Part shown: in pieces, positions 1 through 35,375 of the stretch | Position numbering within the stretch: the stretch's first letter is position 1 | Layout of the letters: each line of letters opens with the position of its first letter | Assembly: GCA_017454165.1 (NCBI GenBank) | Contig: JAFTDN010000143.1 | Span: 1-35,375, forward strand | Length of the DNA stretch: 35,375 nucleotides | Direction: 5' to 3' | Source: Bacteroidales bacterium | Lineage (GTDB): Bacteria > Bacteroidota > Bacteroidia > Bacteroidales > Tenuifilaceae | The notes under the pieces: generated by a model | Told to the model about the DNA's origin: nothing | Database searches by the model: none | The model's input: the letters and a program-made list of their open reading frames with translations, nothing else | Made by a program: the position numbers and the translations under genes

Positions 1-1397
1 GATGGGGGAGCCAAGGTACCATCCACGTATGGGGTTTTGCTCCCCCAGAGCACCGACAGGGCGGCCCTAGGCGTAAGCAGGGCACCACCAAGGTCGATGT
101 TCCGCCCCACCTCGCCAAAAAGACGGGAGCTTTTCAGGAGCTGCCACCTGTAGTACGGGTAGAGGAACACCACCTGCCTACGCCGCATGAGCGCGGTGCC
201 CAGCCGCAAGCTCCATGTGGGCAGCCATCCCACAATGCCCCAGCTGCCCTCGTAGGCGAATTCCATCTGCGTCCATTTTTTGCTCGCCAGCCTTATGGGC
301 GAAAAATACTCATAGTACACCGCCGATGTGGTGGGGTCAACCACCGAGCGGTAGCTGTTGCCAAGGTTCTCCAAGCTCTCCACTTCTATGGCCGCGTTCA
401 AGTCGTGCCGGTTGTACGCCTGGAGCCACGACAGCCTCCCCCTATACGCCCACCAGCATCCGTTGTGCTGATTGTAGGATATGGTGAACGATGATTTTTT
501 GCCAAAATAGCCCTCGCGCTTGGCATAGCCTAAATCGTTGTGCCACACCAGCTTGGGGCCGAAGTTCACGCCGAGCTGTAGGCCTAAGCCCCAATGCTCG
601 CTGAGGAAAGGGTTCTCGCGGTTTTTGTCGGTGTAGCCATTCTCGCCAAATTGCTCAATTTTGCCCATGAAGGCACCAAAGCAGATGAGCGAATTGTACA
701 GCTTGTCGGCTCTGCCGTACATGGCCAATCGGAGGCTCTCGGTATTCCGCCTATAGGAAAAGGAGCTGCCCACCTGCAAGAACCTCCCTATGGGGATGTA
801 GGCACCCGCCGCGATGCGCATGTCCATGAAGCTGTTCTTATGGCGCAAATCCTTGTACTTGGCATAATTGGCCGCCGTAAAATCGGCCTTTAGACCTAGG
901 GCCAGCCCCCGCCACAGCCTTCCTCCCACGGCACCCACCAGCTGGTAGGTATCGCGGGATTTGCGCCCGGTATTGGAGAGCGAGTCCTCTACGATATCGA
1001 ACGGCATACGCGAGGGGTCGATAAAGACCGAGCCGGCCATGCCCCTCCCCACGAGGTTGCCGTATCGGATGGAGCCATGGAGTACCACCCTCTGATTGAG
1101 CCAGCGCAGGGCCTCCACACTCGCCGTGGACACAATAGCCTCTGGTGCCTCGTGGTAGTTGGTAAAGCCCCCATTTTGGTACGACACGGATGCCCACGCC
1201 TCGGCCATGTGGCTCACCGCCAAACGCGGTAGCCCCGCTGCATTCGGGCCCGAAAGCCAGGGGTCGGTGCGTAGCAGACCATGGAGGTCGGTGCGTAGCA
1301 GGCTGTCGGCGGGGTGCGCCGCGAGCCTGGGCGGGGCCATTATGGCCCCGCCCAGTGCCATCAACGCCAAACACCTATATACCAAACTATTAGCCAA
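1..1397 (-). CDS. DUF6850-type outer-membrane beta-barrel protein (3' part beyond the window)
   Basis: An open frame of about 465 codons enters from position 1397 and is still open at position 1, so the C-terminus is missing. The translation alternates aromatic and polar residues in the manner of outer-membrane beta-strands (for example AEAWASVSYQNGGF, FLQVGSSFSYRR, MEFAYEGSWGIVGW). It resembles the DUF6850 family that follows DUF4876 lipoproteins in Bacteroidetes. The start is uncertain. A TTG at 1397 gives a good signal peptide (MANSLVYRCLALMALGG, cleavage near RLA-AHPADS) and lies 18 nt after the upstream stop. ATG at 1361 gives a very short leader, and GTG at 1436 would overlap the upstream gene. 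It is third in a receptor/lipoprotein/barrel operon. Substrate and function are unknown; the family assignment is from memory of family features. Confidence 0.72.
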   Translation of the reverse strand, partial: MANSLVYRCLALMALGGAIMAPPRLAAHPADSLLRTDLHGLLRTDPWLSGPNAAGLPRLAVSHMAEAWASVSYQNGGFTNYHEAPEAIVSTASVEALRWLNQRVVLHGSIRYGNLVGRGMAGSVFIDPSRMPFDIVEDSLSNTGRKSRDTYQLVGAVGGRLWRGLALGLKADFTAANYAKYKDLRHKNSFMDMRIAAGAYIPIGRFLQVGSSFSYRRNTESLRLAMYGRADKLYNSLICFGAFMGKIEQFGENGYTDKNRENPFLSEHWGLGLQLGVNFGPKLVWHNDLGYAKREGYFGKKSSFTISYNQHNGCWWAYRGRLSWLQAYNRHDLNAAIEVESLENLGNSYRSVVDPTTSAVYYEYFSPIRLASKKWTQMEFAYEGSWGIVGWLPTWSLRLGTALMRRRQVVFLYPYYRWQLLKSSRLFGEVGRNIDLGGALLTPRAALSVLWGSKTPYVDGTLAPP

Positions 1398-1414
1398 GCT
1401 CGCAGAAATTCCAG

Positions 1415-2860
1415 CTACATCCCCCGCAGCGAGCACCGCTGGCGCTCGTGGAAGTCGTTGGTGGAGTTGTTGGTGTCCTGGAATACGATGTGCGCGCCGT
1501 TCCTCATAGATGCCTCGGCATCGATTCCGCTGGGGTCGGACGATGCGCCCACGCCCAGGGCGTAGCCGTACACCAGCTTCCCAGCATTCTCGGGCAGGGC
1601 CTCGGTGGCGGCCTTATCCACGTTGCGGTAGAGCACGTGGCCCTGCTGGTTGGTCAGGGGCACATAGCCAGCATCGATGTCGGCGGGCATACGTTTTTGG
1701 CTGCTGGCAATCTTGGCGGCGTTCCACACCTCAACCCCATCGAGCACCCACTCGTAGGGCACCTTCACGCATCTCCAGACGGGACCTGCCGCGTAGCCCG
1801 GAATGTACCAATAGTTGCCCGTATTCTCGGCGAACTCCTTGGGGGTCATGCCCTTGGTTTGAAACAGGATGGTGGCGGGCGACACCACGCTCCATGGCCA
1901 AGCGTTGGCCTGCCCGTACTTCACGGTCTTAAGGTAGTGCGATGTGGGGATGACATCGGCGGGCGAGGGGTGGTACTTAGTATTGTTATACGACACCGCC
2001 GAGGGCAGGGTAACGTCGGGCGTAACGTAGTCGGGGTCGTAGCAGACGTAGTAATCCCGGTTGGCGTAGTTCACCGAGTTGCTGCAGGTTTGCGTATTGT
2101 CGATGGCACCGCACACCACCACCACCACCTGCGAGTATGGCTCAACGGTGAGCGTGTCGGGGAAGTACCAAATGCCGTTCTGGGCAGGCAGGAAGCGCTC
2201 GTCCTCGAACACCAGCCTGCCCCCGCTGTACATGTTGTTCATGGTAATGGCCTCGGCGTTGTAGGCCGCAAGCATCCCTAGGCATAGATTGGCCATGGAG
2301 ACGGGTCGGGCCCCGTTGTTGTAGATGATCAGGCTCTTGTCGAACTGAAAGTTCCCTGAGCCATCGTCCTTCATCACCCCTCCGTTGTATATTTCCTTTA
2401 TTATTAGCGGGTTGCGCCCATTGAGCTTGGCCACCCTCACGTCGATATTGAAGGAGGCCGCGCCCACCTCCTCCACCACAATCTGGCTGTTGATACCGTT
2501 GCAGATGTAGTAGTACACGCTGTCCTCGTGCACATCGGAGGTTACAGCCTCGTACAGGCCAACCGGGACACGGAGCACACAGCGGCCCGTGGAGTCGGTA
2601 GCACCCTGGTATATGCCCTCCAGCCCATTGATGTTGCGCAGCTCGATGGGCGCACCGGCGTAGGGCAGCATGGAGGTGTCGGAGTACACCAGCTGCAGGG
2701 CCAAGTCGTACACCTTCACCTCCTCCTCAACCTCCTCCTCGATCACCTTCTTGATTTCCTCGGGCTTCTTTTCGTCCTCCTTGCACGAGAGCATAGCGGG
2801 CATGGCGGCGCACAGCAGCGCGGCCCATAGCACCATCTTAAAGCTTGATTTTATGACCAT
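1415..2860 (-). CDS. DUF4876 family lipoprotein
   Basis: This 481-residue protein begins with a lipoprotein signal ending in the lipobox MLSC (Cys at about residue 26), so it is probably lipid-anchored. A charged Lys/Glu linker (residues 28-47) follows. Next comes a beta-sandwich carboxypeptidase-regulatory-like segment (about 50-145: APIELRNINGLEGIYQGATDSTGRC). The main part resembles a lamin-tail-like fold (LIIKEIYNGG, KSLIIYNNGARPVSMANLCLG) typical of DUF4876 proteins. It sits 26 nt after a TonB-dependent receptor and just before a DUF6850 barrel, an arrangement I recognise from other Bacteroidetes. By analogy with SusD-like or HmuY-like partners it could be the surface ligand-binding component, but it has no SusD TPR features and that role is inference. 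Confidence 0.85.
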   Translation of the reverse strand: MVIKSSFKMVLWAALLCAAMPAMLSCKEDEKKPEEIKKVIEEEVEEEVKVYDLALQLVYSDTSMLPYAGAPIELRNINGLEGIYQGATDSTGRCVLRVPVGLYEAVTSDVHEDSVYYYICNGINSQIVVEEVGAASFNIDVRVAKLNGRNPLIIKEIYNGGVMKDDGSGNFQFDKSLIIYNNGARPVSMANLCLGMLAAYNAEAITMNNMYSGGRLVFEDERFLPAQNGIWYFPDTLTVEPYSQVVVVVCGAIDNTQTCSNSVNYANRDYYVCYDPDYVTPDVTLPSAVSYNNTKYHPSPADVIPTSHYLKTVKYGQANAWPWSVVSPATILFQTKGMTPKEFAENTGNYWYIPGYAAGPVWRCVKVPYEWVLDGVEVWNAAKIASSQKRMPADIDAGYVPLTNQQGHVLYRNVDKAATEALPENAGKLVYGYALGVGASSDPSGIDAEASMRNGAHIVFQDTNNSTNDFHERQRCSLRGM

Positions 2861-2886
2861 TACACAAAAAATTAAAAGTTAAACAT

Positions 2887-5850
2887 CTATATCTTTAGCC
2901 TCAACGACAAACCGTAGTAGAACCTCGGGATATGGCCGCTGCCGAAGATGGAGCTCCTGAGCCCCGTCTGCGATGAGCGGACGTACCCCATGTTGTTGAA
3001 AAAGTTGTTGGCATAGAACGAGACGGACACGTGGTCGCCCACCTCCTTGGTCACCGTGAAGTTGGCCGAGCAGTAGGCCGACAGGTAGTCGGGGTTGAGG
3101 ACGTAGGGGTAGCCAGTTTTCACCACGAGCCGCGAGAGCTGGTTGTAGAGCGCTGGGTCGTTGTCCCTGGCCCACGCGAAGCGCTCAGCGAATGGTATCA
3201 GCTGCCCGGGGTTGCTCCACGTGCTGTAGTACTCGGGGTACACGGCCACGTATTTGTTGCGCACGCTCCTGTCGTAATCGGGGCCGAAAAATCCGTTCAC
3301 ATCATCGATAACGATGCCCCGGCTCCGCCCCCGGCTCTCGGTGAGCGAGCGGCTGTAGCTGTACAGCGATGCTTCCAGGCGCAGCGCAAGCACCAACCGC
3401 ATCTGGGGCACATGCGTGGTGAACGTGGCGTTGAGGTTCACCCCGCTCGCCTCGCGCCCATTGGCCACGGTGGCCGAGGCCACCGTGCTCGTCGATGTGG
3501 ACGACGATCCACGGTAGTAGCCCACCAGCGGGTAGGCCGGGTTGTCCACCGTGCCCACCCCCGAGGTGTTGGCCGGGAAAAGCGTTTCGTCCACCCCCCT
3601 ATATCGGTAGACGCTGCCATCGACCCTGAGCGAGGTTCCGATGGCCTTGATCTGCGCAAAGTCCGCAATCCACTCCAGCCCATCCCTGACAACGGGCGAA
3701 CCGTTGATGTACCGCCGTGTGCTGTTATAGCCCAAACGCTCGGTGTAGCTCAGCTCCATGGGGGATTTCGCTCCGCTGGCATCGTGAAGCGTAACCACGC
3801 CCGTGGCCTGGTCGATGGTGTAGCGGCGGTTGGCTGGGGCCACACCGCTACCCTCAATGGCGGCCTGCCCCGTCAGCTTGTAGGTGTACGGAGAATACTG
3901 CACCACGGCCATGTAGTGGTTGAACGTTTTATGGAGGAAGCCCGACAACGACACCTTAACCCCGCCCCAGCTCACCTCCACCCCAACGTCCGTCTGGTGG
4001 GTGTACTGCCACCTCAGGTTGGGGTTGAACGCGGGCTGAGCCACGTAGGTATAGTAGGCGTAGTAAGCGCGGTTGTCCCAGGTGCTGCCCGGCGTAAAGG
4101 CGAGCATGTCGGAGTACGATGGTGAGGGGTATAGCACCTGAAAAGACGGCAGCTTCACGCTCTTACCCCATCCCGCATGTAGGCTGATCCTGCGCCCCCC
4201 CCCTGCCGGGGCATCCCATAGCACCCACCTCCCCTTCACACGCGGCGAGAGGGTCTGTATGAGCCCAAAGGCAGAGCCCTTCACATGGGTGATGTCATCG
4301 CGCAGGCCCACCGTGAGCACCACCGAGCCGCCGCCCGCAAGGGCGAGCTGGAGCCGCTCCTCGGCCCACAGGGCATAATTGCGCATCCAGGGCAGCGCAT
4401 CGTAGCGGAACTCACGCCAAGTAGGAGCATAGCGCATGTCCTCGTAATGTGTGCCGCGCCCCATGTTACCGCTGGCACCATACTCGGCCCCTGCCTTCAG
4501 CTGGCTCACCACATCGCCCAGATGCCTATTCCAGCTGTATTTAAGGCTGATGGCCACATTCTGCGGCTTCTGGTCGTTCCAGCTGCGCACGTACCAATAG
4601 CCCGTCGGGCCGAGGACGATGCTGGCGTTGGGGGCGGCTCCGTAATCCTGCGCTATGAAGTAGCCCTCCTCCACCGAGTGGATATAAGGCTGCGAGGAGG
4701 CGCTCGAGGCGTTGCTGTAGTACTCCGCCCGCTTGTCCTGCAGCGAGAAAGAGCCCTTAAACTGTAGGTTAGTGCCCCACGGCTTGTTCAGCAGCAGGCG
4801 CAGCTCCACGCTGCCGCGCAGCAGGTTGTCAGCCACTCTAGTATACGACTCCAGCGTCTCATCGGGGTCGGCGACGGAGTTGTACCCGCCCCAATTGCCC
4901 GTCAGCCCTGCGCTAACAGCCCCCCCTCCCCCAAATGGGACGCGACCCGAGTAGCGCAGCGATACCACATTGCGCTCATAGGCCGTATAGGGCGAGGCCA
5001 CATCGGAGAACGACCGCGCACGCTCCAGTGCCACATTCAGCACCCCGCCATGGCCCAGATGGAGGCCCTTTCCAATGGATACCTGACGCGTATGCTGGTT
5101 CAGCTTGCCCTCAACGATTAGGGGCGACTTGCCCCGCCGGGTACGCACCTTCACTATGCCGTTGCTCAGGTCGCCATGCTCCACCGAGGGGATGCCCGCC
5201 ACCACCTCCACGCTCTCGATGTCCGCCGAGCTCATGTTGCGCAGGCTCGCGCCCACGGTCTCGTTCATCGCAGCGTTGTTGTCCACACGCTGCCCATCCA
5301 CCTCAATGGCGGTTCCAAACGAAGCGTTGCCCTTCTCCTGGCCCTCGCTGCGCAGCGACAGCCGCCCATCGCTCATGAGCGTTTCGTTGACAGTTTTGCC
5401 CCCCGGCAAAAGCGTGACCACATTGCCCAGGTTGAGCAGCTGCTGGTTGTCGAGCGCAACGCGGTCGATGAGGTAGGATGTGGTGGCCTCATCGGCCCTG
5501 CGCCGCGCCACCACCTCCACCCCGTCTATGCGCAGGTCGGCCACGGGCATGGCAATCCGCAACGCGCTCGTGTCCAAGGGGACGCGGATGCGCACCACCC
5601 GCTTCGCATAGCCTAGGCACCGCACCTCCATCGTGGCATCGCCCGCAGGCACATGGGCAATGCTAAACGCCCCACGGGCATCGGTAACAGCCCAAAGCCC
5701 GCTCTCCAGCAGCACCACCGTGGCGAACTCTATGGGCCTCTGGGAGGCAGCCTCCACCACTACCCCGCCAACAGCTCCCCCCTGCGCTTTCACCCACAAG
5801 GGGGCCGTCTGCACCAAACAGAAGATTATCAGCAGCTCGACCCGCTTCAT
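2887..5850 (-). CDS. TonB-dependent outer-membrane receptor with carboxypeptidase-like N-terminal domain
   Basis: The 987-residue protein has a signal peptide (to about residue 22, VKAQ), a CarboxypepD_reg-like beta-sandwich (about 25-110: GGVVVEAASQRPIEFATVVL), a TonB plug (about 115-240, including VEVDGQRVDNN-like and SADIESVEVVAGIPSVEHGDLSNGIVKV features) and a 22-strand-type beta-barrel to the C-terminus (GLSLRLKI). It would import a ligand across the outer membrane using TonB/ExbBD energy. No SusD homologue is present; instead the next two genes are DUF4876 and DUF6850, so this is not a classical polysaccharide-utilisation pair. It is first in the operon. A -7-like element (5883-5890) and a 19-bp palindrome (5853-5871) lie directly upstream, suggesting repression at the transcription start. 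The ligand is unknown; metal or cofactor uptake is possible. Confidence 0.93.
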   Translation of the reverse strand: MKRVELLIIFCLVQTAPLWVKAQGGAVGGVVVEAASQRPIEFATVVLLESGLWAVTDARGAFSIAHVPAGDATMEVRCLGYAKRVVRIRVPLDTSALRIAMPVADLRIDGVEVVARRRADEATTSYLIDRVALDNQQLLNLGNVVTLLPGGKTVNETLMSDGRLSLRSEGQEKGNASFGTAIEVDGQRVDNNAAMNETVGASLRNMSSADIESVEVVAGIPSVEHGDLSNGIVKVRTRRGKSPLIVEGKLNQHTRQVSIGKGLHLGHGGVLNVALERARSFSDVASPYTAYERNVVSLRYSGRVPFGGGGAVSAGLTGNWGGYNSVADPDETLESYTRVADNLLRGSVELRLLLNKPWGTNLQFKGSFSLQDKRAEYYSNASSASSQPYIHSVEEGYFIAQDYGAAPNASIVLGPTGYWYVRSWNDQKPQNVAISLKYSWNRHLGDVVSQLKAGAEYGASGNMGRGTHYEDMRYAPTWREFRYDALPWMRNYALWAEERLQLALAGGGSVVLTVGLRDDITHVKGSAFGLIQTLSPRVKGRWVLWDAPAGGGRRISLHAGWGKSVKLPSFQVLYPSPSYSDMLAFTPGSTWDNRAYYAYYTYVAQPAFNPNLRWQYTHQTDVGVEVSWGGVKVSLSGFLHKTFNHYMAVVQYSPYTYKLTGQAAIEGSGVAPANRRYTIDQATGVVTLHDASGAKSPMELSYTERLGYNSTRRYINGSPVVRDGLEWIADFAQIKAIGTSLRVDGSVYRYRGVDETLFPANTSGVGTVDNPAYPLVGYYRGSSSTSTSTVASATVANGREASGVNLNATFTTHVPQMRLVLALRLEASLYSYSRSLTESRGRSRGIVIDDVNGFFGPDYDRSVRNKYVAVYPEYYSTWSNPGQLIPFAERFAWARDNDPALYNQLSRLVVKTGYPYVLNPDYLSAYCSANFTVTKEVGDHVSVSFYANNFFNNMGYVRSSQTGLRSSIFGSGHIPRFYYGLSLRLKI

Positions 5851-5852
5851 TT

Positions 5853-5871
5853 ATTTAGTCTTAATCTAAAT
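5853..5871 (-). promoter_or_regulatory. operator-like 19-bp inverted repeat before the TonB receptor
   Basis: On the minus strand the sequence is ATTTAGATTAAGACTAAAT, with six-base perfect outer arms (ATTTAG/CTAAAT) and 7 of 9 pairs matched overall. It ends 2 nt before the ATG and lies just downstream of the -7 element, where a bound repressor would block initiation. The size and AT-rich form resemble Fur/DtxR-type metal-dependent operators; which regulator binds is inference. Confidence 0.5.
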
Positions 5872-5882
5872 ATAAACTGTGG

Positions 5883-5890
5883 CAAAAATA
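5883..5890 (-). promoter_or_regulatory. Bacteroidetes -7 promoter element for the TonB receptor operon
   Basis: Minus-strand TATTTTTG matches the Bacteroidetes sigma-ABfr -7 consensus TAnnTTTG. It lies about 32 nt before the receptor ATG. I see no convincing TTTG at -33, which fits a promoter needing activation or a weak basal promoter. Confidence 0.5.
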
Positions 5891-6024
5891 CAAAAAGCCC
5901 AGCTCGCCACCACCACTACCCCCCAAAAAAGAGCACCAAACAAACAACTTATTGACATACAGCACACTACACTAAAACATTAAAAAAACTCACACCCAGC
6001 AGCACCACATACCGCAAAAAGTGC

Positions 6025-6032
6025 TACCTTTG
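6025..6032 (+). promoter_or_regulatory. -7 promoter element for tRNA-Leu
   Basis: TACCTTTG matches TAnnTTTG and lies 12 nt before the mature tRNA 5' end, a suitable distance for a short leader. No clear -33 TTTG is present. It may also drive engB, because no separate promoter is visible after the tRNA. Confidence 0.6.
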
Positions 6033-6044
6033 CAGCCGCAACCA

Positions 6045-6131
6045 GCCCAGGTGGCGGAATTGGTAGACGCGCTAGTTTCAGGGACTAGTGTCAGCAATGA
6101 TGTGCAGGTTCGAGTCCTGTCCTGGGCACCA
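6045..6131 (+). tRNA. tRNA-Leu (anticodon CAG)
   Basis: The 87-nt cloverleaf can be read directly. The acceptor stem GCCCAGG/CCTGGGC is perfect. The D arm contains GGCGGAATTGGTAGACGC, typical of tRNA-Leu. The anticodon stem CTAGT/ACTAG encloses the loop TTCAGGG, giving anticodon CAG at 6079-6081. A long class II variable arm and a T arm (CAGG TTCGAGT CCTG) follow. The discriminator is A and CCA is encoded at 6129-6131. Confidence 0.97.
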
Positions 6132-6136
6132 CAACT

Positions 6137-6170
6137 TAGGAGCGCTAACCCGCAAGGATTAGCGCTCCTA
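6137..6170 (+). repeat. perfect 12-bp hairpin after tRNA-Leu (terminator-like, no U tract)
   Basis: TAGGAGCGCTAA (6137-6148) and TTAGCGCTCCTA (6159-6170) are exact inverted copies separated by 10 nt. There is no T run after it, so it may be a processing signal, a weak terminator, or an intergenic palindromic repeat. A hairpin also starting TAGGAGCG is found at 29777-29810. Confidence 0.75.
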
Positions 6171-6189
6171 CGCTATACGGCCCCACCCC

Positions 6190-6783
6190 ATGCAGATCAA
6201 AACGGCAAAATTCGTGGCCAGCTACCCCAGCGTAGAGCGCTGCCCCAAGCCCACCAGGCCCGAGTTCGCCTTCATAGGCCGCTCCAACGTGGGCAAATCA
6301 TCGCTCATCAACATGCTGACAGGGCATGGCGGGCTGGCCAAGGTGTCGCAGCGACCCGGCAAAACGCAGACCATCAACTACTTCGATATCAACGGCGAGT
6401 GGTTCCTCGTCGACCTGCCAGGCTACGGCTACGCACGGGTCCCCCAGAGCACCCGCAAAGGCTTCGCCCGCATGGTGGAGCAGTTCGTGCTCCGGCGCAC
6501 CGCCCTCTACTCCCTATTCATGCTGGTGGACTCGCGGCTCGCGCCCCAGCGCATCGATTTGGAGTTCGCCCAGTGGATGGGCGAGCACGGCGTACCATTC
6601 GCCGTGGTGTTCACCAAAGCCGACAAGATGTCGCGCAGCGCCCTGCAGCAACACCAGGAGCTGTTCGCCACCGCCATGCTAGAGCGCTGGGAGGCGCTGC
6701 CCCCGTTCTTCACCACCTCGGCCACCAGCAGGCTCGGACGCGATGAGCTACTAACGCACATCGCAGGCATCATCGAGGAATGA
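6190..6783 (+). CDS. engB: ribosome biogenesis GTP-binding protein YsxC/YihA (EngB)
   Basis: The 197-residue protein is a TrmE-Era-EngA-EngB-type GTPase used in late 50S ribosomal subunit assembly. Visible motifs are the G1 P-loop GRSNVGKSS (about 34-42), the G3 region DLPGYGYA, the G4 motif TKAD and the G5-like SATS. The length is normal for EngB. The ATG at 6190 places the usual EngB N-terminus (KFVASYPSVERCPKPTRPEFAFIGRSNVGKSS) in frame. It follows tRNA-Leu and its hairpin and precedes prs, which has its own promoter. Confidence 0.96.
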   Translation: MQIKTAKFVASYPSVERCPKPTRPEFAFIGRSNVGKSSLINMLTGHGGLAKVSQRPGKTQTINYFDINGEWFLVDLPGYGYARVPQSTRKGFARMVEQFVLRRTALYSLFMLVDSRLAPQRIDLEFAQWMGEHGVPFAVVFTKADKMSRSALQQHQELFATAMLERWEALPPFFTTSATSRLGRDELLTHIAGIIEE

Positions 6784-6828
6784 GGCCAAAAGGACGGCAC
6801 GGCCCCACGAGTATTAGGGTAGTTTTTG

Positions 6829-6836
6829 TAATTTTG
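6829..6836 (+). promoter_or_regulatory. -7 promoter element for prs
   Basis: TAATTTTG matches TAnnTTTG and lies 26 nt before the prs ATG, in the gap after engB. No good -33 element is seen. Confidence 0.55.
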
Positions 6837-6862
6837 CAGCCCACACATCCACCACCATACCC

Positions 6863-7807
6863 ATGGAGAACCTGCATCAAATCAAATTCTTTACGGGCCG
6901 CAGCACCGCCTACCTGGCGGAGAAGATCGTCAGCAGCTTCGGCTCAACCCTCGGCAAATCGCACGTAACGGTGTTCAGCGATGGCGAGTTCCAACCCTCA
7001 TTCGATGAGTCGGTACGCGGCTGCACCGTATTCATCATACAGTCCACCTTCCCCCCCGTGGAGAACCTCTTCGAGCTCATGCTGATGGCCGATGCCGCCC
7101 GCCGCGCCTCGGCCCACCGCGTGGTGGCCGTAATACCATACTTCGGCTGGGCCAGACAGGACCGCAAAGACCAGCCCCGCGTGGCCATAGGGGCCAAAAT
7201 GGTGGCCAACATCCTGAAGGCCGCCGGCGTGGAGCGCGTGATGACCATGGATCTACACGCCGACCAGATACAGGGCTTCTTCGACATCCCGGTGGACCAC
7301 CTCTACGCATCGTCCATATTCGTACCCCACCTCAAGGGGCTGGGCATCGACAACATGGCCGTGGCCGCCCCCGACATGGGCGGTGCCAAACGCGCCAACG
7401 CATACTCCAAATTTCTGGGCACCAACATGATAGTGTGCCACAAGAACCGCGAGCGCGCCAACGTGGTGGGCGCCATGACCGCCATCGGCGATGTGGAGGA
7501 CAAAAACGTAATCATCGTGGACGACATGGTGGACACCGCCGGCACCCTCACCAAGGCCGCCAACCTGATGATGGAGCGCGGGGCCCGCTCGGTGCGGGCC
7601 ATCAGCACCCACCCCGTGCTATCGGGCGAGGCCTACGAGCGCATAGCCGAATCGCAGCTGCAGGAGCTCATCGTTACCGACACCATACCGCTCCGCGCCG
7701 ACAAGGACACCTCGAAAATCACCGTGCTCTCGGTGGCCGACACCTTCGCCGATGTCATCAGCAAGGTGTACAACTACCAGTCCATAAGCGCAAATTTCAT
7801 TGTATAG
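6863..7807 (+). CDS. prs: ribose-phosphate pyrophosphokinase (PRPP synthetase)
   Basis: This 314-residue enzyme makes PRPP from ribose 5-phosphate and ATP, feeding purine, pyrimidine, NAD, histidine and tryptophan synthesis. The N-terminal half has the ATP/flexible-loop region (FSDGEFQPSFDESVRGCTVFIIQS and YFGWARQDRKDQPR). The C-terminal half carries the PRPP-binding loop VIIVDDMVDTAGTL (about residues 215-228). The length equals typical class I Prs. The start at 6863 gives the standard MENLHQIKFFTGRST beginning. It is a single gene with its own -7 element and is followed by the separate rplY promoter. Confidence 0.97.
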   Translation: MENLHQIKFFTGRSTAYLAEKIVSSFGSTLGKSHVTVFSDGEFQPSFDESVRGCTVFIIQSTFPPVENLFELMLMADAARRASAHRVVAVIPYFGWARQDRKDQPRVAIGAKMVANILKAAGVERVMTMDLHADQIQGFFDIPVDHLYASSIFVPHLKGLGIDNMAVAAPDMGGAKRANAYSKFLGTNMIVCHKNRERANVVGAMTAIGDVEDKNVIIVDDMVDTAGTLTKAANLMMERGARSVRAISTHPVLSGEAYERIAESQLQELIVTDTIPLRADKDTSKITVLSVADTFADVISKVYNYQSISANFIV

Positions 7808-7831
7808 TCACAGAATAATTTCGTACCTTTG
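7799..7831 (+). promoter_or_regulatory. promoter for rplY-pth-S4 operon
   Basis: TACCTTTG at 7824-7831 matches the -7 consensus, and ATTG at 7799-7802 lies 21 nt upstream as a -33 element. The -33 element overlaps the last codons of prs. The predicted transcript has an unusually long leader of about 100 nt before rplY. Confidence 0.65.
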
Positions 7832-7837
7832 CCACCC

Positions 7838-7939
7838 CTCAAAAAGGTTCGGGTGCAATGGGGGGCCATTTGCGTTTCAACACCACTGAGGGAGGCCCTG
7901 AGTAGCACCTAAGGTATTAATTAATAGCTTTTTAAACCA
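7838..7939 (+). promoter_or_regulatory. structured 5' leader of rplY (possible regulatory RNA)
   Basis: Between the predicted transcription start and the rplY ATG lie about 100 nt. They include a hairpin at 7855-7873: a 7-bp stem with one bulged U, closing a GGGG loop. GGTGC at 7852-7856 could pair with GCACC at 7905-7909 as an alternative. Competing pairings in a ribosomal-protein leader suggest autoregulation, but this is inference; I do not recognise a named leader family. Confidence 0.35.
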
Positions 7940-8518
7940 ATGAAGACTTTCAACCTGAACGCTGAGCTGCGCACCGAAACTGGCAAAAAGTTCGCCCAAA
8001 AGCTCCGCAAAACCGAGTTCGTCCCCGGCATCATCTACGGAGGCGGAGGCGAAAACATCATGCTCAGCATCAGCGCAAAAGAGCTCACCAAGGCCGTATG
8101 CTCCCCCCACGTGTACATCGTGGACATCGCCGCGGGCGGAAAAACCTACAGCACCATCATCAAGGAGGTACAGTTCCACCCCGTCACCGACAACATCATG
8201 CACGTGGACTTCTACCAGATAGGCCGCCACAACATCACAGTGGCCCTGCCCGTATCGCTCAACGGCCAAGCCGATGGCGTTAAGCAGGGCGGCAAGCTCA
8301 TGCAGGGTATGCGCAAGATGCGCGTAAATGGCGACCCCCGCCAGCTCCCCGATACCATCGACATCGATGTTACCTCGCTGGGCATGGGCAAAAGCATCCT
8401 GGTGGGCGATGTGGAGTTCTCCGGCTTCAAGGTGATGGAGCCCAAGAGCTTGGTAATCGCCACCGTGAAGGCCACCCGTGCGGCCCGCTCCGCCGAGGCT
8501 GAAGCCGCCAAGAAGTGA
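7940..8518 (+). CDS. rplY: 50S ribosomal protein L25/general stress protein Ctc
   Basis: This 192-residue protein has an N-terminal L25 5S-rRNA-binding beta-barrel (about 1-95, FNLNAELRTETGKKFAQKLRKTEFVPGIIYGGGGEN) and a C-terminal Ctc/TL5 beta domain (about 96-190), ending in an Ala/Lys-rich tail. It binds 5S rRNA in the central protuberance of the large subunit. It is the long form usual in Bacteroidetes. Its stop codon overlaps the pth start (TGATG), so the two are probably translationally coupled; rplY-pth adjacency is widely conserved. Confidence 0.96.
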   Translation: MKTFNLNAELRTETGKKFAQKLRKTEFVPGIIYGGGGENIMLSISAKELTKAVCSPHVYIVDIAAGGKTYSTIIKEVQFHPVTDNIMHVDFYQIGRHNITVALPVSLNGQADGVKQGGKLMQGMRKMRVNGDPRQLPDTIDIDVTSLGMGKSILVGDVEFSGFKVMEPKSLVIATVKATRAARSAEAEAAKK

Positions 8519-9081
8519 TGAAATACCTAATCGCTGGTCTGGGCAACATAGGCGATGAGTACGCCAACACCCGCCACAACGTAGGATTCATGGTATTGGA
8601 CGCCCTAGCCAGGGCGTCCAATATCACTTTTGAAAGTGCCCGTTACGGCTCTGTGGCCTCCCTGCGCCACAGAGGGCGCACGTTCGTGCTGCTGAAGCCA
8701 TCCACCTACATGAACCTCAGCGGCAAGGCCGTGCACTACTGGCTGCAGCAGGCCAAGCTCCCCATGGAGCACCTGCTGGTGGTGCTCGATGACATCGCCC
8801 TGCCCGTGGGCAAGCTGCGCCTGCGCGCCCACGGCTCCGATGGGGGCCACAACGGGCTGAAGAACATCGACCTGCTGCTGGGCAGCAATCGATACGCCCG
8901 CCTACGCCTAGGCGTGGGCAACGAGTTCGCACGGGGGAGGCAGATCGACCACGTGCTGGGCGAATTCTCCCCCGATGAGGCCCAGCTAATGGCCCACACC
9001 GTGGAGCGCGCCGCCGAGGCCGTGCTCAGCTTTGGCCTACAGGGAGTGGAGCGCACCATGAATCTGTTCAACCAAAAGTAA
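8518..9081 (+). CDS. pth: peptidyl-tRNA hydrolase
   Basis: Pth cleaves peptidyl-tRNA released from stalled ribosomes. The 187-residue protein shows GLGNIG near the N-terminus, the catalytic His in NTRHNVGF (about residue 20), the catalytic Asp region VVLDDIALPVGKLRLR, and the tRNA-binding GSDGGHNGLKNI segment. I prefer the ATG at 8518, overlapping the rplY stop, over the GTG one codon earlier. The stretch 8594-8674 holds three consecutive perfect hairpins at DNA/RNA level. The protein sequence there (VLDALARASNITFESARYGSVASLRHRGR) aligns with normal Pth, so this is not an insertion. Confidence 0.96.
   Translation: MKYLIAGLGNIGDEYANTRHNVGFMVLDALARASNITFESARYGSVASLRHRGRTFVLLKPSTYMNLSGKAVHYWLQQAKLPMEHLLVVLDDIALPVGKLRLRAHGSDGGHNGLKNIDLLLGSNRYARLRLGVGNEFARGRQIDHVLGEFSPDEAQLMAHTVERAAEAVLSFGLQGVERTMNLFNQK
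8594..8674 (+). repeat. three consecutive perfect hairpins inside pth
   Basis: Hairpin 1 pairs TATTGGACGCCCT (8594-8606) with AGGGCGTCCAATA (8611-8623), 13 bp with a 4-nt loop. Hairpin 2 pairs CACTTT (8625-8630) with AAAGTG (8633-8638). Hairpin 3 pairs CTCTGTGGC (8649-8657) with GCCACAGAG (8666-8674). All arms are exact, and nearly every base of the 81-bp segment lies in or next to one of the hairpins, within an ordinary reading frame. Confidence 0.9.
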
Positions 9082-9086
9082 ATGCC

Positions 9087-9524
9087 ATGAACACAACCTG
9101 CCGCATAGACAAATGGCTGTGGGAGGTGCGGCTATACAAAACCCGAGCAGCAGCAGCCGATGCCTGCAAAAACGGGCGCATCTACGTGAATGATGCCCTA
9201 GCCAAGCCCAGCCGCGACATCAAGGTGGGCGACACCATTCGGGTGCGCAAGCCGCCCGTCACATTCTCGTTCAGAGCGCTAGCCCTCCCCAAGGGGAGGC
9301 TGGGCGCAAAGCTCGTGCCCGAGCACGTGGAGAATCTCACCCCGCCCGAGGAGCTGCAAAAACTCGCCCCCACATTCATGGCCTTCGGCATACAGCGCGA
9401 CCGTGGGGCGGGCCGCCCCACCAAGAAAGAGCGCCGCTCGCTCGAAGGCATATTCGACCCCAGCGGAACCAACGATGACGCAAACTGGCCCGACGACCTC
9501 CTCGACGACGAGGACAACGGCTAG
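9087..9524 (+). CDS. hslR: S4-domain RNA-binding protein, Hsp15/HslR-like
   Basis: The 145-residue protein starts with an S4 RNA-binding domain (about 1-65: RIDKWLWEVRLYKTRAAAADACKNGRIYVNDALAKPSRDIKVGDTIRVRK). A basic region (GAGRPTKKERRSLEGIF) and a short acidic tail follow. This layout matches Hsp15/HslR, which recognises 50S subunits carrying stranded nascent chains. It begins 5 nt after pth, so rplY, pth and this gene form one unit with related translation-quality functions. The symbol is by similarity; a generic S4 protein is the alternative. Confidence 0.85.
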   Translation: MNTTCRIDKWLWEVRLYKTRAAAADACKNGRIYVNDALAKPSRDIKVGDTIRVRKPPVTFSFRALALPKGRLGAKLVPEHVENLTPPEELQKLAPTFMAFGIQRDRGAGRPTKKERRSLEGIFDPSGTNDDANWPDDLLDDEDNG

Positions 9525-9526
9525 AA

Positions 9527-9547
9527 AGCTAGGGCTCAGCCCCGGCT
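9527..9547. terminator. hairpin between convergent genes
   Basis: The 21-nt segment pairs AGCTAGGG with CCCCGGCT around a 5-nt loop (seven pairs counting one G-T, one mismatch). It lies in the 24-nt gap between the S4-domain gene and the oppositely oriented DUF3078 gene. A short TTTC follows on the minus strand only; it is a weak bidirectional terminator candidate. Confidence 0.35.
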
Positions 9548-9548
9548 A

Positions 9549-10463
9549 TTACCGTTTCGATGTATCGAAGCTGTAGGCCAACCCCAGCCCCACAAACTCG
9601 CGGAACTGCAGCTTAGCCACCTTACGGGAGGTACCATCGCCATTGTCCACGCTCACGCGCGCGTCATCATCGTAGAGCGCACGCAGCATCAGCTGCGCCG
9701 AGAACCCCTTACCAAGCTTAAAGTCGAGCGCAAAATTCCAATCCACGTCCACATTCTCGGGATGCTCCATGTAGTTGCTGAAGAGCTCAAGCGTGGTCTT
9801 CAGGCGCACCCGCTCCTCCCAAAAATTTTTTTCATAGCCCAGCTTGAGCAGCCCACCCAGCTCCATTCGAACCACCCGACCCGAGTCCACGCCGAACATC
9901 CCCATCGAGCTGAGGTAGGGACTGTTCACCATGGTCATCTTGCCAGACACCGGCGACACGAACATCGAGAAGCCCTTGTTCTTATAGTCCATACCCACGG
10001 AGAGGGTTAGGTAGGCAGGCGACAGAAAATCCGATGATTTCGCTGTATCTTTCGCCGAGGCGTAGCCCTTGTCGAACTGCGTCTTAAAACCCAGCAGCAC
10101 GGTGTATAGCCACCGCTCCGATGCCTTGCGCCCGTATTTCGATGAGAGGTCAATCACATCTAGCGTGTTCTGCTTCCTTTTTATCGACTCCTGCCAGCTA
10201 AATCCGTAGCCCAGCTTCAGGTTGTTCTCCCACTCATTTTTGCCCCGAGCATAGTTGGCCGATAGGTCGATATTGCTGTTGAGGGCATAAGCGTTTTCGC
10301 CACCAGCCACCCAGTTGGAGTAGCTCACCTGCGAAAAGGTGATGGAGGCCGACCCCTTATAGATCCACGCAGGGGGAAGGCTATCGGCTTGCGCCGCGAT
10401 GGGGGTTGGAAAGGAAAGCATGGCCGCAACAATGGGCAGCCAGAAGGGCATCTTACGTTTCAT
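9549..10463 (-). CDS. DUF3078 family outer-membrane beta-barrel protein
   Basis: The 304-residue protein has a signal peptide (cleavage near IAAQA, residue 25). A string of amphipathic beta-strands follows, beginning with the DUF3078 signature region (WIYKGSASITFSQVSYSNWVAGGENAYALNSNIDLSANYARGKNEWENNLKLGYG). It ends in a strand with an aromatic pattern (FREFVGLGLAYSF) suited to BAM recognition. The molecular role of the family is unknown. It is transcribed convergently toward the rplY operon and lies downstream of the transglutaminase-fold lipoprotein, with a hairpin and a candidate -7 element between them. Confidence 0.85.
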   Translation of the reverse strand: MKRKMPFWLPIVAAMLSFPTPIAAQADSLPPAWIYKGSASITFSQVSYSNWVAGGENAYALNSNIDLSANYARGKNEWENNLKLGYGFSWQESIKRKQNTLDVIDLSSKYGRKASERWLYTVLLGFKTQFDKGYASAKDTAKSSDFLSPAYLTLSVGMDYKNKGFSMFVSPVSGKMTMVNSPYLSSMGMFGVDSGRVVRMELGGLLKLGYEKNFWEERVRLKTTLELFSNYMEHPENVDVDWNFALDFKLGKGFSAQLMLRALYDDDARVSVDNGDGTSRKVAKLQFREFVGLGLAYSFDTSKR

Positions 10464-10500
10464 GGTATCTAGATAGATGTTCGAGGCGAGTTTACGGGGA

Positions 10501-10508
10501 CAAAGGTC
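10501..10508 (-). promoter_or_regulatory. possible -7 element for the DUF3078 gene
   Basis: Minus-strand GACCTTTG differs from TAnnTTTG at the first base only. It lies 37 nt before the ATG. No -33 element at proper spacing is seen. Confidence 0.3.
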
Positions 10509-10522
10509 ATTTGTTGCACAAC

Positions 10523-10549
10523 GCCTCAGCCCCCAAAGGGGGGGCGCAG
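10523..10549 (-). terminator. GC-rich hairpin after the transglutaminase-fold gene
   Basis: A CCCCC/GGGGG core (10530-10534 with bases in 10538-10544) with partial extension lies 15 nt downstream of the lipoprotein stop on the minus strand. There is no U tract, so terminator function is weakly supported. Confidence 0.3.
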
Positions 10550-10563
10550 AGCTAACCCTCCCA

Positions 10564-12687
10564 TTAGTAAAAGGTCATGGGCATGTCAATGGCCTCCCCC
10601 TGGGACACCTCCACGAAGAATAGCCCGCAGGCATTGCGCTGCGGGGTGCGCGTTACCACACGATACAGCCCTGGCTCAACATCAAGCTGCGCGGGCAACG
10701 GGGGTATGGGCATGGAAACGAACTGGCCCTCGCCGTCCAGCCGTGCAAGTGTATAATGCTGGCAGGGCCGTGCAATCACGGCGTTCGCCGGTGCGGGCAG
10801 CTTCATGCGGCCATGCTCCCCGGGGGCTGATAGGGCGAACACGGTGTGCCACCCCTTGCGGTTCAGATACTGCGGTGCTTGATTGATGGGGCTAAGCCGT
10901 GCGGGAATGCCGAAGCTGCGGCAAATGGCCACGAACAGGATGTCGCGCGATGGCTCATCGGCCACGCCTAGACGCAATATGGACATCGGGCTCATGGGCA
11001 TCCCTGCATAGTTAGCCTGATTGTCGATGCGCACATGCTCGCGCAGCCAGTGGGCCACATGCTCGGGGTTATTCCTAAAAAATCCAGCCTCATCGTAGCT
11101 AAAATGCTGCTGTATGGAGCTCCGCCAGCCCTCAAGGGGTTCCTGGCCAATGCGGGGTGCCAACACATAGCGGTCGAACATGGAGTATTGCTCCGCCATC
11201 ACCAACGGGGGGAAAACATCTACCGCTGCCAGATGCGAGCGTAGCAGAGCTGCGGAGGTGCTCTGTAGGTCGCGTTCATCGAGGCCATCGAGCAGGGCCA
11301 TGCCCACAGTCAAATCCTTTCCATCGAGCGTACTGATGAACTGACGCACCTCCTCCCAATTGCCCCGGCTCAGCCGCAGCGCTCGGCAAACGCTAAGGGG
11401 GTTCACCCCTTTGTCGTGGGCCAGCGCCGCAGCTGTAGTAGAGTCGATAAACGCGTCCACGCGCTGCGCCCTGAGCGCATCGGCCTGCTGAGCGCGCTGC
11501 CTGATTTCTGTAGGAGATGGGAGTGGCCCCACAGCTGGGGCCAAATCGATATTGCCCTGAGGCAATGAAGCCGCAGAACCTAGCCGCAGGAGGATGTCGC
11601 CCTGATGATGGGCCCCCACTTTCAGCAGGCCGTACTGCTGAAAGTAGCTCGCCCACAGCAGCAAGTCGCCCCTGGACCCCACGGGCAGCACCACTTCACC
11701 CTGGGCATCGGTAGTGCCGCAGGCCACGGGGCATAGCTCCGCATCGCAGAGCCGTTGAAGCTCCACATGAGCATTCGGCACAGCCTTCCCGCTGGCTTCC
11801 AATACCTTTATATTCAGCAATCTAGAACCTTTGTGCTGTGGAAGCAAATTCAGCTTGGTGTGATAGGGCCCCCGTGCAAGCTGCGCCTCAGGGCCAGCGT
11901 AGGCACCGGGCACAATCGTCCACGCTGCAGCTGCGAGGTGCTCATCGACGGGGCCGATGGCTACGGCGGGGCCGCTCGGGTCGATGGCATACCACTGGCC
12001 ATCGGCCCAGGCCTCAGCCCAAGCCTCACCGCCGCCATCAACAGCGCGGGCGGGGATGCACACCGCGCGGAGCGCGGACACTAGCAGCACCGTCATCTCG
12101 CGCTGGTGCCCTTGGGCCGCCCGCATGATGGACAGCGGGCCAGATACCCGTTGGCAGGTAGCCCCCACAGGGCCTGCCTGCTCACGGCACCAGAGAGCCA
12201 CCTCCAGCACGGCGTCGGACATGGAGCTACGCTGGGCCACGATATCCCTCAAGTCACCGTAGAGCGCCATGCGAGCATCATCGGGGAGCTCGTTGCTGAC
12301 CCTGAATGGCAGCACGTAGTGCAGGAATAGGTTGTTGGGCACCTTTTTCCCCCATCTGAAAAAGCTACGGGCCTCTAGGGCTACCTGTGCCTGCTGGAGG
12401 ACGTAGCTCAGGGGGAAGCCTCCCAAGTCGCAGAGGGGCATGTAGGCGTAAAGGAACTGCACGGCCTCCAACTCGGCTGACGATGCACCGTGGGCCACCA
12501 TGTGGGTTATGCCTCCCCCGGAGGGGTTTGCTAGGCTCTCGCGCTCAGCTGCTTGCGCGGCGATAGCCTCGCGCTGCTCTTTCGACTTGATGAGGTGCTG
12601 CCCCCCTCCAATGCGTTCGCACGAGGCGAGCAGCATTGCTCCCGCTATCGTTATGCCAATGAGCCTTTTCATCATCTTAATATTCAT
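10564..12687 (-). CDS. transglutaminase-fold lipoprotein lacking the expected catalytic residues
   Basis: The 707-residue protein has a lipoprotein signal (AMLLASC, Cys23). Residues about 160-240 follow the transglutaminase-core pattern (LSIMRAAQGHQREMTVLLVSALRAVCIPARAV, then GGGEAWAEAWADGQWYAIDPSG). Active Bacteroidetes relatives have GxCGEE and NHAWVE; here the Cys position is Gln195 and the His position is Glu221. A CarboxypepD-like beta domain (about 290-360) follows. A second degenerate transglutaminase-like module lies at about 565-625 (GVADEPSRDILFVAICRSFGIPARL, then GWHTVFAL). It may be a non-catalytic peptide- or glycan-binding envelope protein. It lies 82 nt after recA on the same strand. 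The family fold is clear; the loss of activity is inferred from motif alignment by eye. Confidence 0.8.
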   Translation of the reverse strand: MNIKMMKRLIGITIAGAMLLASCERIGGGQHLIKSKEQREAIAAQAAERESLANPSGGGITHMVAHGASSAELEAVQFLYAYMPLCDLGGFPLSYVLQQAQVALEARSFFRWGKKVPNNLFLHYVLPFRVSNELPDDARMALYGDLRDIVAQRSSMSDAVLEVALWCREQAGPVGATCQRVSGPLSIMRAAQGHQREMTVLLVSALRAVCIPARAVDGGGEAWAEAWADGQWYAIDPSGPAVAIGPVDEHLAAAAWTIVPGAYAGPEAQLARGPYHTKLNLLPQHKGSRLLNIKVLEASGKAVPNAHVELQRLCDAELCPVACGTTDAQGEVVLPVGSRGDLLLWASYFQQYGLLKVGAHHQGDILLRLGSAASLPQGNIDLAPAVGPLPSPTEIRQRAQQADALRAQRVDAFIDSTTAAALAHDKGVNPLSVCRALRLSRGNWEEVRQFISTLDGKDLTVGMALLDGLDERDLQSTSAALLRSHLAAVDVFPPLVMAEQYSMFDRYVLAPRIGQEPLEGWRSSIQQHFSYDEAGFFRNNPEHVAHWLREHVRIDNQANYAGMPMSPMSILRLGVADEPSRDILFVAICRSFGIPARLSPINQAPQYLNRKGWHTVFALSAPGEHGRMKLPAPANAVIARPCQHYTLARLDGEGQFVSMPIPPLPAQLDVEPGLYRVVTRTPQRNACGLFFVEVSQGEAIDMPMTFY

Positions 12688-12769
12688 AAGGTTATCAGAT
12701 GCTCCTTGTGTAGCCCGGGGCTTGGTATCTGAGCAGAAAGGAAGGTGCAGGGAGCAATGGCTGCAGCAG

Positions 12770-13798
12770 CTACTGGGCCTTAAGCTGCTCCCTGATTTTG
12801 GCCTCTATCTCAGAGGCCAGCTCTATGTTATCGATGAACAGCTGCTTCACCGCATCGCGCCCTTGGCCCAAACGGGTATCGCCATAGCTAAACCAGGAGC
12901 CGCTCTTCTTGATTACGTTCATGTCCACACCGATGTCCACCAGCTCGCCGGTGCGCGATATGCCCTCGCCGAATAGGATGTCAAACTCCGTTTTTTTGAA
13001 CGGCGGGGCCAGCTTGTTCTTGGCAATCTTCACCCTCACATGGTTGCCATAGGCCTCATCGCCATCCTTGAGCGAAGTTACGCGGCGGATGTCAATCCTG
13101 ATGGTGGAGTAGAATTTGAGCGCATTACCGCCAGTGGTGGTCTCGGGGTTGCCGAACATCACCCCAATCTTCTCGCGCAGCTGGTTGATGAATATGCAGC
13201 AGGTGTTGGTCTTGTTGATGGTGCCTGTGAGCTTGCGGAGTGCCTGCGACATCAGCCGGGCCTGCAGCCCCACCTTGTTGTCGCCCATGTCGCCCTCGAT
13301 TTCAGCCTTGGGCGTGAGGGCTGCCACGGAATCGATCACTATGATGTCGATGGCTCCAGATCGTATCAGGTTGTCGGCAATCTCGAGGGCTTGCTCGCCG
13401 TTGTCGGGCTGCGATATGAGCAGAGTGTTCACGTCCACGCCGAGCTTTTCGGCGTAGGTGCTGTCGAAAGCGTGCTCGGCATCGATAATCGCGGCTATGC
13501 CGCCCTGCTTCTGGGCCTCGGCTATGGCGTGTATGGCCAAGGTGGTCTTTCCCGATGACTCGGGGCCGTAAATCTCTACTATTCGACCACGGGGGTAGCC
13601 CCCTATACCCAGAGCCACATCGAGCCCTATCGAGCCCGAGGGGATTACCGGGAAGTTCTCGGCGGCCCTATCGCTCATTTTCATGATGGAGCCCTTGCCG
13701 AAGTCCTTCTCTATTTTGTCCAGCGTTGATTGCAGTGCCTTGAGCTTCTCCAAGCTGGCAGCCTTGCGGTCTTTCTCTTCTTGTGCTTCCTTTGCCAT
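12770..13798 (-). CDS. recA: DNA recombinase RecA
   Basis: This 342-residue RecA is the strand-exchange ATPase of homologous recombination and the SOS co-protease. It shows Walker A GPESSGKT (residues 78-85), IDAEHAFD, Walker [11 protein letters not shown], the L2 region [37 protein letters not shown] and the C-terminal [19 protein letters not shown]. The length is normal. The ATG at 13798 gives the expected [23 protein letters not shown] start. It lies 44 nt downstream of the TSP3/EF-hand barrel gene. I see no LexA-like or clear -7 element in that gap, so it may be read through from upstream. Confidence 0.98.
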
Positions 13799-13842
13799 TC
13801 TTATTTATGTAGGTGTGTATGTGTGAGCCAATGTGAGCTATG

Positions 13843-15294
13843 CTATTGGGTGAAGAAGAAGCTGTTGAGCTCGTTGATGTCATCAACGGTGAACGAGTTG
13901 CGGCTGTCGAAGAAGTCGTTTATAGCCCTCAGCAGCTCTTCGAATGAGATGTAGCCATCACCATCGACATCCACGCCCTTGAACCTGTCGGGGATTACGC
14001 CGGGGGTGTAGCTTATGCTGCGCGTCCAGATTTTGGCCAGCGGTATCACCTCGGCATCCTTGCGGTTGGCTGCCAGCTTCATCCTGCCATACATCTCGGC
14101 CAGCTTGGTATCATCGAGCTGTGCGCCCTGCTCATCCACCACCGCGCCGGCTGGGGTGTTGGGCTCCAGGTCGATGTAGTCGGGCACCCCATCTCCATCG
14201 GTATCGAGGGGGCATCCCAGCGAGTCTACCATCACGCCCTCGGGCGTGTCGGGACATAGGTCGGCCACATCGTTCACCCAGTCGCCGTCCTGATCTTCGA
14301 GCAGCAGCTCGTCGAAGTCAATCTCGGCGAAAACCCTCTCTATCAGGATGGACTTCGAGTCGGAGAACAGGTCGAAGTTCATGCTGAAGTAGGTGTAGGT
14401 GAACATGTCGTGGTAGCTATTCTTTGGGGTGGCCCCGATGCGGCGGGCCAGGTCGGCATCGTAGCCATCGAGCAGGTCGTTGAAGGGATAGTTGAGCTCC
14501 ATGCCCACGCGCAGGTTCACGCGCTCCGAGAGGTAGAAGTCGAACCCAAGGCCCACGGGCACAGTGAAGGCCACCTGCGGTGGCCGCTTGTCGAACATGT
14601 AGCTCAGGCGCGACTGCTGGTTGATCTCAAACGTGTTGTCGAAGTGGATGATGTTGGCCCCCGCGCCCAGCCCATCGCGCATGGTGCCATCGGGGTGGAA
14701 GTAGTAGTGGAGCGACTTGTCGCTGGTGTAGTTGTAGTTGCTGCGATGCGATATGTGCATGATACCCACCCCCGCGTACACGAAGGGTTTGAACCTGCGG
14801 GCGATGCCGAATATGTGTCCAAATCCGTACTCGAAGGTGATGCCCGCCTGGAATATCTGCGACTTGAAGGAGGAGTTGGGGGCCAGCGGGTCTCCGCTCT
14901 CATCAAGGATGCCGTTGGCCACGGTGTAGTCCTGCAGGGCCTTGGACACATCGAAGTCATGACCGCTCAGCATACCATAGGTGGCAAAGAAGTTCATCTT
15001 GTACAGCTGCCGCTGCTTGCCCACGTAGGTCGAGGCGCCGATGCGCAGGCCCAGCTCGCCGTTGAGCGGTGAGCTGAGGTTGCTGGTAACATCGCCCCAA
15101 AAGCTCAGCACGCCTGCCGATATGTTCACCGTGGGCTTGTACACCACGTTCACGTTTTCCACCACGGTGTCCAGCAGGTTGCCCCAGTAGTCCTCCTCCT
15201 CGAAGTTCTGGGCTTGGGCCATCACGCTCCAGAGCGTCAGGCCCATTATGAGTGGTAGCGAAATTCGTATTTTATGCAAACATCTACGTATCAT
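13843..15294 (-). CDS. outer-membrane beta-barrel with thrombospondin type 3 repeats and EF-hand
   Basis: The 483-residue protein has a signal peptide (to about residue 29, MAQAQ) and a beta-barrel of roughly 50-320 (LGLRIGASTYVGKQRQLYKMNFFATYGML, PFVYAGVGIMHISHR). Two calcium-binding type 3 repeats follow (DQDGDWVNDVADLCPDTPEG at 334-353; DTDGDGVPDYIDLEPNTPAG at 364-383), then an EF-hand-like loop DVDGDGYISFEE (432-443). Unlike OmpA proteins with similar repeats it lacks a C-terminal OmpA peptidoglycan-binding domain and ends NELNSFFFTQ. It starts 13 nt after the SPOR-like gene, so the two are probably co-transcribed and may form one envelope module. The specific role is unknown. Confidence 0.85.
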   Translation of the reverse strand: MIRRCLHKIRISLPLIMGLTLWSVMAQAQNFEEEDYWGNLLDTVVENVNVVYKPTVNISAGVLSFWGDVTSNLSSPLNGELGLRIGASTYVGKQRQLYKMNFFATYGMLSGHDFDVSKALQDYTVANGILDESGDPLAPNSSFKSQIFQAGITFEYGFGHIFGIARRFKPFVYAGVGIMHISHRSNYNYTSDKSLHYYFHPDGTMRDGLGAGANIIHFDNTFEINQQSRLSYMFDKRPPQVAFTVPVGLGFDFYLSERVNLRVGMELNYPFNDLLDGYDADLARRIGATPKNSYHDMFTYTYFSMNFDLFSDSKSILIERVFAEIDFDELLLEDQDGDWVNDVADLCPDTPEGVMVDSLGCPLDTDGDGVPDYIDLEPNTPAGAVVDEQGAQLDDTKLAEMYGRMKLAANRKDAEVIPLAKIWTRSISYTPGVIPDRFKGVDVDGDGYISFEELLRAINDFFDSRNSFTVDDINELNSFFFTQ

Positions 15295-15307
15295 GCAATT
15301 ATCGTGC

Positions 15308-16681
15308 TTATCGATACCATTGCTGGTTGGTGATCATCAGGGCTTCCTGCACGGTGATGCGCCGCCCGTTGTTGTAGGCCGTCACGAAGGCATCGTTGGC
15401 CTTGGAGGTGTTCCATATCCTGATGCGGAAATCGCGGGCCTCGCGGTACTCCCTGAACGAGCCGATGGAGTACTTGTACCATCCCTCGTGCCGCTCGGTC
15501 CGCACCTCGTGGTCGATGTTGAGCCGTTCGAAGTACCTTTTTATGTTGATGGGCCTGTGCCCCGCAGCCACCTGCACCCGGTAGTACACCCCGCTCTCGG
15601 GCTCCAGCATGTAGGGCTGCATGTTGTAGGCTGGTTGACCCGAGGTTTGCTGGCGGCGCTGCCGCTCTGGGATGTCCTGATAGCGCACGGGGATGTCGAT
15701 GCCGCGCCCGCCCGTACCCGCAGCGCTCGATATGATCTCGGCATCGGCATAGCGACCGGCGGGGGCAGCAGCACGGGCTATCTCATCGAGCTCTGTGGCG
15801 GTGGCGTTGCGCAGGCTGATGTTCTGCTGCTCGATGTCGATTACCTGGGTGGCCTCGCCCTGCATGTAGGAGAACTGCCCTCTGATGCTGGCCGTGGCGG
15901 AGCCCACCCCATCGTCGGGGATGAGCCTGTACGACACCACGAAGCGCGGGTCGGAGGGCAGGGCCATCCACAGTATTTTGGCCTTATTGTCCTTGTAGGT
16001 GAATACGCCTTCGCGGGTGTCCACGGCCTCTGCCGTGAAGCCCTGCGGGATGTCCTCCTCTATTTTGGCAAATTTCTGCAGCGTCCCCTTGCTCACGAGC
16101 AGGTTCACGGCTAGGTCGTTGCCCTCGCCTGAGGGGTAAGGGGTCTGCCTTATGCATCGCACGGCCCCCGCGCTGGCCAGGAAGGTAACAGGCCGTTGCG
16201 CCGGCACGATGTGCTGGTACTCGTTGATGTCCACAAGCAGGTTTTGGTCGATGCTGGCGGAGGGGCTGATGCTGATCTGACGGGCCGATAGCTCCTCGGT
16301 GACCTTTTCGTTGTTGCTGATGTACGAGAATGCGCCCTTCAGGTTGAAGCTGCCCATCAGGCGCTCGTTCACCTTTATTTTATATATCAGGCTGATTTCC
16401 TTATCATTAGGCAATGAGAGCCATATAAACCGGACATGCTGATCCTCAAATGAGAAGTTGCCTTTTGAAGCCTCCACCACCTCGGCGGTGAGGCCCAGCG
16501 GGAGCTGCTGCTGGAAGCGTGCAAAGCCCTCGGCATCGCCCTTGTTGAGCTTTACCTCTACCCGGAATTCCGCCCCAGCCTGCACGGTGGAGGGGGTATT
16601 CATCGTCAACCTGACACCCCCCAAAATGCCGAGCAGAACCACTCCTAATGCGTTGAGCAATAACGAGATTACCCTGAACAT
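15308..16681 (-). CDS. membrane-anchored protein with duplicated beta domain and SPOR-like C-terminus
   Basis: The 457-residue protein starts with one hydrophobic segment (ISLLLNALGVVLLGILGGV), either an uncleaved anchor or a signal peptide. Residues about 39-140 and 189-290 are two copies of the same beta domain; compare FARFQQQLPLGLTAEVVEAS with FAKIEEDIPQGFTAEAVDTR, and VRFIWLSLP with AKILWMALP. A linker leads to a C-terminal SPOR-like region (about 375-447: YYRVQVAAG, GWYKYSIGSFREYREA, DAFVTAYNNGRRI). SPOR domains bind denuded septal peptidoglycan. It is upstream of the TSP3 barrel gene with a 13-nt gap. I do not recognise a named family for the repeated domain. Confidence 0.8.
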   Translation of the reverse strand: MFRVISLLLNALGVVLLGILGGVRLTMNTPSTVQAGAEFRVEVKLNKGDAEGFARFQQQLPLGLTAEVVEASKGNFSFEDQHVRFIWLSLPNDKEISLIYKIKVNERLMGSFNLKGAFSYISNNEKVTEELSARQISISPSASIDQNLLVDINEYQHIVPAQRPVTFLASAGAVRCIRQTPYPSGEGNDLAVNLLVSKGTLQKFAKIEEDIPQGFTAEAVDTREGVFTYKDNKAKILWMALPSDPRFVVSYRLIPDDGVGSATASIRGQFSYMQGEATQVIDIEQQNISLRNATATELDEIARAAAPAGRYADAEIISSAAGTGGRGIDIPVRYQDIPERQRRQQTSGQPAYNMQPYMLEPESGVYYRVQVAAGHRPINIKRYFERLNIDHEVRTERHEGWYKYSIGSFREYREARDFRIRIWNTSKANDAFVTAYNNGRRITVQEALMITNQQWYR

Positions 16682-16714
16682 GTGCGATTAAGGTTAGTAT
16701 GTCTATAAATTACA

Positions 16715-16722
16715 CAATGATA
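16715..16722 (-). promoter_or_regulatory. weak -7-like element before the SPOR-like gene
   Basis: Minus-strand TATCATTG matches TAnnTTTG at all but one position and lies 33 nt before the ATG in an AT-rich 158-nt gap. The rest of this gap (16682-16839) shows no terminator or RNA gene that I can support. Confidence 0.3.
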
Positions 16723-16839
16723 GTAAATAAAATTGGATTGCTGCCCCAATGGCTGCCCATAAATATGGTTTTTAGACCTTATTTTTCTTTGGCACATCTT
16801 GCAAGTTTACATATTTAACTGACAATCAGCGCATCACGA

Positions 16840-18510
16840 TTATTTATAGGAAAAAGTGCTTCCGCCAAGAAACTCGCGGAGGATGGACGTGGGGGGGACT
16901 TCTTTGTCGGGGATGGGGTCTATGTAGCTCAGAAAGGTGAGCAGGCGCACGGCCTCGCCGTACTCCTCCACGTTGGGTGGTACCTGCTGCAATATCTGCT
17001 CGGCCTGTGGTTTGAGCACTCCGAACTCGTAGAGCAGCGAAGAGTTGAACATGGTGTCGGCGTTCTCTTGATGGGGGAATATGTGCCGGTTCTCGCCGCG
17101 CCGCACGCTCTGCCAGCGCGAGATGGTGTCGCGGGCGCTATAGCCTCGGTAGCGGTAGTCGCGCACCATGCGGCGCAACATACGGTTGTCTGAGGTGGAG
17201 ATGCGGCTTATGCCGTCGATGCTGAGCGAGGTGAGGGCCGACACGTAGACCTTGAACTTGCGGTGGTCCTCTATTTGGGCGGTGAGCCTAGGGTTGAGGG
17301 CGTGTATGCCCTCAACGATGATGACGCCGTTGGGCTCAATCTGCAGCGCAGTGCCATCGTAGTAGCGCTCGCCGCGTTCGAACGAGAACTTGGGCATCTC
17401 CACCAGCTCGCCGCCCATCAGCCTGAGCAGGTCGCGGTTGAAGGTGGGGATGTCTACGGCCTCTACGGCCTCGAAGTCGTAGTTCCCCTGCTCGTCGAGG
17501 GGGGTGTCCACCCGGTTCACGAAATAGTTGTCCATCGACACGATGTAGGGCCGCAGCCCATTCACCTTGAGCTGCACGGCCAGCCGCTTGGCGGTGGTGG
17601 TTTTGCCCGATGACGATGGCCCCGAGAGCAGCACCAGCCTGACGCTACCGCAGCGCCCAGCGATTTGGTCGGCAATCTGGGCCACCTTCTTTTCGTGCAG
17701 GGCCTCCGACACCTGTATCAGCTCGCTCGTCTTTTTGGAGGCCACCTGTTCGTTGATGGAGGCCACGCTGCTGGCCCCCAAGATCTTGCTCCAGCCCTTG
17801 TACTCCTGGAATATGTCGAACATCTTGTCCTGTAGCACCAGCTCCTCAATCTCGTTGGGGTCATCGTGCCGGGGCACCATCAGCAACATGCCGTTGTAGT
17901 ACTTCACCAGGTCGAAAACCTTGAGGTAGCCCGTCGAGGGTACTAGGTTGCTGAATAGGTGGTCGGCCACATCGCCGAGATGGTATACCGAGGTGTAGAG
18001 CTTGGTGCGCTTCTCGAATAGCTTGGCCTTCTCGGTGTAGCCCATCTGCTGGAATAGGGCTACGGCATCGGAGGTGAGCACCTTGTCGCGTGCGATGGGC
18101 ATGTCGGCGGCCACAATCTCGCGCATACGGTCGCATATTTTGAACACCAACGGCAGCTCCAGCGGCTCGCGGTGTCCGTCTATCTCGCAGTAGTAGCCGT
18201 TCGACACCGCATGTTCCACCCGCACATTGGTGCCGGGGAGCGTGTCGCGAACGGCCTTCTGTAGCACTAGGAATAGCGAGCTGTGGTACATCCTTGTGCC
18301 CGCCGGGTGGCTGATGTCGAGGTAGCGCACTACTTTGGGGCTGAACACCTCGTAGTCGAGCTCTTTGAGCTGGTTGTTCACCATGGCGCCCAGTATGGGG
18401 TGCTGGAGCTTGACGTTGAAACGATTCGCCAGCTCGGTCAGCGACAGCCCAGGGGAGGTTTTCACGCGCTGCTGGGTGTTCTCAATGATGATTTCTACTT
18501 CGCTTCTCAT
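16840..18510 (-). CDS. nucleoside kinase with N-terminal TGS/ThrRS-like domains (uridine kinase type)
   Basis: The 556-residue protein fuses an N-terminal TGS/threonyl-tRNA-synthetase second-additional-domain-like part (about 1-240) to a uridine kinase/phosphoribulokinase P-loop domain (about 285-480). Walker A is GPSSSGKT at 297-304. The kinase part also has SMDNYFVNRVDTP, the acidic NYDFEAVEAVD and VIIVEGIHALNPRL. It probably phosphorylates pyrimidine nucleosides, though substrate specificity cannot be read here. The SAD-like segment retains HPAGTRMYHSS but no aminoacylation core, so it is not a tRNA synthetase. It lies 15 nt after murI and is probably co-transcribed with it. Confidence 0.88.
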   Translation of the reverse strand: MRSEVEIIIENTQQRVKTSPGLSLTELANRFNVKLQHPILGAMVNNQLKELDYEVFSPKVVRYLDISHPAGTRMYHSSLFLVLQKAVRDTLPGTNVRVEHAVSNGYYCEIDGHREPLELPLVFKICDRMREIVAADMPIARDKVLTSDAVALFQQMGYTEKAKLFEKRTKLYTSVYHLGDVADHLFSNLVPSTGYLKVFDLVKYYNGMLLMVPRHDDPNEIEELVLQDKMFDIFQEYKGWSKILGASSVASINEQVASKKTSELIQVSEALHEKKVAQIADQIAGRCGSVRLVLLSGPSSSGKTTTAKRLAVQLKVNGLRPYIVSMDNYFVNRVDTPLDEQGNYDFEAVEAVDIPTFNRDLLRLMGGELVEMPKFSFERGERYYDGTALQIEPNGVIIVEGIHALNPRLTAQIEDHRKFKVYVSALTSLSIDGISRISTSDNRMLRRMVRDYRYRGYSARDTISRWQSVRRGENRHIFPHQENADTMFNSSLLYEFGVLKPQAEQILQQVPPNVEEYGEAVRLLTFLSYIDPIPDKEVPPTSILREFLGGSTFSYK

Positions 18511-18525
18511 GGGGCTTGTGGTGTT

Positions 18526-19404
18526 TTAAATCGGCGTGTGGGCGTGAAACGATGCCCTCGCGTGGGAGGACAGCACATGGGATAGGGCTAGGGCCTGCAG
18601 GGTGTCGGACGAGCCGCTGGAATGAAATCGATAGTGGGGCGTGGCCCCTACGGGGGCCTGTAGCCCCCGCTCCATGAGCACCCGACGGCATTGCCGTGCC
18701 ACCGAGGGGGCGGGGTTCACGATTTCCACGCCCTCGGGGAGCACCTTTTTGATGGTGTCCATCAGGAAGGGGTAGTGGGTGCAGCCGAGCACCAGCTGGT
18801 CGATGCGATGAGCCAGCATGGGCTCGATGTACTCGGCCAGCAGGGCCTCGGCCTCGGGGCTTTGGGCCCGGTTGGCTTCCACTAGCTCCACCAGCCCATC
18901 ACCAGCCTGTATGCAGATTTCCACATCGGCGGCGTAGCGCTGGGTGGTTTCGGCGTAGCGCTGGCCTTTCAGGGTGCCCGCAGTGGCCAGCACGCCGATG
19001 CTACGCGTCAGGCTGCGCTCCGATGCGGGCTTCACCGCGGGTTCCATGCCCACGAATGGTGCTGAGTGCTGGGCGCGTAGGGTGCCTATGGCAGCCGAGG
19101 TGGCGGTGTTGCAGGCCACCACTATGAGCTTGCAGCCCTGCTCCAGCAGGTAGTGGGTGATGCGCTGGGCGCGCTCCACCACCTGGGCCGCGCTCTTGCC
19201 CCCATAGGGGCAGTAGGCCACATCGGCCACGTAGATGGCCGACTCATCGGGGCAGTGGAGCACAATCTCTTTGAGCACCGACAGCCCCCCTGAGCCCGAA
19301 TCGAATATGCCTATGGGGTTAGGATCCAATGCTGGCTGGGTATTTGCACCCTGCTGTAACGTTCTGTGCACCGATATTGTTGCGTTCACACGATGCCTAA
19401 GCAT
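18526..19404 (-). CDS. murI: glutamate racemase
   Basis: MurI supplies D-glutamate for peptidoglycan. The 292-residue protein has the N-terminal GIFDSGSGGLSVLKEI, the first catalytic cysteine in VVACNTATSAA and the second in LGCTHYPFL. About 25 residues precede GIFDSG, slightly longer than usual. I take ATG at 19404, though a downstream GTG or TTG could be the true start. The C-terminal tail (SSHARASFHAHTPI) is also somewhat long. The gene starts right after the skp-operon terminator and is followed closely by the nucleoside kinase. Confidence 0.95.
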   Translation of the reverse strand: MLRHRVNATISVHRTLQQGANTQPALDPNPIGIFDSGSGGLSVLKEIVLHCPDESAIYVADVAYCPYGGKSAAQVVERAQRITHYLLEQGCKLIVVACNTATSAAIGTLRAQHSAPFVGMEPAVKPASERSLTRSIGVLATAGTLKGQRYAETTQRYAADVEICIQAGDGLVELVEANRAQSPEAEALLAEYIEPMLAHRIDQLVLGCTHYPFLMDTIKKVLPEGVEIVNPAPSVARQCRRVLMERGLQAPVGATPHYRFHSSGSSDTLQALALSHVLSSHARASFHAHTPI

Positions 19405-19405
19405 C

Positions 19406-19431
19406 AAAAAGGGGGGCTCTCCGTACCCCCC
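19406..19431 (-). terminator. intrinsic terminator of the bamA-skp-skp operon
   Basis: On the minus strand GGGGGG, a 9-nt loop and CCCCCC are followed at once by TTTTTG. It lies 36 nt after the stop of the second skp gene and directly before the murI ATG. A further 7-bp perfect hairpin (TGGAAGC/GCTTCCA, 19440-19456) sits between it and the stop codon. Confidence 0.85.
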
Positions 19432-19466
19432 TGCGCTATTGGAAGCTACGCTTCCATGCGGTGTGA

Positions 19467-19991
19467 CTACTTGATGCCCAGTTCTTTCTTCACCAGCGGC
19501 ATCACATCGATGCTTTTGTCGGATTGGTACAGGATGCTGCCATTGCTGGTGTCGAAAACATAGATGAAGCCGTTGTCCTGCCCCACCTTTTTGATGGCGG
19601 CGTCAGCCTTGTCGATTACGGGCTTCATGACTTCTTGCTGCATGCGTTGCAGATCCTGCCCGGCTACCTGCTGGAATTCCTGAGCGCGCTGCTGCATCTC
19701 GGTGAGCTCTTTCTCTTTCATCTCCTTGATGGCGGCGGTGTAGGTGTCGCGCTTTTGCAGGTAGTCCTGATATTTCTTGTTGAATTCCACCTGTAGCTCT
19801 TCGAGCTGTAGCTCTAGCGTTTTGGTGAAGCGCGTGAGCTTGGCCTCGGCGCTATCGCGCTCGGGCATAGCCTGCAGCAGCTCCTGGCTGTTGATGTGTC
19901 CGAATTTCAGGTTTTGGGCCTTGGCGCCCACGCTCAGGCAGGTGGCCATCAGCATGGCCATGGTTGTGATTGCTATGCGTCTCATAGGCAT
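19467..19991 (-). CDS. skp: OmpH/Skp family periplasmic chaperone (second copy)
   Basis: The 174-residue protein has a signal peptide (to about residue 25, VGAKAQ) and the Skp pattern: a beta-strand start (LKFGHINSQELLQAMPERDSAE), a long charged coiled coil (about 50-115: LELQLEELQVEFNKKYQDYLQKRD, KEMKEKELTEMQQRAQEF) and a C-terminal beta part (DNGFIYVFDTSNGSILYQSDKSIDVMPLV). Skp trimers hold unfolded outer-membrane proteins on the way to BAM. It follows another skp paralogue by 46 nt and ends at the operon terminator. Two tandem Skp genes after bamA are common in Bacteroidetes. Confidence 0.92.
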   Translation of the reverse strand: MPMRRIAITTMAMLMATCLSVGAKAQNLKFGHINSQELLQAMPERDSAEAKLTRFTKTLELQLEELQVEFNKKYQDYLQKRDTYTAAIKEMKEKELTEMQQRAQEFQQVAGQDLQRMQQEVMKPVIDKADAAIKKVGQDNGFIYVFDTSNGSILYQSDKSIDVMPLVKKELGIK

Positions 19992-20037
19992 TTTGTGGGG
20001 TTCTCCCTATTTTTGTGGGTGCAAATTTAGTCAATTA

Positions 20038-20559
20038 TTATTTGTAGCCAAGTTTTTGGAGCACCTCATCGCTGCGGTCGTAGCGCGAGTTGGTGTAAAT
20101 CATGTTGCCCGATGCGGCGGCATCGAATATCACGGCGTAGCCTCCCTCGGTGGCGATTTCCTTCACGGCGTTGTACACCTGCTCCTGTATGGGCTTTATC
20201 AGCTCTTCGCGCTTTTTGTACACCTGCCCATCTCGACCGAAATAGCTCATCTGCAAATCTTTGACCTCGCGCTCTTTGGCAATAATCTCGTCCTCCCTCT
20301 TCTTTTTCATCTCCTCGGTCAGGAGCACCTTCTCGGCCTGGTAGTCGTTGTACATTTTTTCCACCTGGGCGTAGCGGTTCTCGATTTCTTTTTGGTACTG
20401 CTCCGAGAGCTTGTCGAGCTGCTCCTGGGCCGAGTTGTAGGTGGGGATTTTGTTCAGGATGTACTCGGTATCGATGTATGCAAACTTTTGGGCCCGCAGC
20501 GCGCTGGGTAGAATCACAGCCAGCACGAGCAGGAGGGTTGATAGCGTTGTCCGTTTCAT
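20038..20559 (-). CDS. skp: OmpH/Skp family periplasmic chaperone (first copy)
   Basis: The 173-residue protein has a signal peptide (to about residue 23, ALRAQ), the Skp start KFAYIDTEYILNKIPTYNSAQEQL, a long coiled-coil arm (about 50-110: QYQKEIENRYAQVEKMYNDYQAEKVLL, KKKREDEIIAKEREVKDLQ) and the terminal strand region EGGYAVIFDAAASGNMIYTNSRYDRSDEVLQKLGYK. It sits 62 nt after bamA and 46 nt before its paralogue. The two copies share architecture but differ in sequence, suggesting different clients or hetero-oligomers. Confidence 0.92.
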   Translation of the reverse strand: MKRTTLSTLLLVLAVILPSALRAQKFAYIDTEYILNKIPTYNSAQEQLDKLSEQYQKEIENRYAQVEKMYNDYQAEKVLLTEEMKKKREDEIIAKEREVKDLQMSYFGRDGQVYKKREELIKPIQEQVYNAVKEIATEGGYAVIFDAAASGNMIYTNSRYDRSDEVLQKLGYK

Positions 20560-20621
20560 CGTTGTCGTTGATTTATGGGGTTTTCCAATGGGGCTACTTC
20601 AAAAATTGTACCACATTTTGA

Positions 20622-23108
20622 CTAAAATTGCTGGCCTATCAGGAAGTGGAACTGGTTGTGCTTGTCGAAGCCTGGCACTAGGTCGAAGCCATAGCCCCAA
20701 TCAACCCCGAGCATTCCTAGCATGGGCAGGAAGAACCGCGCCCCGATGCCCACCGAGCGGTGCACGTTGAATGGGTTGAACTCGTTGAGGTTCTTCCAGG
20801 CATTGCCCGCCTCGAAGAAGGCCATCACGAACACCGAGGCCTGCGGCTTCAGGGTGATGGGGTGCCGCAGCTCCACGGTATACTTGTCGAATATGTGCCC
20901 ACGCCCCACCTGATGGCCCTCCGCGTTAACCTCCTTGGGTGTGAGCGAGCTGTTTTCGTAGCCGCGCAGGGCTATCATCTCCACGCCGTACATGCTGTAG
21001 GAGCCCGACATGCCATCGCCGCCGAGGTCGAAGGTTTCGAATGGCGAGTAGCCCAGGTTCTTGTTGTAGTAGCCCAGGTAGCCGAAGCGGGCGGCGGCGT
21101 GCAGCACTAAGTCGCCCACCAGCGGGAAGAACCACTGCACCTGGCCCGTCCATTTGTGGTACTCCACCCAGCGGTAGCGCTCGGCGGGCGACATGGTGGT
21201 GTAGTTCGCATTGCGGCGGAACATGGAGTAGGGCGGGGTGGCCTGCACCGACATGGTGATGTTGGAGCCCCTACGTGGGTAGATGGCCTGGTCGGTGGAG
21301 TTGCGCGAGAGCGACAGCCGCAGGCTGAGGTTGTTTGAGTAGCCAGTGGTGATGAGGAAGTTGCTGCTGCCGCCAATCCAGTCCTTCAGGTTGTAGTTTT
21401 GGTAGCTCAGCTCGCCATAGATGGTGAAGTAGTCATCGGGCCACTTGAGCCGGGTGCCCAGCCCCAGCCCTGCACCGGTTACCTTGAAGTAGGCATCGCT
21501 GCGCTGGTAGAAATAGTTGCCGCTACCGTTCATGGAGTAGTATAGGGATAGCGATAGGTTGGTGGGCTTTTTGCCGCCGAACCATGGCTCCACGAACGAT
21601 ATGCTGGCCGACTTGTAGTAGGTGCCATTGGTGGAGGCCCTTATGGAGAGCTGCTGGCTATCGCCAGAGGGCACGGGCCGCCATGCCTGCTTGTCGAATA
21701 GCCGGCGTATGGAGAAGTTGCTGAAGCTCACGCCCACAGTGCCCACAAAAGTGCCGCCGCCCCAGCCGCCCGAGAGCTGTATTTGGTCGTTGGCCTTTTC
21801 CTCCACCTTGTACTGTATGTCCACCGTGCCATCGGACTGGTTGGGCAGGGGGTTCACGCCTATTTTCTCGGGGTCGAAGTGGCCCATCTGGGCCAGCTGC
21901 TGGTAGGTGCGGGTGATGTCGGTCTTGCTGAATAGGTAGCCAGGCTTCGACCACACCTCGCGGCGTATCACGTGCTCGTTGGTCTTAGTGTTGCCCGATA
22001 TTTGTATTTGGTTGATGGATGCTGGGTCGCCCTCGTAAATCCGCATCTCGAGGGCCACGGAGTCGTCCTGAATCCGCGCCTCCACTGGGGTTACATTGAA
22101 GAAGAGGTAGCCATCGTCCATGTAAATCGTGCTGATGGAGTTGTCATCGGTGAATAGCCGTTCATCGAGCAGCGTGCGGTTGTACACGTCGCCCTTCTTG
22201 ATGCCCAATATTTCGGTGAGCCCATCGCCAGGAATCTTGGTGTTGCCCACCCAGCGGATGTCGCTGATGTGGTACTGATTGCCCTCCGACAGCTTGAAGC
22301 GTATGCCTATGCGCTTGGGGTTCATGGGGAATATGGTGTCGCTCAGTATTTTAGCATCGCGGTAGCCATGCTGGTTGTAGAACTTGATCAGGTTGGCGTG
22401 ATCCTCCTCGTAGTCGGCCTCTATGAACTTGGCCGACTTGAAGATGTTCCAGTCGCGGCGATGGATTTTCTTGAAAGCCCGGCGCAGCTTGTGGTCGGAG
22501 AAGGTGCTGTTGCCCTCGAAGGTGATGTCGCCGATTTTCACCTTGCCGTTCTTGCTCACGTGGAAGGTGAGCACCACGCCGTTCTTCAGCGAGGTGTCGG
22601 CCCGGCTCTGGGCCACGTTCACCTCTACGTTGAGGAAGGCCTTGGCGCGGTAGTGCTTCTTGATGACGCGCACGCTGTTGTCGAGGATGCTCTCGGTGAT
22701 GGGCCCGCCAGTGCGGAGCTTAATCAGGTCGCGCAGGTCTTTCTCCTCGCCCTTGCGCACCCCCGTGAACCTTATGCCCGCCACCCGTAGCTGCTCTTGC
22801 AGGTGGATGTCGAGGTAGATGTCATCGCCCTCCACGCGGGAGGCCGATATTTGCACATCGGAGAACAGGCCGTGGTCCCAGTACTTCTTGATGGCCCTGG
22901 TGATCTGCTCGCCGGGGATGGTGATGGAATCGCCCACCCCTAGGCCCGCTATCGAGAGCAGCACCATGGGGTCGAGGTTCTGCACCCCGCTGATGTTTAT
23001 GTCCTTTATGTGGTAGCGCTTGGGGGCATCGTACCTAAAGTCCAAGCCTTGCGACATTGCGCTGGCTGTCAATATGATACACACCAATACTAAGGCTAAT
23101 CTCTTCAC
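20622..23108 (-). CDS. bamA: outer-membrane protein assembly factor BamA
   Basis: BamA inserts beta-barrels into the outer membrane. The 828-residue product starts at GTG 23108 and opens with a signal peptide (KRLALVLVCIILTASAMSQG). POTRA domains follow (about 30-440: YHIKDINISGVQNLDPMVLLSIAGLGVGDSI; VKIGDITFEGNSTFSDHKLRRAF; YHISDIRWVGNTKIPGDGLTEI; INQIQISGNTKTNEHVIRREV), then a 16-strand-type barrel (from about 490: LSGGWGGGTFVGTVGVSFSNFSIRRLF) ending in HFLIGQQF with the terminal Phe typical of barrels. The frame stays open for 93 codons upstream, but that part is Arg/Pro-rich, lacks a signal peptide and overlaps uppS, so GTG is chosen. A -7-like TACCTTTA lies 24 nt upstream. Confidence 0.96.
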   Translation of the reverse strand: MKRLALVLVCIILTASAMSQGLDFRYDAPKRYHIKDINISGVQNLDPMVLLSIAGLGVGDSITIPGEQITRAIKKYWDHGLFSDVQISASRVEGDDIYLDIHLQEQLRVAGIRFTGVRKGEEKDLRDLIKLRTGGPITESILDNSVRVIKKHYRAKAFLNVEVNVAQSRADTSLKNGVVLTFHVSKNGKVKIGDITFEGNSTFSDHKLRRAFKKIHRRDWNIFKSAKFIEADYEEDHANLIKFYNQHGYRDAKILSDTIFPMNPKRIGIRFKLSEGNQYHISDIRWVGNTKIPGDGLTEILGIKKGDVYNRTLLDERLFTDDNSISTIYMDDGYLFFNVTPVEARIQDDSVALEMRIYEGDPASINQIQISGNTKTNEHVIRREVWSKPGYLFSKTDITRTYQQLAQMGHFDPEKIGVNPLPNQSDGTVDIQYKVEEKANDQIQLSGGWGGGTFVGTVGVSFSNFSIRRLFDKQAWRPVPSGDSQQLSIRASTNGTYYKSASISFVEPWFGGKKPTNLSLSLYYSMNGSGNYFYQRSDAYFKVTGAGLGLGTRLKWPDDYFTIYGELSYQNYNLKDWIGGSSNFLITTGYSNNLSLRLSLSRNSTDQAIYPRRGSNITMSVQATPPYSMFRRNANYTTMSPAERYRWVEYHKWTGQVQWFFPLVGDLVLHAAARFGYLGYYNKNLGYSPFETFDLGGDGMSGSYSMYGVEMIALRGYENSSLTPKEVNAEGHQVGRGHIFDKYTVELRHPITLKPQASVFVMAFFEAGNAWKNLNEFNPFNVHRSVGIGARFFLPMLGMLGVDWGYGFDLVPGFDKHNQFHFLIGQQF

Positions 23109-23131
23109 TGCATGGGTTGATTTAGGCGGCG

Positions 23132-23139
23132 TAAAGGTA
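23132..23139 (-). promoter_or_regulatory. -7-like element for bamA
   Basis: Minus-strand TACCTTTA matches TAnnTTTG except for the last base and lies 23 nt before the GTG start. This supports an internal promoter between uppS and bamA, and the GTG start itself. Confidence 0.45.
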
Positions 23140-23263
23140 GCACATTTTTTTTTAACCAGGGGCAACCTTTGGGGGCCGCGCCCCGTATGCCGCCCGTTTA
23201 ATAGGCGCAAGCCGCTACCGACCAAGCGCATTGCGTTCGTAGCTGGCTGGTGTGTGGGGCCCG

Positions 23264-23989
23264 CTACACGCCGCCAAAGCGGCGGCTGCGGTGCTGGTAG
23301 TCGATCAGCGCACGGTAGAAATCGGCGGCGCAGAAGTCGGGCCACAGCACGGGGCAGAAGTGCAGCTCGGTGTAGGCCAGCTGCCACAGCAGGAAGTTGC
23401 TCAGCCTGCGCTCACCGCTGGTACGGATCATCAGCTCGGGGTCGGGAATTTGGGCGGTGTACAGGTAGCGACGCATGGTGTCGGGGGAGATGTCGGCGGG
23501 GCCGATGGCCCCGCGCTGGCAGTCGAGCACCATTTGGCGGGCGGCATCGGCAATCTCCTGCCGGGCTCCGTAGTTGAGGGCCACCACCAGGGTGAGGGCC
23601 TGGCACTGGGAGGTGCGCTCCACGGCCAGGTGCAGCTTTCGCTGCACCTCCTCGGGGAGGTCCTGCATACGGCCTATGAGGCGCAGCTGGATGCCATTCT
23701 GGATGAGGGTGTCGATTTCGGCCCCTATCGAGCTGGCCAGCAGCTCCATCAGCCCGTCCACCTCGTCCTGCGGCCGGCTCCAGTTCTCGGTGGAGAAGGC
23801 GTAGAGCGTGAGGTACTTAACGCCCGATTTTCCCGCAGCCTCAACGGCCTGCCGCACGGCGTTCACCCCGTTTTGGTGCCCGAATAGGCGCTTGTTGCCT
23901 CGCTGCTCGGCCCAGCGCCCATTGCCATCCATGATGATGGCCACATGCTGGGGTATTCGGCTGGGGTCTATCTGGTCGAGTAGGTTCAT
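23264..23989 (-). CDS. uppS: isoprenyl transferase (undecaprenyl diphosphate synthase)
   Basis: The 241-residue cis-prenyltransferase makes the C55 lipid carrier for peptidoglycan and surface polysaccharides. It shows HVAIIMDGNGRWAEQRG (catalytic Asp in MDGNGRWA, about 22-29), TLYAFSTENWSRP, VALNYGAR and ELMIRTSGERRLSNFLLWQLAYTELHF. The canonical RPSGE is RTSGE here. The length is normal. It starts 11 nt after the DUF6089 barrel gene and precedes bamA. Confidence 0.96.
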   Translation of the reverse strand: MNLLDQIDPSRIPQHVAIIMDGNGRWAEQRGNKRLFGHQNGVNAVRQAVEAAGKSGVKYLTLYAFSTENWSRPQDEVDGLMELLASSIGAEIDTLIQNGIQLRLIGRMQDLPEEVQRKLHLAVERTSQCQALTLVVALNYGARQEIADAARQMVLDCQRGAIGPADISPDTMRRYLYTAQIPDPELMIRTSGERRLSNFLLWQLAYTELHFCPVLWPDFCAADFYRALIDYQHRSRRFGGV

Positions 23990-23999
23990 AGGGTTGAGC

Positions 24000-24659
24000 T
24001 TACTGGTACACAGGGCATACAGAGTTGTTCCCGCCGGGCAGGCGGTAGGTATATATCAGGCTGATGGTGGAGAACCAATCGTTGTTGTGGAGCAGCGCGT
24101 GGCCTCCCTCCCCGGGGGGCTCGTAGCCATCGATGGCGGTGTCGGTAAAGGTTTTGTGGAACAGCCACTCCAGCGCGAATGTATGCCTATTGCCCGGGCT
24201 GAACTTCAGCCCGCCGCCGAAAGGCACGCTGGGCACCACCTTGGTTTGAACCAGAGCTACGCCCGCGCCCACATTGATGTAGGGGGAGAGCGCTCGGCGG
24301 GGCTTTAGGCTGGCGGGATTCAGCGGAAAGAAGTTGAACTCCAGCATCAGCTCAGCGCTCAGCAGGGCCTTGGAGAAAGCCCCTCCGGGGGCCTTGGGCA
24401 GCAGCATGTTGGCGGGGCACTGGCCATTGAGGCGACCTATGGTGAGCGAACCGCGCAGGGCGTAGTACTCCGTCATGTTGTGGCGGAATATGGCCCCGAA
24501 GGCTAGGCTGGGCTTGTAGAGCGGCATGTTCTCGTTGAACTCTCCGTAGTAGTACGATGCGCCCACATGCAACCCCACATCGAGCTTGTTCTGCGCTGAT
24601 AGGGTCAGAGCACAAGTCGTCAAGTACATAGCAATGATGTAGTATTTACGGATACACAT
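24000..24659 (-). CDS. DUF6089 family outer-membrane barrel, PorG-like (T9SS)
   Basis: The 219-residue protein starts at ATG 24659 (MCIRKYYIIAMYLTTCALTLSAQN), giving a signal peptide and avoiding overlap with the upstream gene; a longer frame from 24710 would overlap it. The mature part is an eight-strand-type barrel with the DUF6089 pattern (DVGLHVGASYYYGEFN, AFGAIFRHNMTEYYALRGSLTIGRLNG, YINVGAGVALVQTK, FALEWLFHKTFTDTAIDGY). Family knowledge: Porphyromonas PorG is a DUF6089 barrel of the type IX secretion system and its gene lies near uppS and bamA, as here. Naming it PorG is therefore plausible but not proven. Confidence 0.78.
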   Translation of the reverse strand: MCIRKYYIIAMYLTTCALTLSAQNKLDVGLHVGASYYYGEFNENMPLYKPSLAFGAIFRHNMTEYYALRGSLTIGRLNGQCPANMLLPKAPGGAFSKALLSAELMLEFNFFPLNPASLKPRRALSPYINVGAGVALVQTKVVPSVPFGGGLKFSPGNRHTFALEWLFHKTFTDTAIDGYEPPGEGGHALLHNNDWFSTISLIYTYRLPGGNNSVCPVYQ

Positions 24660-24666
24660 GTCTTCC

Positions 24667-25473
24667 CTACATCTTTTTCTTTGGCCTACCAAACGTTCCG
24701 CGCTGCACAATGCGATAATGCGCCGAGAGGTTCAGGAGGTAATACAGGTCGTTGTGCTTGGAGTACTGGGTGGAGAACCCATCGAACTTATCGGAGAATA
24801 TAATCCTACGCCCCAAATTAGCCTCTAGGGCCCACTTTTGGGTGGGTTCGAACCGAACCCCCACGGCTATGGGCAGGGCGGGACATAGGTGCGCGTTCTT
24901 GTAGCGGGGGTCGGCCTTCAGGCTGGCGTTGGGGCTCACTGTGAACACGTTCATGCCCACGCCCAGCGAGACGTAAACGCCTAGCGGCACGGTCTTACGC
25001 CGTTTGCCATGCCTGTGTAGCTGCGAGAAAAATCCGATGTTTTGAATAGGTATAAGGTAATACTGGCACGATGCCGAGATCTCTAGCCCAAAGGTGTTGA
25101 ATGCATGACCCCGACGCTCATTGCGTGAGCGCTTATCCGATTGGCTCCACACGCCGAACGCAGCCAGCCCATTGAAGGTGATGCGGTCGCTGAACTTGTA
25201 GTTCAACCCGCCGACGAGGCCTGGGCGTATCGACCTAAAGCTTATATCTTTAAACCCAAGCCAGTTGCTAGCAGTTTTGGCTCCACCAATATCGCCCATG
25301 TACTGCGTTATGGGGAGGCCAAAATACATCTCCATAGGGTTGCGGTGCCAGCGCTGGTCGGCCACGAACAGCTCATAGAACTTAGTCCGCTTGAACTGCC
25401 CATAGGCAGAGGCTGGCGACATCCACAGGAAGCCCACCACAACGATTAGTATCAGCCGAACGCTTCTCCTCAA
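24667..25473 (-). CDS. outer-membrane beta-barrel protein, probable paralogue or partner of the PorG-like barrel
   Basis: The 268-residue protein has a signal peptide (to about residue 26, SASAYGQF) and barrel-like strands (MEMYFGLPITQYMGDIGGAKT, IRPGLVGGLNYKFSDRITFNGLAAFGVWS, VYVSLGVGMNVFTVSPNASL, LPIAVGVRFEPTQKWALEANLGRR, YYLLNLSAHYRIV). The YMGDIGG and KWALEANLGRR parts recall DUF6089/PorG-type proteins. The C-terminus is very basic (RPKKKM). It is the first gene after a -7 element at 25494 and is followed 7 nt later by the PorG-like gene, so the two barrels are probably made together. No finer assignment is possible by eye. Confidence 0.75.
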   Translation of the reverse strand: MRRSVRLILIVVVGFLWMSPASAYGQFKRTKFYELFVADQRWHRNPMEMYFGLPITQYMGDIGGAKTASNWLGFKDISFRSIRPGLVGGLNYKFSDRITFNGLAAFGVWSQSDKRSRNERRGHAFNTFGLEISASCQYYLIPIQNIGFFSQLHRHGKRRKTVPLGVYVSLGVGMNVFTVSPNASLKADPRYKNAHLCPALPIAVGVRFEPTQKWALEANLGRRIIFSDKFDGFSTQYSKHNDLYYLLNLSAHYRIVQRGTFGRPKKKM

Positions 25474-25493
25474 CTCCTTAAACGTTTAACGAG

Positions 25494-25501
25494 CAAAGAT
25501 A
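25494..25501 (-). promoter_or_regulatory. -7 promoter element for the barrel/PorG-like/uppS/bamA block
   Basis: Minus-strand TATCTTTG matches TAnnTTTG and lies 20 nt before the ATG of the first barrel gene. A TTG occurs 23 nt further upstream, a slightly wide spacing for a -33 element. Confidence 0.6.
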
Positions 25502-25564
25502 CAACTTTAGCTCAGAATTAGGTACAACAACAACCAACGCCATTATCCTCAATTTGTTGTGCAA

Positions 25565-26458
25565 TCAGTCCCGCTTATCGGCCCCCCAGAGCAGCTTGCC
25601 ACGCAACGATTTAAAGAACGATGCGCCCCGCACACACACCACGCCCAACGTGAATGGGGCGCGGCGCACGGAGAGCGCGAGCGGGGTAGGGCTACTGAAG
25701 TGGCGCGAGTCGAGCGAGAGCATCACCTGACGGTCGCGGCTATCCACCTCGAGACGCAGCTCGCTGGTGTCGGGCAGCACTAGGGGTCTGAAGGTGAGGT
25801 TGTGCGGGGCCACGGGCGATAGCACCAGCGCCGAGAGGTCGGGGCTCATGATGGGGCCTCCGGCACCAAGCGAGTAGGCCGTAGAGCCGGTGGGCGTGGC
25901 CACTATAAGCCCATCGGCGCGGTAGGTGCACAGCGGCTCGCCGTTCACATAGGCCGCAATGCGCACCATGCTCGATGCGGTGCCCTTTTGCACGGTGAGC
26001 TCGTTGAGCGCGTATGGGAATGGCGCGAATAGGTCATCGCCGTCTGGCCGTACCTCCACTAGGCTGCGCGGCTCCACCCGATAGTGCCCCTGCATGAGCT
26101 GCACCAAGGCCTGCGGCATCTCGGCCACGGCCACATTGGCCAAAAAGCCCAGCGTACCAAAGTTGATACCCAACACAGGTATACCCGCCGGGCCCGCCAG
26201 CGAGGCCGCCGAGAGATAGGTGCCATCGCCACCCAGGCTGAGCATAACCTGCGCCCTGCGGCGCAAATCATCAGAATGCTCAAACAGCCCATCGATATTG
26301 GGCTCATAGCCATGGCATTGCCGCATGTGCGCGGCAAAATCGGTATGCACCAATACCTCGGCACCGTAGCTACCAATCTGCTCGAACAGGCGGCGCAGCA
26401 GCGATGTGGCGCTCGGTTCGAGCGGGCGGCCATATATGGCAAACGATTTTAGGCTCAT
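25565..26458 (-). CDS. nadK: NAD kinase
   Basis: The 297-residue enzyme phosphorylates NAD to NADP. It shows the GGDGT motif in [13 protein letters not shown], the NFGTLGFLA segment, a conserved [13 protein letters not shown] region and the glycine-rich [32 protein letters not shown] near the C-terminal third. Length and order match bacterial NadK. It is divergent from pdxJ across a 55-nt gap that carries the pdxJ promoter. It is upstream of the barrel/PorG-like block in the same direction, but that block has its own -7 element. Confidence 0.96.
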
Positions 26459-26478
26459 CTATAGGGTTGAAAAATTGC

Positions 26479-26486
26479 TACCTTTG
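26479..26486 (+). promoter_or_regulatory. -7 promoter element for pdxJ
   Basis: TACCTTTG matches TAnnTTTG and lies 27 nt before the pdxJ ATG, inside the short divergent gap with nadK. No clear -33 TTTG at standard spacing. Confidence 0.6.
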
Positions 26487-26513
26487 CGCAAAGGTAATTC
26501 AAAAACTGGGCCA

Positions 26514-27227
26514 ATGGCACGTCTGAGCGTAAACATCAACAAGGTGGCCACGCTGCGCAATGCGCGTGGGGGCAACAACCCCAACGTGCTACAGGTGGCG
26601 CAGGACTGCGAACGTTTTGGGGCACAAGGCATCACGGTGCACCCCCGCCCCGATGGGCGGCATATCAGATACGCCGATGTGCTGGCCATAGCCCCGCTGG
26701 TAACCACCGAGTTCAACATAGAGGGATACCCCAGCCCCGAATTCGTGGAGCTGGTGCTGCGGGTGCATCCGCAGCAGGTTACGCTGGTGCCCGACCCCCC
26801 CGAGGCCATCACCTCGAACGCCGGCTGGGACACCATTACCCACAAGCAACGGCTGCGACAGATAATCGGCACATTCGCCAGCAATGGCATTCGCACCTCC
26901 ATCTTTGTCGAGGCCAACGCCGATTTGGTGAAACATGCCGCCGACACGGGGGCCCACCGCGTGGAGCTATACACCGAGCCCTACGCCGCAGGCTACGCCG
27001 CCAACCGCGAGCAGGCCATAGCCCCATTCGTGGAGGCCGCCCGCATGGCCCAACGGGTGGGACTGGGGCTCAACGCTGGGCACGACCTCAGCCTGCAGAA
27101 CCTGCGCTACTTCGCCCAGCAGGTGCCCAACCTGGCCGAGGTATCAATTGGCCATGCATTAATCTGCGATGCCCTATACTACGGGCTGGAGAACACCATA
27201 CAGATGTACCGTCAGCAGCTCGCATAG
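26514..27227 (+). CDS. pdxJ: pyridoxine 5'-phosphate synthase
   Basis: PdxJ condenses 3-amino-2-oxopropyl phosphate with 1-deoxy-xylulose 5-phosphate, the last ring-forming step of DXP-dependent vitamin B6 synthesis. The 237-residue TIM barrel begins [20 protein letters not shown] and shows the [17 protein letters not shown] loop, [46 protein letters not shown] and the phosphate-binding [16 protein letters not shown] 26514 is preferred over upstream in-frame codons because it gives the normal N-terminus and follows the promoter. It is followed 12 nt later by an alpha/beta hydrolase. Confidence 0.97.
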
Positions 27228-27239
27228 CCCGAACCGCGC

Positions 27240-28037
27240 ATGGAGGCGCAGCTAAACCATATCGATATGGGCAAGGGCCAGCCCATTGTGCTGCTGCACG
27301 GGCTTTATGGCTGCGCCGACACATGGCGGCCCATAGCCCGTGTGCTGAGCCAGCACCTACGGGTTATTACCATGGATTTGCGCAACCACGGACACAGCCC
27401 GCATATAGCCAGCCACACCTACCACGACATGGCCCTCGACGTGCTGGCCACGCTCCGCCACTTAGGCATTGAGCGGGCGCACATGCTGGGGCACTCTATG
27501 GGGGGCCGCGTGGCGATAATGCTAGCGCAGCTGCATCCACAAAGCGTGGGGCGCTTGGTGCTAGCCGACATCGGCCCCGAATCGGACTTGAGCAGCCCCA
27601 ATATGGCCCAAAGGTTGCTAGCACACCAGCAACTGCTCAGCGGTCTAAGCACTTTGCAGCTGGACGATATGCGCACATTTGCGCAGGCCGAGGCGGCCAT
27701 GCTCACGCTAGTGCCCAGCACCCGTTTGCGCCGATCCATGCTCAAGAACCTAGAGCGAAGCCCCAGCGGGGCTTTCCGATGGCGGCTGAACCTGCCCGTG
27801 CTTGCCCGCCACCTGCCCGATGTGCTACGCGGAGTGGCCACAACGCGGCTCCCGTCTCACGTGCTACTGCTACGCGGCGGCAGGTCGGCCCACGTATCGG
27901 CCCGCGAGCTAGAACAGCTGCAACAGCTCTGCCCCGGCCTGCAATGCGCCACGTTGGCCCACGCCGGCCATTGGCTCCACACCGACAGCCCACACGAGGT
28001 GGCCTCGCTCACGCTGCGCTTTGCGCTACAACCATAG
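27240..28037 (+). CDS. alpha/beta-fold hydrolase (YbfF-like esterase type)
   Basis: The 265-residue protein is a cytosolic alpha/beta hydrolase. It has the oxyanion HG motif (PIVLLHGLYGCADTWRP, about 15-31), the nucleophile elbow GHSMGGRVA (Ser at about 84), LVLADIGPE, and the C-terminal catalytic His in HAGHWLHTDSP. The overall pattern is closest to YbfF-like acyl esterases. It is 12 nt downstream of pdxJ and probably co-transcribed. Its substrate is unknown and a B6-related role is not implied by the sequence. Confidence 0.88.
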   Translation: MEAQLNHIDMGKGQPIVLLHGLYGCADTWRPIARVLSQHLRVITMDLRNHGHSPHIASHTYHDMALDVLATLRHLGIERAHMLGHSMGGRVAIMLAQLHPQSVGRLVLADIGPESDLSSPNMAQRLLAHQQLLSGLSTLQLDDMRTFAQAEAAMLTLVPSTRLRRSMLKNLERSPSGAFRWRLNLPVLARHLPDVLRGVATTRLPSHVLLLRGGRSAHVSARELEQLQQLCPGLQCATLAHAGHWLHTDSPHEVASLTLRFALQP

Positions 28038-28045
28038 AGAGCCCC

Positions 28046-29722
<1,677 letters not shown>

Positions 29723-29776
29723 ATATTGCTGATTTTTACCGTGTTGCGTCTGCGTTGTGTTATTGGGGTTGGCGCA

Positions 29777-29810
29777 CATATAGGAGCGGGTGTCGGCCCG
29801 CCCCTATATG
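29777..29810. repeat. 14-bp hairpin between the secreted-protein gene and ettA
   Basis: CATATAGGAGCGGG (29777-29790) and CCCGCCCCTATATG (29797-29810) pair at 13 of 14 positions around a 6-nt loop. It lies 27 nt after the stop of the upstream gene. No U tract follows, so it could be a factor-assisted terminator, processing site or dispersed palindrome; it shares TAGGAGCG with the hairpin after tRNA-Leu. Confidence 0.7.
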
Positions 29811-29836
29811 CCTATCATGACTTATGTAGCTGTATG

Positions 29837-30685
29837 CTACTTGTTTATCTTCTTAAAATCCTTGGCCAAGAAGCCGTCAAGATCTTTGGTCTTGCAGTTG
29901 TGCACATCGTAGTAGTACATCTTGTCATCGCCTGCGCCCAGAATCATCTTGTACACACGCCACTGCATCCTAGAGCCCTCGGGGCCTACCTTGTGGAGGT
30001 AGAGCACGTTGGGGTTCTTCTCGGCTATGGCTTTCTGTATGTCCTCGGGCTTCACCACCTTCACGGTGTGCTTGTAGGTCTTGCGCAGATCGGCCAGCCC
30101 GCGCACGTCCTTGGCCAAGCTGCTCTCGTTCACCCACAGCTCCTTTTTCTTCACCTCGGCGTTGTTGGCGTTGAACTGCTTGAAGGCATCCTTCTTGATG
30201 AGGGCGGGGTTGGCATCGATCATCCTGATGTAGTTTTGCACAAAGCGGATGATGCCCTCGAGCTTGAAAGTGTAGGTGTCCTCCGACAGCCCATCGTAGC
30301 ATAGCGGTATGGAGCAGATGTCGGGCATGTCGGTGATGTTCTTGACGGCAGCACCGAGCGATACGCTCAGGAAGTTGTAGAGGGGGACGGACTTGTCATC
30401 GGGGAACTTCATCTTCACCAGCACTAGGAACGACTTGTCGATGTCCTGGCGCATCTCCTCGAACTGCTGGGCGGTGATGAACTCGTACTCGGTGATGTTC
30501 CACGACTTCTTCACCGCAGCCTTGATCTCCACGTTGTAGCCCGAGGTCATGTTGTGCTCCAGCACCACGTAGGTCTTGGAGTTCAGAAAGGTCTTCACAT
30601 CCTCGGAGCGCACCAGATTGCGCTGGGCGAAAGCGGCGGTGCTGGCCAGCACCACGAGGGACAATAGCGTAAGGGCTCTTTTCAT
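29837..30685 (-). CDS. secreted protein of unknown function
   Basis: The 282-residue protein has a clear signal peptide (MKRALTLLSLVVLASTAAFAQ) and no lipobox, so it is periplasmic or exported. The mature part mixes alpha and beta with many lysines. It includes YVVLEHNMTSGYNVEIKAAVKKSWNITEYEFIT, a central YTFKLEGIIRFVQNYIRMIDANPALIKKDAFKQFN, and a C-terminal NVLYLHKVGPEGSRMQWRVYKMILGAGDDKMYYYDVHN. I do not recognise a domain or any catalytic motif. No T9SS sorting domain is present at the C-terminus. A -7 element at 30750-30757 suggests it is the start of its own transcript, upstream of ettA. Confidence 0.8.
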   Translation of the reverse strand: MKRALTLLSLVVLASTAAFAQRNLVRSEDVKTFLNSKTYVVLEHNMTSGYNVEIKAAVKKSWNITEYEFITAQQFEEMRQDIDKSFLVLVKMKFPDDKSVPLYNFLSVSLGAAVKNITDMPDICSIPLCYDGLSEDTYTFKLEGIIRFVQNYIRMIDANPALIKKDAFKQFNANNAEVKKKELWVNESSLAKDVRGLADLRKTYKHTVKVVKPEDIQKAIAEKNPNVLYLHKVGPEGSRMQWRVYKMILGAGDDKMYYYDVHNCKTKDLDGFLAKDFKKINK

Positions 30686-30749
30686 CTTGCTGTAAGCGTT
30701 AAGTTTAACCTGTTGGTTTTCAGTATGTACAATAACGGAGCGTCAATCA

Positions 30750-30757
30750 CAAATTTA
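30750..30757 (-). promoter_or_regulatory. -7 promoter element for the secreted-protein gene
   Basis: Minus-strand TAAATTTG matches TAnnTTTG and lies 64 nt before the ATG. No good TTTG is found about 20 nt upstream; instead a small palindrome occupies the spacer. Confidence 0.5.
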
Positions 30758-30758
30758 G

Positions 30759-30774
30759 CCAATTAATCCATTGG
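30759..30774. promoter_or_regulatory. operator-like palindrome CCAAT-N6-ATTGG
   Basis: Five-base arms CCAAT (30759-30763) and ATTGG (30770-30774) flank six bases. The site lies immediately upstream of the -7 element of the secreted-protein gene, where a regulator could act in place of a -33 contact. The arms are short, so chance is possible. Confidence 0.3.
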
Positions 30775-30889
30775 CCCGCGCCGTCATGTTGAGTTTACTA
30801 CCAAAATCGTGCAAAAGTTGCACAGCCCAAGGAAAGAAACGAAGCCTATCAATATAAATGCATGACAATCAGCATGTTGCCTCAAAGCA

Positions 30890-30921
30890 TTTGCCAACCC
30901 AGCATAATTTTAGTACCTTTG
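30890..30921 (+). promoter_or_regulatory. complete Bacteroidetes promoter for the CCA-enzyme gene
   Basis: TTTG at 30890-30893, a 20-nt spacer and TACCTTTG at 30914-30921 match both parts of the consensus. The ATG begins 10 nt after the -7 element, so the transcript should be almost leaderless. This also decides the start codon at 30931, because upstream in-frame ATGs would fall before or within the promoter. Confidence 0.8.
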
Positions 30922-30930
30922 TGGCTAATT

Positions 30931-32349
30931 ATGAACCTCAAAGAGCACCTTCGACATAGCATATTCGGCACTATCGGGCGAGTGGCCGATGCCGATGGCG
31001 TGAGGGCCTACGTGGTGGGCGGGTACGTGCGCGACCTGCTGCTGCGCCGCCCCTCGAAGGACATCGACGTGGTGGTGGAGGGCAGCGGCATCGACTTTGC
31101 CCGCCGCGTGGCCCAGCACGTGCGCGGTGCGCGGGTGGCCTACTTCAAGAGCTTTGGCACCGCCCAGATGAGGCTCCGCGATGTGGAGGTGGAGTTCGTG
31201 GGCGCACGCCGCGAATCGTACCGGGCCAACTCGCGCAAGCCCATAGTGGAGGACGGCAGCATAGAGGACGACCAGCTGCGCCGCGACTTCACCATCAACG
31301 CCATGGCCATCAGCCTGAACGGCGGCGCATTCGGCCAGCTGGTGGATCCCTTCGATGGCATGGGCGACCTGGCCAGCCGCCGCATCCGCCCCCCCCTCGA
31401 CCCCGACACCACCTTCTCCGACGACCCGCTGCGGATGCTGCGGGCCATCCGTTTCGCCGTGCAGCTGGGATTCGACATCGCCCCCGACACCTTCGCCGCC
31501 ATAGGCCGCATGAGCGGGCGCATGGGCATAGTGTCGGCGGAGCGCATCATCGATGAGGTGAACAAGATGGTGCTCGCCGATCGGCCCTCGGTGGCCTTCC
31601 TGCTGATGGAGCAGGCTGGGCTGCTACAGCTGGTGTTCCCCGAGCTGATGGCCCTAAAGGGTGTGGAGGAGAAGAACGGCCTCTCGCACAAGGACAACTT
31701 CCTGCACACCCTGCAGGTGCTCGACAACGTGGCCCGCCGCTCGCCCGACCTATGGCTACGCTGGGCCGCCCTGCTCCACGATGTGGGCAAGCCACGCACC
31801 AAGCGCTACGTGCAGGGGCAGGGGTGGACGTTCCATGGGCACGACTTCGTGGGCGGCAAGATGGTGCCAGACATATTCCGCCGCCTAAAGCTGCCCCTGA
31901 ATGAGAAGATGCGCTACGTACAGAAGCTCGTTGCGCTCCATCTACGCCCCATAGCCCTCACCGAGGACGTGTCGGACTCGGCGGTGCGCCGCCTGCTGTT
32001 CGACGCTGGCGATGACATCGACGACCTGATGCTGCTCTGCGAGGCCGACATCACCTCGAAAAACGATGCCAAGGTGCGCCGCCTGCTGGCCAACTTCAAG
32101 GAGGTGCGGCAGAAGCTGAAGGAGCTGGAGGAGCGCGATGCGATACGCAACTTCCAGCCACCCATTTCGGGCGAGCTCATCATGGAGACCTTTGGGATAG
32201 GCCCGTGCCGTGCAATTGGCGACATCAAAAATCACATAAAGGAGGCCATCCTCGATGGCCTGATACACAATAGCTACGATGAGGCCTACCAGCTCATGCT
32301 GACCAAGGGTGCAGAGCTGGGCCTTACCCCAACACACAGCGCTCAGTAG
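30931..32349 (+). CDS. cca: CCA tRNA nucleotidyltransferase / poly(A) polymerase family with HD domain
   Basis: The 472-residue protein has the class II nucleotidyltransferase head YVVGGYVRDLLLRRPSKDIDVVVEG (about 26-50, with the DxD metal ligands), GTAQMRLRDVEVEFVGARRESYR, RRDFTINAMAI (neck) and DPLRMLRAIRFA. A C-terminal HD domain follows (about 245-350: KDNFLHTLQVLDNVARR, WAALLHDVGKPRTKRY). This form in Bacteroidetes repairs or adds tRNA 3' CCA ends. The tRNA-Leu in this window encodes its CCA, so a repair role would suffice there. Its 3' end overlaps the oppositely oriented lipoprotein gene by 7 bp. Confidence 0.93.
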   Translation: MNLKEHLRHSIFGTIGRVADADGVRAYVVGGYVRDLLLRRPSKDIDVVVEGSGIDFARRVAQHVRGARVAYFKSFGTAQMRLRDVEVEFVGARRESYRANSRKPIVEDGSIEDDQLRRDFTINAMAISLNGGAFGQLVDPFDGMGDLASRRIRPPLDPDTTFSDDPLRMLRAIRFAVQLGFDIAPDTFAAIGRMSGRMGIVSAERIIDEVNKMVLADRPSVAFLLMEQAGLLQLVFPELMALKGVEEKNGLSHKDNFLHTLQVLDNVARRSPDLWLRWAALLHDVGKPRTKRYVQGQGWTFHGHDFVGGKMVPDIFRRLKLPLNEKMRYVQKLVALHLRPIALTEDVSDSAVRRLLFDAGDDIDDLMLLCEADITSKNDAKVRRLLANFKEVRQKLKELEERDAIRNFQPPISGELIMETFGIGPCRAIGDIKNHIKEAILDGLIHNSYDEAYQLMLTKGAELGLTPTHSAQ

Positions 32350-32768
32350 CGCAGCCTCAGGTCGAACCTCAGCCCCGACACCATGTAGCATGGCTCATCG
32401 CACGCCTCCTGGACAAAGGAGGCACGGGGCTTGTTAGCACCTAGCACCTTCACGCTGCGCCCACCGCCGCAGTAATCGGCTACCACGGTGTAACGTCGCC
32501 CCAGAGCGAGCACCAGCTCCACGCGGCTCTGCTCGGCCACGCCGTAGTGGATGGGCACCCCACCATCGAGATCGCCCTCGTACACGGTGAAATCTACCGT
32601 GGGGTTCTCATCGCTGAGCGAGAAAAGCAGGGTCACGGTGTGCTCCGTAGGCTCTACGAAGTAGCAACGCTCGCACGTAGGAATACCATCGCCACCACAC
32701 GCCGTAGAGAGCAGCAGCACCACGCCCAGCAGCACGGCCATGGGGCTTATGTGAGGTTTATTCCACAT
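32343..32768 (-). CDS. small lipoprotein of unknown function
   Basis: This 141-residue protein starts at ATG 32768, which overlaps the last codons of the ankyrin/barrel gene. The signal peptide MAVLLGVVLLLSTAC ends in a lipobox (STAC). The mature part is cysteine-rich (CERCYF, DYCGGG, EACDEPCY) and beta-rich (HTVTLLFSLSDENPTVDFTVYEGDLDGG, RYTVVADYCGG), ending in FDLRLRY. I recognise no family. An alternative ATG at 32792 adds a basic extension. The overlap suggests translational coupling to the ankyrin/barrel protein and a shared complex. Confidence 0.7.
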   Translation of the reverse strand: MWNKPHISPMAVLLGVVLLLSTACGGDGIPTCERCYFVEPTEHTVTLLFSLSDENPTVDFTVYEGDLDGGVPIHYGVAEQSRVELVLALGRRYTVVADYCGGGRSVKVLGANKPRASFVQEACDEPCYMVSGLRFDLRLRY

Positions 32769-34152
32769 AGTTAATCCGTTTTTTGTACGCATTTTGGCCC
32801 CCTGTGGGGAGCAGCATCTGTAGCCCCACGCCGAACATGTGCCCTGTAACCTTTGGGGTACTGAGGCCAGTGTAGGTCCAGCCCAGACGCCATTCCACCA
32901 CTCCATGTCGGCAGAATAGGCCTGCCCGTGCGCTCAGGCTGGGACTAGGCGATGGGCTAGCAAGTCCGTCAAAGCGGCGGAAGGCCACATCGGCACCCAC
33001 ACCGTAGTACATGCCCAGGGCGCGATTGACGTTAGCGTTAAGCACCCAGCGCTGCCCCAGCTCGAGCCCCAGCAGGCGACGGGTTTCATCGACCTGATAA
33101 AGCTGCCTGTCGCGCTCCACTAGCACCGCGCCGCTCAGGCGGCGCATGTAACGCAGATGAAGCTCCACGTTGGTAATGCGCTCCACCAGCCCCACCGACA
33201 TCCCCCAGTGCCAGGCGTGGCGGGCGGCATCGAGCTCAATCCCTAACGCCACCGCCCCAATGCCTACGCTCCGCCGTGCTTTGGGGATGCTGCTGTCTAG
33301 AGTGCGCTTAATGATGGGACTACTACCTTGTCCCAAAGCATGGTAGGTTGGTGCCAATGCGGCACGACCTTGAATCAAGGGGAGGAGCAGCTGCACGGCT
33401 CCCTCGGCGTTGCGGGCAATGGCGTGGGCCAGCACATCAAAGCCTCTATTGTCGGTCGGCGTGACATCGGCACCGCTACGCAGCAGCAGGTGGAGCATGA
33501 GGGTGTCATCGAGCTGGGCAGCCACCATCGCTGGGGTCAGCCCGTAATAATCGGATCGGTTGGGGCTGGCCCCGTGGCGCAGCAGCGCCATAGCGCATTG
33601 CGCCGCGCCGTTGTAAACGGCCAGCATGAGGGGCGTATTGCGCCTGCTATCGATGGCGTCGGGCGGGGCACCATTGAGCAGCAGCAGCTCGGTGAGGTAG
33701 GGGTAACCATGCCATGCGGAGTAGTGCAGGGGGGTGAGCCCCAGCGCATTGGCAACATCAACGGCAGCACCAGCGTTGAGCAGCAGGAAGGCAATGCTGT
33801 CGTGCCCCATGATGGCGGCGGCATGCAGGGCGGTGGTGCCATCATGGGGGGCCATTTGGGGGTTGGCCCCGCTGTTGAGCAGGCTGCTCACTATGAAGTA
33901 GTTACCATTCTGCACGGCACACATCAGAGCGGTGATGCCATCGGCGGTGGCGGCATTTGGGTTGGCCCCGTGGTACAGGCATTGCAGCACAGCATCGGCG
34001 TTGTTGGAGTCGGCGTACTGTATGAGCATACGGTCGTAGGGCGATAGCGCGGCCAGCGGGTCGGCACTGGGCTCCTGCGCCATGGTGCTTCCGCACAGCC
34101 CAACGAGGGCCATGACCAAACCATAGGCGAGGTATTTATGGCTCGCGAACAT
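32758..34152 (-). CDS. ankyrin-repeat protein with C-terminal beta-barrel-like domain
   Basis: From ATG 34152 the 464-residue protein has a signal peptide (LAYGLVMALVGLCGSTMAQE). About seven ankyrin repeats follow (roughly 40-265: DGITALMCAVQNGNYFIVSSLLNSGANP, GTTALHAAAIMGHDSIAFLLLNAGA, GLTPLHYSAWHGYPYLTELLLLNGA, NTPLMLAVYNGAAQCAMALLRHGAS). After a linker, residues about 290-464 are amphipathic strands resembling a small outer-membrane barrel (SVGIGAVALGIELD, WHWGMSVGLVERI, YYGVGADVAFRRF, HMFGVGLQMLLP). Secreted ankyrin proteins occur, but fusion to a barrel is unusual; it would place the repeats in the periplasm or at the surface. The upstream in-frame extension to 34401 is rejected because it crosses a terminator. 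Confidence 0.8.
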   Translation of the reverse strand: MFASHKYLAYGLVMALVGLCGSTMAQEPSADPLAALSPYDRMLIQYADSNNADAVLQCLYHGANPNAATADGITALMCAVQNGNYFIVSSLLNSGANPQMAPHDGTTALHAAAIMGHDSIAFLLLNAGAAVDVANALGLTPLHYSAWHGYPYLTELLLLNGAPPDAIDSRRNTPLMLAVYNGAAQCAMALLRHGASPNRSDYYGLTPAMVAAQLDDTLMLHLLLRSGADVTPTDNRGFDVLAHAIARNAEGAVQLLLPLIQGRAALAPTYHALGQGSSPIIKRTLDSSIPKARRSVGIGAVALGIELDAARHAWHWGMSVGLVERITNVELHLRYMRRLSGAVLVERDRQLYQVDETRRLLGLELGQRWVLNANVNRALGMYYGVGADVAFRRFDGLASPSPSPSLSARAGLFCRHGVVEWRLGWTYTGLSTPKVTGHMFGVGLQMLLPTGGQNAYKKRINYVE

Positions 34153-34174
34153 CGCACGGTGGGCTTTAGGTTGG

Positions 34175-34182
34175 TAAAGGTA
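34175..34182 (-). promoter_or_regulatory. -7-like element for the ankyrin/barrel gene
   Basis: Minus-strand TACCTTTA matches TAnnTTTG except for the last base and lies 22 nt before the ATG, the same variant as upstream of bamA. It lies downstream of the small-RNA terminator. Confidence 0.45.
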
Positions 34183-34211
34183 GCAAAAAAAGTGCCGCAG
34201 CCGTGTGGCCC

Positions 34212-34292
34212 TAAAAAAAGAACGGGGAGCCATCCGGCCTCCCCGTTCCCAACCTAAACATAAACACCATGAAAAAATCACTAAACCTTTAG
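34212..34292 (-). ncRNA. candidate small RNA with its own promoter and terminator
   Basis: A full promoter (TTG-N20-TATTTTTG, 34328-34298) is followed by an ~80-nt segment that ends in a canonical intrinsic terminator (stem 34220-34229/34239-34248 and seven T). No plausible protein is encoded: only a 19-codon frame that reads through the terminator on the minus strand and a 7-codon frame on the plus strand. An unpaired A/U-rich 5' region of about 45 nt precedes the terminator stem, a common layout for trans-acting small RNAs. An alternative is a transcription attenuator for the ankyrin/barrel gene 60 nt downstream. I recognise no known RNA family. Confidence 0.5.
34213..34248 (-). terminator. 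intrinsic terminator of the candidate small RNA
   Basis: On the minus strand GAACGGGGAG pairs perfectly with CTCCCCGTTC (10 bp) around a 9-nt loop and is followed by TTTTTTT (34219-34213). It is one of the best intrinsic terminators in the window, and no protein gene ends near it. Confidence 0.88.
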
Positions 34293-34297
34293 CACTG

Positions 34298-34328
34298 CAA
34301 AAATAGGTCGCTCCTTCGGGCTGCGCAA
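34298..34328 (-). promoter_or_regulatory. promoter of the candidate small RNA
   Basis: TATTTTTG at 34305-34298 matches TAnnTTTG, and TTG at 34328-34326 lies 20 nt upstream. Predicted start is near 34291-34293. Confidence 0.6.
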
Positions 34329-34341
34329 TACACAAAACTAG

Positions 34342-34354
34342 TGACATGATGTCA
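34342..34354. promoter_or_regulatory. perfect palindrome TGACAT-G-ATGTCA upstream of the small-RNA promoter
   Basis: The 13-bp exact palindrome lies about 50-62 nt upstream of the predicted start, an activator-type position. The form is compatible with a Crp/Fnr-like dimer site, but the regulator is unknown. Confidence 0.35.
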
Positions 34355-34771
34355 TCAATTTTAACTACATAGCCACACAATACAACAGATACGGGCATCA
34401 CAGCGCATCACTATGCACTAGGTTTTGCCGCCTTTTGCTCGCATGATGTCGAAAAAATTTGCCACAAAACACACAACACTCTGGTAATAAACGCAATGCG
34501 ACCATCGCCACAATTCCAGCCCTCGCGATGCCGCAGGCGGGCGCAACATGAACGGCCCATGGACTACCTCTGTGGCTGCACACCGTGGGGTTATCCTCAC
34601 GGCAGCTTTGTCGCACCCTATCAGGGATGCGCGCATGACGAGGCAGCGCGGAGCGCTGCAACAGATACTGCCTGGGGCATCGCCCTAGGCGAGAGGTGGG
34701 GCTATGCGCGATGGACAATGCAGCCTGCAGGGCTGCAACATCGGCAGGCTGCGGTGCCATCAGCGGTGCCG
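34355..34771. other. gene-free, palindrome-rich intergenic block
   Basis: No convincing gene is seen on either strand. The block contains several compact palindromes: ATGCGCGCAT (34627-34636), GCAGCGC-GGA-GCGCTGC (34643-34659) and GCAGCC-TGCAG-GGCTGC (34720-34736). The plus-strand frame over 34560-34750 reads as Cys/Gly/Ala-rich junk of a kind I associate with dispersed intergenic repeats near REP elements in Bacteroidetes, but I cannot verify repetition from one window. Confidence 0.4.
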
Positions 34772-34823
34772 GAGCCTGTCGAAGGCACCGTTCCCCTCCC
34801 CCACGCCTTCGACAAGCTCAGGC
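34772..34823. repeat. REP-type inverted repeat (GAGCCTGTCGAAG family)
   Basis: GAGCCTGTCGAAGGC (34772-34786) faces GCCTTCGACAAGCTC (34805-34819) across 18 nt, with one mismatch. CTTCGACA(A/G)GCTCAG is a well-known REP core found in many bacterial genomes and linked to REP-associated tyrosine transposases. Two more copies of the core occur at 35059-35073 and 35138-35152. Confidence 0.8.
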
Positions 34824-34839
34824 TTCCCCTGCTTCCCCC

Positions 34840-34875
34840 AAAAAACAGCAGAGGCGGGGAGCTCCCCGCCTCTGC
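34840..34875 (-). terminator. intrinsic terminator of the T9SS cargo gene
   Basis: GCAGAGGCGGGGAG (34848-34861) and CTCCCCGCCTCTGC (34862-34875) form an exact 28-bp palindrome. On the minus strand it is followed by TG and six T (34845-34840). It lies 78 nt after the stop of the sorting-domain gene. Confidence 0.85.
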
Positions 34876-34953
34876 GTCTATCGCGGCTGCGTTGGTGCCG
34901 CAACCCTACATGCTCATGCTCTACAGCCAAGGGGCCATGCCCTATGGCTTTGC

Positions 34954-35375
34954 CTACAGCCTCACCACCCTGGCCACGGCGTTGCCCACGCGGATGATGT
35001 AAACACCTGTGGGATAGCTGCTCAGGTCGATGCGGATGCGGCCCGTTGCCGCTGGGGCTGAGCCTGTCGAAGTTCCCTGCACGGGCACACGCACCACCAG
35101 CTGACCGCTGGCCGTGTACACCTTCACCTCGGCAGTGACTTCGACAGGCTCAGGCACCGTTAGCCACAGCTCGCCAGTGGTGGGGTTCGGGTATACGCTC
35201 AGGCCCTCGCGGTGAATGCCGAGCAGGCCCGTGGCCTCCACCTTCTCGAACACGGCCACCAGCTCGGCCTCGCCCGTGCACTCAAAGGTGTAGGGGTTGG
35301 CGGTGCTCACCTCGGCACCGCCCTTGGTCCACCGCACGAAGCGGTAGCCCTCGTTGCCCGTGGCCGTGAGCCGCA
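34954..35375 (-). CDS. T9SS-exported protein: InlB B-repeat-like segment plus C-terminal sorting domain (5' end beyond window)
   Basis: The frame is open to the right edge, so only the last 140 residues are seen. They start with a divergent InlB-B/Listeria-Bacteroides repeat-like segment (GYRFVRWTKGGAEVS, NPYTFECTGEAELVAVFE), usual in large surface adhesin-type proteins. A type A T9SS sorting domain follows (SVYPNPTTGELWLTV, VKVYTASGQLVVRV, IDLSSYPTGVYIIRVGNAVARVVRL). T9SS would export the protein and link it to the surface or release it. Two REP cores (35059-35073, 35138-35152) are translated within the sorting domain as PEPVEVT and GTSTGSAP. A codon at 35337 could be read as GTG but the coherent domain continues upstream, so it is not the start. 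Confidence 0.88.
   Translation of the reverse strand, partial: RLTATGNEGYRFVRWTKGGAEVSTANPYTFECTGEAELVAVFEKVEATGLLGIHREGLSVYPNPTTGELWLTVPEPVEVTAEVKVYTASGQLVVRVPVQGTSTGSAPAATGRIRIDLSSYPTGVYIIRVGNAVARVVRL
35059..35152. repeat. REP inverted pair inside the sorting-domain coding region
   Basis: TGAGCCTGTCGAAGT (35059-35073) and ACTTCGACAGGCTCA (35138-35152) are exact inverted copies, 64 nt apart, with the same core as the intergenic REP at 34772-34823. Both lie in frame inside the T9SS cargo gene. Confidence 0.85.

Follow-up and report, generated by a model that had tools for sequence, protein, structure and literature searches.

A likely FopS-like small RNA gene with its own promoter on the minus strand of a Tenuifilaceae contig

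What is encoded at positions 34212 to 34328 of contig JAFTDN010000143.1 (GCA_017454165.1; Bacteroidales bacterium, Tenuifilaceae), where a promoter and a terminator face the same way? The window, i.e., the whole stretch of DNA that was analyzed, comprises 35,375 nt, and the original prediction, made from its letters, had left two options: an independent small RNA (sRNA) of about 80 nt or an attenuator of the ankyrin-repeat gene that follows. We consider it likely that the unit is a minus-strand sRNA gene with its own promoter, the product of which would be FopS-like, a divergent homologue of a known sRNA that acts in trans by masking start codons.

Promoter, terminator, and extent of the unit

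The minus strand carries the following elements.

34326..34328, minus strand: -33 element TTG (sequence reading, promoter count)
34298..34305, minus strand: -7 element TATTTTTG of the Bacteroidota TAnnTTTG type, with counterparts TATCTTTG, TATACTTG, or TATCATTG in the other four copies
34213..34293, minus strand: predicted sRNA of about 81 nt, its start placed at +5 after the -7 element by analogy with FopS
34251..34281, minus strand: conserved unpaired 5' block GTGATTTTTTCATGGTGTTTATGTTTAGGTT, the proposed seed (RF04319 alignment, copies, start-codon enrichment)
34213..34248, minus strand: intrinsic terminator with a 10-bp stem, a 9-nt loop, and T7 (fold, compensatory changes)

Twenty nucleotides separate the TTG (34328 to 34326) from TATTTTTG (34305 to 34298), and the terminator stem is perfect (GAACGGGGAG / CTCCCCGTTC at 34248 to 34220, with loop GCCGGATGG) and followed by seven T residues (34219 to 34213). 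Both motifs are above chance: the window has 6 promoters of the form TTG-N17-23-TANNTTTG, versus 0.77 per shuffle, and 3 places where a T tract follows a perfect stem of at least 9 bp, versus 0.2 per shuffle. The consensus promoter and the terminator (10-bp stem, T7) that had been described as bounding a unit of about 80 nt were thereby confirmed, on the minus strand. A scan for Escherichia coli-type promoters returned none at the unit, an expected outcome, since such a scan is unsuited to Bacteroidota. When the predicted 81-nt RNA was folded (as 83 nt), it reached -29.1 kcal/mol (z, -4.15), almost wholly owing to the terminator, the first 45 nt being weakly structured. Transcription from this promoter would yield an RNA whose U-rich 5' part, which includes UUUUUUCAUGGUGUUUAU, is unpaired and whose 3' part is the terminator hairpin.

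Neighboring genes

On either side, the same strand carries these features.

32758..34155, minus strand: ankyrin-repeat protein of 465 amino acids, a neighbor outside the unit (Pfam Ank_2, E 9e-40)
34175..34182, minus strand: promoter-like TACCTTTA of the ankyrin gene, beyond the terminator (sequence reading)
34954..35373, minus strand: end of a T9SS-sorted surface protein, the upstream neighbor (Por_Secre_tail, E 4e-10)

No -33 TTG was seen at the usual distance from TACCTTTA. It had been claimed that no upstream protein gene is served by the terminator of the unit, and this holds: the nearest same-strand gene, that of the T9SS-sorted protein, ends at 34954 and has a terminator of its own at 34875 to 34848. 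The latter is strong (12-bp stem, 4-nt loop) and has a GGGGAG/CTCCCC core in common with the sRNA terminator. Separately, the word GAGCCTGTCGAAG / CTTCGACAGGCTCAG is repeated in the window (34768 to 34812, 35055 to 35070, and 35131 to 35155), both inside a coding region, where it gives PEPVE peptides, and between genes; by appearance, it is a scattered short repeat.

Copies in the genus

The genome search that had been proposed was carried out in the own genome (G000; 2.54 Mb, 190 contigs, 91% complete) and in a congener (G001; 97% complete) of the genus, here called g1. It brought the number of copies in the genus to five (2 and 3, respectively), at four kinds of locus; besides the window copy, these are as follows.

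G000:C61:12587-12657, minus strand: sole further copy in the own genome
G001:C64:9196-9265, minus strand: copy 91% identical to the window copy
G001:C43:11420-11485, plus strand: copy
G001:C112:4856-4920, plus strand: copy

All five copies have a TAnnTTTG-like element shortly before the conserved block (TATTTTTG, TATACTTG, TATCTTTG, TATCTTTG, and TATCATTG) and a terminator behind it; the unit thus survives the check for conservation of promoter and terminator in relatives, both being present in the four other copies. The C61 and C64 copies lie upstream of a gene that we take, from its sequence (MPITINESKLLGINGLGRIGKLS / MSIVIDEKKLLGINGLGRIGKLS), to be gapA, a position common to both species, while the C43 copy is directed at the end of a prmC-like gene and the window copy stands before the ankyrin-repeat gene.

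Across the five copies, the 10 stem pairs are standard in 50 of 50 cells (100%), and 6 of the 10 show compensatory changes, with both partners altered. Covariation in the stem scores 0.62, whereas shuffles give 0.20 ± 0.07 and sliding gives no more than 0.22, a large signal, albeit one counted in few sequences (five) with stem arms cut by hand. The pattern of substitutions indicates that the terminator is maintained by selection.

Two copies deserve separate mention. In the C112 copy (L040 / L094), the promoter, the operators, GTGTTTATGTTTAGG, and the terminator are kept and TTTATAGTG replaces TTTTTTCATGGTG; the CAUGG core is lost, and the seed is altered at the start-codon complement, a point that weighs against the FopS-like reading. 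The window copy, for its part, is closer to the C64 copy of the congener (L092:1696-1765) than to the C61 copy of its own genome (L091), to which it is 84% identical. While the gapA-linked copies are positional orthologues, this affinity of the window copy is suggestive of gene conversion between copies or of copies being lost and gained.

Relationship to FopS

In Bacteroides thetaiotaomicron, FopS is encoded in 14 copies of 65 to 70 nt, with sigma-ABfr promoters, an unpaired 5' seed (R1'), and a terminator; it base-pairs around the start codons of mRNAs for SusC-like transporters of PULs and prevents their translation, an action counteracted by the RRM protein RbpB, to which it binds, and its conservation has been reported in the Bacteroidaceae (PMC11697453).

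Rfam at gathering thresholds returned a tRNA only. With relaxed thresholds, positions 34281 to 34213 of the window (minus strand) matched RF04319 (BTncRNA_FopS) over the full model (1 to 71) at 32.2 bits, with E-values of 0.0075 (701 bases, all 4227 families) and 0.0066 (whole genome); this score is below the gathering cutoff of 56 bits, and the unit is not a member by the Rfam rule. In the reverse direction, a model for which the five copies of the genus were the sole input (R1), and the short calibration of which makes its E-values rough, found G028:C3:481271-481346 at 1.3e-6 and, more weakly, loci on C19, C14, and C15 of the same genome, which belongs to another family; these loci score about 71 to 78 bits with RF04319, above the Rfam cutoff. 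Eleven genomes exceed that cutoff; the window's family (f1), which is distinct from the Bacteroidaceae, belongs to the same order as these genomes. Model R1 also found RNAs in genus g8, of the same family as the window genus (G018, G021, G008, G014, and G023; E 4e-6 to 1.4e-4); with the sequence GTGTTTTTTCATAGGTTTAAGGTTTTAGGGTTAATGCAGGCGGG, these appear to be intermediate forms. Since a model built from the genus copies reciprocally finds above-cutoff FopS loci, homology with FopS is likely, and the unit is probably a divergent homologue. Together with the promoter-bearing copies elsewhere and the covarying terminators, the match to a known sRNA family supports the independent RNA of about 80 nt that had been suspected.

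Several further matches were set aside. The third RF04319 match in the own genome (C159:8339-8398) consists of a terminator and the start of an RsmB/F-like methyltransferase gene, with no promoter, and was rejected as an sRNA. Many weak blastn or RF04319 matches in relatives are starts of real MKK genes or terminators adjoining one. Matches with E-values up to 1 per genome (RF04319) or 0.05 (R1) were not counted as copies. Matches from an exact 20-base pattern scan, scattered over several phyla, look like chance or coding starts.

Complementarity to start-codon regions

The 5' block at 34251..34281, which we propose to be the equivalent of R1/R1' of FopS, gives a typical start region (AACCTAAACATAAACACCATGAAAAAATCAC) when reverse-complemented, and weak DNA matches in relatives are often starts of genuine MKK genes. 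Complementarity was counted in 304 ORFs, drawn from the window and from a sample of the own genome that comprised 20 stretches (about 0.36 Mb), with the first ATG taken as the start, a choice that is wrong for some ORFs and dilutes the signal. At -20 to +12, 39 8-mers were complementary to the block, versus 15.7 ± 5.9 in dinucleotide shuffles (a 2.5-fold enrichment, reached by 0 of 200) and 16.8 ± 6.0 in shuffles with CAT kept (0 of 200); elsewhere in -100 to +100, there was no excess (30 versus 27.5; 70 of 200). Seed complementarity to start-codon regions is thus seen statistically, across starts as a set, and its excess at starts but not elsewhere makes start-codon masking the likeliest action. 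The 5' part would pair in trans with A-rich start-codon regions of the AACACCAUGAAAAAA type, as FopS does, and such pairing would block translation initiation of several mRNAs.

Individual targets are less clear-cut. Apart from the sRNA genes themselves, no match to the 18-nt start pattern had fewer than 3 mismatches. The best matches in the sample, which gives a partial target list, include the start of the RsmB/F-like methyltransferase gene (13 nt, C159) and those of genes encoding a DUF6850 protein, an M3 peptidase, and, in the window, a DUF3078 protein; we regard these candidates as leads only. Six SusC proteins scored over the cutoff, and the two readable start regions among them match by only 6 to 7 nt, so the target class of FopS was unrecovered. 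RNAduplex energies, computed without accessibility, separated targets poorly from background (TIR mean, -19.8, versus -18.9 ± 0.5 in shuffles, about -1.8 standard deviations) and were discarded.

Alternative explanations

The main rival to a FopS-like sRNA is convergent origin: an unrelated trans-acting sRNA might have come to carry a similar seed, because start-codon masking needs a U-rich sequence around CAU. Such an origin would sit well with the subthreshold Rfam score and with terminator stems that are wholly different between families, and the seed is the very part that pairs with generic start regions; as these are A-rich in the phylum, a U-rich, CAU-bearing seed could arise independently. 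We nevertheless consider convergence rather unlikely, as the similarity runs beyond the start-codon complement into a TTTAGGTTRR block, the alignment is full length with the same geometry, the reciprocal model matches, and intermediate forms exist in genus g8 of the same family.

Much less probable still is that the unit attenuates transcription of the ankyrin gene, the second option of the original prediction, or forms its leader. The ankyrin gene does lie on the same strand, with its start codon about 58 nt past the terminator, and the copies G000:C61 and G001:C64 likewise precede a same-strand gene (gapA). However, the downstream genes differ between copies, which stand before gapA or beside prmC as well; three copies have a TAnnTTT-type promoter in the interval from terminator to gene, and TACCTTTA is found behind the terminator here; and no alternative antiterminator structure was seen in the fold of the RNA. 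Moreover, the unit is not kept before the same gene in relatives: the ankyrin orthologue of the congener (55% identity) has no such unit upstream, which, together with the copies at unlike loci, argues against attenuation and favors an RNA that acts in trans. Two protein-coding explanations seem to us the most improbable of all. The hairpin might be incidental to the 5' end of a decayed or tiny plus-strand gene (CACC ATG AAA AAA TCA ..., giving MKKSLNL*), and the plus strand does resemble a typical start region, but the frame closes after 7 codons and is different in every copy, and the promoter, the T tract, and the covarying stem all face the minus strand. Similarly, a minus-strand frame of 19 codons begins at an ATG within the conserved block (ATGGTGTTTATG..., with its stop in the T tract), as a leader peptide or small protein would require; a one-base difference, however, breaks this frame in the C61 copy, codon content is not kept, and the FopS loci, when checked for small ORFs, had none (PMC11697453).

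An operator in common with surface-protein genes

Immediately upstream of the FopS-like unit lie two further candidate elements.

34328..34345, minus strand: operator-like site GTCACTAGTTTTGTGTAT, abutting the -33 TTG (27-base identity, 40-nt spacing)
34351..34368, minus strand: degenerate upstream operator half of a tandem, a guess by position (63 nt before the -7 element)

Ahead of the surface-protein promoters at G000:C171 and C32, the 27 bases from GTCACTAGTTTTGTGTAT recur unchanged (E 3e-7), and the site lies 40 nt before the -7 element, a spacing as in other members. In both genomes, tandem palindromes (ATCACTANNNNTAGTGAT), 23 bp apart, are found at 63 and 40 nt before TAnnTTTG, with 15 and 23 matches, versus 5 and 5 for the reversed pattern. 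The genes behind the tandem mostly encode surface proteins: BspA-like LRR_5 proteins in 4 of 10 scanned, a T9SS-sorted protein, and an InlB-like B-repeat protein. Examples of this palindrome regulon are L130:1501-1570, L128, L124, L127, L125, and the window at 34328 to 34368; a TMEM43-like protein is included.

Among the sRNA copies, an operator is present in three of five: the C64 and C112 copies carry the full tandem in the same register, and in the window copy the near site has 5 mismatches, the far site being at best a remnant (7 mismatches of 14 specified bases, equaled by 2% of window 18-mers and not significant alone). The C61 and C43 copies have no tandem operator. Part of the sRNA family is therefore probably co-activated with surface-protein genes through this common upstream operator, and the window copy and two of the three copies of the congener would probably be switched on with that gene set by a putative activator.

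Action without an RRM_1 protein

No RRM_1 protein (the family of RbpB) was found in the own genome or the congener at E 0.001. In contrast, one to three such proteins are present in each of the 16 other genomes of the family that were searched, scoring 73 to 94 bits for those listed and 69 for one third copy. Loss in genus g1 would be the simplest reading, incompleteness of the two drafts being possible but unlikely. Because FopS-10 does not need RbpB to block translation of susC in vitro (PMC11697453), the window RNA could act alone; in genus g1, it would need to work in the absence of an RRM_1 protein such as RbpB.

Tentatively, and well short of the confidence that we place in the sRNA itself, we speculate that FopS-type sRNAs are older than the Bacteroidaceae, outlived the loss of all RRM_1 proteins in this genus, and, co-activated here with a BspA-like/T9SS regulon by way of the tandem palindromes, form the repressing arm of envelope remodeling. 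A FopS-like RNA outside the Bacteroidaceae, in a genus without a detectable RRM_1 protein, would offer a natural test of the need for an RbpB-type protein, and the operator a first handle on what switches such RNAs on. As the seed is the antisense of the start-codon context of the phylum, the same rule may help to predict targets of other Bacteroidota sRNAs.

Comparison with known systems

This kind of sRNA is already known; what is new here is the lineage in which the FopS-like sRNA gene lies and the way it is wired. Like FopS, the unit combines a length of 65 to 80 nt, a TAnnTTTG promoter, an unpaired 5' seed with UUUUUCAUGGU, and a terminator hairpin, and it occurs in several, mostly intergenic copies per genome. 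A sigma-ABfr-type promoter stands directly upstream (TTG-N20-TATTTTTG here, with equivalents in other copies), and the single-stranded 5' stretch with its R1 seed is followed by a Rho-independent terminator. The differences from FopS are the copy number (2 to 3 per genome in genus g1, versus 12 to 15 in Bacteroides), a 5' leader about 12 nt longer, a score of 32.2 against the 56-bit cutoff, the undetectable RRM_1 protein, the operator common with surface-protein genes, and the unrecovered SusC targets. GibS of B. thetaiotaomicron resembles the unit in its R1-type seed, which pairs with start-codon regions, and differs from it by an additional seed (R2) and by its promoter type (PM2) (PMC7366714, PMC11697453).
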